DNA from: Nitrospirota bacterium
GTDB lineage: Bacteria; Nitrospirota; Nitrospiria; Nitrospirales; Nitrospiraceae
Assembly (NCBI GenBank): GCA_016219645.1
Contig: JACRLR010000012.1
Coordinates: 1-45,219 of the forward strand
Length of the DNA stretch: 45,219 nt
Direction of reading: 5' to 3'
Under the pieces are notes generated by a model. The model saw only the letters and a program-made list of their open reading frames with translations, was not told the origin of the DNA and made no database searches. Below, one piece after another: positions 1-45,219 of the stretch. The position numbers were made by a program, and so were the translations under genes. Positions within the stretch are counted from its first letter, which is position 1, and the number at the start of each line of letters is the position of its first letter.

Positions 1-143
1 GCCATCCGCCTGAGTTCCTTCACACTCATGATGACCCTGTCCTCTCTGACCATCCGGCCCTCCTTGTGAGGGCGGGCAGTCTATCAGTGAAGAGGACATT
101 TCTATCTTGGCGAAAGCGGACATTATCATTTTGGGATTACACA
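1..143 (-). mobile_element. End of an IS21-like insertion sequence with the first codons of an istA-like gene
   Basis: On the minus strand an ATG at 29 starts a reading frame MSVKELRRM that runs off the window edge and resembles the N-terminus of IstA transposases. Between it and position 143 lie two related motifs, ggacatttctatcttgg and ggacattatcattttggg, as in the repeated transposase-binding sites near IS21-family ends. Read from outside, the end starts TGTGTAATCCC at 143, and IS21 ends commonly begin with TGT. Only this end is visible, so completeness and the partner istB cannot be judged. Family assignment is inferred from these short motifs. Confidence 0.6.
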
Positions 144-255
144 GGTCACCAGTTTGGCTTGCCTTTTACGCTTTTGTTGAACTAACCTTCATGCCTCGCT
201 AGCCAGAGAACCGGCACTCATTCATCCAGTTCAAAACAGTAGGAGATACAACATC

Positions 256-1665
256 GTGAAAACCACATCGCTCAAAGCCTTCGCGTGCACAATGGCACTG
301 CTCGCGTCTTTCCCGTTCACTGCGGCCAGCGCCGAAACCGATGTGAGCCCTGCGGAAGCCCGCGCCATCGCCAAGGAAGCCTATATCTACAGCTTCCCGA
401 TGGTGGACAGCTACCGCATCCAGTACGCCTACTTCGTAAATCGCGAGAATCCCGAATTCAAGGCGCCCTGGAACCAAATCCGCAACATCCCTCGCGTCTT
501 TACGCCCGAGGACAAGGCGGTGCAGACGCCCAACTCGGACACGCCGTACTCCATGGCCGGTCTCGACCTGCGCGCTGAACCCATCGTGCTCACCGTGCCG
601 TCGATCGAGAAGGAACGCTATTTCAGCGTCCAGCTCATCGACCTCTACACGCACAATTTTGACTACCTTGGAAGTCGCGCAACCGGCAACGGTGGCGGCA
701 GCTTCCTCATCGCAGGCCCGGGCTGGAAAGGCGAGACGCCCAAGGGCGTGACCAAGGTGATCCGCTCGGAAACCGAGATAGTGCTCGCCGCGTATCGCAC
801 GCAGTTGTTCAACCCGAGCGATCTCGACAACGTCAAGAAAGTCCAGGACGGTTACAAGGTGCAGCCACTGTCGGCGTTTCTCGGCCAGTCTGCACCAAAG
901 GCTGCGCCGGTGATTGACTTCATCAAGCCGCTCACGCCGGAACAGCAGAAGACTTCTCTTGAGGTTTTCAACATCGTTAACTTCGTGCTCCAATTCTGCC
1001 CGACGCATCCGTCGGAAAAGGAACTCATGGCCCGCTTCGCCAAGATTGGCGTCGGTGCCGGCAAGACTTTCAATGCGAGCAAGCTCTCGCCTGAAGTAAA
1101 GGCGGCCATGGAGCAGGGCATCGCCGACGCCTGGGCCGCCTTCGCGGAGTTTAAGAAACAAGCTGATGCGGGGACAGTGACCGCCGGCGACGTCTTTGGC
1201 ACGCGGGAGTATCTGAAGAACAATTACCTTTACCGCATGACCGCTGCGGTGCTCGGCATCTATGGCAATTCGAAGCAGGAAGCGATGTATCCGATGTATA
1301 GCGTTGATGCCGATGGTCAAAAGCTGGACGGTGCCAACCGCTATACCTTGCGCTTTGCACCGGGCCAATTGCCGCCCGTCAATGCGTTCTGGTCGCTGAC
1401 CATGTATGAGCTGCCTGCGAGCCTGCTCGTGGCCAATCCGCTCAACCGCTACCTGCTCAACTCGCCAATGCTCCCCCAGTTCAAGCGCGATGCCGATGGC
1501 GGCCTGACGCTCTACATCCAGAACGAGTCGCCCGGCGCGGACAAGGAACCCAACTGGCTGCCGGCACCCAAAGGCCCCTTCATCATGTTCATGCGCCTCT
1601 ATTGGCCGAAAGCCGAGGCGATGAACGGCACATGGAAGCAACCGCCGCTGCAGCGGGTGAAATAG
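256..1665 (+). CDS. Exported DUF1254/DUF1214 domain protein
   Basis: This 469-residue protein has a signal peptide (KAFACTMALLASFPFTAASA). A DUF1254-type region follows at about residues 35-170 (AYIYSFPMVDSY, TPNSDTPYS, DLYTHNFDYLG) and a DUF1214-type C-terminal region at about 340-460 (YTLRFAPGQLPPVNAFWSLTMY, followed by NRYLL). Such proteins are widespread, usually secreted or periplasmic, and have no firmly assigned reaction. The start is GTG at 256, with AGGAGA at 241-246 about nine bases upstream. It stands alone just inside the IS21-like end, so its promoter may have been altered by the insertion. No frame damage is seen. Confidence 0.85.
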   Translation: MKTTSLKAFACTMALLASFPFTAASAETDVSPAEARAIAKEAYIYSFPMVDSYRIQYAYFVNRENPEFKAPWNQIRNIPRVFTPEDKAVQTPNSDTPYSMAGLDLRAEPIVLTVPSIEKERYFSVQLIDLYTHNFDYLGSRATGNGGGSFLIAGPGWKGETPKGVTKVIRSETEIVLAAYRTQLFNPSDLDNVKKVQDGYKVQPLSAFLGQSAPKAAPVIDFIKPLTPEQQKTSLEVFNIVNFVLQFCPTHPSEKELMARFAKIGVGAGKTFNASKLSPEVKAAMEQGIADAWAAFAEFKKQADAGTVTAGDVFGTREYLKNNYLYRMTAAVLGIYGNSKQEAMYPMYSVDADGQKLDGANRYTLRFAPGQLPPVNAFWSLTMYELPASLLVANPLNRYLLNSPMLPQFKRDADGGLTLYIQNESPGADKEPNWLPAPKGPFIMFMRLYWPKAEAMNGTWKQPPLQRVK

Positions 1666-2158
1666 GACAATGGATCGCGCTGCGGGTTGGCGATGGTCAG
1701 GTCAGCTAACTGCAAACCGCCGAGAAAGGGTGGTCTTTGTGTCTAACAACAATAAGCTCACAAAAAAGTTCTAAGATTTTGTTAAATACAGCAAATATCT
1801 CTTGTCCGCAGCGGGATACGGCACGGTACTGTCCGACGATGATCGGACAGTCTTCGTGTATTACCTCGCGGAAATTTCCAGCAATCTTAGAACGGCCTGA
1901 TTTGAGCACCTCATAATTTCTCCTGTTTCTCGCTATCCAACACTGCTACCACGCTGCTACCAGGACAGGACAAACCAGCCCCATCAGGGCCCATATCGAG
2001 AGCATCCTGTGTTGTGGTTTCTTGTGGGGCTAGGTTGTCTGAGGTTGGACTAGCTGAAATTCGTAAACCGCAGGTCAGACTCTTAAGCTACTAAAGCAAC
2101 CCCTTGAATATCAAAGCGAAGCGCGTCGGTTAATGACGGTGGAAACGGGTGCCCTCCA
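1666..2158. other. Intergenic stretch with no confident gene
   Basis: About 490 bases follow the DUF1254 gene without a convincing gene. A minus-strand frame from about 1909 to 1706 reads SKIAGNFREVIHEDCPIIVG near its start, faintly like Phd/YefM antitoxins. It begins at GTG out of frame with a better ATG at 1914 that has AGGAGA upstream, and the similarity fades after about 30 residues. If it was ever an antitoxin gene it is now a relic. No toxin gene lies beside it. Confidence 0.3.
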
Positions 2159-2231
2159 CAGCCTTCGCTAAAGCTTCGGCTGGCAAACCAGCTTTCAAGC
2201 GAAGGCTGTCCCCCGAAGCTTTAGCGAAGGG
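2159..2231. repeat. Family A palindromic repeat, inverted pair, in the leader of the GIY-YIG gene
   Basis: The left arm at 2159-2182 is itself palindromic (CCTTCGCTAAAGCTTCGG core). It reappears inverted at 2214-2231 (CCGAAGCTTTAGCGAAGG), so the stretch can fold into one hairpin or two. The right arm ends ten bases before the nuclease start and runs into its G-rich ribosome-binding region. Related sequence occurs at 6736-6768 and 9014-9046. Confidence 0.8.
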
Positions 2232-2240
2232 GGACGGTTC

Positions 2241-2483
2241 ATGAAATTCGTCTACCTCATCCAAAGTCTTGCAGTTCCAAATCAACGCTACATCGGCATC
2301 ACCGCTGACCTCGATGAGCGGCTTCGAACCCACAATTCAGGCGGTTCGTCTCATACATCCAAATATCGTCCTTGGAAGATAGTGCTTCATCTCTGTTTTC
2401 AGGATGAGCAACGTGCGGTCGAATTTGAGCGGTACCTCAAGTCGGGCTCTGGACACGCCTTTGCGAAAAAGCGTTTCTGGTAA
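2241..2483 (+). CDS. Single-domain GIY-YIG nuclease family protein
   Basis: This 80-residue protein is essentially one GIY-YIG domain. VYLIQS near residue 4 and RYIGIT near 16 form the GIY and YIG motifs. DLDERLRTHN carries the conserved arginine, and the C-terminal VEFERYLKSGSGHAFAKKRFW (residues 60-80) carries the glutamate of the fold and a basic tail. The family is that of small UvrC-like/YhbQ-like nucleases, whose native substrates are mostly unknown. The ATG at 2241 follows GGGGGAC directly, and the family A palindrome forms its leader. The gene is intact, unlike most genes around it. A link between nuclease and palindrome is inferred only from position. Confidence 0.85.
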   Translation: MKFVYLIQSLAVPNQRYIGITADLDERLRTHNSGGSSHTSKYRPWKIVLHLCFQDEQRAVEFERYLKSGSGHAFAKKRFW

Positions 2484-2783
2484 GCTCTTGAGTCCCTCCA
2501 CCTCCAGAAAGTGAAGTGCCTCAGCACATCACTCTCCTAGCCTCGCATTTCTCATGAACATCTCCGCAACGATAGCCGACCCGCTGCTGCAATGAGTCTT
2601 CAGCCAGCGCCCGCGCCTATTGCACCGTCCTTCGTATTCCTCCTACAATACGCCACCCTGCGGGGCACCTATGCCCTTCTTGATTCGCCCATCCCGTCGT
2701 TTTCCGGTGTGTTGTCCCGTCACCTACCAGTGTGGAGACTTTCTAGGCCACGGCACTGTGTGGAATGTTTCTGCCTTAATCCT
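2484..2783. other. Stretch without recognised gene
   Basis: About 300 bases after the nuclease gene hold no frame with both a credible start signal and a recognisable protein. No copy of the palindrome follows the gene, so it is flanked on the upstream side only. Confidence 0.4.
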
Positions 2784-3083
2784 TCATCGGTAATGTGATA
2801 TATTGTGCCAGGAATCATGCGAGAGATTATCTGAGTCCAGTTTAATCCCGTCCGCCCATCTCTTACAGCCCCGACGCCGATACTCACGTTCAAGCGTTTC
2901 TACCAGGATTGACTCGTCATCCAAAGCCACTTCTGCCGCGCTCACAACCGTCATCTTTGGGTTAAAAGCGCGCAGCGTCGCCATCCTAAAGAGGAGATAT
3001 CCAATCTTGTTGTTTCGGGCGAATTGCGCGGAGGGGCTCCCTTGCTTCAGCTTCGATTTCAATTCGCACGCTTCATTCATCAC
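2784..3083 (-). CDS. Possible small hypothetical protein
   Basis: A 99-residue frame starts at GTG (3083), followed at once by ATG. AGGGGGGA lies a few bases upstream on the minus strand, a good Shine-Dalgarno site. The protein is charged and soluble-looking (TVVSAAEVALDDESILVETLE, then EREYRRR) with no signal peptide, membrane segment or known motif. The opposite strand also holds an open frame here, and the neighbourhood is full of relics. I do not recognise it; the start signal is the main argument for calling it a gene. Confidence 0.35.
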   Translation of the reverse strand: MMNEACELKSKLKQGSPSAQFARNNKIGYLLFRMATLRAFNPKMTVVSAAEVALDDESILVETLEREYRRRGCKRWADGIKLDSDNLSHDSWHNISHYR

Positions 3084-3392
3084 TCATTCCCCCCTGGGAT
3101 CTACCGACCTCTGCCGGATTGCAGAACTGACTCCGTCATCCGAGGAGCGCTCGAAGCAGGCAATTATTCACCCCATCACTGTGGGAATTAAGCAAGGGGT
3201 GTGCCGTTGCGGGTAAAGGAAGGTCAGTACAAGAACCTTGTATATAATCCAAGGAGAGAGGAGGGTTGATGGTGACATGCAGGAAGACTGTAGGAAAATT
3301 GGGCAGATTGCGAGTCAAACATCGTCTTTTTCGGCGGATAGGTTGTATGTGGGTGCCTACAGCAATTACGGTTACGAAGTAGTTAAGAAACA

Positions 3393-3827
3393 GTGTCGTT
3401 TCAGAGTGTGAGACCCACCGGCCCCGTCGTCTCCATCCTCGACGGCGACACCATCGAAGTCCTGAACGGCCACCATGCCGAACGTATTCGCCTCAGCGGC
3501 ATCGACTGTCCAGACATGGGCCAAGCGTTCGGCAAACGAGCGAAGCAGGCCGCCTCAGCACTCGCCTTCGGCAAAGAAGTCACGCTCCGGACCCACGGCT
3601 ACGATAAATACGAACGGACCCTGCCGATGTGCTGCTACCGGATGGAACCAACGGCAATCACACGCTGGTCAAAGACGGTTGGTGCTGGTGGTATCGGAAG
3701 TATGCGCCAGGAGATCGGTGCTGGAAGGTTTGGAGAAGGAAGCGGGGAAGCGCGGGAAGCGCGAAAAGGCTTGTGGGCTGAATCGTTGCCGGTGCCGCCG
3801 TGGGAGTGGCGAAAAATCAAACGGTAG
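3393..3827 (+). pseudogene. Frameshifted staphylococcal nuclease-like (SNase) gene
   Basis: The first part reads GPVVSILDGDTIEVLNGH and ERIRLSGIDCPDMGQAFG, the characteristic start of an SNase-fold nuclease with its acidic metal site and substrate arginine. The protein then continues in other frames: ADVLLPDGTNGNHTLVKDGW and WCWWYRKYAPGD in the next, VLEGLEKEA in the third, and EARKGLWAESLPVPPWEWRK back in the first. Shifts lie near 3620, 3716 and 3750. The expected signal peptide is also missing upstream, where only an unrelated 37-codon frame at 3269-3382 is seen. Three shifts in one short gene make an active product very unlikely. Confidence 0.85.
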
Positions 3828-4404
3828 TATGGGATAGTTCCACGACCCAGGACAATTCGTTCAATCCGATGAAACGGGCTGATCCGAGGAACCCGGCGAG
3901 TCCGATGAATCTGGGCACGTCTGGTGTGCTGGTTCAGGCAGCCTAGACGCAGGATCCGCAGCCAGAGGCCTAGAGGAAAGGGGAAAGGGGTTAGGGAATT
4001 TACCAGGTGGCATCTGTGTAGGTGATGCAGTAGGATAAAGATGGCGCCACAAGACACCGCGATGGAACCACGGCCTAATCCACGTTGGCCACGTGGGACA
4101 TGCTTCGCCTGGGAACTATTGCGGAGTTGTCGCAAAGGCTCGATGCTCGATGGCACCGGGCCTTTGTTGTGTATTGAGGTCGAGGAGCCCGGCGGGCCCC
4201 ATGAATCGGGGGGGCATATGGCGTGCAGTTTCAGCCGGTGGCGCCGTGGGAGTGGCGGAAGCGGAAATCGCGTGAGGAGGCAGGCTTATGTCTTGGCGTT
4301 GGCGCGCTTGGAGTAAGCCTGCGTCGCTCTCAGCGGCACCCGAATCGTGGGCCTAAATAAATCAGGTAGCGGCTGCCCTCCACCAAAGCAAAAATACATA
4401 CCTA
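3828..4404. other. Degraded stretch between SNase relics
   Basis: Apart from the small SNase tail noted separately, this stretch has no recognisable gene. Open frames on both strands are short and Pro/Arg/Gly-rich, as expected for GC-rich non-coding DNA. Confidence 0.4.
4207..4275 (+). pseudogene. Second SNase-like gene remnant (C-terminal end only)
   Basis: The frame at 4232-4275 encodes QPVAPWEWRKRKSR, matching the PVPPWEWRK end of the SNase relic 400 bases upstream and the usual end of this family. About 25 bases before it, degenerate sequence resembles the preceding KGLWA segment. No start or catalytic region survives. This suggests two SNase-like genes, or a partial duplication, once stood here. 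Confidence 0.6.
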
Positions 4405-4530
4405 GCAGGCTGTTGACAAAGTTCGCCAGCGGCGTTCTCGCGGCGCTCAGAGGCTCAACGTACTGCAGAGAGTACGCTTCGCCTCGTCGCTTGCTGCGGC
4501 CTTGCTGGACGGCCTTTCTGAACAGCCTGC
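4405..4530 (+). repeat. Family B long hairpin repeat, copy 1
   Basis: The ends are inverted copies: GCAGGCTGTTgAcaAAG on the left pairs with CTTTCTGAACAGCCTGC on the right, with G opposite G at the lowercase g. Further in, GCCAGC pairs with GCTGG, and the tip is GTACT/AGTAC. The element follows the degraded SNase region and is flanked on the left by CCTA, so the arm reads CTAGCAGG like the other copies. It carries no gene. Confidence 0.75.
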
Positions 4531-4789
4531 GATGGCTTCTGAACGGATCTGTGAGTATCCGCGCTCGATCGTCTTGGTAGCCATGTGGCAACAAGGCCAT
4601 CTAGCCGCTTACCCTCCCATGAGATCTTGTCGGATGCCCCGCAGTCACTGCAGGTGGCCTGGCGCAATGGCAGTGGGGGAGGTTGACAGGTCCTTCGACA
4701 GCTCATAGCCTTACCACTGGCTCTAACGATCAGTTACCTATTCCGATACCGGAGCATCGGATTGCTGATGGGCCTGGTCCAGCAGCGCG

Positions 4790-5863
4790 CTACGGTTTCT
4801 CTGCCTTGGCCCGAAGGGCTTTAAGCATGTCCTTCTGATAGGACCCCATCAGGGCCCGAGCCACGGAACGCTTCGCCGAGGATCCAAATCCGGTGACCTG
4901 GTCCGTCGACACACGGCTGAGGTAGATCGCAACCATACCGTCCTGTGTTGGGAGTGCGATCACTCCTTGTTGCAGGCTGTTGTACGCATGGCTGGCGTAA
5001 AAGTGTCGATCCACGACGAGCGAGGCCTCGCCGATCCGAAAGTGCATGCGATGAGACAGCACGTAGGTCGGCCGCCCAAAGACTTCGACATTCATCCAGA
5101 AAAACTGTTCCTCGAACTCCTCGCCGTCTTTGATCTTGGTGGTCGGATGATTGAGTAGCACGTCGGACACAGAGGGAAGGTACTTGGCAAGGAGTTTCGA
5201 CTGTTTGGTGGCAAGGGATAGTTCGTCGCGGGGGAAGACGTGCTGTCCGCTCTTGCGTGCGTAAGGCCGGATGCCGGCCAGGCCTTTCGTATGATAGGCC
5301 TGGTAGCGCGCCAGTAACTCCTCCCTTATCAGCGCCTCCACCTTTTGAATCGGCACCGCCCTGTCCTTGCTCGCCGACTTCAGCGCCTGAAAAGCCGCAA
5401 TCTCCTTTGTATCCAAATTCAGGTCATTGCCTGGTCTCGCCTCGAGATATCGCCGGGCTTCTTTCTCTCCGTTCGGTTCCAGCTTCAGGCCAGTGAAGTC
5501 GGCCACCTCCCCGTCGCCCCCTGTCTTGCCATAGGCCGTGATTGCCGATTCCGTCTTGAACACGGTGGCCTCACGAAAGAGCTTGCCAACATTCTCCGCG
5601 CTTGTCTTGACTAGCAAGGCCATGCCGATGGCGAGTTCCCGATCCGATCCTTCCGTGGCTGTCCAGGTGACAATGTTGCCCTCCCGGATCTGCTGCCGGT
5701 CGCTATCCGAAACCTGCAACTCCCGCAACACTTCATCAGCGGTGGGCAGCGCTGATGCATCCGGAACGGACCAGCCTAACATCAGGCCTACGCAGATGCT
5801 TACGACGGTGCGGGTGGCGCCCAGGAGGTTTATGACACAACGGTGGAGGAGTCTTGATTCCAT
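4790..5863 (-). CDS. Exported protein of unknown function
   Basis: With ATG at 5863 (AGAGGAAC just upstream) the product is 357 residues. A longer frame back to 5974 exists but lacks such a site. The N-terminus has a hydrophobic signal segment (VVSICVGLMLGWSVPDASA, cleavage near residue 35). The mature part is soluble-looking, with mixed alpha/beta features such as VLSHRMHFRIGEASLVVDRHF and a lysine-rich end. No catalytic motif is recognised. It stands alone, with a relic upstream and the family B repeat beyond its 3' end. The protein is long, intact and has a clear export signal, so a real gene is likely. Confidence 0.75.
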   Translation of the reverse strand: MESRLLHRCVINLLGATRTVVSICVGLMLGWSVPDASALPTADEVLRELQVSDSDRQQIREGNIVTWTATEGSDRELAIGMALLVKTSAENVGKLFREATVFKTESAITAYGKTGGDGEVADFTGLKLEPNGEKEARRYLEARPGNDLNLDTKEIAAFQALKSASKDRAVPIQKVEALIREELLARYQAYHTKGLAGIRPYARKSGQHVFPRDELSLATKQSKLLAKYLPSVSDVLLNHPTTKIKDGEEFEEQFFWMNVEVFGRPTYVLSHRMHFRIGEASLVVDRHFYASHAYNSLQQGVIALPTQDGMVAIYLSRVSTDQVTGFGSSAKRSVARALMGSYQKDMLKALRAKAEKP

Positions 5864-6156
5864 GGGTTCCTCTTTTGGTTTCCCCTGAGGGGCTTGCGCT
5901 TGGTACCACAGCGCTTTGGTTTTGAACGAGGGAAAGGATATACGCATCCCTGCGGAAAATCGAGTTGGCGTCAAAGGATGTCCACTCTGATTTTTGACCC
6001 GCTTATTGGCGCTCGACTATGGCGAACCTGTGGCTGAACGATCGAAAGGGGAGGGGGATTATGGGGAGTCGGCATCAGTCCTCACCCACCCAATCACTGT
6101 GATGTTCCTCTGATTCATATAGATAGCGTTCAATGGTCTCGGCGTCGAGACCGAAC
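5864..6156. other. Intergenic stretch with a perfect hairpin at its end
   Basis: No gene is seen. At 6135-6152 GGTCTCG and CGAGACC form a perfect seven-base stem with loop GCGT, immediately beside the truncated end of the USP pseudogene and so at the border of the duplicated segment. Sequence around 5985-6010 (tgatttttgacccgc) has the look of a worn insertion-sequence end but is too short to assign. Confidence 0.4.
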
Positions 6157-6488
6157 CTAAATTCCCTTCACCTGGCTGGAATCATGTGCGCCCATTGCAA
6201 TGAGGTCGGGTTTTACCCTGGCGGCGCTGTCGAGAATGAGCGAGACTGGGTCCTGGGCTTCACACAATGTCTGGATGGAGGGAGTCTCAGCCGGCAGCAG
6301 GGTACGACACCGCTCAACGACTGAGCGAACAGCATCCACTAAGGCCGGAACTCGACGTTTTCTTGCAGCTTGGCTGCCTGGGCCACAGCATGGACAAGCA
6401 CCACGTCGTCCGGCCGGTAATGTAACCCGATCTGTTCTAGAGCGGCAAAGGCTTCATCCGACCGATCTACTCCGGCTAAGATTCGCAT
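6157..6488 (-). pseudogene. Truncated, frameshifted universal stress protein gene
   Basis: Reading from ATG at 6488 the frame matches the start of the intact USP gene at 8762 (MRILAGVDxSDEAFAALEQIG, then YRPDDVVLVHAVAQAAKLQ). A four-base deletion at EFR shifts the frame into a TAG. The other frame continues DAVRSVVERCRTLLPAETPS and then LIAMGAHDSSQV, after which similarity stops near 6160. Only about 110 of 275 codons remain. It belongs to the segment repeated at 8432-9090, so it is best read as a decayed partial copy. Confidence 0.85.
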
Positions 6489-6812
6489 TGTCGCCCCTCT
6501 TAGAATAAGAAAAGCGGGTGCAGTTCCGTGCCGATATGCTACTGGCCAATAATACCAAAGGACAAACCTTAATCATATGCCGTGCAAGAGAGGGCTGGTT
6601 CTGGTGGGGAAGTACGCACCTCGGGATGTCTGCTTTGAGGAACCGGGGAGAGAAGCGAGAGAGGCCAAGATATGGTTATGGACCGAAATAAATGAAAGCG
6701 CAGGAATCAACGATGGACGTAATGGGGTCCCTCAACCAGCCTTCGCTAAGGCTTCGGCTGGCAAGCCAAACGAGGAGAGTTGCGGCTGATAAACCCCTCC
6801 GGAATTCACTTT
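6160..6812. repeat. Segmental duplication, copy 1 (partner 8432-9090)
   Basis: From the USP fragment through its upstream region to cacttt at 6812, the sequence closely matches 8432-9090 in the same order and orientation. The last ~140 bases are almost identical and include a family A palindrome. The two copies then diverge abruptly, each abutting a different piece of an Hpt-like gene. The 60-70-codon open frames across the palindrome (ending FAKASAGKPNEESCG) exist in both copies but look like read-through of repeat rather than genes. Confidence 0.8.
6736..6768. repeat. Family A palindrome inside duplication copy 1
   Basis: CCAGCC and GGCTGG flank TTCGCTAAGGCTTC, giving a short hairpin closely related to the left arm at 2159-2182 before the GIY-YIG gene. 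Confidence 0.7.
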
Positions 6813-6873
6813 CTTCTCCTATCGTACTGATGGCGTCGAACCCATAGCCTCCCCCGTCCCCCCTCATTTGGCA
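6811..6873 (-). pseudogene. Short internal fragment of an Hpt-like gene
   Basis: On the minus strand the frame reads MRGDGGGYGFDAISTIGEE, the glycine-rich region that normally follows the phospho-accepting histidine in Hpt proteins of this kind. It joins the duplicated segment directly at the codons for EE. The N-terminal half is not adjacent; a matching N-terminal half lies at 9091-9280 beside the other copy of the duplication. Confidence 0.6.
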
Positions 6874-7228
6874 GGCCGTTATTGGACAGCTTGCAGACCG
6901 AAGAGTATGATGATTCATCGTATGTTCCTCTGGGCACTCTGCGGAATCCTGACAGGCAGAACCGAGCCATGGCTTCGGTATTTTCCTATTACGTGGCCTG
7001 CTTCCGTTACTCCAGCGATCGTGACGACCATCTAACTCACTGGCCTCGTGCAGGTCACTGCTTCTACTCCTCCACACTAGACTATTCGCGACTTCAGTTT
7101 GACGGTCGAACTGATCCGCCTGCTTACATCTACGAATGTGAAGCCACGTATCCGCAACGCACCACACTCCTTCATGGAACTGCGGCGAATGACGCCGACG
7201 GGTCCACGAGGAAACCAAGGAGGTTGCT
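6874..7228. other. Intergenic stretch upstream of the heme protein gene
   Basis: About 355 bases without a recognisable gene. Plus-strand frames here lack start signals and protein-like composition. The last bases, gaaaccaaggaggttgct, supply the AAGGAGG ribosome-binding site of the next gene. Confidence 0.4.
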
Positions 7229-7822
7229 ATGAAATCCTCCAGTAAGTTGCTGCGGGGGGTCCTCATGCTGTTGTTCGGGTTGGGCGTCGCCGGCTTAGTC
7301 TTGCCGAGCCGCGCGACGTCGGAAGAGACATCCGTGAGTCTGCCCGTTGAAATGGTGGCAGACTATGTGCACGCCGTGATTGAAGCGGATCGTGAGGTGT
7401 ACACCAAGCACGTCGTTGAGCGGATGCAAGTCAAAGGGGTGGTCGTGGCCTCGGAGAACTGGGAGGAGATGAATACGCTGTTGCTCCCGGCTCAATTCTT
7501 GATGGAGTCTGGCCGGGTCATGGCAACTAGAGACATCGGCATGCGGTATCGATTGATCAGCCTCTGGCCGATCAACAAGCGGAACGTCGCCTCCAGCGAG
7601 TTCGAGAAGTTAGGCCTGGGTACTATTCTCACTCATCCGACCAAGCCCTATACTGGTTTCGTGAAGGTAGGAGGAGCCCGTTACTTCCAGGCCGTTTATC
7701 CGGATCTTGCGGTGACCCAGGCTTGCATCGGCTGCCATAATGCCCATCCGGACAGCCCCAAGCGAGACTTCAAGCTCAACGATGTCATGGGGGCGATGGT
7801 GATCAGTATTCCGGTGAAATAG
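7229..7822 (+). CDS. Exported Tll0287-like (DUF3365) c-type heme protein
   Basis: The 197-residue product has a signal peptide (LLRGVLMLLFGLGVAGLVLP). A Tll0287-like domain follows, with one CxxCH heme motif near residue 166 (ACIGCHNAHPDSPKRDF). The fold is shared with heme sensor modules related to PAS domains. This copy is stand-alone, with no kinase or cyclase output, so it may act in the periplasm as an electron carrier or small heme sensor. It has a strong AAGGAGG about six bases before ATG at 7229. Downstream is the convergent USP gene. The heme site is seen directly; the role is inferred from the family. Confidence 0.85.
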   Translation: MKSSSKLLRGVLMLLFGLGVAGLVLPSRATSEETSVSLPVEMVADYVHAVIEADREVYTKHVVERMQVKGVVVASENWEEMNTLLLPAQFLMESGRVMATRDIGMRYRLISLWPINKRNVASSEFEKLGLGTILTHPTKPYTGFVKVGGARYFQAVYPDLAVTQACIGCHNAHPDSPKRDFKLNDVMGAMVISIPVK

Positions 7823-7934
7823 TCCGTCCAAACAACCGGGGCCGCTTCTGCATCGAACACACGATGCAGAGGCGGGCCAACGCTGAGGGCAAGACGAAGG
7901 ATTAGGGTTGATCGAATATACGAGCGGCGGGCGG

Positions 7935-8762
7935 TCAGCGCACCACGAGCACGGAGCAGCCGGCCCGATGTATGATCCCGTCTGACACGCTGCCACACAC
8001 GAAACGATTGAGCCCCGTCCGCCCATGGGTGCTGACCACGATGAGGTCGTGGCTATGCCCAACTTCACACACGGTCGTGACGGGGTCACCAACACGGACA
8101 TCGGTAGACACCGCGATGTGCGGACTGGCCAACGCTCGGGCCGTGTCATTCACAGTCTGTTCGGCATCCCGCTTACTTTGCTCAATCCTGCTCTTGAGTG
8201 TCGCCAGCAATTCCTCGCTGATATTGTGGAGCGGGGGGAGGACCGAAAGGATGGTGACCGTGACGGGGTTCTTGAAAGGGTGCAACATCAACCACGTCTG
8301 CACACGGATCGCATCCTCGCGGCCTTCGACCGCCATGAGGACCCGATTGACGGGGCGAGCGTTTCCTTTCACGATCAAGGTCGGCACCGTGGCCTGGAGC
8401 AGGACTCGGTGCGACACACTGATTTCAAAGAATTCCATCACCCGGCTGGAATCGCGTGCGCCCATTGCGATGAGGTCTGGCTTTACCGTGGCGGCGCTGC
8501 TGAGAATAAAGGAGACTGGGTCCTGGGCTTCACACAACGTCCGGATGGAGGGAGTCTCAGCCGGCAGCAAGGCACGGCACCGCTCAACCACTGGACGAAC
8601 AGCATCCACTACGGCCTGACGGAATTCGATGTTCCCTTGCAGGTTGGCTGCCTGGCCCACGGCATGTACAAGCACCACGTCGTCAGGCCGGTAAAGTAAC
8701 CCGATCTGTTCTATAGCGGCAAAGGCTTCATCCGACCAATCTACTCCGGCTAAGATTCGCAT
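7935..8762 (-). CDS. Tandem-domain universal stress protein (UspA family)
   Basis: This 275-residue cytoplasmic protein has two UspA domains, about 1-135 and 140-275. The second ends VSTHGRTGLNRFVCGSVSDG, the nucleotide-binding loop of ATP-binding USPs, with serine in place of its first glycine. The first domain has MGARDSSRVMEFFEISVSHR at the equivalent place and lacks the glycine-rich loop, so probably only the C-terminal half binds nucleotide. Start ATG is at 8762. It lies downstream of the kinase cluster on the same strand, separated by the duplicated segment. A truncated relative is at 6157-6488. Stress-related regulation is family knowledge. Confidence 0.9.
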   Translation of the reverse strand: MRILAGVDWSDEAFAAIEQIGLLYRPDDVVLVHAVGQAANLQGNIEFRQAVVDAVRPVVERCRALLPAETPSIRTLCEAQDPVSFILSSAATVKPDLIAMGARDSSRVMEFFEISVSHRVLLQATVPTLIVKGNARPVNRVLMAVEGREDAIRVQTWLMLHPFKNPVTVTILSVLPPLHNISEELLATLKSRIEQSKRDAEQTVNDTARALASPHIAVSTDVRVGDPVTTVCEVGHSHDLIVVSTHGRTGLNRFVCGSVSDGIIHRAGCSVLVVR

Positions 8763-9090
8763 TGTCGCCCCTCTTTGAACTAGAAAAGCGGCTGCGGTTC
8801 CGTGCCGATGTGCTAAAAGTTATAATACCAGAATACAAACATTAATCACATACTGTGCAATAGAGGGCTGGTACTGGTGGGGTGGGGAAGCAAACACCTG
8901 GGGATATCTGCTTTGAGGAACCGGAGAGAGAAGCGAGAGAGCCCAAGAAATGGTTATGGACCGAAATAAATGAAAGCGCAGGAATCAACGATGGACGTAA
9001 TGGGGTCCCTCAACCAGCCTTCGCTAAGGCTTCGGCTGGCAAGCCAAACGAGGAGAGTTGCGGCTGATAAACCCCTCCGGAATTCACTTT
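8432..9090. repeat. Segmental duplication, copy 2
   Basis: This copy contains the 5' part of the intact USP gene, its upstream region and a family A palindrome, ending in cacttt at 9090. Spacing from the USP start codon to the palindrome is 252-253 bases here and about 250 in copy 1, so the copies align almost without gaps. Because the USP gene is whole here, this is probably the parent copy. The 328 bases between USP and the Hpt fragment hold no other gene. Confidence 0.8.
9014..9046. repeat. Family A palindrome inside duplication copy 2
   Basis: Same sequence as at 6736-6768: CCAGCC/GGCTGG arms around TTCGCTAAGGCTTC, followed by caagcca. Confidence 0.7.
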
Positions 9091-9280
9091 GGTGACCTAT
9101 GACGCAGATTGTATTGAGATCATCGTGCCTCAATGCTGTTTCAACCTTCTGCACATCACGACGCCGATTCTCGAGAAATCCTGGAACGATCTCTTCAAGG
9201 CCCGGGTCGATGTACACGGTGATCCTACTCTCTGCTTTTCTATCCTGCCCCATGCTCATGTGGTTCGCCGTCCTTTGCAA
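9091..9280 (-). pseudogene. Truncated Hpt (histidine phosphotransfer) gene following the hybrid kinase
   Basis: The frame begins at 9280, overlapping the end of the hybrid kinase by about 25 bases. It reads ITVYIDPGLEEIVPGFLE, then RRRDVQKVETALRHDDL and TICVIGHQ, the N-terminal half of an Hpt protein with its candidate phospho-accepting His in IGH. Directly after GHQ it runs into duplicated sequence, giving an unrelated 45-residue tail that stops at 8954. The glycine-rich segment that should follow the histidine is missing here but is present at 6811-6873. An operon partner of the kinase appears to have been broken by the rearrangement. Confidence 0.7.
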
Positions 9281-12200
9281 GCCTGGAGAACTTCCAGGAG
9301 GGTGTGCTTCCTGAGAGGCTTGGTCATATGGGCATCGCAGCCGGCTTCGAGAATCTTGACTCCTTCTTCTTTCAGCGCCAGAGCGGTCAAGGCAATAATC
9401 TGGGTGGGGGGAAGGTCATGCTCCCGCTCCCAGACCCTGATCGCTCGCGTAGCCTCATAGCCGTCCATCACCGGCATATGCATGTCCATCAGGATGAGAT
9501 CGTAGTAGCCGGTCCTGAATCGTTCCAACGCGATTGCTCCATTGTCGGCAATATCGAGACGATAGGAAGTCTGCTTCAAATAGGACCGGACGAGCAATTG
9601 GTTATCTGGAGAATCTTCTACTAATAGGATACGAAGGGCCCTGACTTCTGAAACAGGCACCGGAGCCACTGGCGCTGAACCAGTCGTGTGTTGGACACCT
9701 CTGGAACGACCGAGGGCGATGCTGATGGTCTGGAGCAGATCCGATTTCCTGATGGGCTTGATCAGGTAACCGCCCAGCCCCATGTCGTAGGTGCGGGCGA
9801 TGTCGTCAGCCCAATGGTCGGAAGCGAGCATCACAATCGTCAGATCCTGGGAAAGGCCGATCCGTCTGATCTCTTCAACGACCTGGAATCCGTCCATCTC
9901 CGGCATGCGACAATCGAGAAGCACGAGTTCGTACGGGTGGGTGGAGGCAGAGGCTAACCGCCATTCCTCGATGGCCTCGCGTCCAGCAGCCGCATCCGTT
10001 ACCTCTGCTCCCAGAGCGGTCAAGGTTTCACGAAGAATCAGGCGGTTGGTGGCATGGTCATCGACTACAAGGGTTCTGACCCCTCGAAGATCAACCTGCG
10101 AATCTTCGTGGGTGGGTGTCTGGCCGACTTGCACAGTCAGCTGCACACAGCAGTGAAAGCTGCTGCCCCTCCCGAGAGTGCTCTCCACCCAGATTCGCCC
10201 GTTCATCCGCTCAGCTAACTGCTTGGAAATGGTCAGGCCTAACCCGGTTCCTCCATACTTGCGCGTCGTCGAGACGCTGGCTTGCGTGAAACTTTCGAAG
10301 ATGGCGGCAAGCTTGTCAGGCGGAATGCCGATCCCTGTATCGCTAATAGAGAATCGAATGGCTCCAGGGGAACGGAGTTCCGGATCCGGCATGACCTGGA
10401 CCGTGACAGACCCGCTGTCGGTGAATTTGATTGCGTTGCTGATAAGGTTGATGAGGATCTGATGGAGTCGGTTGGGGTCTCCAATCACGGCACGAGGAAC
10501 GTCTGGTGAAATATGACAGGCAAGTTCGAGGCCTTTTTCATTGGCTCTCATGGCGAGAATCTCGATGGCTTTTTCAAGCAAGTCGCTCAAATCAAAGTCG
10601 GTTGATTCCAGTTCAAGATGGCCGACCTCGACTTTCGATAGGTCGAGAATGTCGTTGATGAGACCCAACAGGTTTCCGCCGGCGCGACGGAAAATACGCA
10701 GGTATTTTCGCTGTTCTGGATCCAGATCTGTTTCCCAGAGCAGATCTGCCATCCCGATAATCGCATTCATAGGCGTTCGAATCTCGTGACTCACGCTGGC
10801 GAGGAATTCACTCTTTGCCCGACTAGCCACCTCTGCCGATTCCTTAGCAAGGACAAGGGCTTGCTCAGCCTCCCTGCGTTGGCGGGCTTCCAATACGAGC
10901 GTCATGAAAGTGGCCAGTGAACTGGAAAAATACACTTCTTCCTTCGACCAAGATCGTGGCCCACCGACATGCTCGTGACATAACACCCCGACGACTTGCC
11001 CTCTCCGTCGAACTGGGGCATCCAACATCGCTCCAATGCCGAGTGGGGTCAGATACGAGCGGGAAAACTCTCTGGTTCTGAAGTCTCTGTGAGCGTCATC
11101 GGCGGCAATCGCGTGTTCTTCATGTGTAATGGTTTGGACATAGGATGGGTAGTCCTGCACGGCCAGAGTGACGCCGGTTACGTGGCGATTCGGGGTTCGC
11201 TCATAGAGGTCAAGCAATTCCAATGCAGTCCCCTGCTCATTGAAAGTCCAGATACTCGCCCGTTCCACTCCGAGTACACGGCTTCCTGTTTCAGTGATCA
11301 TCCGCAACGCCTCTTCAAACTTCCCCGCAGAGACAGCTTCGTGCTTCGCCAGCTCACACAACGCAACTTGCTGCTGCTCCAATAGGCGTGTCCGCTCCTG
11401 TTCGACGCGTTCCATCTGCTTGCGTTCGGTAATATCCTCGGAGATGCCAAGTAAATACAGGGGCGTGCCTCCGTCCCCGTTTATCGGAACTTTCTTGGTA
11501 TGGAGCAATCTCTTTCCCTTCCGCCGAGTTTCGATCGGTTCTTCCGGAATATCGAGGAGACGCCCCTGTTGCAATACTTGACGGTCCATGGCTGTGAAAA
11601 AGTCGGCTTCCCGCTTGGGGAACATATCGTAATCGCTCTTGCCGATCAGTTCCTCTCTGGAATAACCGAGTAATTGTTCACCCGCTTGGTTGAAGCGCTC
11701 AAACTTCAGAGTCTTGGCATCCTTGACGAAAATCATGTCAGGGATATTTTCGATGATGGAAGCCAGGAGCGCTTGATCATGCCTTGCTTCTTCCGCGGCT
11801 CGTTTGCGTTCCGTCATGTCCTGATTCATGCCGTGGTAACCTCTGAATTTTCCTACCTCATCGAACAGAGGCACTCCTCCACATTCAAGAACAACGCGGT
11901 GGCCTCGCTTATGTCGGTAGACAGACTCTATGCGGCTGAACGGTTGCCGGGCTGCCAAGATAGGCCCGAACAGATCTCTGCTCCGACGGGCCTCTGCCTG
12001 CGGCATCAGATCGAAAGGTGTCTTGCCAAGCACTTCTTCCGGCTTATATCCGAGGATATCGAAAATTTTCGGGCTACCGTATGTGAAGAGGGCATGCTCA
12101 TCGATTTCCCAACCCCAATCGCTTGTCGTTTCTACCAAGGCCCGAAACCGCCGCTCGACTTCTCGCGGAACAGATTCTGCCCGATTGATAGCTTGAGCAC

Positions 12201-12360
12201 CTCCTGTGCGGTGTCCATTTTTCTCCGCTGATTCTCTACGAAAGGAAGAGAGGCGTTGCGGTTTGGATGGCTGCGTGGTCTGTGAACGATCGCTAGCCAA
12301 GGGACTCGGTTTTCGCTTGGCCGTGCGAATGGCTCGAATCGCTGACGATTTCTTAGTCAT
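9256..12360 (-). CDS. Hybrid sensor histidine kinase (PAS-PAS-GAF-HisKA-HATPase-REC-REC)
   Basis: This protein is about 1034 residues from ATG at 12360; a TTG 24 bases earlier is possible. It has no signal or membrane segment, so it is probably cytosolic. Order: basic N-terminus; PAS at about 70-190 and 200-320, each ending in DMTERK or DITERK; GAF at about 345-500; HisKA with SHEIRTPMNA near 520; HATPase with NLISNAIKFTD, DTGIGIPP and GGTGLGL at about 630-745; REC1 with VLLDCRMPEMDG; REC2 with LILMDMHMPVMDG. Both receivers keep the aspartate and the late lysine. It resembles BarA/LuxQ-type phosphorelay kinases, which pass phosphate from REC to an Hpt, yet the adjoining Hpt gene is truncated. 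Confidence 0.93.
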   Translation of the reverse strand: MTKKSSAIRAIRTAKRKPSPLASDRSQTTQPSKPQRLSSFRRESAEKNGHRTGGAQAINRAESVPREVERRFRALVETTSDWGWEIDEHALFTYGSPKIFDILGYKPEEVLGKTPFDLMPQAEARRSRDLFGPILAARQPFSRIESVYRHKRGHRVVLECGGVPLFDEVGKFRGYHGMNQDMTERKRAAEEARHDQALLASIIENIPDMIFVKDAKTLKFERFNQAGEQLLGYSREELIGKSDYDMFPKREADFFTAMDRQVLQQGRLLDIPEEPIETRRKGKRLLHTKKVPINGDGGTPLYLLGISEDITERKQMERVEQERTRLLEQQQVALCELAKHEAVSAGKFEEALRMITETGSRVLGVERASIWTFNEQGTALELLDLYERTPNRHVTGVTLAVQDYPSYVQTITHEEHAIAADDAHRDFRTREFSRSYLTPLGIGAMLDAPVRRRGQVVGVLCHEHVGGPRSWSKEEVYFSSSLATFMTLVLEARQRREAEQALVLAKESAEVASRAKSEFLASVSHEIRTPMNAIIGMADLLWETDLDPEQRKYLRIFRRAGGNLLGLINDILDLSKVEVGHLELESTDFDLSDLLEKAIEILAMRANEKGLELACHISPDVPRAVIGDPNRLHQILINLISNAIKFTDSGSVTVQVMPDPELRSPGAIRFSISDTGIGIPPDKLAAIFESFTQASVSTTRKYGGTGLGLTISKQLAERMNGRIWVESTLGRGSSFHCCVQLTVQVGQTPTHEDSQVDLRGVRTLVVDDHATNRLILRETLTALGAEVTDAAAGREAIEEWRLASASTHPYELVLLDCRMPEMDGFQVVEEIRRIGLSQDLTIVMLASDHWADDIARTYDMGLGGYLIKPIRKSDLLQTISIALGRSRGVQHTTGSAPVAPVPVSEVRALRILLVEDSPDNQLLVRSYLKQTSYRLDIADNGAIALERFRTGYYDLILMDMHMPVMDGYEATRAIRVWEREHDLPPTQIIALTALALKEEGVKILEAGCDAHMTKPLRKHTLLEVLQACKGRRTT

Positions 12361-12509
12361 GGCAGCACACCCTCTCGCAGACAATTGGATGCACGTCGTG
12401 TGGAGAGTCTCTATATGGAGATGGTAGTACGTGCGCGGAGAGACCCGCGCCGATCACCGTCAGCCCATCTCGTCGAGGTCCTGGCATTGTCATGGCGAGG
12501 ACGGGACGG

Positions 12510-13517
12510 TTAGTCTTCGTGAGAGCGCGGGACGAGAGAGAGTGTGCCTGCCTGCCTAGCCCGATTGCGGCCTTCCTGTTTGGCTTGATAGAGGGCTTGA
12601 TCCGCCGCCTTGATCAGATCGATGGGGGAACTGTTCCGGCTGGGGATTGTACTGGCGAAGCCTACGCTGATGGTCGTGCAACCACCATCGGAATGCGTAA
12701 TACCAAGGGCTTCGATGCGCTGCCGAAGCGATTCCGCAACCTGTGCCGCTCCATCCGACCCGGTACCAGGAAGCACAACGACGAATTCGTCTCCCCCGTA
12801 CCGGGCGACAAGGTCTCCCGGTCTGTTGACGGCCCCGGAGATAGCAGCGGCAACCTGCCGGAGGCACTCGTCGCCAGAGGTATGCCCAAGAGCATCGTTG
12901 TACGATTTGAAGCTATCGATGTCGAGCATGATCAGTGAGAGCGGCGTCAATTCGCGGACGGCGCGGCGCCATTCCTGGTCCAGGAAATCATCAAACTGCC
13001 GTCGATTGGTAATGCCGGTGAGGCCGTCAAGGGAGGAGAGCCGCAAGAGCATCTGATTCGCTTCCTGGAGTTGACGCATCACCTCAAGCAATTCCTGCTC
13101 CCGGGCCCGCCTTCGATCGATCTCGTGGACGAGCCGCAAGACCGACCGAATGCGAGTCAAGAGCTCGATCTTGTTGATGGGTTTCCCGATGTAGTCGAGC
13201 GCGCCTGCGGCAAACGCCAGCTGGAGATCGACTGGATCGGTCTTCAGGGTGACCATCATGATCGGCGTGTCACGGAATCGCTCGACCGCCTTGATCTGGC
13301 GACAGGCTTCGATGCCGTTCATCTCCGGCATCACGATGTCCATAAGGATCAGGTCGACTCGGGAGGCAGCGCTGTGCTTCCCGTCATCCAGACCGAGCAA
13401 ACGGAATGCAGCGGCGGCCGAGCCGGCGACCAGAAGCTGATCGTAACCCGCAGCCGAAAGGATTGACTGGAGCAGGAGGCGGTCGTCCGCAGAATCATCA
13501 ACGATCAAAATGCCCAT
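12510..13517 (-). CDS. Response regulator diguanylate cyclase (REC-GGDEF)
   Basis: With ATG at 13517 the protein is 335 residues. The receiver (1-125) begins [17 protein letters not shown] and has the phospho-acceptor in [13 protein letters not shown] and lysine in [11 protein letters not shown] linker helix follows, then a GGDEF domain from about 165 ([17 protein letters not shown]). [14 protein letters not shown] keeps the signature intact, and RPGD lies five residues before GGDEF, the inhibitory I-site. It should therefore make cyclic di-GMP under phosphorylation control with product inhibition. It sits between the REC-Cys gene and the hybrid kinase on one strand, so it is a likely output of that kinase. 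A further upstream start is possible but lacks a site. Confidence 0.92.
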
Positions 13518-13567
13518 AGGTTCTGAGTCCGGTGAATTCGAGTGGCAAACTTGAGAAATCGTAGCAG

Positions 13568-14206
13568 CTAGTCTTGATAAACTCCAGGATAAAGCTTTTT
13601 GACACAGGGCTGGCAAATGCCGTGGCTGAATTCTGCCTCGGAATGTTCGCCGATATATTCCTCCAACTGTTGCCAGAACCCGCCGTCATTCCGGATCTTC
13701 TTGCAGGATGCGCAGATGGGAATGAGTCCCCGGAGGACTTTGACATCCCGAAGCGCTTTTTGCAGCTCCTCATTGCTTCGACGGAGTTCCTCCTCGCGCG
13801 CTTTGCGGCAATCCATTTCCTTTTTCAGCGCCAGCGCAGAGGAAGCACGTGCCAACAATTCTATGCTGTTCACCGGCTTCGTAATGTAATCGATCGCTCC
13901 CGCAGCAAAAGCCGCTTGAAGATTGGAGTGATCACTTTTTGCCGTGACCATGATGATGGGAATATCACAAAGATGCGGACGGCTCTTGATCTGACGGCAA
14001 GCTTCGACTCCATCCAGCTCCGGCATCAGCACATCCATCAAGATCAAGTCAATATGAGGCGGCGTCTCCTGGCCATCCATGCCAAGCATGGGGAACGCAG
14101 TCTTTGCGGAGTTCGCGCTGAGGAGGTCCGTATAGCCGGCCTTTCCAAGGATTGCGCGAAGGAGCACCTGCTGGTCTGGAGAGTCGTCGACAATAAGAAT
14201 GCCCAT
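13568..14206 (-). CDS. Response regulator with C-terminal cysteine cluster
   Basis: The 212-residue protein starts [20 protein letters not shown], very like the REC-GGDEF neighbour, and carries the acceptor in [13 protein letters not shown] and lysine in [11 protein letters not shown] coiled-coil linker ([20 protein letters not shown]) leads to a tail with [16 protein letters not shown] and later [13 protein letters not shown]. This CxxC...CxxC segment is common at the C-termini of bacterial signalling proteins and probably binds zinc; its action is not established. The two receivers look like duplicates within the cluster. The spacing of about 50 bases to the next gene fits an operon. Confidence 0.88.
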
Positions 14207-14278
14207 GTGGATACCCGTCAGGCGCTCGCACAGGGGTGTGCGAGCAATTACCTGTTAGTATAGCAGGCGCCGATCGGG

Positions 14279-14725
14279 TTACTGGAGCTTGGAGCGCACG
14301 AGGTCACTGATCTGTTTGCCGGCTACCGGTTGGCCGGCTACCCGGACCATCACCGCCTTCATCACGATACCCATCTCCTTCAGAGATCGAGCGCCGGTAT
14401 CTCGAATGACCGAGTCCACGATGGCAGAGAGCTGTTCAGGAGAGAGCGCTTGGGGGAGATAGGATTCGAGAATGGCGATTTCCTGCCGTTCTTTATCGGC
14501 GAGTTCTACCCGCTGACCCTTTTCAAATTGTTCAATCGATTCACGGCGTTGCTTGATCATGGTTGTCATCACACGACTCATTTCGGCATCGTCGAGATCC
14601 TTTTTGATCTCCAGTTCCTTGTTCATCACGGCAGCCTTGATCATACGAATCACATCCATCCGCAATTGGTCGCGCGCCTTCATGGCAAGCTTCAAGTCTT
14701 CTGTCAGGCGGTCGTGCAGGGACAT
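14279..14725 (-). CDS. GatB/YqeY domain-containing protein
   Basis: With ATG at 14725 (GAGGTCC upstream) the protein is 148 residues, the usual YqeY length. It shows the family pattern: MSLHDRLTEDLKLAMKARD, VIRMIKAAVMNKE, IKQRRESIEQFEKG, LESYLPQALSPEQL and the final GKQISDLVRSKL. YqeY resembles the tail domain of GatB, the tRNA amidotransferase subunit, and is thought to touch tRNA, but its exact role is unsettled. It is the first gene of the minus-strand row leading into the receivers, 70 bases ahead of them, probably a chance neighbour of the signalling genes. Confidence 0.9.
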   Translation of the reverse strand: MSLHDRLTEDLKLAMKARDQLRMDVIRMIKAAVMNKELEIKKDLDDAEMSRVMTTMIKQRRESIEQFEKGQRVELADKERQEIAILESYLPQALSPEQLSAIVDSVIRDTGARSLKEMGIVMKAVMVRVAGQPVAGKQISDLVRSKLQ

Positions 14726-14909
14726 AGGGACCTCGGTGTCGCGGGTAATCTGGTGGCTGAGAATACCGCGCCGCCTTAGGTCCGTCAATCAGATCCATCA
14801 GCCCCTTGCCCTCAGAGTGGGCCATTGGTTTTTAAGCCGCCGGGGTAGTATGATGGCGAATAGGAATTACACTGGTTCTCTCAGACTCGGCTCTTCGAAA
14901 AGGGCAATC

Positions 14910-15554
14910 ATGAATTGGCCATGCGTCATAAGCCGAGGAGGATTTTCCTTCCTCATGGCGGTGGCATCTATCGGTTGCCAAAGCAGCCCTCCCCCTTCCT
15001 CATCTCCCCTGTCAGTTCAAACCATTGCACCGGTAGTGACTATCCCCGGCAATGTGCAACGGATCGCCGTCTTCTATCCCCGCTCCTCGAGTTCCGATTT
15101 TCTGGCGGCTTATCAGCGGCTGGAGGGCGCAACCTTTCAATTGAAAGGCCAGCGCCCGACACTGAAGTTTGTCGATCGCTCTCATTTGTTGACCCTGATC
15201 ACCGAGCAGCGGCTTCAGGGTACGGGAGTAGTAGCCGACGACAGTGCGGTGAGGATTGGACATCTGTTGGGGGTCGATAGTGTATTACTCTATATGATCG
15301 ATGGGCCCACGCTTCGGGAGCGTCTCTTTGCTCGTGGACCCAACCAGGTCCGGCCGATTACCGTGACGACGAAGATTATTCGAGTGGAAAGCGCCGAAGT
15401 GGTGTATTTCAATGTGGTAACCGCTCGCATGGACGATGAAGCGCGATGGGATTGGTCCCTGTCAGACAACTGGGACTTCCACCAACTGAGCCAGGCAGCG
15501 CTGGAACGAGGGATCGCACAAACGGTCTTCGATCTTCAGCGAGCCTTTGAATAG
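14910..15554 (+). CDS. Probable outer-membrane lipoprotein, CsgG/LpoB-like
   Basis: From ATG at 14910 (AAAAGGG six bases upstream) the protein is 214 residues. It opens with a signal segment ending VASIGCQSS, a plausible though imperfect lipobox with Cys as acceptor. A proline/serine-rich linker follows, then a globular part: IAVFYPRSSSSDFLAAYQ, PTLKFVDRSHLLTLITEQRL, IGHLLGVDSVLLYMID and ITVTTKIIRVESAEVVYFNV. That arrangement resembles the nucleotide-binding-like fold of CsgG, LpoB and related lipoproteins. I infer an envelope-assembly or accessory role only by fold resemblance. An in-frame ATG near 14850 is a weaker alternative. Confidence 0.7.
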   Translation: MNWPCVISRGGFSFLMAVASIGCQSSPPPSSSPLSVQTIAPVVTIPGNVQRIAVFYPRSSSSDFLAAYQRLEGATFQLKGQRPTLKFVDRSHLLTLITEQRLQGTGVVADDSAVRIGHLLGVDSVLLYMIDGPTLRERLFARGPNQVRPITVTTKIIRVESAEVVYFNVVTARMDDEARWDWSLSDNWDFHQLSQAALERGIAQTVFDLQRAFE

Positions 15555-15559
15555 GAAAA

Positions 15560-15648
15560 TGAAGCTCCCCGCAGCAGCCTACTCCGCCGAAGTAGCCATT
15601 TCGGCTACGAAGGCCGGAAGCTACGGGGTATTCGGCGAAGGAGAATAA
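15560..15648. repeat. Imperfect palindrome between two lipoprotein genes
   Basis: GAAGTAGCC and GGCTACGAAGG pair around ATTTC, and outer parts (gaagctccccgc and ggaagctacgggg) also partly match in inverted sense. It begins just after the stop of the CsgG-like gene. It may be a distant relative of the other palindromes here or a transcript-end hairpin; no T-run follows. Confidence 0.45.
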
Positions 15649-15679
15649 GACTCCACCCATTGATCAGGGGAGAATTTAT

Positions 15680-15901
15680 ATGGAACATGGCAAGCAGGAG
15701 ATGATGTACGGCCAAAGGGCCGCTGGATACGCCATGGCAGGTATATTGTTCCTGGCACTGGCAGCCTGTTCCAGCGACCAGCCGAAACCGCTTGCGCAGC
15801 CGACACCAGACCAAGTGCGTGGCCATGCAGACCGCGCGTTTGAGAAGCTCAAACAAGAAGAGCAAGGGCGGACTGCCCAGCCGCCCCCCCCAGGCTACTG
15901 A
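15680..15901 (+). CDS. Small lipoprotein of unknown function
   Basis: A 73-residue protein with ATG at 15680 and GGGGAG upstream. The hydrophobic segment MAGILFLALAACSSD contains a clear lipobox (LALAAC), so the mature lipoprotein would be only about 44 residues: TPDQVRGHADRAFEKLKQEE followed by a proline-rich end. There is no known domain. It follows another lipoprotein on the same strand and converges with the MFS gene, whose stop lies 11 bases away. The lipobox and start site make it credible despite its size. Confidence 0.65.
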   Translation: MEHGKQEMMYGQRAAGYAMAGILFLALAACSSDQPKPLAQPTPDQVRGHADRAFEKLKQEEQGRTAQPPPPGY

Positions 15902-15911
15902 GCCCGACACC

Positions 15912-17315
15912 CTACCGACTCAATCTGGGCAGGGTCCAGATCACAAACTGTGCAACAGGTTTTACAAGCGGCACTTCCCACAATAGCTGTCGCCGGGGCA
16001 CCAGTTCCACTTGGCGGGCTTCGTGGAAAGTACCAAGAAGGCTGGACGAAACCAGTAGCCGCAAGACGCCTGAGAGAAAAAAGACAAATGGCAAATTCGA
16101 TGCAGGCTGGAGGATCATACCTGCCCACTCAATGTTCGCAGGAAGGTGCTCCACCAACCAGCTCCCAAGCAAAGCCCCTACCGACCATCCTACGGCGTTA
16201 ATTGTGCTGTACAACGCAATGGCTTTCGCTCGGTCTTCCGGCCTGACCGAATCAAACACATAGTTTTGCAGTCCCAATGACAAGCCGGCCCACACGACAC
16301 CTCCCAAAAAATTGACTGCGAGAAGAAAGCCTATATTCGTGCTCACAAGGTACAGCATCGGCAAAATGGGCACAGTAAAGCCCGTGATGGACAATAACGC
16401 TTTGTTTCCAAAACGGTCCCCGAATTGGCCCCACGCACGCAGAGTGAGGAGCTGACCTAGAATGCCTGCTGCCAGCCAGCCTCCATAGCCGAAATAGGAA
16501 AGATGAAGATCTTGCAGGATGTACAACACGAAAAATGGACCGGCAATTAACACGGATGCGTGCATGAGCCCCGCGAAGAGCAGAAATCGACGAAAATCTT
16601 TTGTCGCGTTCTGACGGAAAAACTCACGGAATCCTTGCTGAGATTCCAGATAGGCAGTCGGATGCACATCTTGAACAGGTGATAAGGCCAAGGCGGAGAG
16701 GATACGAGCGCTTCCGGCCATAGCGAAGATCAGTACGAAGCCCCACCACGCAGCGGTGGAATCCTGCCAGAGGCTCAGTACCCATCCGGCTCCGCAGAGC
16801 GCAAAGAAACTGAGGCTGGCGATGATTTGGGCTCGCCGCGCAAAATAGGCGCCCCGTTCATGCTGGCCGAGCCAATCGGCGATCAAGCTATTCCAAGCAG
16901 GCGCAGTAAAGTGGGCGCACGCAAAATATGCAGCAGCGCCGCTCACGACTAACCAGGGACCCCACTGTGGAAACAGCAACGGCAGAAGCACGATGGGAAC
17001 CCAGGAGACGGCCTGCCCGACAGTACCGGCCGAGATGAGGGCTTTACGATTTGGGAACCATTGTAATAACTTAACTGAAATGAGCTGAGCGCCGGTTCCG
17101 ATGAGTTGTGGCAATGCCGACAATACACTCAATTGGAACGGGCTTGCATGGAGAAGCAGGGCGAAGGCGGAGAGGTATTGTTCGCCGCTGCCTTGCGTAA
17201 TAGCCTGGGAGGCCCCGTCTCGGAGTCCGTAACGAAGGCCTTGCTTGCCCGCATGTTCCGCTCGTGAACTGCTTAACGAAGCCTCTTGCGTATCCTGTAC
17301 CTGTTTCAGATGCAC
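15912..17315 (-). CDS. Major facilitator superfamily transporter
   Basis: With GTG at 17315 (GAGGACC five bases upstream) the protein is 467 residues; a longer frame to 17474 lacks a site. After a hydrophilic N-terminus (HLKQVQDTQEASLSSSRAEH) come about twelve membrane segments in two halves. The loop between segments 2 and 3 is divergent (LLQWFPNRKALI) and the equivalent second-half loop reads WGQFGDRFGNKALL. Substrate cannot be told. PEDRAKAIALYSTINAVGWS near the end is typical of MFS helix 10-11 regions. It is divergent from the lipoprotein gene at 17457, with 141 bases between the two starts. Confidence 0.85.
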   Translation of the reverse strand: MHLKQVQDTQEASLSSSRAEHAGKQGLRYGLRDGASQAITQGSGEQYLSAFALLLHASPFQLSVLSALPQLIGTGAQLISVKLLQWFPNRKALISAGTVGQAVSWVPIVLLPLLFPQWGPWLVVSGAAAYFACAHFTAPAWNSLIADWLGQHERGAYFARRAQIIASLSFFALCGAGWVLSLWQDSTAAWWGFVLIFAMAGSARILSALALSPVQDVHPTAYLESQQGFREFFRQNATKDFRRFLLFAGLMHASVLIAGPFFVLYILQDLHLSYFGYGGWLAAGILGQLLTLRAWGQFGDRFGNKALLSITGFTVPILPMLYLVSTNIGFLLAVNFLGGVVWAGLSLGLQNYVFDSVRPEDRAKAIALYSTINAVGWSVGALLGSWLVEHLPANIEWAGMILQPASNLPFVFFLSGVLRLLVSSSLLGTFHEARQVELVPRRQLLWEVPLVKPVAQFVIWTLPRLSR

Positions 17316-17456
17316 ATGGTCCTCTGTTGGAAGGGAACTCTGTTCAAGCCTAACACAGACTGTGGGGTGAGCAGAAATAGATGAGCAGTTTGATCGGTTG
17401 ATGATTGACCCCTCGTCGATCCCTCGATAGCATGATCGTATAAGGGGACAGCTAAG

Positions 17457-18095
17457 ATGGTTCTGACCCAACATACTCGGGATAAGGTCTTGGTAGGAGT
17501 CATCACCATCCTAAGCCTTGCCGCATGTATTTGGCAGGAAGTCGAGGCCCGGGATCTGTTTGCGCCGAAAGAACAAGCGACAACCGAGGTCGATCCCACG
17601 CAAAGCCCGTCGTTCGACCAACAGGAAACAGGTATCCCGCAATCCCTGTTTACCTGGATCAAAATGGCCAAAGGATATGACATTGAGTGGGATACATTCG
17701 GGCGAAAAGGCTGGTACACGCAAGATCCTCGACTTAAACCTATCGAACCGGGATCGGTATTTCCTCGGGATATTCCCGCCATCTATATTGTCTTCGAGTC
17801 AGCGCCGTTGGAAGATCCTGCCCAATTCAGCGCGCAATGGTACCTGGAGAGTGAACAGGGCGTCCCTTCATCCATGCCACTCGGCAAAGACATTTTGGAA
17901 GTGCCGGGGCATGAACGCTATGGATTCTTGGAACTCAGGAGACCTGCAGATGCCTGGGCTGTCGGGACATATCTCGTGACACTGTTCATCACGCCGCTCG
18001 GGCAACAGCCCTTTCATGCAGTCAATCAAGTCGGTACCATGCGGTTTACCATCGTCGAGGGTGCTACCCCTTCCGGAGTGAGTCCCCAGAAGTAG
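17457..18095 (+). CDS. Predicted lipoprotein of unknown function
   Basis: The 212-residue protein starts at ATG 17457 with AAGGGG about ten bases before. Its N-terminus (LVGVITILSLAACIWQEVEA) carries a lipobox LAAC. The mature part has no catalytic motif. Repeated beta-type segments (AIYIVFESAPLEDPAQFSAQ, AVGTYLVTLFITPLGQQPFH, MRFTIVEG) suggest a beta-sandwich, perhaps an immunoglobulin-like fold. It is followed 33 bases later by a small gene on the same strand. I do not recognise it. Confidence 0.65.
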   Translation: MVLTQHTRDKVLVGVITILSLAACIWQEVEARDLFAPKEQATTEVDPTQSPSFDQQETGIPQSLFTWIKMAKGYDIEWDTFGRKGWYTQDPRLKPIEPGSVFPRDIPAIYIVFESAPLEDPAQFSAQWYLESEQGVPSSMPLGKDILEVPGHERYGFLELRRPADAWAVGTYLVTLFITPLGQQPFHAVNQVGTMRFTIVEGATPSGVSPQK

Positions 18096-18128
18096 CGCCC
18101 GAGAATCATACATGCGGGAAGGAACAGA

Positions 18129-18413
18129 ATGGGAGAGCGCGCCAAAGTCACGGATCCGGAAAAGCTGACACTGCTCTTCGAGCGATTCAGGGACGTGTGT
18201 CTGGTCGAGAAGGAGGTCTGGAAAGAGATATTCATGCCTCGAGAGGTGACGCAGGGTCCTGTCCGAACGAATGTGCAAGATCGCTATGACGTCGAAATCA
18301 ATGACCCAGAGATCGAAGATGCCCTGGATGCCAATATCCCTCTCGGCAGCCAGGCCCTGGCTGCCGCTATACAGGAATATCGAGCCAATATTTCTTTTTA
18401 TCGAAAAACCTGA
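18129..18413 (+). CDS. Small protein of unknown function
   Basis: A 94-residue soluble, charged protein starting at ATG 18129 with GGAAGGA nine bases upstream. Its text includes KLTLLFERFRDVCLVEKEVW and INDPEIEDALDANIPLGSQA; no motif is known to me. It follows the lipoprotein by 33 bases and ends only five bases before the convergent glutathione peroxidase stop, so the two transcripts probably overlap at their ends. Confidence 0.65.
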   Translation: MGERAKVTDPEKLTLLFERFRDVCLVEKEVWKEIFMPREVTQGPVRTNVQDRYDVEINDPEIEDALDANIPLGSQALAAAIQEYRANISFYRKT

Positions 18414-18418
18414 ACGAG

Positions 18419-19039
18419 TCAGCGGGCTGCGAGCACTCGCTCGACATCCTGCACCACCTCTGGCGCCAACGGCTTAGTACGGTGATGGTATCGAGCGACG
18501 ATCTTTCCTGAACGATCGACCAAATACTTTTGGAAGTTCCACTCCACTTCGCCAGGGAATGGACTCTGTTCAGTCAGATACCGGTAAAGGGGATGTTTGT
18601 CGTTGCCCTTCACGCTGATCTTACTGAAGAGCGGAAACGACAGGCTGTACTTGGTGTGGCAGAAGGTTTTAATCTCTTCATTCGTACCAGGCTCCTGCTG
18701 CCCGAAGTTATTAGCAGGGAAGGCCAAGATCTCGAGACCCTTCTCTCTATATTGTTCGTACATCTTTTCGAGATCGGTATACTGCGGCGTATTGCCGCAG
18801 AAGCTGGCTATGTTGACCAACAACAAGACCTTGCCCCGGAACTGATCCAGTGAGACCGGCTTGCCATCGATATCATTCAACGTAAAGTCATAGACCATGG
18901 GCGTCTGTGCTGCCATGAGTACGGCCCCTTCCTGTTTCGCCTGTGCGGGGCCAGGCTCAAGCAGCTCGCTCGACCCAACACCGGCGATCAAGCCGATCGT
19001 TGCAAACAACCCCGCCAACCTATAGCGCAGTCTTCTCAT
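18419..19039 (-). CDS. Exported glutathione peroxidase family protein
   Basis: This 206-residue protein has an N-terminal signal segment (YRLAGLFATIGLIAGVGSSE) and a full GPx domain from about 48. The catalytic cysteine is in NIASFCGNTPQY, the glutamine in FPANNFGQQEPG, and the tryptophan in VEWNFQKYLVD, so the Cys-type active site is complete. Bacterial Cys-type enzymes usually reduce peroxides with thioredoxin, and the signal implies action in the periplasm. It lies 15 bases downstream of htpX on the same strand, probably one transcript. Both genes fit envelope stress. Confidence 0.92.
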   Translation of the reverse strand: MRRLRYRLAGLFATIGLIAGVGSSELLEPGPAQAKQEGAVLMAAQTPMVYDFTLNDIDGKPVSLDQFRGKVLLLVNIASFCGNTPQYTDLEKMYEQYREKGLEILAFPANNFGQQEPGTNEEIKTFCHTKYSLSFPLFSKISVKGNDKHPLYRYLTEQSPFPGEVEWNFQKYLVDRSGKIVARYHHRTKPLAPEVVQDVERVLAAR

Positions 19040-19054
19040 CGGGCACCCTCGCGA

Positions 19055-19942
19055 TTAGAGTCGCTCTAGAGCCTCAATGCGGGCTTCCATCGGCGGATGC
19101 GTGGCAAAGAGACGCATGAATCCAGAGGAATTGCCGGAGATCTTCATGGTTGCGAGCGCATCCTGGGTGGAGTGCTCGACCTGGGCGCGGGTGACCCATC
19201 GATCAATCGCACGAAGGGCCGAGATCATCGAGTCCTTTCCGTACACCTTGGCAGAAAAGGCATCTGCGCCAAATTCGCGCCGACGCGAAAACCAACAGAT
19301 CAGGACCGAAGCCAGAATACTGACGACGATCTGGAGCACGATCGACAATCCAAAACCCAGCATGGCTTGATCGCGTTCCGCGAAGATCCGGCGCACCCAC
19401 ATCGCAATATAGTACACAAAGGTATTCATCAGCCCAGCCAACACGGTCGTGGCGAACATGTCTCCGTTATACACATGTCCCATTTCGTGTGCGAGTACGG
19501 CTCGCACTTCTTGTTCTTGTAAGTTGTTCAACAACCCGGTCGAGACCGCCACCATTGAGTTGTTTTTGCTGGGCCCAGTCGCAAAGGCGTTGGGATCAGG
19601 GGATTCGTAGATCCACACTTCAGGCATCGTAATCTGAAGCCGTTGGGCGATCTCTTGGACAGTGCCATAGATGACCTGTTCGGCTTGCGACCTGGGTTGG
19701 GTGATCTGGCGACAATCCAACATGGCCCGGGCCATTTGCTTGGAAAATGCCAAACTGATAAAGGCGCCCCCAAAGCCGAAAGCGAGGGCCCATACTAACG
19801 AGCTCAAGTCGACCATTCCTCGTACATCGACTCCGAACATGGGCAGAACGACGTTGATAAGTATCGGCACGGTGAGCGAGAGCGTCACCATGATCAAAAT
19901 ATTCGCGGCCAACAGTAGAAAAATGCCTTTCATCCACTTCAT
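19055..19942 (-). CDS. htpX: HtpX-type membrane zinc metalloprotease (M48)
   Basis: The 295-residue protein matches HtpX in length and layout. There are two N-terminal membrane segments (FLLLAANILIMVTLSLTVPI and SSLVWALAFGFGGAFISLAF), the zinc motif in VLAHEMGHVYNGDM, two more membrane segments (AGLMNTFVYYIAMWVRRIF and SIVLQIVVSILASVLICWFS), and the third zinc ligand glutamate in RRREFGADAFSAK. HtpX degrades damaged inner-membrane proteins from the cytoplasmic side. It starts at ATG 19942 with a GGAGGATTTC site just before. Divergent from the cupredoxin gene; TATACT at 20007-20012 is a possible promoter element in the shared region. Confidence 0.95.
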   Translation of the reverse strand: MKWMKGIFLLLAANILIMVTLSLTVPILINVVLPMFGVDVRGMVDLSSLVWALAFGFGGAFISLAFSKQMARAMLDCRQITQPRSQAEQVIYGTVQEIAQRLQITMPEVWIYESPDPNAFATGPSKNNSMVAVSTGLLNNLQEQEVRAVLAHEMGHVYNGDMFATTVLAGLMNTFVYYIAMWVRRIFAERDQAMLGFGLSIVLQIVVSILASVLICWFSRRREFGADAFSAKVYGKDSMISALRAIDRWVTRAQVEHSTQDALATMKISGNSSGFMRLFATHPPMEARIEALERL

Positions 19943-20158
19943 TGAAATCCTCCTTCACAACCAGGCTCTCGTCCCATTATTCAGGCGAGTCGCCGGTGAC
20001 AGTGATTATACTAACGGATTCGGCGAAATGCATCTCAATCAGATACCACAACAATCATCGCGTAAAAAATAATCCCTGAAATGCCAAGGTCAAGGTGTCA
20101 GAAGTCGCTGAATCTTCTGGAGAAAGTTGACCAGTTCTTATCCTTCCTGCTAGAAGTG

Positions 20159-20602
20159 ATGATGACCAAGATGCCCCTGCAATGGCTCCACATGCTGTCG
20201 ATGGTCGGATTGCTCACATTAGTCGTCGTGGCGATCACAGTTGCAGCGGAACCTCCTCAATCAGACCACCCCAGGGTAATCCCGTTAGCAGCAGATGGGG
20301 TACAGCGAGCCCCGATCGCGCTTGATAGCTACTCCTATACCCCCAACCATTTGATCGTCGAAGCCGGGCAGCCGGTTGAACTGACGCTCACAAGCGTGAC
20401 AACGATAATCCCGCACAATTTCATCATCAAGGACCCAGCGGGAGACCTATCCGTCGAACAGGATGTCGGTGCCGGCAAGACGGTTACCATCACATTTACG
20501 CCGACCCAGCGCGGCACATTCCCCATCTACTGCGACAAACGCCTCTGGCCGTTGCCCAGCCATCGCGACAAAGGGATGGAAGGGAAGTTGGAAGTGCGAT
20601 AG
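20159..20602 (+). CDS. Exported cupredoxin-like copper protein
   Basis: I place the start at ATG 20159, giving a signal segment HMLSMVGLLTLVVVAITVAA. The frame extends upstream to 20081 but without export logic. The mature domain is a plastocyanin/azurin-type cupredoxin: YTPNHLIVEAGQPVELTLTS early, a copper histidine in IIPHNFIIKD, then cysteine in FPIYCDKR, histidine in PSHRDKGM and the closing methionine. All four likely type-1 copper ligands are present. The stop is only two bases before the squalene synthase start, so the two are co-translated. A role as electron carrier is family inference. Confidence 0.82.
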   Translation: MMTKMPLQWLHMLSMVGLLTLVVVAITVAAEPPQSDHPRVIPLAADGVQRAPIALDSYSYTPNHLIVEAGQPVELTLTSVTTIIPHNFIIKDPAGDLSVEQDVGAGKTVTITFTPTQRGTFPIYCDKRLWPLPSHRDKGMEGKLEVR

Positions 20603-20604
20603 GT

Positions 20605-21651
20605 GTGGCTACGAACATAGAGACCAGCAAGCAGGAACTGCTCCGCGATCTCCTCAGGCAAGTGTCCCGTCTCTTCTACACAACGTTGGTCGTGGTTCCT
20701 GCAGATGTGCGCGATCAAGTGAGCTTGGCCTACCTCTTCGCCCGCGCAGCTGACACGATAGCCGACACGGAATTGATCGATCGGCCTCGCCGATTGGATT
20801 TTCTCGGTCAGCTCAAGGGGCAGTTCATCGGCGACCAGATTTCCTGGGGACAGATCCGTGAAATTCAACGAGCCATGGCGCCGCTCCAGCAAAACTCGTC
20901 CGAGCATATGCTCCTTGAACGGTTAGAAGACTGCTTTAAATTGTTCCAAGAGTTTTCTCCGGACGATCGCCGCCGTATTCAACGCCTCATGACCACGCTG
21001 ACGCAGGGGATGGAGATGGACCTCGTTGTCTTCCCCGGTACATCAGCCGAAGATCTGGTGGCGCTGAAGACATCGGACGATCTGGATCGATACACCTATT
21101 ACGTGGCTGGATGTGTCGGCGAATTTTGGACGGATTTGATGTGCGCGCACCGGAAGGCGTTAGCCTCGTGGAAGGTGCGGGAGATGTCGGAGGTGGGCGT
21201 GAGATTTGGAAAGGGGCTGCAACTCACGAATATTGTCAAGGATGTCGCGCATGATCTCCAGAAGGGCCGCTGCTACGTGCCGGCACCTCTGCTGGCCGAA
21301 GCAGGACTCAAACCGCGCGATCTGCTGAATCAGGAAAATCTTTCGCGCTTTCGGCCTGTGCTGAGCAAACTCGTTCGTATGGCCACAGAGCACCTCGATC
21401 AGGGGTGGATGTACAGCATGGCAATTCCACGGCATGAAACACGCCTCCGGCTTTCCTGCATGTGGCCGATCCTCTCCGCAGGGGAATCGCTGAAGCTGGT
21501 CATGAATTCGCCCGAACTCCTGAACCCCGCAGTCAAAGTGAAAATCCCCCGTAGCAAGGTCTACCAAATCATCGCGCTCACAACCGGCACCTTCGCCTGC
21601 AGCTATGTCGGCACCGCTTACTGGGGCTGGCTCCGCAAACAGATTATCTAA
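20605..21651 (+). CDS. Squalene/phytoene synthase family protein, probable squalene synthase
   Basis: The 348-residue enzyme carries the two aspartate-rich motifs of head-to-head prenyl synthases: DTIADTELIDRPRRL near residue 50 and QLTNIVKDVAHDLQKGRCYV near 205. FYTTLVVVPADVR and FARAADTIAD fit the squalene synthase branch. A C-terminal hydrophobic segment (VYQIIALTTGTFACSYVGTA) suggests membrane anchoring, as in eukaryotic-type squalene synthases. It would couple two farnesyl diphosphates to squalene for hopanoids. The start is GTG at 20605, two bases after the cupredoxin stop. No hopanoid cyclase is in the window. Confidence 0.88.
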   Translation: MATNIETSKQELLRDLLRQVSRLFYTTLVVVPADVRDQVSLAYLFARAADTIADTELIDRPRRLDFLGQLKGQFIGDQISWGQIREIQRAMAPLQQNSSEHMLLERLEDCFKLFQEFSPDDRRRIQRLMTTLTQGMEMDLVVFPGTSAEDLVALKTSDDLDRYTYYVAGCVGEFWTDLMCAHRKALASWKVREMSEVGVRFGKGLQLTNIVKDVAHDLQKGRCYVPAPLLAEAGLKPRDLLNQENLSRFRPVLSKLVRMATEHLDQGWMYSMAIPRHETRLRLSCMWPILSAGESLKLVMNSPELLNPAVKVKIPRSKVYQIIALTTGTFACSYVGTAYWGWLRKQII

Positions 21652-22034
21652 AATCCGCCCTTATATCCCTTTCTGTGTGCTATCCCCCATCGGTCTCTGA
21701 CTAAGGGTGTGACAGGGCCTTGGCGCGGACTTTCGCCGGAAGAGCGAAATTCGCAAGCCTGTTCCGCGGGGAAGGAAAGCTGGAATCCACCCAGCTTTCG
21801 TCTTCGGCTCTCTAAGGGGTGGCCTGGTTGGTTCGCGACTGCGCGCATCGAGAACTAAGAGTTTCTTTAGTGGCCCTCCTACACGTCAGGCGAGAAGAGT
21901 TTCGAGGCGACTTTGCCGAAGGAGCGAAGAAACTGAGGCGGTGAGGGGGAGAAGGAAAGTGGAAACTGACAGGGTTCTTACTTTTCTCTTCGTCTTTCTC
22001 ACGGGGTGGCTTGGCTGATCCCCGACTGCGCGCA
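21652..22034. repeat. Two tandem degenerate repeat units beside a family C element
   Basis: A unit at about 21722-21846 and another at about 21905-22034 share order and wording: a gcgactttgccgaaggagcgaa-like start, gaaggaaag, tctcttcgtctttc-like text, ggggtggcytgg, then a cgactgcgcgca end. The last parts are left halves of family C. The first unit has only that half; the second leads into the full element at 22003. No gene is seen in this 350-base stretch. Confidence 0.6.
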
Positions 22035-22268
22035 ACATTCGCACCCACCCACCCACTGGCACGCCGAGACGTGCCATTTGCCCGGGCGAGGGCCTTCAGG
22101 CTCCTCAACTTCCCCAGAGGGAGTAGGCAGATTGTTCTTCACTGCGCGCATCGAGCGACCACTGCTTTATCGTGGGGGCTCTGCGAGCAAGAAGAACGGT
22201 CTGCCTGCTCCCTCGCATCCTTCTGATGCCGCGCGTTGCGCGAGCAAAGGGGACGGCCAGGCTACCCC
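22003..22268 (+). repeat. Family C hairpin repeat, copy 1, with a nested inner copy
   Basis: Outer arms are GGGGTGGCTTGGCTGATCCC (22003) and the inverse of GGGGTAGCCTGGCCGTCCCC (ending 22268). Inside comes an inner stem of TGCGCGC against GCGAGCA. A complete second hairpin lies at 22119-22212, with GGGAGTAGGCAGATTGTTC pairing with GAACGGTCTGCCTGCTCCC through G/T wobbles, and with its own TGCGCGC/GCGAGCA stem. The stop codon of the 4Fe-4S ferredoxin gene (22262-22264) lies inside the right arm. Confidence 0.78.
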
Positions 22269-22495
22269 GTCTTCTTTTGCGGCTCCAGCATCTTCTCCCC
22301 CTTCTTGAACACTCCATAAATCGCCTGCGAGGGGCAGGCGTCCAGACAGAGGCGGCAACTTTCCAGACAGCGTGAAGGGTCGAACTTGTAGGGAGGAGTG
22401 GAGAGCCAGGCGCCGGTCGGGCAGATCGGGACACAGATAGCTTGATGGGTGCAGCGGTCTGGATGGCGGATGAGGTGGTCACGAATGATCATCAT
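22262..22495 (-). CDS. Small 4Fe-4S ferredoxin-like protein
   Basis: With ATG at 22495 (AAGGAG eight bases upstream) the protein is 77 residues, close to bacterial ferredoxins. It carries two cysteine clusters: CTHQAICVPICPTGAW (Cys-rich but of unusual spacing) and the regular CLESCRLCLDACPSQAIYG, CxxxCxxCxxxCP. Probably one regular [4Fe-4S] cluster plus a modified one. It follows two other genes on the same strand, including a 2Fe-2S protein, and is likely an electron carrier for a shared partner. Its last codon and stop fall inside the family C arm. Confidence 0.82.
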   Translation of the reverse strand: MMIIRDHLIRHPDRCTHQAICVPICPTGAWLSTPPYKFDPSRCLESCRLCLDACPSQAIYGVFKKGEKMLEPQKKTG

Positions 22496-22560
22496 GGGTT
22501 TGACTCCTTCAAAGAGACCTTGGGAAAAGATCTCGAACATGTTTCTATCCGGAAGGCTGT

Positions 22561-22974
22561 TCACTTCCACTCCTTCACAAGCTCTTTCAGCCGATCCTTC
22601 AATTCCGGAAACTGCTCCAGATTGTTGTGAATCGCCCCGAGAATCTTCTCCACCCTGGCTGACTTGAGGGCATCCTTGTCCTTCTTGACCAGTCGATCAT
22701 ACTCCACGTAGGCTGCCTGATGCGCAGGTTCAAGAACAGCTCGTGCCACAACCAACGCCTCCCCCAACTCGTATGGCTCCGGCGCCATCGGGGGCACGAT
22801 GGTAAAGGTGCCATCGGAGCACACCAGCACTGCAGCACCCTGTTTCCCCTTGAGCGGGATGACGGCCTCGACGGTTTTTCCTACCAATGCACCCCAGGTC
22901 CCGAGTAATCCAGGAAACTGCTTCATGAAGGCCACCTTTTCCAGGTTGGCTTTCCATTTTTCTTCGACGCTCAT
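22561..22974 (-). CDS. Conserved-looking protein of unknown function in an iron-sulfur cassette
   Basis: A 137-residue soluble protein starting ATG 22974. It begins MSVEEKWKANLEKVAFMKQF. A compact beta segment (AVIPLKGKQGAAVLVCSDGT, FTIVPPMAPEPYELGEALVV) follows, then a helical charged tail (DRLKELVKEWK). It has one cysteine and no known motif. It sits between a 2Fe-2S protein gene (21 bases upstream) and the 4Fe-4S ferredoxin gene, so it may partner or assemble with them. That is inference from position. Confidence 0.7.
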   Translation of the reverse strand: MSVEEKWKANLEKVAFMKQFPGLLGTWGALVGKTVEAVIPLKGKQGAAVLVCSDGTFTIVPPMAPEPYELGEALVVARAVLEPAHQAAYVEYDRLVKKDKDALKSARVEKILGAIHNNLEQFPELKDRLKELVKEWK

Positions 22975-22995
22975 GACAATCCTTGTGGTGAGACC

Positions 22996-23346
22996 CTAAG
23001 ATTTGAGCGGAGGGAGTGTTGTAGGGGCCGGATGATCCGGCATGATGAGACGGGTCACGACTTCGCCCTTGATGACATGGCGCTCCATGATTTCCGTCAC
23101 GTCGGCTTCTGTTTTCACTTGATACCACACACCCTCAGGATAGATTACGACGCTCGGTCCCTGGGCGCAATGATCGAGACACCCGGCTTTGTTGGCTCGA
23201 ACGATGTCCTTCAAGTCCAGCCGCTTTGCTTCCTGCTTAAAACGGGCATGGAGCGATTCCGACCCGAGCTTGGAGCAGCTCCCACGGGGATCGTCGGCGC
23301 TCCGCTGATTTGTGCAGACGAAAATATGTCTCGTGAATGTCGACAC
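22996..23346 (-). CDS. 2Fe-2S ferredoxin, thioredoxin-like type
   Basis: The 116-residue protein resembles thioredoxin-like [2Fe-2S] proteins (Shethna type and NuoE-like): HIFVCTNQRSADDPRGSCSK supplies two cysteines and RANKAGCLDHCAQGPSVVIY the other two, followed by PEGVWYQVKTEADVTEIMER, the usual C-terminal strand-helix. It is first of three minus-strand genes, and the spacing of 21 bases to the next supports one transcript. It is likely a low-potential cytosolic carrier. The partner enzyme is not in the window. Confidence 0.88.
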   Translation of the reverse strand: MSTFTRHIFVCTNQRSADDPRGSCSKLGSESLHARFKQEAKRLDLKDIVRANKAGCLDHCAQGPSVVIYPEGVWYQVKTEADVTEIMERHVIKGEVVTRLIMPDHPAPTTLPPLKS

Positions 23347-23442
23347 AAATGGTTCCTGCTCGGTTAGCCGACTGCGGAAAGTTTATGTGAACATGCCAAA
23401 ATTTCACTGACGCGCAGGTGTGGGACAAGGCGAAAACGCCAC

Positions 23443-23656
23443 GCAGGATGCTCAAAAAGTCTGTCCAGCAAGGCCGCAGCGAGCGAAGAGGCGAGGAGGT
23501 ACAAACCGCACTTTGTGTGGGCCGTTCGCCCTTTGGATGGATCTTGGCGAACGGAAAATCCCCTCAAGTGCTTTCGACATCCGAGAGGCTCTGTTCGGTA
23601 CGTTAAGCCCCTGAGCGAAGCGAGAACGAAGCTAGCGGACTTTTTCAGCATCCTGC
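23443..23656 (-). repeat. Family B hairpin repeat, copy 2, with an expanded tip
   Basis: Read on the minus strand it starts TAGCAGGATGCTGAAAAAG and ends CTTTTTGAGCATCCTGC, with G facing G at the conserved position. Inner text includes a segment TGCGGCCTTGCTGGACAG as in the other copies. The tip GTACC/GGTAC is split by about 90 extra bases of unrelated sequence. The TAG stop of the zinc-ribbon gene (23656-23658) adjoins and overlaps the arm. Confidence 0.78.
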
Positions 23657-24039
23657 TAGGCCTGCATCGTGGTGGTCTGCATCCGGCCAATCAGTTGTGT
23701 CACATCAGCTGCGGTCAGGAATGGAGAGTGCCCAGCCGTTCCGGAGAGAATCGTCGCAATCTCTCGCAACCGTAACGAGGCCCGTTGAAATTCATCCTGC
23801 GCAGACAGGGTGGAACCCTGGCCGGCAATGAGTTTATCGAATTCCCCCACGATATCACGAAAGTCGCGCTGGAGATTTTTCTGCATCGAACAGCCTTCGC
23901 AGTACCATTTCGGACTTTGATCGGTTGAGGGAGATAGTCGGTCGTAAGTCCGGCCGAAGAAGTCCTTCCCGAGCGATAACTTCATGAGCGCGGTGCCGGT
24001 GGCGCCGCAAGCGTTGCAGGACCCGGACATTGAATCCAT
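23656..24039 (-). CDS. Small zinc-ribbon-like protein of unknown function
   Basis: The 127-residue protein starts ATG 24039 with GGGAGG five bases upstream. Its N-terminal part has CNACGATG and later WYCEGCSMQ, two CxxC pairs about 35 residues apart that could bind zinc. The rest is helical (RDFRDIVGEFDKLIAGQ, ASLRLREIATILSG) and ends in QTTTMQA. No enzyme motif is present. It stands alone, divergent from alanine dehydrogenase, and its stop abuts the family B repeat. Confidence 0.65.
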   Translation of the reverse strand: MDSMSGSCNACGATGTALMKLSLGKDFFGRTYDRLSPSTDQSPKWYCEGCSMQKNLQRDFRDIVGEFDKLIAGQGSTLSAQDEFQRASLRLREIATILSGTAGHSPFLTAADVTQLIGRMQTTTMQA

Positions 24040-24151
24040 AGAGCCTCCCTCTGTCGATCGTGAGATGAAGAGCGGGCGAATCTTACAACAGGCCTGCGCG
24101 CACTGTCCACCTGATCGCGAGCCAGGCGAATCTGGTCTGTCTTGTCTGTTC

Positions 24152-24231
24152 GGTCTGTCTGGTCTATCTCGTTCATTCGCTCAATCTGGCTCGACCTAAT
24201 AACCAGACTGACTAGATAGACCAGACAGACC
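24152..24231. repeat. Perfect 18-bp inverted repeat between divergent genes
   Basis: GGTCTGTCTGGTCTATCT at 24152-24169 is exactly inverted at 24214-24231, with 44 bases between. Both arms are extended by further CTGTCTGG-like wording. Similar text (agatagacccgacaga) is at 30803-30818. It lies between the zinc-ribbon gene and alanine dehydrogenase, so it could bind a regulator or be another dispersed repeat. Confidence 0.75.
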
Positions 24232-24319
24232 AGATAGACCGCTTAAAGGACTTTTCCCGCGTCCTGCTATAGAATGAGCTCAGAATTAGGGGAACAGATC
24301 GCTGAGGGAGGGAGAAATC

Positions 24320-25423
24320 ATGGTCATCGGAGTGCCAAAAGAGATCAAGGATCACGAGTATCGTGTCAGTGTCACACCCGATGGAGCACGGGCGTTACGT
24401 CAGGCAGGGCACGAGGTGTTGGTGGAACAATCTGCCGGTGCCGGCAGTGGATATGCTGATAGAGAGTATCAACAGGTGGGTGCGACCATCGCACAATCGA
24501 AGCCGCAGGTCTTTCAGCAAGCAGAGTGTATCGTCAAAGTGAAGGAACCCCTGCTGTCGGAGTGCCCCTTGTTTCGTCCAGGCCAGGTGCTCTTTACCTA
24601 TCTTCATCTGGCTTCGTTCCCGGAGCTGACGAAAGCCTTGCTCGACAGCAGAATCCTCGCGATTGCCCGCGAAACCGTCGAAGCGAAGGACGGCAGTCTT
24701 CCCATGCTGAAGCCGATGAGCGAGATCGCCGGTCGCATGTCGGTACAAGTCGGAGCGCACTATTTGGAAAAAACGCAAGGAGGGCGCGGTCTGCTGCTGG
24801 GAGGAGTGCCCGGTGTTGAGCCGGCGCGGGTGGTCGTGCTTGGCGCCGGCGTAGTCGGGAGTGCAGCAACACGCATCGCTGTGGGCATGGGCGCCCTGGT
24901 GACGGTGATCAATCTGGATGTGGACCGATTGCGGTATTTGGATGATCAGTATCATGGGCGGATTGTTACGTTGGCTTCGACGACAGTGGCTATTGAGCAG
25001 GCAGTGCTCGCAGCCGATCTTGTGATCGGAGCGGTTTTGGTTCCCGGCGCCCTTGCGCCCAAGCTTGTGTCTCGCCAACTGGTTGCCAGGATGAAACCTG
25101 GTTCTGTGATTGTGGATGTGGCTGTGGATCAAGGCGGCTGCTTCGAAACCACGAAACCCACGACCCATTCGGATCCGGTCTATGAGGTAGACGGGGTGCT
25201 GCACTATTGTGTGGCAAACATACCGGGCATTGTTCCCCGAACTTCGACGGAAGCCCTCATGAACGCGACTCTTCCGTATCTGCTCCGACTGGCAACAGAA
25301 GGGGTCGATGCCACGGTGCGAGCCGATGCGGGCTTCGCCAAAGGCGTGAATCTCGCTGATGGAAAAGTCACATGCCGAGCGGTGGCGGAATCCCATGGCT
25401 TGCGTTTCGACCCTCTGATGTAA
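24320..25423 (+). CDS. ald: Alanine dehydrogenase
   Basis: The 367-residue protein is a full-length NAD-dependent alanine dehydrogenase interconverting alanine and pyruvate plus ammonium. Seen in order: [20 protein letters not shown] (substrate arginine), IVKVKEPL (lysine), FTYLHLASF (histidine), [20 protein letters not shown], the NAD loop [20 protein letters not shown], and [13 protein letters not shown] with the catalytic aspartate, then [19 protein letters not shown]. Start ATG 24320 follows GGGAGG. It is monocistronic, ahead of the tRNA gene. It may link pyruvate to nitrogen assimilation. Confidence 0.96.
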
Positions 25424-25457
25424 GACAATGATTTTTTACTTCACCGGATCACCCGGT

Positions 25458-25534
<77 letters not shown>

Positions 25535-25852
25535 AAACACATCAGCTCAGCCCGTGGCCTATCGCTGCGACAGAGACTACTGGATATTAACACCTACGGT
25601 TATATACCCATAACCACGGCTACCTCACAACGCCAACCCTTCACCATAAGGAGTGATCGATACAGGCAGCTATGGCTGCTCTCCCCTAGCCGAGTCTCAC
25701 CCAATTCCACTATATTCCCCTATTTTTCATTTCAGAAACCATGTACGAAATTCTCTCGCGCATAATCGCAAAACGCGTGACGCTTCTGTGGAGGTATGAG
25801 AATATTCGTTCGTTGAATGGGCATCGTTATATCGCACAGTCTGTTTGAGTCT
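25535..25852. other. Intergenic stretch after tRNA-Pro
   Basis: About 318 bases without a recognised gene. Two short inverted repeats are visible (GGTTAT...ATAACC near 25596-25615 and GCAGCTATGGCTGC near 25657-25670). No integrase gene or repeated tRNA end is seen, so nothing suggests an integrated element. Confidence 0.45.
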
Positions 25853-26149
25853 ATGGCCGAACCGATTGAACCAGCAGCTCTCCGGGCGAAGCTGCTTGTG
25901 AGAGGTAAAGTCCAAGGGGTCGGGTATCGAGCGTTTGCGGCGCGCGTCGCAGCGCAACGAGGACTCTGCGGAGGTGTCAGGAATCTCGGTGATGGCCGGG
26001 TCGAGCTTGACGTTGAGGGCCCCAAAGAGCAAATCCTGATTCTGATCGAAGACGCTAAGACCGGGCCTCCTGCGTCGCGGGTGACAGCGGTCGACGTGGA
26101 GTGGAGTCCGGCGACAGGACGATTTTCAGATTTCCAGGTGTGGTACTGA
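25853..26149 (+). CDS. acyP: Acylphosphatase
   Basis: From ATG 25853 the protein is 98 residues, the normal size. It has the phosphate loop [20 protein letters not shown] with catalytic arginine in GYR, and [20 protein letters not shown] with the asparagine. These hydrolyse acyl phosphates such as carbamoyl or acetyl phosphate. An in-frame start at 25817 would add twelve residues. It is the first of a plus-strand row with an RpoS-like sigma factor, apt and a DksA-type protein; the spacing to the next gene is 16 bases. Confidence 0.92.
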
Positions 26150-26165
26150 AGGAGCCACGGAGCGT

Positions 26166-27134
26166 ATGGCGCGAGAAGGCGAAGAGTTGCACGATCTGAG
26201 CGAAGCGCGCCGACACTTCGTCGATTCTGAGGAAGAGGATATTGCCGCGCCTCCTGGACTAGACGAGCCGCTGATCGGAGAAGAAAAACCGAATCGCCGC
26301 GCGGAAGGATTGGATACTCTCAAGTGCTATTTGCGCGAGATCCGTCATTCGACCCTACTGACCTTTAAACAGGAACAGCAGTTAGGCAAGCGGGTCATGG
26401 CGGGGGATGAGAAGGCCCGTCAACAGATGATCGAGTCGAATCTCCGTCTGGTCATCAGCATTGGTAAGCGCTATATGCATCGAGGGTTCCCCTTCTCCGA
26501 TGTCATCGAAGAGGGCAATCTAGGACTCATCAAGGCCGTCGAAAAATTCAACTATAAACGGGGGTTTCGCTTCAGTACCTATGCCTCCTGGTGGATCAGG
26601 CAGTATATCGAACGGGCCATTATCAATCAGGGGAAGCTCGTGCGATTGCCCGTGCATGTAGTGGAACGGCTCAACCGCTATCTCGCCAAGACAGAGCAGC
26701 TCGTTCAGGAGCTCGGACGAGAACCGACCGCGTCGGAAGTAGCGACAAGGATGAAGACGACGAATGAGACGGTGTTGGATCTGAGACAGGTGGTCCGTAC
26801 GACCTGTTCGCTAGACAGTCCGATCAGTGAGAGTGGAGATACCTTCTTACGCGATGTGATTGAAGACCCCTCGTGTGTCTCGCCTGCCGATACAGCCGAG
26901 GGGGTGATGCGTCGGGCGGAAATGATGGAATGGGTGCAGGAGTTGCCTGAGAAGGAGCAAACGGTTATTATGTCGCGGTTTGGGCTCGATGGAAGTGAAG
27001 CCAAGACGTTGGAAGAGATCGGCCGGGAGATGGGGTTGACCCGTGAGCGGGTCCGGCAGATTGAAATGGCGGCTTTGGCGCGATTGCGGCATACCATCGA
27101 ACGAAGGACCATGACACAATCCGACTTGCTCTGA
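26166..27134 (+). CDS. RNA polymerase sigma factor, RpoD/RpoS family (RpoS-like)
   Basis: The 322-residue protein lacks the long region 1.1 and has regions 1.2 to 4. [20 protein letters not shown] (1.2) and [20 protein letters not shown] (2.1-2.2) are followed by [20 protein letters not shown] (2.3-2.4), [13 protein letters not shown] (3), and the helix-turn-helix [20 protein letters not shown] (4.2). Length and IRHSTLL fit RpoS-type alternative sigma factors rather than housekeeping RpoD. It would recognise promoters similar to -10/-35 type under stress or slow growth. It is 16 bases after acyP and ends three bases before apt, so one transcript is likely. Confidence 0.92.
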
Positions 27135-27137
27135 TCG

Positions 27138-27662
27138 ATGACCACCGTCAATTACCACGCCCTCGTTCGCGAAGTCCCCGACTTCCCAAAGCCAGGCATT
27201 CTCTTCTATGACATCACCACGTTGCTCAAAGATGCCCGCGCCTTGTCGTCGATCGCCGATGAATTGACCGCCTATTATCATGGACAGCGGATCACTAAGG
27301 TCATCGGCATTGAATCACGTGGGTTCATTTTCGCGGGGGTCCTGGCGAACCGGTTGAACGCCGGATTCGTCCCGGTCCGGAAACCCGGCAAGTTGCCCGC
27401 CGACTGCTTTGAAGTCAAATACAGCCTCGAGTACGGTACAAACTCCCTTGCCATCCACCGTGATGCGATCGCGGTGGGAGAACGGGTGCTGATCGTAGAT
27501 GACTTGCTTGCGACAGGGGGCACGGCAGCCGCGACTGTATCGCTCGTTCGGCAGTTGGGCGGCGAAATCGCCGGGCTCGACTTTCTTGTGGAACTCCAGG
27601 GCCTAAAGGGTCGAGAGAAACTGGTCGGCTACCCCATCCATTCAACTATCTTCTATCCCTAG
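27138..27662 (+). CDS. apt: Adenine phosphoribosyltransferase
   Basis: At 174 residues it has the usual length. It salvages adenine to AMP with [24 protein letters not shown] is the family start, [15 protein letters not shown] the substrate loop, [20 protein letters not shown] a further hallmark, and [20 protein letters not shown] the PRPP-binding loop. The ATG at 27138 is three bases after the sigma factor stop, implying translational coupling. Confidence 0.96.
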
Positions 27663-27690
27663 GGGCCCCCAACTTTTTCCCTACATCCCC

Positions 27691-27720
27691 TTGTCAACGA
27701 TCATAGCCCCATGCTATGAA
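27691..27720 (+). promoter_or_regulatory. Possible sigma70-type promoter for the DksA-like gene
   Basis: TTGTCA at 27691-27696 and TATGAA at 27715-27720 are 18 bases apart, about 50 bases before the DksA-like start. Each box differs from consensus by one or two bases. This would allow expression apart from the apt transcript. Pattern match only. Confidence 0.4.
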
Positions 27721-27771
27721 TGCCGAACTTTTTCCGGCTATTCGACGTTCACCACAGGAGTAGGACTCGTC

Positions 27772-28338
27772 ATGGCAACAAAGACCCCTGCCAAGAAAAA
27801 ACCAGTGGCAAAGACCAAGGTGCGGGCGAAGCTTGCAAAGCCGGCGAGTAAACCAAAGCACGATCCGGTTGTAGTCGTCCCAAAACCTGTCAGCATGGCA
27901 GTCTCTCCCCTGGCTGCCAGACCAAAAGAATCGGCGAAAGAACGCGAGGACCGGGAGCGCCGCCGCCAAGTCCTCCATCAGATGTTGATGCGGAAACGCC
28001 AGGAGATTCTCAAAGAGATCGAAGGCAGTCTGGGCCAATCTCTCATTGAAGATAAACAACGGCGGCTTGAATCCGCACGTGACGTCGGCGATCAAGCCCT
28101 CATGGATCTGGATCGCGAGCTGGGCATTTCTTTAATGGAAATGCGCAATCGCCGCCGGCAGGCCATCGACGAAGCATTGACGAGGCTCAACGAAGGCACC
28201 TATGGTATCTGCGCGGAGTGCGGTGTAGAGATCAGCGAGCGGAGATTGGACGCCGTCCCGTTTGCGAAACTCTGTGTCGAGTGTCAATCGAAAGAAGAGC
28301 TGCTGGAAAAAATCGAGCGAGAAGAAGATCGCGATTAG
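27772..28338 (+). CDS. DksA/TraR-family zinc finger protein with a basic N-terminal extension
   Basis: From ATG 27772 (AGGAG at 27756) the protein is 188 residues. The first 65 are lysine/proline/alanine-rich (MATKTPAKKKPVAKTKVRAK). A coiled coil follows (REDRERRRQVLHQMLMRKRQ onward) and then the zinc finger CAECGVEISERRLDAVPFAK with LCVECQ, having all four cysteines. DksA-type proteins insert the coiled coil into RNA polymerase and adjust the response to ppGpp. The basic tail is unlike classical DksA and could bind nucleic acid. Neighbours include an RpoS-like sigma factor, in keeping with stress control of transcription. Confidence 0.9.
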   Translation: MATKTPAKKKPVAKTKVRAKLAKPASKPKHDPVVVVPKPVSMAVSPLAARPKESAKEREDRERRRQVLHQMLMRKRQEILKEIEGSLGQSLIEDKQRRLESARDVGDQALMDLDRELGISLMEMRNRRRQAIDEALTRLNEGTYGICAECGVEISERRLDAVPFAKLCVECQSKEELLEKIEREEDRD

Positions 28339-28480
28339 GTATCCCCGCTCGGAATCAGCTCTCTCCCTGCCTTGCATCGCCTGTATTCCGTCAAGAGTGA
28401 TTCTGGCCCTTGCTGCTCAGGCGAGGCTCGCGTTCTTTAACGACGCTTGGTAACCTGCGTCGTATGTGGGAATGGGTGTG

Positions 28481-29185
28481 ATGAGGCCAACAAGTCATCG
28501 AACGGTCGTCTTGGCGAGTGGAGGGCTGGATTCTACCGTCACTGCAGCCATAGCCAAGCAGGAGGGTTGTGAGCTCTTCTTCCTCACGATTGCCTACGGC
28601 CAACGCCATGCAGTGGAGGTAGATCGAGCCAGGCAGGTTGCAGCCGCCTTGGGCGTGGCGAATCATCTGGTGATCAATCTGGACCTTCACGCCATCGGCG
28701 GGTCGGCGCTCACCGGGCCAGCGGCCGTGCCCAAGGACCGAGCAAGCAAAGAGCGTCGCCAGAGCATTCCTGTCACATATGTGCCGGGACGGAACCTCAT
28801 CTTTCTCTCGATTGCGGCAGCGCATGCGGAGGTCGTGGGAGCGACTTCCATCTATTTTGGTGCAAACGTGCTCGACTATTCCGGTTATCCCGACTGTCAG
28901 CCTGAGTTCATTCGTGCGTTTGAAGCCGTGGCAAAAGAGGGGACAAAAGCCGGACGAGAAGGGATCCCCCTCCATGTCAAAGCCCCCTTGCTGATGCTGA
29001 CGAAAGAGGAAATCATCCGGCAAGGGATTGAGCTACATGTCCCGTTTCATTTGACCCATAGTTGTTACGATCCGGTGGGGGATCAGGCTTGCGGACGGTG
29101 CGATAGTTGTCTGATCCGGCTGGAAGGATTTGCGAAGGCTGGGGTTGTGGATCCCATCGCCTATGCGATAACCTCAGGATGTTGA
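28481..29185 (+). CDS. queC: 7-cyano-7-deazaguanine synthase
   Basis: QueC makes preQ0 from 7-carboxy-7-deazaguanine with ATP and ammonia, for queuosine in tRNA. The 234-residue protein (ATG 28481; 28466 is also possible) has the pyrophosphate loop VVLASGGLDSTVTAAIAKQE, the family text YGQRHAVEVDRA and VPGRNLIFLSIAAAHAE, and the zinc site CYDPVGDQACGRCDSC. It is 142 bases after the DksA-like gene. Its last codons and TGA stop (29183-29185) lie within the left arm of a family B repeat. No other queuosine gene and no preQ1 riboswitch is visible nearby. Confidence 0.95.
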   Translation: MRPTSHRTVVLASGGLDSTVTAAIAKQEGCELFFLTIAYGQRHAVEVDRARQVAAALGVANHLVINLDLHAIGGSALTGPAAVPKDRASKERRQSIPVTYVPGRNLIFLSIAAAHAEVVGATSIYFGANVLDYSGYPDCQPEFIRAFEAVAKEGTKAGREGIPLHVKAPLLMLTKEEIIRQGIELHVPFHLTHSCYDPVGDQACGRCDSCLIRLEGFAKAGVVDPIAYAITSGC

Positions 29186-29298
29186 AACAGGCGGCCAGCG
29201 CCGTTCTCGCCTCATCGAAATCCTCAACGTACCCCAGAGGGTACGCCTCTGGTTTCGATTCGGCTGCGGCCTTGCTGGCCATTCTGTTTGAACATCCT
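29176..29298 (+). repeat. Family B hairpin repeat, copy 3 (cleanest copy)
   Basis: AGGATGTTgAAACAG pairs with CTGTTTgAACATCCT with G opposite G. GGCCAGC then pairs with GCTGGCC, TCGAAA with TTTCGA, and the tip is GTACCC/GGGTAC around CAGA. The whole 123-base element folds as a single interrupted hairpin. The queC stop codon TGA is part of its left arm, and the ribosome-binding site of the next gene (AAAGGAG) starts just after its right end. Confidence 0.82.
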
Positions 29299-29318
29299 GT
29301 AAAGGAGTTAAATTGAAC

Positions 29319-29735
29319 ATGATCAGCGATACTGATTCTATGAAGATCACGATGCCAAAAAGATTTCAGATCGGAGTATGGTTGCTGGGGCTTGGCCTGC
29401 TCGTGGCCTGCGATTCCTCGCAGCCAACACAAGCAGTCGTGGGAGGTCCTGTGCCAACCGAGTTCCAAGCTGGCGAAACCACGTTCAACGCAAATTGTGC
29501 GGCCTGTCATGGGAATCAAGCGGCGGGAACGGACCACGGGCCTCCGCTCGTGCATAAGGTCTACGAGCCGAACCATCACGGCGATCAAGCCTTCCAACGG
29601 GCTGCGGCCAATGGCGTCCAGGCGCACCATTGGCAATTCGGCAATATGCCCAAGATCGAAAGCGTGACCCCCGGGGATGTCGATCAGATCGTGAAGTATG
29701 TACGCTGGCTCCAACGTCAGGCAGGCATTCAATAG
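29319..29735 (+). CDS. Lipoprotein c-type cytochrome
   Basis: From ATG 29319 the protein is 138 residues; TTG at 29313 is closer to AAAGGAG and may be the real start. A signal segment ends in GLGLLVACDSS, a lipobox. Then comes a class I cytochrome c: NCAACHGNQAAGTDHGPPLV heme site near residue 62 and QFGNMPKIESVTPGDVDQIV with the methionine ligand, ending in a helix VKYVRWLQRQAG. It is a membrane-tethered single-heme electron carrier. It sits directly after the family B repeat that follows queC. Confidence 0.9.
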   Translation: MISDTDSMKITMPKRFQIGVWLLGLGLLVACDSSQPTQAVVGGPVPTEFQAGETTFNANCAACHGNQAAGTDHGPPLVHKVYEPNHHGDQAFQRAAANGVQAHHWQFGNMPKIESVTPGDVDQIVKYVRWLQRQAGIQ

Positions 29736-29879
29736 ACCCGTCTGCTTCTTATTGTTCCCTCACTCGATCGTCAAAAATATCGTCATGGCACAGAAGTGCC
29801 GCAGGGGTGATACAGTGGGGCTGCGACTACCCCATGGCAATTCCTAGCTGTTGAACCACCCTCCACGAATCCAGAAACG

Positions 29880-30647
29880 CTACAAATTAATCCAGAGCTG
29901 TATAAGGATCATGTTATTTATTTGATTGACCATCTCTTCTTTACGGGTATTGATGATCTGCATTTGGTAGCCCAGATCCACATTGAATTGTTTTATGAAC
30001 TCCCGATTAAAGCCGATGAAGAACCGGTTTTGGTCGAATCCTGCCTCGGGACCGCCACTGACCCCATTCAGGTTGACGAAAATTTCATCGTACGTCACGA
30101 AGGACCAGCTGGGAATCATCGGCAGTGGGACATCCACGCGTAACATCGTTCTGGCGCGAAAGGCAGTGTCGCTCACATGCTGTATCCATCGTTCTTCCAG
30201 TCGGGAGCGGCTGAGAAGTTTTACGAATGGAAATGTTTCGAGGAATGGCAGCTTGTCCTTATACGACAGCTGCTGATAGATGCGTTGTTCCCCGGTAAAA
30301 TCGGGCTGATCGTTGGCCTTATAGTAGACGGTGCTCCACGCATATCCCTGCCATACGGACCAACGATCGTTCAGCTTGTAGCCAACGGCTGTACGAAGAA
30401 TCAGTTGATCCAGTTGCGATACGTCGTCCCCGAATCGCGGGTTGACTTCCGCGTACCCGAGAAAAGACGTCGAGAGTGGAACGGTCAGATAGACCGGCGC
30501 CCACAGTCGGAAGTCCTGCTGCGTGTTTTCGCTGGCGAGGACCTCCGACCCGGCCCCGGCCAGGAGACTCCATGTCGCCACTCCAATTAATACACGCTTG
30601 AGTCTTGAGCACCATCCCTGTTCGTGACGTGAGTCGTTTTTCCCCAT
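29880..30647 (-). CDS. Exported DUF2490 family protein
   Basis: With ATG 30647 (GGAGGGAG upstream) the product is 255 residues. A signal segment is followed by the DUF2490 pattern of amphipathic strands: DFRLWAPVYLTVPLSTSFLG, LILRTAVGYKLNDRWSVWQG, RLEERWIQHVSDTAFRARTM, FFIGFNREFIKQFNVDLGYQ, and an end in LIQLWINL. The alternating strands with a C-terminal aromatic/hydrophobic end suggest an outer-membrane beta-barrel. Function is unknown. It is alone on its strand, convergent with the cytochrome gene. Confidence 0.85.
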   Translation of the reverse strand: MGKNDSRHEQGWCSRLKRVLIGVATWSLLAGAGSEVLASENTQQDFRLWAPVYLTVPLSTSFLGYAEVNPRFGDDVSQLDQLILRTAVGYKLNDRWSVWQGYAWSTVYYKANDQPDFTGEQRIYQQLSYKDKLPFLETFPFVKLLSRSRLEERWIQHVSDTAFRARTMLRVDVPLPMIPSWSFVTYDEIFVNLNGVSGGPEAGFDQNRFFIGFNREFIKQFNVDLGYQMQIINTRKEEMVNQINNMILIQLWINL

Positions 30648-30785
30648 GCACTCTCCCTCCACGATGATGACAAATTCAAGCCTTATAGCGAACTTCTGGG
30701 CCAATATTCAATCTCAAATCGCGTTGCAGCCCGAAAAGCTCCAATCGGCCTGAGGGGAGGCACGCAGCGATTGCCTGAGGTATGG

Positions 30786-30830
30786 TCTGATCTATACAAA
30801 CGAGATAGACCCGACAGATCTAATGAGCCA
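30786..30830. repeat. Short repeat related to the 24152-24231 inverted repeat
   Basis: gagatagacccgacagatc resembles the arm agatagaccagacagacc at 24214. Only one arm is clear here. It sits upstream of both the DUF2490 and hemerythrin genes, again between divergent genes. Confidence 0.4.
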
Positions 30831-30919
30831 ACGAGCCTAACAGAGCCGCTGGCGATATAGATGCAAGCGATATATGATGATGGCCTGAGTGTGACATTGG
30901 CGATGGTTGGAGCCGGCTG

Positions 30920-31447
30920 ATGGGGCAACCAGCGAAAGAGAACAGGGGGCTGCTCACGGAATTTCTACTCGCAGACCACCGGCGGCTCGACGGGCTGTTC
31001 CAAGCGGCAGTGGCTCAGCCCGGAACGATTGATGACCGCGCCTACGCCCAATTCCGTGCAGGGCTCCTCCGGCATATCGGCATGGAAGAGAAGATTCTTT
31101 TACCTGCCGCCCAGCGCCAGCGCGGGGGGAAACCTCTTCCCATTGCTGCCAAGCTCCGGCTCGATCATGGAGCCCTTGCCTCGTTACTCATGCCGACGCC
31201 GACAGCCGCAATACTGGCAGCAATCCAAAACATTCTCGTGGATCACAACGTGCTGGAGGAAGGAGCGGACGGGTTGTATGAAACCTGTGATGCGCTGGCC
31301 GGCCCGGAAGCAGAATCAACCCTGGCCGCTCTCCGTGCCGCACCGGAAGTGACCGTGATGCCTTACAACGACAGTCCTGCAGTCATGAATGCCGTTCGCC
31401 GTGCGTTAGAGCGGGCGGGGTATCACCTCCGCGAGCAAGATCCGTAG
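30920..31447 (+). CDS. Hemerythrin (HHE) domain protein
   Basis: The 175-residue soluble protein has the HHE four-helix pattern with metal-ligand residues: LLADHRRLDGLFQAA, AGLLRHIGMEEKILLPAA, KLRLDHGALASLLMP, and VDHNVLEEGADGLYETCD. Such proteins bind a di-iron centre and handle oxygen, nitric oxide or iron. The C-terminal 45 residues (VTVMPYNDSPAVMNAVRRAL) lie beyond the usual domain. It starts ATG 30920 and is monocistronic, followed at its stop by a GC-rich hairpin. Confidence 0.87.
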   Translation: MGQPAKENRGLLTEFLLADHRRLDGLFQAAVAQPGTIDDRAYAQFRAGLLRHIGMEEKILLPAAQRQRGGKPLPIAAKLRLDHGALASLLMPTPTAAILAAIQNILVDHNVLEEGADGLYETCDALAGPEAESTLAALRAAPEVTVMPYNDSPAVMNAVRRALERAGYHLREQDP

Positions 31448-31464
31448 CGAGCGAGAACGCTCGC
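31447..31464 (+). terminator. GC-rich hairpin directly after the hemerythrin stop
   Basis: GCGAGCG and CGCTCGC form a perfect seven-base stem around AGAA, starting at the last base of the stop codon. No T-run follows, so this is at most a Rho-type pause or mRNA-end hairpin. Confidence 0.35.
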
Positions 31465-31622
31465 CCCCTGGGCGACATGTTTATCGCCCGTTACCAGAAC
31501 AAGCCGAAGGGCCCCCTGCGCCGTCTGCTTCCTGTACGCGAGAAGGAAGCCAAAGTGATCAAAAAAACTAATCAGAAGCAGACTCGGATTTACCACGGTG
31601 ACTTCTGACCCAGACTTGAGAG

Positions 31623-32360
31623 TTATCCACCTGAAAGCGCCTTCCTCACGCCCTCGATCGGGATCTCGCGCCATGCGCCTAGCCGGAGATCTTCCAGTTT
31701 GAAGGGACCATATTGAACGCGCCTGAGTCTAGTCACTTCGTGCCCCAATGCCTTGAACAGTCTTCGGATTTCACGGTTTTTCCCCTGTATCAGAACCACT
31801 TCCAGATGTGATTCTCGTCCGGACTGCTTCTGAATCTTCACGCTGTGGCACTGGAGTCGCTCGCCAGCATCGACCACTCCGACTACGGCCTCTGCGGCCT
31901 GTGTCTCAGTGAATGCTCCACGCACTGAGACCAGGTAGGTCCTCCTTACTTTATTGATCGGATTCGTGAGATAGCTTGATAGAGACGAATCGTTCGTGAG
32001 CAGGAGGAGTCCACTGGTCGCCTGATCGAGTCTCCCGACTGCATGCATATAGCCCAGGTCTGCCGGCAGTTCATCGAAGACTGTTTTGCGGCCCTTTTCG
32101 TCACTGTGCGTTGTGATCACCCCTTTCGGTTTATGAAAGAGGATAAATCGTTTGACCGAGTCATGAATCGGTCGGTCATCGATCGAGACAGCATCTCTTG
32201 GCCACAAGACCCACGTGGCCGGATCGCGTATAATTCGACCATTGATACGGACTCGCCCTGCACGAATCCATTCCTGGCTTGCGCTCCGTGAGGCGATTCC
32301 ATGCTTCGAAAGCAACCGATCCACTGTGAGACGTTTAGACGCAGCGGGTTTATGTGCCAT
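31623..32360 (-). CDS. RsuA/RluB-family rRNA pseudouridine synthase
   Basis: With ATG 32360 the protein is 245 residues. An S4 RNA-binding domain opens it (VDRLLSKHGIASRSASQEWI, AGRVRINGRI). The synthase domain has FILFHKPKGVITTHSDEKGR, the catalytic aspartate in AVGRLDQATSGLLLLTND, and IQGKNREIRRLFKALGHEVT. Length and S4 domain suit RluB/RsuA-type enzymes, which modify 23S or 16S rRNA; which site cannot be told. It follows ribE, with about 270 bases of nested repeats between. Confidence 0.92.
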   Translation of the reverse strand: MAHKPAASKRLTVDRLLSKHGIASRSASQEWIRAGRVRINGRIIRDPATWVLWPRDAVSIDDRPIHDSVKRFILFHKPKGVITTHSDEKGRKTVFDELPADLGYMHAVGRLDQATSGLLLLTNDSSLSSYLTNPINKVRRTYLVSVRGAFTETQAAEAVVGVVDAGERLQCHSVKIQKQSGRESHLEVVLIQGKNREIRRLFKALGHEVTRLRRVQYGPFKLEDLRLGAWREIPIEGVRKALSGG

Positions 32361-32409
32361 CCTGAACTCTATCTGATCTGAAAGCTGATCGGTACATACT
32401 GACAGCTGT

Positions 32410-32635
32410 AGGATGCTCAAAAAGCCCGTCCAGCAAGGCCGCAGCGAGCTATCACTCTATAAGGGGTGGCTGGGATGATCCCAATTGCGCGCGTCCTTTC
32501 TATCCCATATTTTCGTTTAAGGGCAGCCTGGTCGATCCTCGATTGCGCGCGTCGAACGAGCACATTCTGATCGTGCGCGTTCCGCGAGCAGGAGGATGAC
32601 CAGGCTGCCCGCCCCCCCTTTTTCAGCATCCTGCT
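32410..32635 (-). repeat. Family B hairpin repeat, copy 4, interrupted by family C
   Basis: The outer parts are clear: AGGATGCTCAAAAAGCCCG with CAGCAAGGCCGCAGCGAGC at 32410-32449, and CTTTTTCAGCATCCTGC at 32618-32634. On the minus strand the conserved G faces G. The middle of the B element is missing and replaced by family C sequence (a half element at 32462-32494 and a complete one at 32521-32610). The ribE stop (32634-32636) adjoins the right arm. Confidence 0.78.
32521..32610 (+). repeat. Family C hairpin repeat, copy 3, complete and compact
   Basis: GGGCAGCCTGGTC at 32521 is exactly inverted at the end (GACCAGGCTGCCC to 32610). ATCCTC/GAGGAT continues the stem after a single extra base. 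TGCGCGC then faces GCGAGCA with one G/A mismatch, and the tip holds ACGAGCACATTCTGATCGTG. The 90-base element lies inside family B copy 4. Confidence 0.8.
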
Positions 32636-33290
32636 AGAGGAGGCCGTGTTTTTTGAGATAATCCTTGTCGATGACGGGGGACGGTTTGGAGGGAAGCTGT
32701 CCCCGTTCCTGCAACAGGCGTTCGACATATTTCCCGATCAAATCTGATTCCAGATTAACCTGGTCACCGATCTGCTTCAGGCCCAGAGTGGTCATATTCG
32801 CCGTGTGTGGAATAATCGACACGGTGAACCCACGATCTGTCACCTGGTTGATCGTCAAGCTGATGCCGTCCACGGTGACAGATCCCTTCACGATGCAGTG
32901 ACGCAGAATCTCCGATGGGGCTTCGATTACCAATAATATTGCATTCCCATCTTGTTGGCGGCTGCGGACCGTCCCAAGGCCGTCCACGTGACCGGCCACG
33001 AGGTGCCCCCCGAGTCGTTCGTTGAGTTTCATCGCCCGCTCCAGATTCAGCGGCGCACCGGCCGTAAGTGTCCCAAGGGTGGTCACGGACAGAGTTTCGG
33101 GAGAGACCTCCACGGAGAAATTGTGCTCATTCTTATTCACCACCGTCAAACAAGTGCCATTCACACTGATGCTGTCTCCGATTTTGAGATCAGCCATCAC
33201 GGTTGAGGCAAGGATCGACATCCTCGTTCCGGCAAGGGTCCTGTCGATTGAGACGATGGCACCGAGTTCTTCCACAATGCCTGTGAACAT
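32634..33290 (-). CDS. ribE: Riboflavin synthase, alpha subunit
   Basis: At 218 residues it is the usual two-barrel enzyme that dismutates two 6,7-dimethyl-8-ribityllumazines to riboflavin. MFTGIVEELGAIVSIDRT is the hallmark start, SVNGTCLTVVN and GGHLVAGHVDGLGTVRS belong to the first half, and VTVDGISLTINQV with LIGKYVERLL to the second. It lies at the end of the ppdK-ribD row on the same strand, about 30 bases after a small membrane protein gene. Its TAG stop adjoins the family B arm. Confidence 0.96.
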   Translation of the reverse strand: MFTGIVEELGAIVSIDRTLAGTRMSILASTVMADLKIGDSISVNGTCLTVVNKNEHNFSVEVSPETLSVTTLGTLTAGAPLNLERAMKLNERLGGHLVAGHVDGLGTVRSRQQDGNAILLVIEAPSEILRHCIVKGSVTVDGISLTINQVTDRGFTVSIIPHTANMTTLGLKQIGDQVNLESDLIGKYVERLLQERGQLPSKPSPVIDKDYLKKHGLL

Positions 33291-33323
33291 GCGTAGCCTT
33301 TGCTAACAGACCTCAACCAGCAG

Positions 33324-33440
33324 CTATGATTCTTTCTTAAAAACCTGTCTCACCACATACACGAACATGACAAGCAACACGAGCACGCCAATCCCGGCTA
33401 GTGCGCCGATCACAAGGTTCTCTGTCGCGACGGACTCCAT
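33324..33440 (-). CDS. Small single-span membrane protein (38 residues)
   Basis: From ATG 33440 the product is MESVATENLVIGALAGIG followed by a hydrophobic span (VLVLLVMFVYVVRQVF) and ends KKES. It has one membrane helix with a positive C-terminus. The start site is weak (ggtcccctg before ATG). It sits in a 176-base gap between the MFS and ribE genes on their strand. Its composition and position argue for a real gene, but no family is recognised. Confidence 0.45.
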   Translation of the reverse strand: MESVATENLVIGALAGIGVLVLLVMFVYVVRQVFKKES

Positions 33441-33466
33441 CAGGGGACCATTATATAGTATCCACG

Positions 33467-34636
33467 CTACGTCCGCCTCATCATCACCCAGAAAATCGAT
33501 GCCGCGACGAGTTGCAGGCCGGCGATGATGGCAAAGGCGTTGGCATAGTTCAGTTGCGCTATCAGGACCCCTGCTAGGAGCGGCCCGGCAGCGTGTCCGA
33601 TATCTCCAATCGTCCCTTGCATACCCATCCCGGCCCCGAGCCCCTTGAACTCGGAGCTGTCCGCGACCAACGCGGACGAGGAGGAGGAAACAATGGCCTC
33701 GCCAAATCCGAATCCTGCCGACAGCATCAGTAACAACCAAAACATCGAGACTTGGGGGATGCAGACGAAGGTCGCAGCACAGACTATGAGCCCGATGACG
33801 ATCAGCGGCTGACGCCCGATGCTATCAGACACCCGGCCCATAATCGGCTTGGAAACAAGCGACGTAAGGGCCTGAACCGTAAACAACAGGCCGACTTCCC
33901 CCGGGTTCAACCCTGCTGAAACCCCGTAGAGGGGAAGAAATGCCATCAAGGCCCCATTCGCAATCATCTTGGCCGCGTCGGTCGAACTGGTAATGAGCAC
34001 CTTGCGATTCTTGGCCACCACCCTGAATCCCTTCCACATCTCCGCCATTAGAGGAGCCATCCCCTTCTCCTGAACACGATGAGGGGGCGGTGTGAGGCGC
34101 AGGCTGTAGAAGATGGCAATGGCGATGCAACCGAATATCCCGGCGGTCATGAAAGCAGAGGAGAACCCCGACGCATAGATCAAATAGCCGCCGATAAAGG
34201 GTCCGAGCAAAGCGCCGGACTGCGTCGAGGCTGTATAGGTGCCGAGCGCGGCGCCCCGTCGTTCTCGGTAGAGATCAGCGACGGTCGCCAATGCACTCGG
34301 CGCAAAGATGGCGGTGGCCAGCCCATGAAAAAACCTCAAGGTGGTTAGAACATCCAGGTCTGTCACCCAGGGGTAGAGAAACGGAGGGAGCCCGAAGGCC
34401 ACCACACCGATCTGTAAGAGGAACCGCCGGCCATAGATGTCTGACAGTGCTCCTGACGGCAGTTTGAGGAACACGCCTGTAAGGGTGGAGACCGACACGA
34501 TGAGCCCGATCCGCTCTGGACTGGCTCCCAGCGATTCTGCGAACAGCGCCAGCACCGGCATCCGGACCATGTTATAGCTGATAAAGCAGAACACGCCGAC
34601 GGTGCAGAGCAACGTAAAGCTGCGTGACATCGTCAT
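33467..34636 (-). CDS. Major facilitator superfamily transporter
   Basis: The 389-residue protein has about twelve membrane segments. The loop 2-3 signature reads LPSGALSDIYGRRFLLQIGV, with its repeat in VSKPIMGRVSDSIGRQPLIV, both clearly MFS drug/H+-antiporter style. LGTYTASTQSGALLGPFIGG resembles antiporter motif C. Substrate is unknown. Being inside a row with ribD and ribE does not by itself make it a flavin carrier. Its ATG overlaps the stop of the previous gene (ATGA), so translation is coupled. Confidence 0.9.
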   Translation of the reverse strand: MTMSRSFTLLCTVGVFCFISYNMVRMPVLALFAESLGASPERIGLIVSVSTLTGVFLKLPSGALSDIYGRRFLLQIGVVAFGLPPFLYPWVTDLDVLTTLRFFHGLATAIFAPSALATVADLYRERRGAALGTYTASTQSGALLGPFIGGYLIYASGFSSAFMTAGIFGCIAIAIFYSLRLTPPPHRVQEKGMAPLMAEMWKGFRVVAKNRKVLITSSTDAAKMIANGALMAFLPLYGVSAGLNPGEVGLLFTVQALTSLVSKPIMGRVSDSIGRQPLIVIGLIVCAATFVCIPQVSMFWLLLMLSAGFGFGEAIVSSSSSALVADSSEFKGLGAGMGMQGTIGDIGHAAGPLLAGVLIAQLNYANAFAIIAGLQLVAASIFWVMMRRT

Positions 34637-35454
34637 GGTGCAAGTGCCTTGGATGGAGACGACGCGCCGCGGGAATGTGACAGATTGTCCAGCGCCTGTT
34701 TCAGGAACGCCACCTCATCATCCGGCAATGGCGGAGGGCCGGTTGCCTCCAAAAGAACCCGATCGGGATGTCGCCACATTTCTTGCCCCAGACGATTGAC
34801 AACCGTGATGCCTTTGATCAACTTCCCTGCAACGGTGCGCCCGACAAGTGGCCTGATGAGCGACACCAGTCCTGCCAACAGACGGTTGTTCAGCTTCGTA
34901 TAGGCCACCAGCGTCGTTTCGACCCTGTCGTTCCGCTCTTCATCTTGGACCGGATTCATTTTCAGAAATACGACGGCCTTCGCGGTGATGTCCGGCAGCA
35001 GAGTGCTCGTGTGGGATCCTTCCACATAGTAAATCCGATTGGTGGAGTCTTGATACAGGAGTTCGACGATCCCTTCTGTTCCATCACCATCGTTGCACCA
35101 AAATCGGCCAGCTTCCCTGGCCTCCGACTTATAGGGACTGAGAGCGAGTCGATTGATCAACGTGGCCGCCATTGGCGGCCGGTCCAGGAGATAGCGATAG
35201 ACCGGCTCGGGCAGCTGTATCCGTATCGGCCCGACGCGATTGACCGTCGTGTAGTCACTGACGATCGACTGCAGGGGACAGACCCAGTGTGTCCCAATCT
35301 CTTCAACAGGGAACGTCACCCCTTCATGTTGAGAAGGCAGGACACAGGTCTCTGATTGGGCCAAGCTGGAATAGAGAGTCACACTGAACCCGATCACGAC
35401 GAACAAAGACGGAAAGCCGGCCCTTTTTGCACCCAATGATCGGGGGATCATCAC
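34633..35454 (-). CDS. Exported protein of unknown function
   Basis: A 273-residue protein with a signal segment (FPSLFVVIGFSVTLYSSLAQ, then SETC). The mature part includes PEPVYRYLLDRPPMAATLIN, GIVELLYQDSTNRIYYVEGS and TLVAYTKLNNRLLAGLVSLI, then a proline/serine-rich end. Alternating strands with a long helix could suggest a lipid-binding START-like fold, but I cannot assign it. GTG at 35454 or ATG at 35451 starts it, overlapping the hydrolase stop; its own stop overlaps the MFS start. It is fixed in the ppdK-rib row by these overlaps. Confidence 0.75.
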   Translation of the reverse strand: MMIPRSLGAKRAGFPSLFVVIGFSVTLYSSLAQSETCVLPSQHEGVTFPVEEIGTHWVCPLQSIVSDYTTVNRVGPIRIQLPEPVYRYLLDRPPMAATLINRLALSPYKSEAREAGRFWCNDGDGTEGIVELLYQDSTNRIYYVEGSHTSTLLPDITAKAVVFLKMNPVQDEERNDRVETTLVAYTKLNNRLLAGLVSLIRPLVGRTVAGKLIKGITVVNRLGQEMWRHPDRVLLEATGPPPLPDDEVAFLKQALDNLSHSRGASSPSKALAP

Positions 35455-36740
35455 GGCTGTTTTCGAACTTGAACGGCGAGATGGATCGGAAAGAGTTGCT
35501 GAGAGTCCTGTCGCAGACGAGCTTGTCGCAACAAAGTCTCAATGGATGGCGTCACAAGACCTTCGAAAGATACTTGCCCATTGGTGAGCACCACCACCGG
35601 TTTGGAAGAATCGATGAGCTGCTCGTTCAAAAAGAGGCTGTAGCGTTGAACCCGGACAGCTTGGACTTCGATGCGATTCGGCGCCACGATGGAAGCGTCC
35701 AGCCTCGCATATTCCCGGCGTTTGATCAGGTCGTCTCGTTTGCTGATCAGATCTTCGGAAAATGCGGCAATGGGATCGGTCGCATCGATGCGCACCCATC
35801 CAAACGGTTGAAGGTGGCTGGCCTCACGTACCACCGTCACGGTTCTCGGCAAGGGATTACGTCGTTGCGTGTGAAACCAGTTGACCAGTTCAGGCAATTC
35901 CTCCTTTGGAAAGTAGTGCCCGCCCGCCATGGGGTGCTCACGATCATGTTCCCGATAGACAAAGGAATACCCCAACCTGGTCAATTCTTGCGTAATCGCA
36001 CGGCTGAGCTCCACCGGCATCACCTCATCCTTGACACCATGAATGATATAGATCGGCGTCGAACGCAGGTTAGCCAGGAACGGCATCAACACGTTGTCGA
36101 GGCCGCTTGCCATGGGGGCAAGGCCTGCGAACAGAGGCGCCTGATGCATGCCGATCACCCAGGCCCCGATTCCACCGTTGGACATGCCGGTGAGAAAGAT
36201 CCGGTCAGGGTCGATGTGATAGCGCCGTTGCACGGAATGGATCGTCGCTAACACCAACTCCTCCGCCCCTCTCGTAAACCATGCGCCCATTGGCGCAGTC
36301 GGACAGGCCACGATAAATTCTCCCCCCAATCGAGCCTCCCAACGCTCCAGATAGGCCTCACCGGTAAATCCCGCCCCATGTAGGCAGACGACCAATCCGT
36401 ACTCTTTCGCCGGCTGATAGGTCGGGGGAATGGAGAGCGCCAGGCGAGAGGCACGTCCCTGCACATCGATTCGCTCTTCGGGAAGAGTCCCTGTCGGTTG
36501 CGGAGAATAGACCCGCTCGGTCTGAATGATTCGTACTGCCCGGTCGATCGTGATCATGGGATTGGACAGCATGGCCTGCAGGGCAGAAGCAGCCTCTTCT
36601 GCATCCGCACTATCTAAATAGCGGAAGATCTGGCTATTGAGATCGACTGGAGGTGGGACAGCATCAGCCGCCGCCACCGCCTGTTCGACAAGCACCGCTA
36701 GGATGACGACAAAGACCGCACAGAGGAGCCTGGGTGTCAC
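35451..36740 (-). CDS. Exported alpha/beta-hydrolase, esterase/PHB depolymerase-like
   Basis: The 429-residue protein begins with a signal peptide (LLCAVFVVILAVLVEQAVAA). The hydrolase part shows YGLVVCLHGAGFTGEAYLER (oxyanion loop), the nucleophile in RIFLTGMSNGGIGAWVIGMH, an acid in IHGVKDEVMPVELS and histidine in MAGGHYFPKEELPELVNWF. This resembles the LpqC/PHB-depolymerase-like esterases. About 120 residues after the hydrolase domain are unassigned and strand-rich. It acts in the periplasm or outside. Start and stop overlap its neighbours by four bases, so it belongs to the operon. Confidence 0.82.
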   Translation of the reverse strand: MTPRLLCAVFVVILAVLVEQAVAAADAVPPPVDLNSQIFRYLDSADAEEAASALQAMLSNPMITIDRAVRIIQTERVYSPQPTGTLPEERIDVQGRASRLALSIPPTYQPAKEYGLVVCLHGAGFTGEAYLERWEARLGGEFIVACPTAPMGAWFTRGAEELVLATIHSVQRRYHIDPDRIFLTGMSNGGIGAWVIGMHQAPLFAGLAPMASGLDNVLMPFLANLRSTPIYIIHGVKDEVMPVELSRAITQELTRLGYSFVYREHDREHPMAGGHYFPKEELPELVNWFHTQRRNPLPRTVTVVREASHLQPFGWVRIDATDPIAAFSEDLISKRDDLIKRREYARLDASIVAPNRIEVQAVRVQRYSLFLNEQLIDSSKPVVVLTNGQVSFEGLVTPSIETLLRQARLRQDSQQLFPIHLAVQVRKQP

Positions 36741-37855
36741 AGATCTCCTTCCACAACCAGATCATTCCCGGTCCGGCGAACCGATACATGGCGCAATTTC
36801 AGCACCTGGGCCAAGCGCGTCGGACCCCGGTCTCCGATCATCGCCTTGGCATCCTGCCCTCCCATCAGAGTAGGCGCAAGATACAGAACGACGTGATTGA
36901 CGAGTTTCTCCCGTAGGGCCGAGGCATTCATTGTGCTGCCCCCCTCGATAAGCAGAGAAGTGATTCCCCGCTTGCCTAAGACCTTCAGCAAAGCTGAAAA
37001 CGAAACGCGCCCTTTTTTTGCCGAAATGGCTACAACTTCCACTCCGGCCCGTTCAACTGAACGACGGCGTGGACGGGAGGCACGGCTCGTGGTCGCGATC
37101 AATGTCTTTGCCCGGCCCTGCTTAGCACAGACCTTCGCCGTCGATGGCGTCCTGAGGCAGCTATCGAGCACGACGCGTAACGGTTGCCGAGGCGCGAACT
37201 TGAGCGGCCGGTCGGACAGTCGAGCCGTCAACGTGGGATTATCATTGAGCACGGTGCCGACCCCGATGACGACTGCATCCACCAGACTCCTGCGTCGATG
37301 CGCATCCTGCCGCGCGGGCCGACCGGTAATCCATCGCGACTCTCCCTTCGCCGTGGCTATCTTTCCATCCAATGTCATCCCGGCTTTGAGGATCACGTAG
37401 GGAAGACCGGTCGTTGCCCAGTGACTGTACCAGCGATTCAGCTGTGAGGCTTTCTCTTGTGCAACGTCCGTCGTCACAGCAATCCCAGCCCGGCGCAGAG
37501 CAACAATCCCCCGTCCTTTGACCTGACGATTGGGGTCAGCCATAGCCACCACCACCTGCCGCACGCCTGATCGAATGATGGCCGGCACACAGGGTGGGGT
37601 TCGTTTGAGGAGATGGCAACAGGGTTCGAGCGTGACATAGAGCGTCGCACCCTTGGCGCGTCGCCCAGCTTGATTGAGTGCAAGAATTTCTGCGTGGGGC
37701 TTCCCCGGACCGTGGTGATACCCACGGCCGACGATACGGCCGTCCCTGACGACGAGGGCCCCGACCATCGGATTCGGGCTGGTCTTGCCCCGGCCCTTCG
37801 CCGCGAGACGAAGGGCCAGGGTCATGAAGCGGAGGTGCTGTGTGGTGGCAGTCAC
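36737..37855 (-). CDS. ribD: Bifunctional riboflavin biosynthesis deaminase/reductase
   Basis: The 372-residue protein carries both RibD activities, deamination and side-chain reduction of the pyrimidine intermediate. The deaminase half has PNPMVGALVVRDGRIVGRGY, HAEILAL and the zinc site TLEPCCHLLKRTPPC. The reductase half has LKAGMTLDGKIATAKGESRW, VIGVGTVLNDNPTLTARLSD and LLIEGGSTMNASALREKLVN. It overlaps ppdK upstream and the hydrolase downstream by four bases each. No FMN riboswitch is seen, consistent with a place inside an operon. Confidence 0.95.
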   Translation of the reverse strand: MTATTQHLRFMTLALRLAAKGRGKTSPNPMVGALVVRDGRIVGRGYHHGPGKPHAEILALNQAGRRAKGATLYVTLEPCCHLLKRTPPCVPAIIRSGVRQVVVAMADPNRQVKGRGIVALRRAGIAVTTDVAQEKASQLNRWYSHWATTGLPYVILKAGMTLDGKIATAKGESRWITGRPARQDAHRRRSLVDAVVIGVGTVLNDNPTLTARLSDRPLKFAPRQPLRVVLDSCLRTPSTAKVCAKQGRAKTLIATTSRASRPRRRSVERAGVEVVAISAKKGRVSFSALLKVLGKRGITSLLIEGGSTMNASALREKLVNHVVLYLAPTLMGGQDAKAMIGDRGPTRLAQVLKLRHVSVRRTGNDLVVEGDL

Positions 37856-40683
37856 CGTTTCTTGCGTGCTATGCGCGGGCCGCGAGGCTGCCGAGCCGAC
37901 TTCGTCTTCAGAGTCCTGGTCGCGTCCTGCTTCGCCTGTGATCGAGGTCCTGAAACCTTGCGCGCGGGGAGAGATCGGTTCGATGCAGCTTCAGCTAAGG
38001 CCGCATGGGCTGCCGCGAGCCGCGCAATGGGGATGCGGTAGGGCGAGCAACTCACGTAGTCCAATCCCAATTCATGGCAGAACTCAACGGAACTGGGATC
38101 GCCGCCGTGCTCACCACAAATGCCCAGCTTGATTCCAGGACGGGTTTTCCGACCACCGGCGATGGCCTGCCTCATCAAGGCCCCCACCCCTTCCCGGTCG
38201 AGCACCGCGAAGGGATCCGCTTCCATGATATTGGCAGTCCGATAAAAATCGATGAACTTCGCCGCATCGTCGCGGGAAAAGCCGAACGTGGTTTGGGTGA
38301 GGTCGTTTGTCCCAAATGAGAAGAACTCCGCCTCTGCCGCAATGCGATCGGCCGTCACGGCGGCACGAGGCAATTCGATCATCGTGCCGACGAGATAGGA
38401 GAGCTTCGTGTTGTACTGCTTCATCGTCTCCTGCGCCACCTCGCGAATCAAATCTTTCTGCGCCTTCATTTCCGAAACCATGCCCACCAGCGGGATCATG
38501 ATTTCCGGGACGATCGTCTTCCCTTCCCTGGCCAGTTCGCACGCGGCCTCCATGATCGCCCGTGCCTGCATGCGGGTAATCTCCGGCATCGTGATGCCAA
38601 GCCGGCACCCGCGTAACCCGAGCATGGGATTGAACTCGTGGAGTTCTTCGACTCGTGCCAACAACCGACGCTTTTCCTGGAGTTTGCTTCCATCGCGTCC
38701 GGTCAGCTCCAACTGTGCAATCTCGACCATCAATTCCTCACGCTTCGGCAAAAATTCGTGCAACGGAGGATCGAGTAGACGGATGGTGACCGGATAGCCG
38801 GCCATCTCGCGATAGAGCCCGATGAAATCCTGTTTTTGCAAGGGCAAGAGTTGATCGAGGAATTTTTCCCGCTCCTCTTTCGTCCGGGCCAAAATCATCT
38901 TTTGCATGATCGGAATGCGATCCTCGGCGAAAAACATGTGTTCCGTCCTGCAGAGGCCGATCCCCTCTGCGCCAAATCCCCGCGCAATGTTCGCCTGATC
39001 CGGCACGTCTGCGTTGGCGCGAACATGCAGTCTCCGTGCGCCATCGGCCCATGACAGAATCAGCGCGAACCGCTGGTACTTGTCAGACTTCTTCGCATCC
39101 AACTTGCCCTGGATGACTTGAATGATTTCAGATTCGACGACGGGAAGATCCCCCTCGTACACATTGCCGGTCGAACCGTTGATCGAAAGATAGTCTCCTT
39201 CACGGAAGACTTTGGCTCCGATGCGGACGGACTGGCCATCCAGTACCTCCACCGCATCACAGCCTGCCACGCAGACCTTGCCCATTTGCCGGGCCACCAC
39301 CGCCGCGTGGGACGTCATCCCACCTCGCGCCGTCAGAAATCCAGCGGCTGCGTTCATCCCATGAATATCGTCAGGGCTCGTTTCCTGCCTGACCAGTACC
39401 ACACGGGCACCGGACTCCTTCATCGTCACGGCCCGATCCGGAGTGAGCGCGATCTTTCCGGCTGCTGCGCCAGGACCTGCTGGAAGGCCTTTCCCCAATG
39501 GATTGGATTTCGCCTCTTCTTTCGTGTCGAAAATCGGGTAGAGGTATTGCGCCAATTGCTCCGGCCCGATCCGTTGCACGGCTTCCTGCTTCGAAATCAG
39601 GCGTTCTCTGACCATATCGACTGCAATCTTCACGGCAGCAATGCCGGTCCGTTTCCCGACTCGAGTTTGCAGCATGTAGAGCTTGCCCTCTTGGATCGTA
39701 AATTCCAAATCAAGCATGTCCCGGTAATGCTTTTCGAGCCTCTTGTACGTGTGCTCCAGTTCCCTGTACGCCTCCGGCACATTCTTCGCGAGGGCGTTCA
39801 CCGGAAGGGGCGTTCTGATACCGGCGACGACATCCTCGCCTTGCGCATTCATCAAACACTCGCCGAAAAAGTTTTTATCGCCGGAAGCCGGGTCCCGGGT
39901 GAACGCCACACCGGTGCCGCTCGTCTCTCCCATGTTTCCAAATACCATCGCCACCACGTTGATCGCCGTGCCCCAGGAGTCCGGAATCGCGTAGAGACGC
40001 CGATAGGTGACGGCCCGTGCGCCGAACCATGAAGAAAAGACGGCGTTGACGGCCAAGCGAAGCTGCTCGAGCGGCTCATCGGGGAAATCTTTCTTGGTCT
40101 CTTCCTTTATCAACGCCTTGAAGCTGGCGACCAATTCACGGAGATGCCGCGCATCGAGATGGGTCTCGTGCGGTACGCCTACTTCCGCCTTCTTATGTTT
40201 GAGGATCGCTTCGAAATGTTCTCGTGGCACACCCATGACGATGCTGCCGTACATGGACACAAAACGGCGATAGCTGTCCTGGGCAAACCGATCGTTGCGT
40301 GTTTTTGCCGCCAGTCCTTCGACCGTCTTGGTCGTCAGACCGACATTCAACACTGTATCCATCATGCCAGGCATCGAAGCCCTGGCACCGGACCGGACCG
40401 AGACCAGCAATGGCCGCTCAGGGTCGCCGAATTCCATACCCATCGACCGCTCGACCCGCTTGAGCGCTTTCAATGCGGCCTCCCACATGCCGGGAGGATA
40501 CTGTTTCCCGTTCTTGTAATATTCGACGCAGGCCTCGGTGGAAATCGTGAAGCCGGGGGGAACGGAGATGCCGAGATTCGTCATTTCGGCAAGTCCGGCA
40601 CCTTTCCCACCAAGCAGTTCTTTCATGTTGGAGGTCCCTTCGGCCGAACCGTCGCCGAAGTAGTACACATATTTCTTTGCCAC
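37852..40683 (-). CDS. ppdK: Pyruvate, phosphate dikinase
   Basis: PPDK interconverts pyruvate, ATP and phosphate with PEP, AMP and pyrophosphate. The 943-residue protein has the ATP-grasp part (MKELLGGKGAGLAEMTNLGI, SVRSGARASMPGMMDTVLNV), the swivel histidine in TARGGMTSHAAVVARQMGKV, and the PEP barrel (LCRTEHMFFAEDRI, FGTNDLTQTTFGFSRDD, GICGEHGGDPSSVEFCHELG). The family average is near 880-900 residues. The excess is a C-terminal basic tail of about 45 residues, rich in Lys/Arg/Ser (TLKTKSARQPRGPRIARKKR). It is the first gene of the row and overlaps ribD by four bases. It would serve gluconeogenesis or the reductive TCA cycle. Confidence 0.96.
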   Translation of the reverse strand: MAKKYVYYFGDGSAEGTSNMKELLGGKGAGLAEMTNLGISVPPGFTISTEACVEYYKNGKQYPPGMWEAALKALKRVERSMGMEFGDPERPLLVSVRSGARASMPGMMDTVLNVGLTTKTVEGLAAKTRNDRFAQDSYRRFVSMYGSIVMGVPREHFEAILKHKKAEVGVPHETHLDARHLRELVASFKALIKEETKKDFPDEPLEQLRLAVNAVFSSWFGARAVTYRRLYAIPDSWGTAINVVAMVFGNMGETSGTGVAFTRDPASGDKNFFGECLMNAQGEDVVAGIRTPLPVNALAKNVPEAYRELEHTYKRLEKHYRDMLDLEFTIQEGKLYMLQTRVGKRTGIAAVKIAVDMVRERLISKQEAVQRIGPEQLAQYLYPIFDTKEEAKSNPLGKGLPAGPGAAAGKIALTPDRAVTMKESGARVVLVRQETSPDDIHGMNAAAGFLTARGGMTSHAAVVARQMGKVCVAGCDAVEVLDGQSVRIGAKVFREGDYLSINGSTGNVYEGDLPVVESEIIQVIQGKLDAKKSDKYQRFALILSWADGARRLHVRANADVPDQANIARGFGAEGIGLCRTEHMFFAEDRIPIMQKMILARTKEEREKFLDQLLPLQKQDFIGLYREMAGYPVTIRLLDPPLHEFLPKREELMVEIAQLELTGRDGSKLQEKRRLLARVEELHEFNPMLGLRGCRLGITMPEITRMQARAIMEAACELAREGKTIVPEIMIPLVGMVSEMKAQKDLIREVAQETMKQYNTKLSYLVGTMIELPRAAVTADRIAAEAEFFSFGTNDLTQTTFGFSRDDAAKFIDFYRTANIMEADPFAVLDREGVGALMRQAIAGGRKTRPGIKLGICGEHGGDPSSVEFCHELGLDYVSCSPYRIPIARLAAAHAALAEAASNRSLPARKVSGPRSQAKQDATRTLKTKSARQPRGPRIARKKR

Positions 40684-40717
40684 GCTGCCCTCTCCTTCGC
40701 GTTGACGTCAGTTCAAT

Positions 40718-41209
40718 TCAATGGATAGCTGATGCTCCATGACCGGAGACGGATTCGAGGTGCAACCGATACCGTCCAACCAGATACCATTTCGCCACCA
40801 GCCCGAACGCAATAACTGCCACGAGAATCAGCACCAAGAAAAGCAACCGATAGTCGGCCTGAACTCCCCGATCCATATAATACTGCCCGTCCGGCCCATG
40901 CCGAAGCGTGATCTCCGGTTGAATCTGATGAGTCTTGCCGGACTTATCGGAGAGATTAATCCATTCCGTGCAGAGGCGCACCGGTTCCACTGCTCCCGTA
41001 ACGGTCTTCCAGCCGAGCCTGAGACAAATGTCTTGTTTGGAGTTGAATACATCTGGGGGCGCTGCCAGTTCATCGAGATTGATCCCGCTGGCCCAAAACC
41101 CAACTAGAACAATTGCGTTGCAGAACAGGATCAGAGCAAGAGACACGCCGATGGTGAACCGACGGACTTTCCTCGCCCGACGCTGACCGTCTGACAATGA
41201 TTGATCCAT
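40718..41209 (-). CDS. Membrane protein of unknown function
   Basis: The 163-residue protein has two membrane helices: RFTIGVSLALILFCNAIVLV near the start and LLFLVLILVAVIAFGLVAKW near the end. The external part between them has cysteines and strands (KQDICLRLGWKTVTGAVEPV, RLCTEWINL, GPDGQYYMDRGVQ). Two cysteines may form a disulfide. It lies 34 bases upstream of ppdK on the same strand and may be its first operon partner; glyS lies before it with a family C element between. No family is recognised. Confidence 0.72.
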   Translation of the reverse strand: MDQSLSDGQRRARKVRRFTIGVSLALILFCNAIVLVGFWASGINLDELAAPPDVFNSKQDICLRLGWKTVTGAVEPVRLCTEWINLSDKSGKTHQIQPEITLRHGPDGQYYMDRGVQADYRLLFLVLILVAVIAFGLVAKWYLVGRYRLHLESVSGHGASAIH

Positions 41210-41238
41210 CTCTACACCCGACCGTTTTGTCTCACTCG

Positions 41239-41509
41239 ATAGGTGGTCCGGATGAGTCGCCCTATTGCGCGCGACATTCTCACCCGCCCACCCACTGGCA
41301 CGTCGAGACGTGCCATTATACCCGGGCGAGGGTCTTCTGACTCCCCAACGTTCCAGAGGGAGTAGGCAGATTGTTCTTCACTGCGCGCATCGAGCGACCA
41401 CTGCTTTATCGTGGGGGCTCTGCGAGCAAGAAGAACGGTCTGCCTGCTCCCTCGCATCCTTCTGAGACCGGCCGTCACGCGAGCACGGGGGACTCACCGG
41501 ACCACCTAT
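41239..41509 (+). repeat. Family C hairpin repeat, copy 2, with a nested inner copy
   Basis: Outer arms are ATAGGTGGTCCGG (41239) and CCGGACCACCTAT (to 41509), entirely different from copy 1 but perfectly self-complementary. TGCGCGC/GCGAGCA again follows inside. The inner hairpin at 41358-41451 is identical to that at 22119-22212, and identity continues a few bases past it. It ends four bases before the glyS stop (41513-41515). Confidence 0.8.
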
Positions 41510-41512
41510 ACC

Positions 41513-43702
41513 TTACCCTCCTTGTACCACAATCTGGGAGAAGTCGGCGAATGACATAAACAAATCATCCACTTCTTTGAGCAGCGACAACCGGTTACTT
41601 CGGACGATCGGATCCTCTGCATTGACCATGACAGCCGTGAAGAACGCATCGATGGTGGGCTTCAGACGCACCAGCCCATCCAAGGCCTGGCCATAGTCCC
41701 CCCGCTTCATTGCGGACATCATCTTGCCGCGTTCTTCCGCCGTGGCCCGGTAGAGGGCAGATTCTGTGGGATGGTCGAACCGCGCCAGGTCGACCGGCTT
41801 GCGATCCCATTGCTCTTTCTCAACGAGCCGATGCGCACGCTTGAAGCCGACGATCAACGGATCGAACTCCACCTTCGTCGTCACGGATTGAAGCGCCTTC
41901 ATTCTCAGCACGAGATCGACGAGGTCCAGCGCCTGGTCATGGGCCGGTTTGAGCACCGCTTCTATGGCATCATCCCGCAATACCTGGACGACACGACCAT
42001 AGTGCCGAACCCGTTCGAAGACGAACTCCGCTATCCGCCGTACGCTCTGCAGTTCAGAATCCGGCATCCCCTTAAAGCCGTCATCGGAAACGAGGGTGCT
42101 CGCATTATGAATGTAGCGCCCCAAGTCCATCCGCAGATTTCCCTCAAGAATAATTCTGACGATGGCCGTGGCATTCCTACGCAGCGCAAAGGGGTCTTCC
42201 GATCCGGTCGGGATGAGCCCTACATGAAAAAATGCTGCAATTGAATCCAGCCGGTCGGCCAACGACAGCACCTGACCGGCTAAGGTCCGGGGCAATTCGC
42301 CTTCGATCGACCGTGGCAGATATTGCTCACTGATCGCCTGACTGACCACATCAGATTCCCCGTCGTGTGTTGCGTACTCACCCCCCATGACGCCCTGCAG
42401 CTCAGGAAACTCCCCGACCACGCCTGTAAGAAGGTCGGCCTTGCAGAGATCCGCCGCCCTTTCGCAGACCTCTTTCAGCTTGGGATCCTGAGGCCGCAGG
42501 CTGGAGGCGATGAAGCCGGCCAGCTTCCTGACCCGTTGCTGTTTCTGAGCCATAGTCCCAAGCTTCTGATGGAATGTGACACCGGCGAGCTTCTCGACAC
42601 GTTCCTGTAATTTCACCTTGCGATCTTCATCGAAGAAGAACTTGGCATCGGCCAGCCGGGCGGCCAACACCCGCTCGTTCCCTTCACGGATGAGGGTCAT
42701 ATCTTTCACCTGATTGTTGGCCACCGCAATGAAATGCGCCACAAGCTTGCCTGTATCACGATTCAGCAGGGAGAAGAACCCCTGATGTTCTTTCATCGAG
42801 GTGATCAAGATCTCTTGCGGCACTTCCAAATAGGCCGATTTGAAAGATCCGATGACGGCATTGGGGCATTCGGTCGTATAAACCGCCTGGTCCAGCAGAT
42901 CGGCATCGACGTTCAGCCGGAACCCGGTCTTGTTGCAGATCATGGCAATTTGATCTTCGATCACACGCCGACGACGCTGCGGGTCCGGAATGACCCCTTG
43001 ACGTTCAAGCCCCTTCAGATAAGACTCATAGTCTCTGACCACAAGCCCTTTTGCATTCCCCAGCACGCGATGGCCTTCCGTCCTGTTACCGGCGGTAATT
43101 CCTGCCGCTTCGATCGGAATCGTGGTCCCCCCGAACAGCGCCACCAACCACCGTATCGGCCGGGCGAACCGCACACCGGTGTGATTCCATTTCATCGCTT
43201 TCGGAAAGGAGAGTGTCGCGATTAACTGCGGGAGAAGTTCTTCCAGCACCACGTTGGCTGGCCGCCCCTGTTCTTCCTTCACGGCACAGAGGTACTCCCC
43301 CTTCGGAGTCTGGCGAATCTGCAGCTCGTGAACCGCAACCCCTTGCCCTGCGGCAAATCCCGTTGCCGCTCTGGTCGGCTGGCCGGCCGGATCGAATGCC
43401 ACAGACTTGGAAGGCCCCATCGCTTCCTTGACCACAGAGGTCTGCTGGGTCGCGAGACCTTGAACCACCAGAGTCAATCGCCGTGGAGTTCCCAGAGTAC
43501 GGACGGATTGAAACCCAAGCCGTTGGTCTGTCAACGACTGCTCAGCTGAACCTTTGAGCGCAGCCAACGCGGGAGCAATGAACTGGTAGGGAAGTTCTTC
43601 GACGCCGATCTCGAGCAACAACTCGGCAGCGGTCACTGAGGAAAGGCGCCGCCCACGCTTCGCGGGAGGACCGGGACGCCGAGGTTTCTGAGCCTTTGCC
43701 AT
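41513..43702 (-). CDS. glyS: Glycyl-tRNA synthetase, beta subunit
   Basis: The 729-residue protein starts with a short basic extension (KAQKPRRPGPPAKRGRRLSS), then the usual AAELLLEIGVEELPYQFIAP. EGHRVLGNAKGLVV, EYATHDGESDVVSQAISEQY and LADRLDSIAAFFHVGLIPTG (HD-like region) are typical. The end holds the tRNA anticodon-binding-like part. It works with the alpha subunit as a heterotetramer attaching glycine to tRNA. It follows glyQ by 15 bases. The extension of about 25 residues is longer than in common relatives; a later start is not evident. Confidence 0.96.
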   Translation of the reverse strand: MAKAQKPRRPGPPAKRGRRLSSVTAAELLLEIGVEELPYQFIAPALAALKGSAEQSLTDQRLGFQSVRTLGTPRRLTLVVQGLATQQTSVVKEAMGPSKSVAFDPAGQPTRAATGFAAGQGVAVHELQIRQTPKGEYLCAVKEEQGRPANVVLEELLPQLIATLSFPKAMKWNHTGVRFARPIRWLVALFGGTTIPIEAAGITAGNRTEGHRVLGNAKGLVVRDYESYLKGLERQGVIPDPQRRRRVIEDQIAMICNKTGFRLNVDADLLDQAVYTTECPNAVIGSFKSAYLEVPQEILITSMKEHQGFFSLLNRDTGKLVAHFIAVANNQVKDMTLIREGNERVLAARLADAKFFFDEDRKVKLQERVEKLAGVTFHQKLGTMAQKQQRVRKLAGFIASSLRPQDPKLKEVCERAADLCKADLLTGVVGEFPELQGVMGGEYATHDGESDVVSQAISEQYLPRSIEGELPRTLAGQVLSLADRLDSIAAFFHVGLIPTGSEDPFALRRNATAIVRIILEGNLRMDLGRYIHNASTLVSDDGFKGMPDSELQSVRRIAEFVFERVRHYGRVVQVLRDDAIEAVLKPAHDQALDLVDLVLRMKALQSVTTKVEFDPLIVGFKRAHRLVEKEQWDRKPVDLARFDHPTESALYRATAEERGKMMSAMKRGDYGQALDGLVRLKPTIDAFFTAVMVNAEDPIVRSNRLSLLKEVDDLFMSFADFSQIVVQGG

Positions 43703-43717
43703 GGATTCTTCTGTGGG

Positions 43718-44659
<942 letters not shown>

Positions 44660-44868
44660 GAAGAGTCCAGTCGTTGAATCGAAGGTTCGAAGAATTTTTG
44701 CGCTAGATTCGTTGAAATGAAAGGAGAAACTAGCAGGAATTCGCAGAACCTGTCAAGGAACAACCCCTCTATGATCAAGGAGTTGCAGCATCCTGCCTCT
44801 TGTTAGAACTGATTGACATTGTGGATCGGACCCTCTGACGTATTTGACTCACATTCTTCTATGGGCTC

Positions 44869-44897
44869 TTGACGGGACCAGTCCTGGCACATTATTG
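44869..44897 (+). promoter_or_regulatory. Possible promoter of the Rrf2-type gene
   Basis: TTGACG at 44869-44874 and TTATTG at 44892-44897 are 17 bases apart, 45 bases before the start codon. Another TTGACA at 44813 has no good partner. Pattern match only. Confidence 0.33.
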
Positions 44898-44941
44898 TCG
44901 CAAATCTTGACTCACTCACTCGGAATTGTTTCGACCGCACC

Positions 44942-45219
44942 ATGAAACTCTCGAAAAAAAGCGAGTATGGGCTTCGCGCCCTGCTTGAGCTCACTCTCGC
45001 GAATGGCCGGGAGACGTTACAACGACATCAGATTGCCGAGCGTCAGCATATCCCGGTGGAGTTCTTGGAACAGATTCTTCTCACGCTAAAACGGGCCGGG
45101 CTGCTCGCGAGTCGTCGGGGGGTCAAGGGCGGCTATACGCTGATCAAGTCGCCCGGTGAGATAACGCTTGGTCAAGTGATCCGCATCTTAGACGGGCCGC
45201 TCGCGCCTATTTCCTGCGT
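44942..45219 (+). CDS. Rrf2-family transcriptional regulator (cut by the window edge)
   Basis: The first 92 residues are visible: MKLSKKSEYGLRALLELTLA, IAERQHIPVEFLEQILLTLK, SRRGVKGGYTLIKSP and ITLGQVIRILDGPLAPISC. This is the winged helix of Rrf2 proteins (IscR, CymR, NsrR), with the wing GGYTL. The cysteine at the cut edge is where iron-sulfur cluster ligands begin in many members. Such regulators sense Fe-S status, nitric oxide or cysteine level. It is divergent from glyQ. Which sensor it is cannot be settled without the missing half. Confidence 0.88.
   Translation, partial: MKLSKKSEYGLRALLELTLANGRETLQRHQIAERQHIPVEFLEQILLTLKRAGLLASRRGVKGGYTLIKSPGEITLGQVIRILDGPLAPISC

Follow-up and report, generated by a model that had tools for sequence, protein, structure and literature searches.

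Free-standing GIY-YIG homing endonuclease genes, e.g. those for the Seg proteins of phage T4, are lone genes beside a functional, conserved target gene, and are patchily distributed with empty and occupied alleles. In the RAYT/REPtron systems (TnpA-REP, REP/REPIN) a single nuclease gene, encoding an HUH tyrosine transposase, lies beside inverted imperfect palindromes, which are present in hundreds of copies and also occur without the gene, in trans. Integrative elements that target tRNA genes, i.e. islands with a tyrosine or serine integrase, use the tRNA 3′ end and keep the tRNA intact. The Tsy transposons target comM and need tyrosine recombinases, transposition being improved by an accessory GIY-YIG nuclease (PMC10293859). 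The GTAG- and CGTC-tagged REPs of Alphaproteobacteria are short palindromes, often in opposed pairs, and the CGTC REPs have no known transposase (PMC3733652).

The locus compared with these systems here lies in a 45,219-nucleotide stretch of a Nitrospirota bacterium genome (the window; contig JACRLR010000012.1) and combines a GIY-YIG nuclease gene with a leader of two hairpins. Comparison of homologous loci identifies this combination as a widespread element, located in many phyla exactly at the CCA end of tRNA or tmRNA genes. As compared between loci, the unit comprises the two-hairpin leader, directly after the tRNA CCA, and the one GIY-YIG gene, with the tRNA staying intact; different lineages occupy different tRNAs, and leader-only copies lie behind other tRNAs of the same genomes. 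It is probably a minimal, homing-like selfish element of ~0.33–0.4 kb that targets tRNA ends, and whose mobility we infer. As with the homing genes, a lone GIY-YIG gene with intact catalytic residues lies beside a conserved target that stays functional, at a fixed insertion point (the tRNA 3′ end), with unoccupied alleles and a patchy distribution. By contrast with them, the hairpin leader absorbs the CCA of the target, many tRNAs are targeted and there are gene-less derivatives. The tRNA-targeting islands likewise use the tRNA 3′ end and keep the tRNA intact, but the unit described here has no integrase, is only ~0.4 kb long and in most copies has no clear far-side repeat of the tRNA end. Tsy, also a mobile element with a GIY-YIG nuclease, differs in that its nuclease is accessory to the tyrosine recombinases and its target is comM (PMC10293859), whereas here the GIY-YIG gene is the only recurrent gene. 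No published description of the element was found in the open-access literature, though one may exist elsewhere; it is apparently undescribed so far.

In the window the parts of the unit and the sequences related to it are:

2150..2159, + strand: copy of the tRNA-Ala(CGC) 3′ end, TGCCCTCCAC, followed by AGCC and with one C less than TGCCCTCCACCAGCC; junction between the foreign left flank and the element, where the alignment with tRNA-located elements begins
2159..2182, + strand: hairpin 1, with stem CAGC/GCTG, unpaired core CTTCG/CTTCG and upper loop CTAAAG
2199..2208, + strand: GCGAAGGCTG, which exactly complements the start of hairpin 1 and could form an alternative long-range stem
2208..2235, + strand: hairpin 2, with stem GTCCCC/GGGGAC around CGAAG-CTTTAG-CGAAG
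2241..2483, + strand: gene for an 80-aa single-domain GIY-YIG nuclease (PF01541 match, invariant residues, dN/dS)
4374..4385, + strand: unoccupied copy of the target, TGCCCTCCACCA, which ends a dispersed island-end repeat spanning about 4237–4385
6727..6768, + strand: gene-less copy, hairpin 1 alone, preceded by tRNA-end-like GTCCCTCAACCA
9005..9046, + strand: second gene-less copy, counterpart of the one at 6727..6768 in the other arm of the duplicated segment

The palindrome CTTCGCTAAAGCTTCGG occurs at 2163–2179 (+) and 2213–2229 (−), ahead of the 80-codon ORF, and with one mismatch at 6741 and 9019; these four matches in the window compare with 0.11 expected, and none of 100 shuffles reached four. 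The 80 nt ahead of the ATG (2241) are taken up by hairpin 1, its second complement (2199–2208) and hairpin 2, whose 3′ arm contains a Shine-Dalgarno-like AAGGGGG (2227–2233) at a distance of 7 nt from the ATG. A sequence-only reading of the window had proposed that a palindrome pair leads an intact GIY-YIG gene and includes part of its ribosome-binding region, both of which hold. The pair and the gene are thus real, but the limits then given to the feature, 2159–2483, fall short on the upstream side, where the tRNA-end copy at 2150–2159 begins; the position at a CCA end had been missed because the tRNA belonging to the window copy has apparently been separated from the element by an island, only its 3′ end being left. 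The palindromes had also been described as dispersed, which goes too far. The near-copies at 6741 and 9019 are there, but are limited to hairpin 1, and each belongs to one arm of a duplicated segment (6160–6812/8431–9090, 89% identical); thus the gene-less copies at 6736 and 9014, in two arms of one ~660-nt duplication, may represent a single event. Outside the window, the 3.65 Mb genome has no further good copy, only one weak match with two mismatches. The same duplication carries, besides the gene-less hairpin, remnants that resemble universal stress protein genes.

The ORF at 2241–2483 encodes one GIY-YIG domain (PF01541, 51.4 bits against a cut-off of 22.6, E = 1.4e-13), which is the only profile passing its cut-off in the 80-aa protein; there is no HUH tyrosine (Y1) transposase. 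The gene is single copy in the genome. The family-invariant residues, including Y17, R27, H31, E63 and K67, are kept, and the C-terminal SG.AFA.K motif is typical of the clade to which the nuclease belongs. Its AlphaFold model has a pLDDT of 95.6, with Slx1/HIGLE and UPF0213 as the closest folds. Slx1 acts on branched DNA, and by analogy the 80-aa nuclease may do likewise. From the profile match and the model, the protein is a single domain, with no separate DNA-binding domain of the type that gives homing endonucleases a long recognition site and could account for the choice of target, a point that counts against a homing-like element.

The gene is under strong purifying selection, with dN/dS values of ~0.07 in Nitrospira and 0.05 in Bradyrhizobium, several of the Bradyrhizobium pairs being saturated. 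Such constraint is also what a domesticated host system would show, i.e. one in which the hairpins are tRNA 3′ trailers or terminators and tRNA precursors, or branched DNA at these highly transcribed sites, are the substrate of the nuclease. The hairpins would then be co-transcribed with the tRNA; the presence of a homologue in 74 of 80 Bradyrhizobium genomes and the gene-less hairpins of that genus, retained mostly at tRNA-Tyr, fit with this role. It is nonetheless an unlikely explanation, in that presence is otherwise patchy (11 of 32 Nitrospira and 49 of 385 alphaproteobacterial genomes), close relatives have tRNAs of the same isotype that lack the hairpin, targets differ between lineages and different leader families are found at one and the same site.

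The evidence for the position at tRNA ends comes from several sets of loci. The genome collection yielded 47 homologous loci, 45 of which were examined for tRNAs with ARAGORN; in 35 of these, spread over several phyla, a tRNA lies just upstream on the same strand, with the gene ≤260 nt from its 3′ end. Among the ten loci lacking an ARAGORN tRNA, three are behind tmRNA (two confirmed by Rfam), L036 has tRNA-Tyr followed by a tandem leader, and L011 and L045 have a tRNA-end stub like that in the window. At the junction, the tRNA sequence ...CTCCACCA is followed by the hairpin sequence GCCTTCGC in Nitrospira, ...CCCCCACCA by TCCTGCTTCGC in Bradyrhizobium, and ...GCGCCA by CTGCTTCGC in Micavibrio. 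In Bradyrhizobium 46 of 50 gene loci (27/30, then 19/20) are behind a tRNA, either tRNA-Tyr or tRNA-Ala(GGC), whereas paralogous GIY-YIG genes of 41–46% identity, used as a control, are so placed in 1 of 17 (Fisher p about 7e-11). In this regard the nuclease differs from UPF0213 and Slx1, with which it shares a fold and catalytic domain: no published link between these and tRNA ends was found, and 16 of the 17 paralogues lack the tRNA position.

A match was present in 49 of the 385 genomes of an independent alphaproteobacterial sample, and 21 of the 28 new loci are ≤300 nt from a tRNA, the targets being Leu, Pro, His, Gln, Ser, Met, Val, Lys, Tyr, Ala and Asp; the loci without a tRNA mostly have a CCA-ended, acceptor-like stub or reach a contig edge. 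All seven further family members in Nitrospirota are behind tRNA-Ala, tRNA-Ser, tRNA-Phe or tmRNA (two after tmRNA). When all loci are pooled there are 107 non-identical upstream tRNAs, 104 with a CCA end and 99 with a CT[TA]CG core within 10 nt; loci from the same genus are not independent of each other, yet many tRNA isotypes and phyla are represented. The check proposed from the window, whether the palindrome pair consistently precedes homologues of the nuclease, came out in favour. Overall, at least 14 tRNA isotypes (by amino acid) plus tmRNA are targeted, and on the tree 24 changes of target are needed, the minimum being 14. Targets are largely conserved within clades and the copies within one genome are diverged, from which it follows that most copies were probably inherited vertically.

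Neither a sharp right end nor a target-site duplication was found, and a tRNA 3′-end repeat of >12 nt downstream of the gene is absent in the great majority of loci. Longer downstream repeats of this type are confined to L034 and the Bacteroidota/Balneolota type (L050, L051 and L053), and an att-like direct repeat beyond the gene was rejected as a general feature because it is absent from most copies. In the Bacteroidota/Balneolota type the order is tRNA, GIY-YIG gene and then a copy of the tRNA 3′ half with an inserted palindrome (e.g. TCCGCCTGAGGCGGA). In a TM6 bacterium (L032) a tandem second leader and a related coding remnant lie just downstream of the gene, an arrangement suggesting repeated insertion at one tRNA. 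Of the more distant mini-GIY-YIG genes of Nitrospirota (L314–L333, 35–45% identity), 8 of 20 also have a tRNA close upstream, in most cases with no CTTCG core, and at two of these loci (L318 and L330) the tRNA CCA is part of a different perfect palindrome. The link to tRNAs may be older than the CTTCG type of leader.

Empty sites can be compared directly with occupied ones. The 32 Nitrospira genomes include some with an element at tRNA-Ala(CGC) and some in which this site is empty; the tRNA genes and att-like copies that carry the element and those that do not are alike through the CCA and diverge from the very next base. Close relatives have hairpin-free tRNAs of the same isotype. The tRNA-end copies at island ends are similarly variable, being free in the window (4374–4385) and in L012, whereas that of L084 holds a gene-less element and that of L077 a gene fragment. 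At the Bradyrhizobium tRNA-Tyr position one of three leader families is found, mostly without the gene. A search of eight complete Bradyrhizobium genomes with the leader core, tRNA sequence excluded, gave 30 matches, or 2–7 per genome, almost every one of which follows a tRNA (Tyr, Ala, Val, Leu and others) or a copy of a tRNA end. That the palindrome follows the presence of the gene, also put forward for checking from the window, is supported in Nitrospira, where it is present in all 11 genomes with the gene as against 4 of the 21 without (Fisher p = 1e-5), but not in Bradyrhizobium, where it is present in 59 of the 74 genomes with a homologue and in 4 of the 6 without. Together these counts indicate that leaders can outlive the gene.

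The leader itself has a consistent architecture. In hairpin 1 a short lower stem is separated from an upper stem-loop by an unpaired core, in which CTTCG faces CTTCG or CTACG; this design is kept in most homologous loci, with lower stems that vary yet stay complementary (CCAGC/GCTGG, CCAAC/GTTGG, CCACA/TGTGG, GCCATA/TATGGC, CACTG/CAGTG, ATCCTG/CAGGAT), and the 5′ arm of the lower stem takes in all or part of the CCA of the tRNA. A second, inverted copy of the 5′ arm closes a larger stem; the arrangement represented by GCGAAGGCTG in the window is also present in folded relatives and in gene-less leaders. Hairpin 2 has the design of hairpin 1 reversed (CGAAG/CGAAG). The covariation of the stems argues for selection on the folded form, be it DNA or RNA. 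Comparison of the window leader with Rfam gave only weak matches far below the gathering score, and in relatives tRNA and tmRNA alone matched at that score, so a known RNA family was rejected as the identity of the leader.

The palindromes were thought from the window to have a layout like that of RAYT genes with REPs. The likeness extends to one nuclease gene beside inverted imperfect palindromes and to gene-less copies in trans; it does not extend to the nuclease, GIY-YIG here as opposed to HUH, to the arrangement, in which the palindromes precede the gene in one leader, to the location at tRNA 3′ ends or to abundance, a REP-like copy number being rejected at 1–7 copies per genome rather than hundreds. 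Transposition of a REP/RAYT-like type, in which the GIY-YIG protein would recognise the mismatched hairpins as single-stranded DNA and move the leaders, with tRNA ends as the preferred landing site, would be consistent with the conserved unpaired core, the covarying stems, the opposite orientation of the paired hairpins and the gene-less copies. With so few copies, and those nearly exclusively at tRNA ends, it appears quite improbable; we also know of no strand-transfer chemistry for GIY-YIG nucleases. The GTAG/CGTC REPs differ in their high copy number, stems of 8–9 bp and small loops, with no tRNA-end position reported for them (PMC3733652). The core here is CTTCG/CTTCG, and GTAG or GAAG is seen inside the internal loop of the leader, not at the foot of the hairpin. 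The sequences of Br-REP1/2 (PMC5082802) also differ from the palindromes, for which they were rejected as an identity. Away from tRNA ends and without the gene, palindromes with the same CTTCGCTAAAGCTTCG core are found in three Nitrospira loci (L068, L078 and L086).

The surroundings of the window copy are informative as to its history. L008/L009 and L011 have the element and 3 kb downstream in common; L011 and L045 have the left flank of the window, ending in the tRNA-Ala 3′ end, and in L008/L009 and L056 an intact tRNA is present at the junction point of the window. The tRNA-Ala(CGC) gene of the genome itself, L108 (G000:C15:13316-13391), adjoins a long ORF ending at the tRNA, which by eye reads like a large serine recombinase. 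The flank shared with L011, together with this ORF, suggests that an island probably integrated at tRNA-Ala, parting the tRNA from the element, and that the window holds its far end. With a tRNA-end stub like those of L011 and L045, the window copy is thus a family member from which the tRNA was probably cut away. Insertion at arbitrary attachment-site repeats was considered and abandoned, because the repeats are copies of tRNA ends and the islands lie between the tRNA and the element. Sequence similar to that bordering the tRNA of L108 occurs directly after the CCA in L091, L103, L106, L111 and L114, and the dispersed repeat at 4237–4385 of the window, which ends in the tRNA-Ala 3′ end and is present in several Nitrospira, is probably the right end of integrative islands.

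It might be argued from such surroundings that the gene is a passenger of tRNA-targeting islands, i.e. cargo left at attachment sites: tRNA-Ala(CGC) and tRNA-Tyr are apparently hot spots for islands, the copy in the window is at an att-like tRNA-end repeat and the tRNA-Ala of the genome adjoins the serine-recombinase-like ORF. This explanation is disfavoured and very improbable, given that the unit occurs without an integrase or a shared neighbour, has a fixed position directly after the CCA of at least 14 tRNA isotypes plus tmRNA, and in L011, L045 and the window is separated from the tRNA by the island. Across 40 diverse loci the GIY-YIG gene is the only recurrent gene, with no conserved partner gene or integrase in the unit, and a conserved partner was rejected for want of any neighbour shared across loci. 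Carriage by plasmids or phages was likewise rejected, no carrier being found: the window protein had no match in plasmids or phages at E 1e-6, and viral contigs gave a single match, weak and partial.

If the unit is, as we favour, a homing-like element, the nuclease could cut the unoccupied tRNA 3′ end, its own branched, extruded hairpins, or both, and host repair could then copy the element into the break, so enabling spread. Leader-only copies may be mobilised in trans. Expression of the nuclease may be by read-through from the tRNA promoter, and, as hairpin 2 overlaps the ribosome-binding site, the nuclease might limit its own translation by way of this hairpin. Insertion behind the CCA would keep the tRNA functional, an advantage that integrases also gain at tRNA ends. 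Counting against such an element are the mostly vertical inheritance of the copies, the lack of a sharp right end and of a target-site duplication, the leaders that outlast the gene in Bradyrhizobium and the absence of a plasmid or phage carrier in the searches.

A more far-reaching proposal, which we put forward tentatively from the sequences, is that the element represents a new class of mobile DNA whose only mobility enzyme is a GIY-YIG nuclease; this would recognise hairpin ends with mismatches and place units, either carrying the gene or lacking it, exactly behind the CCA of any tRNA or tmRNA, the CCA doubling as part of the terminal hairpin. Many tiny stand-alone GIY-YIG genes of bacterial genomes lack an assigned role; for a good share of these, the fixed position at tRNA/tmRNA 3′ ends, seen in about six phyla, provides a common identity and a mechanism that can be tested. 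If mobile, the units would be among the smallest self-contained mobile units known, and a third type of enzyme exploiting tRNA ends would join the tyrosine and serine integrases. It would also account for the recurrent palindromes behind tRNA genes that resemble terminators or repeats.

Other repeats are also present in the window. One dispersed family (AGGATGCTCAAAAAGTCTGTCCAGCAAGGCCGCAGCGAGC) is found in both orientations at 4394–4531, 23442–23667, 29175–29299 and 32410–32449, and a pair at 22021–22254 and 41260–41493, of 90–94% identity, contains the palindrome GGCACGCCGAGACGTGCC.
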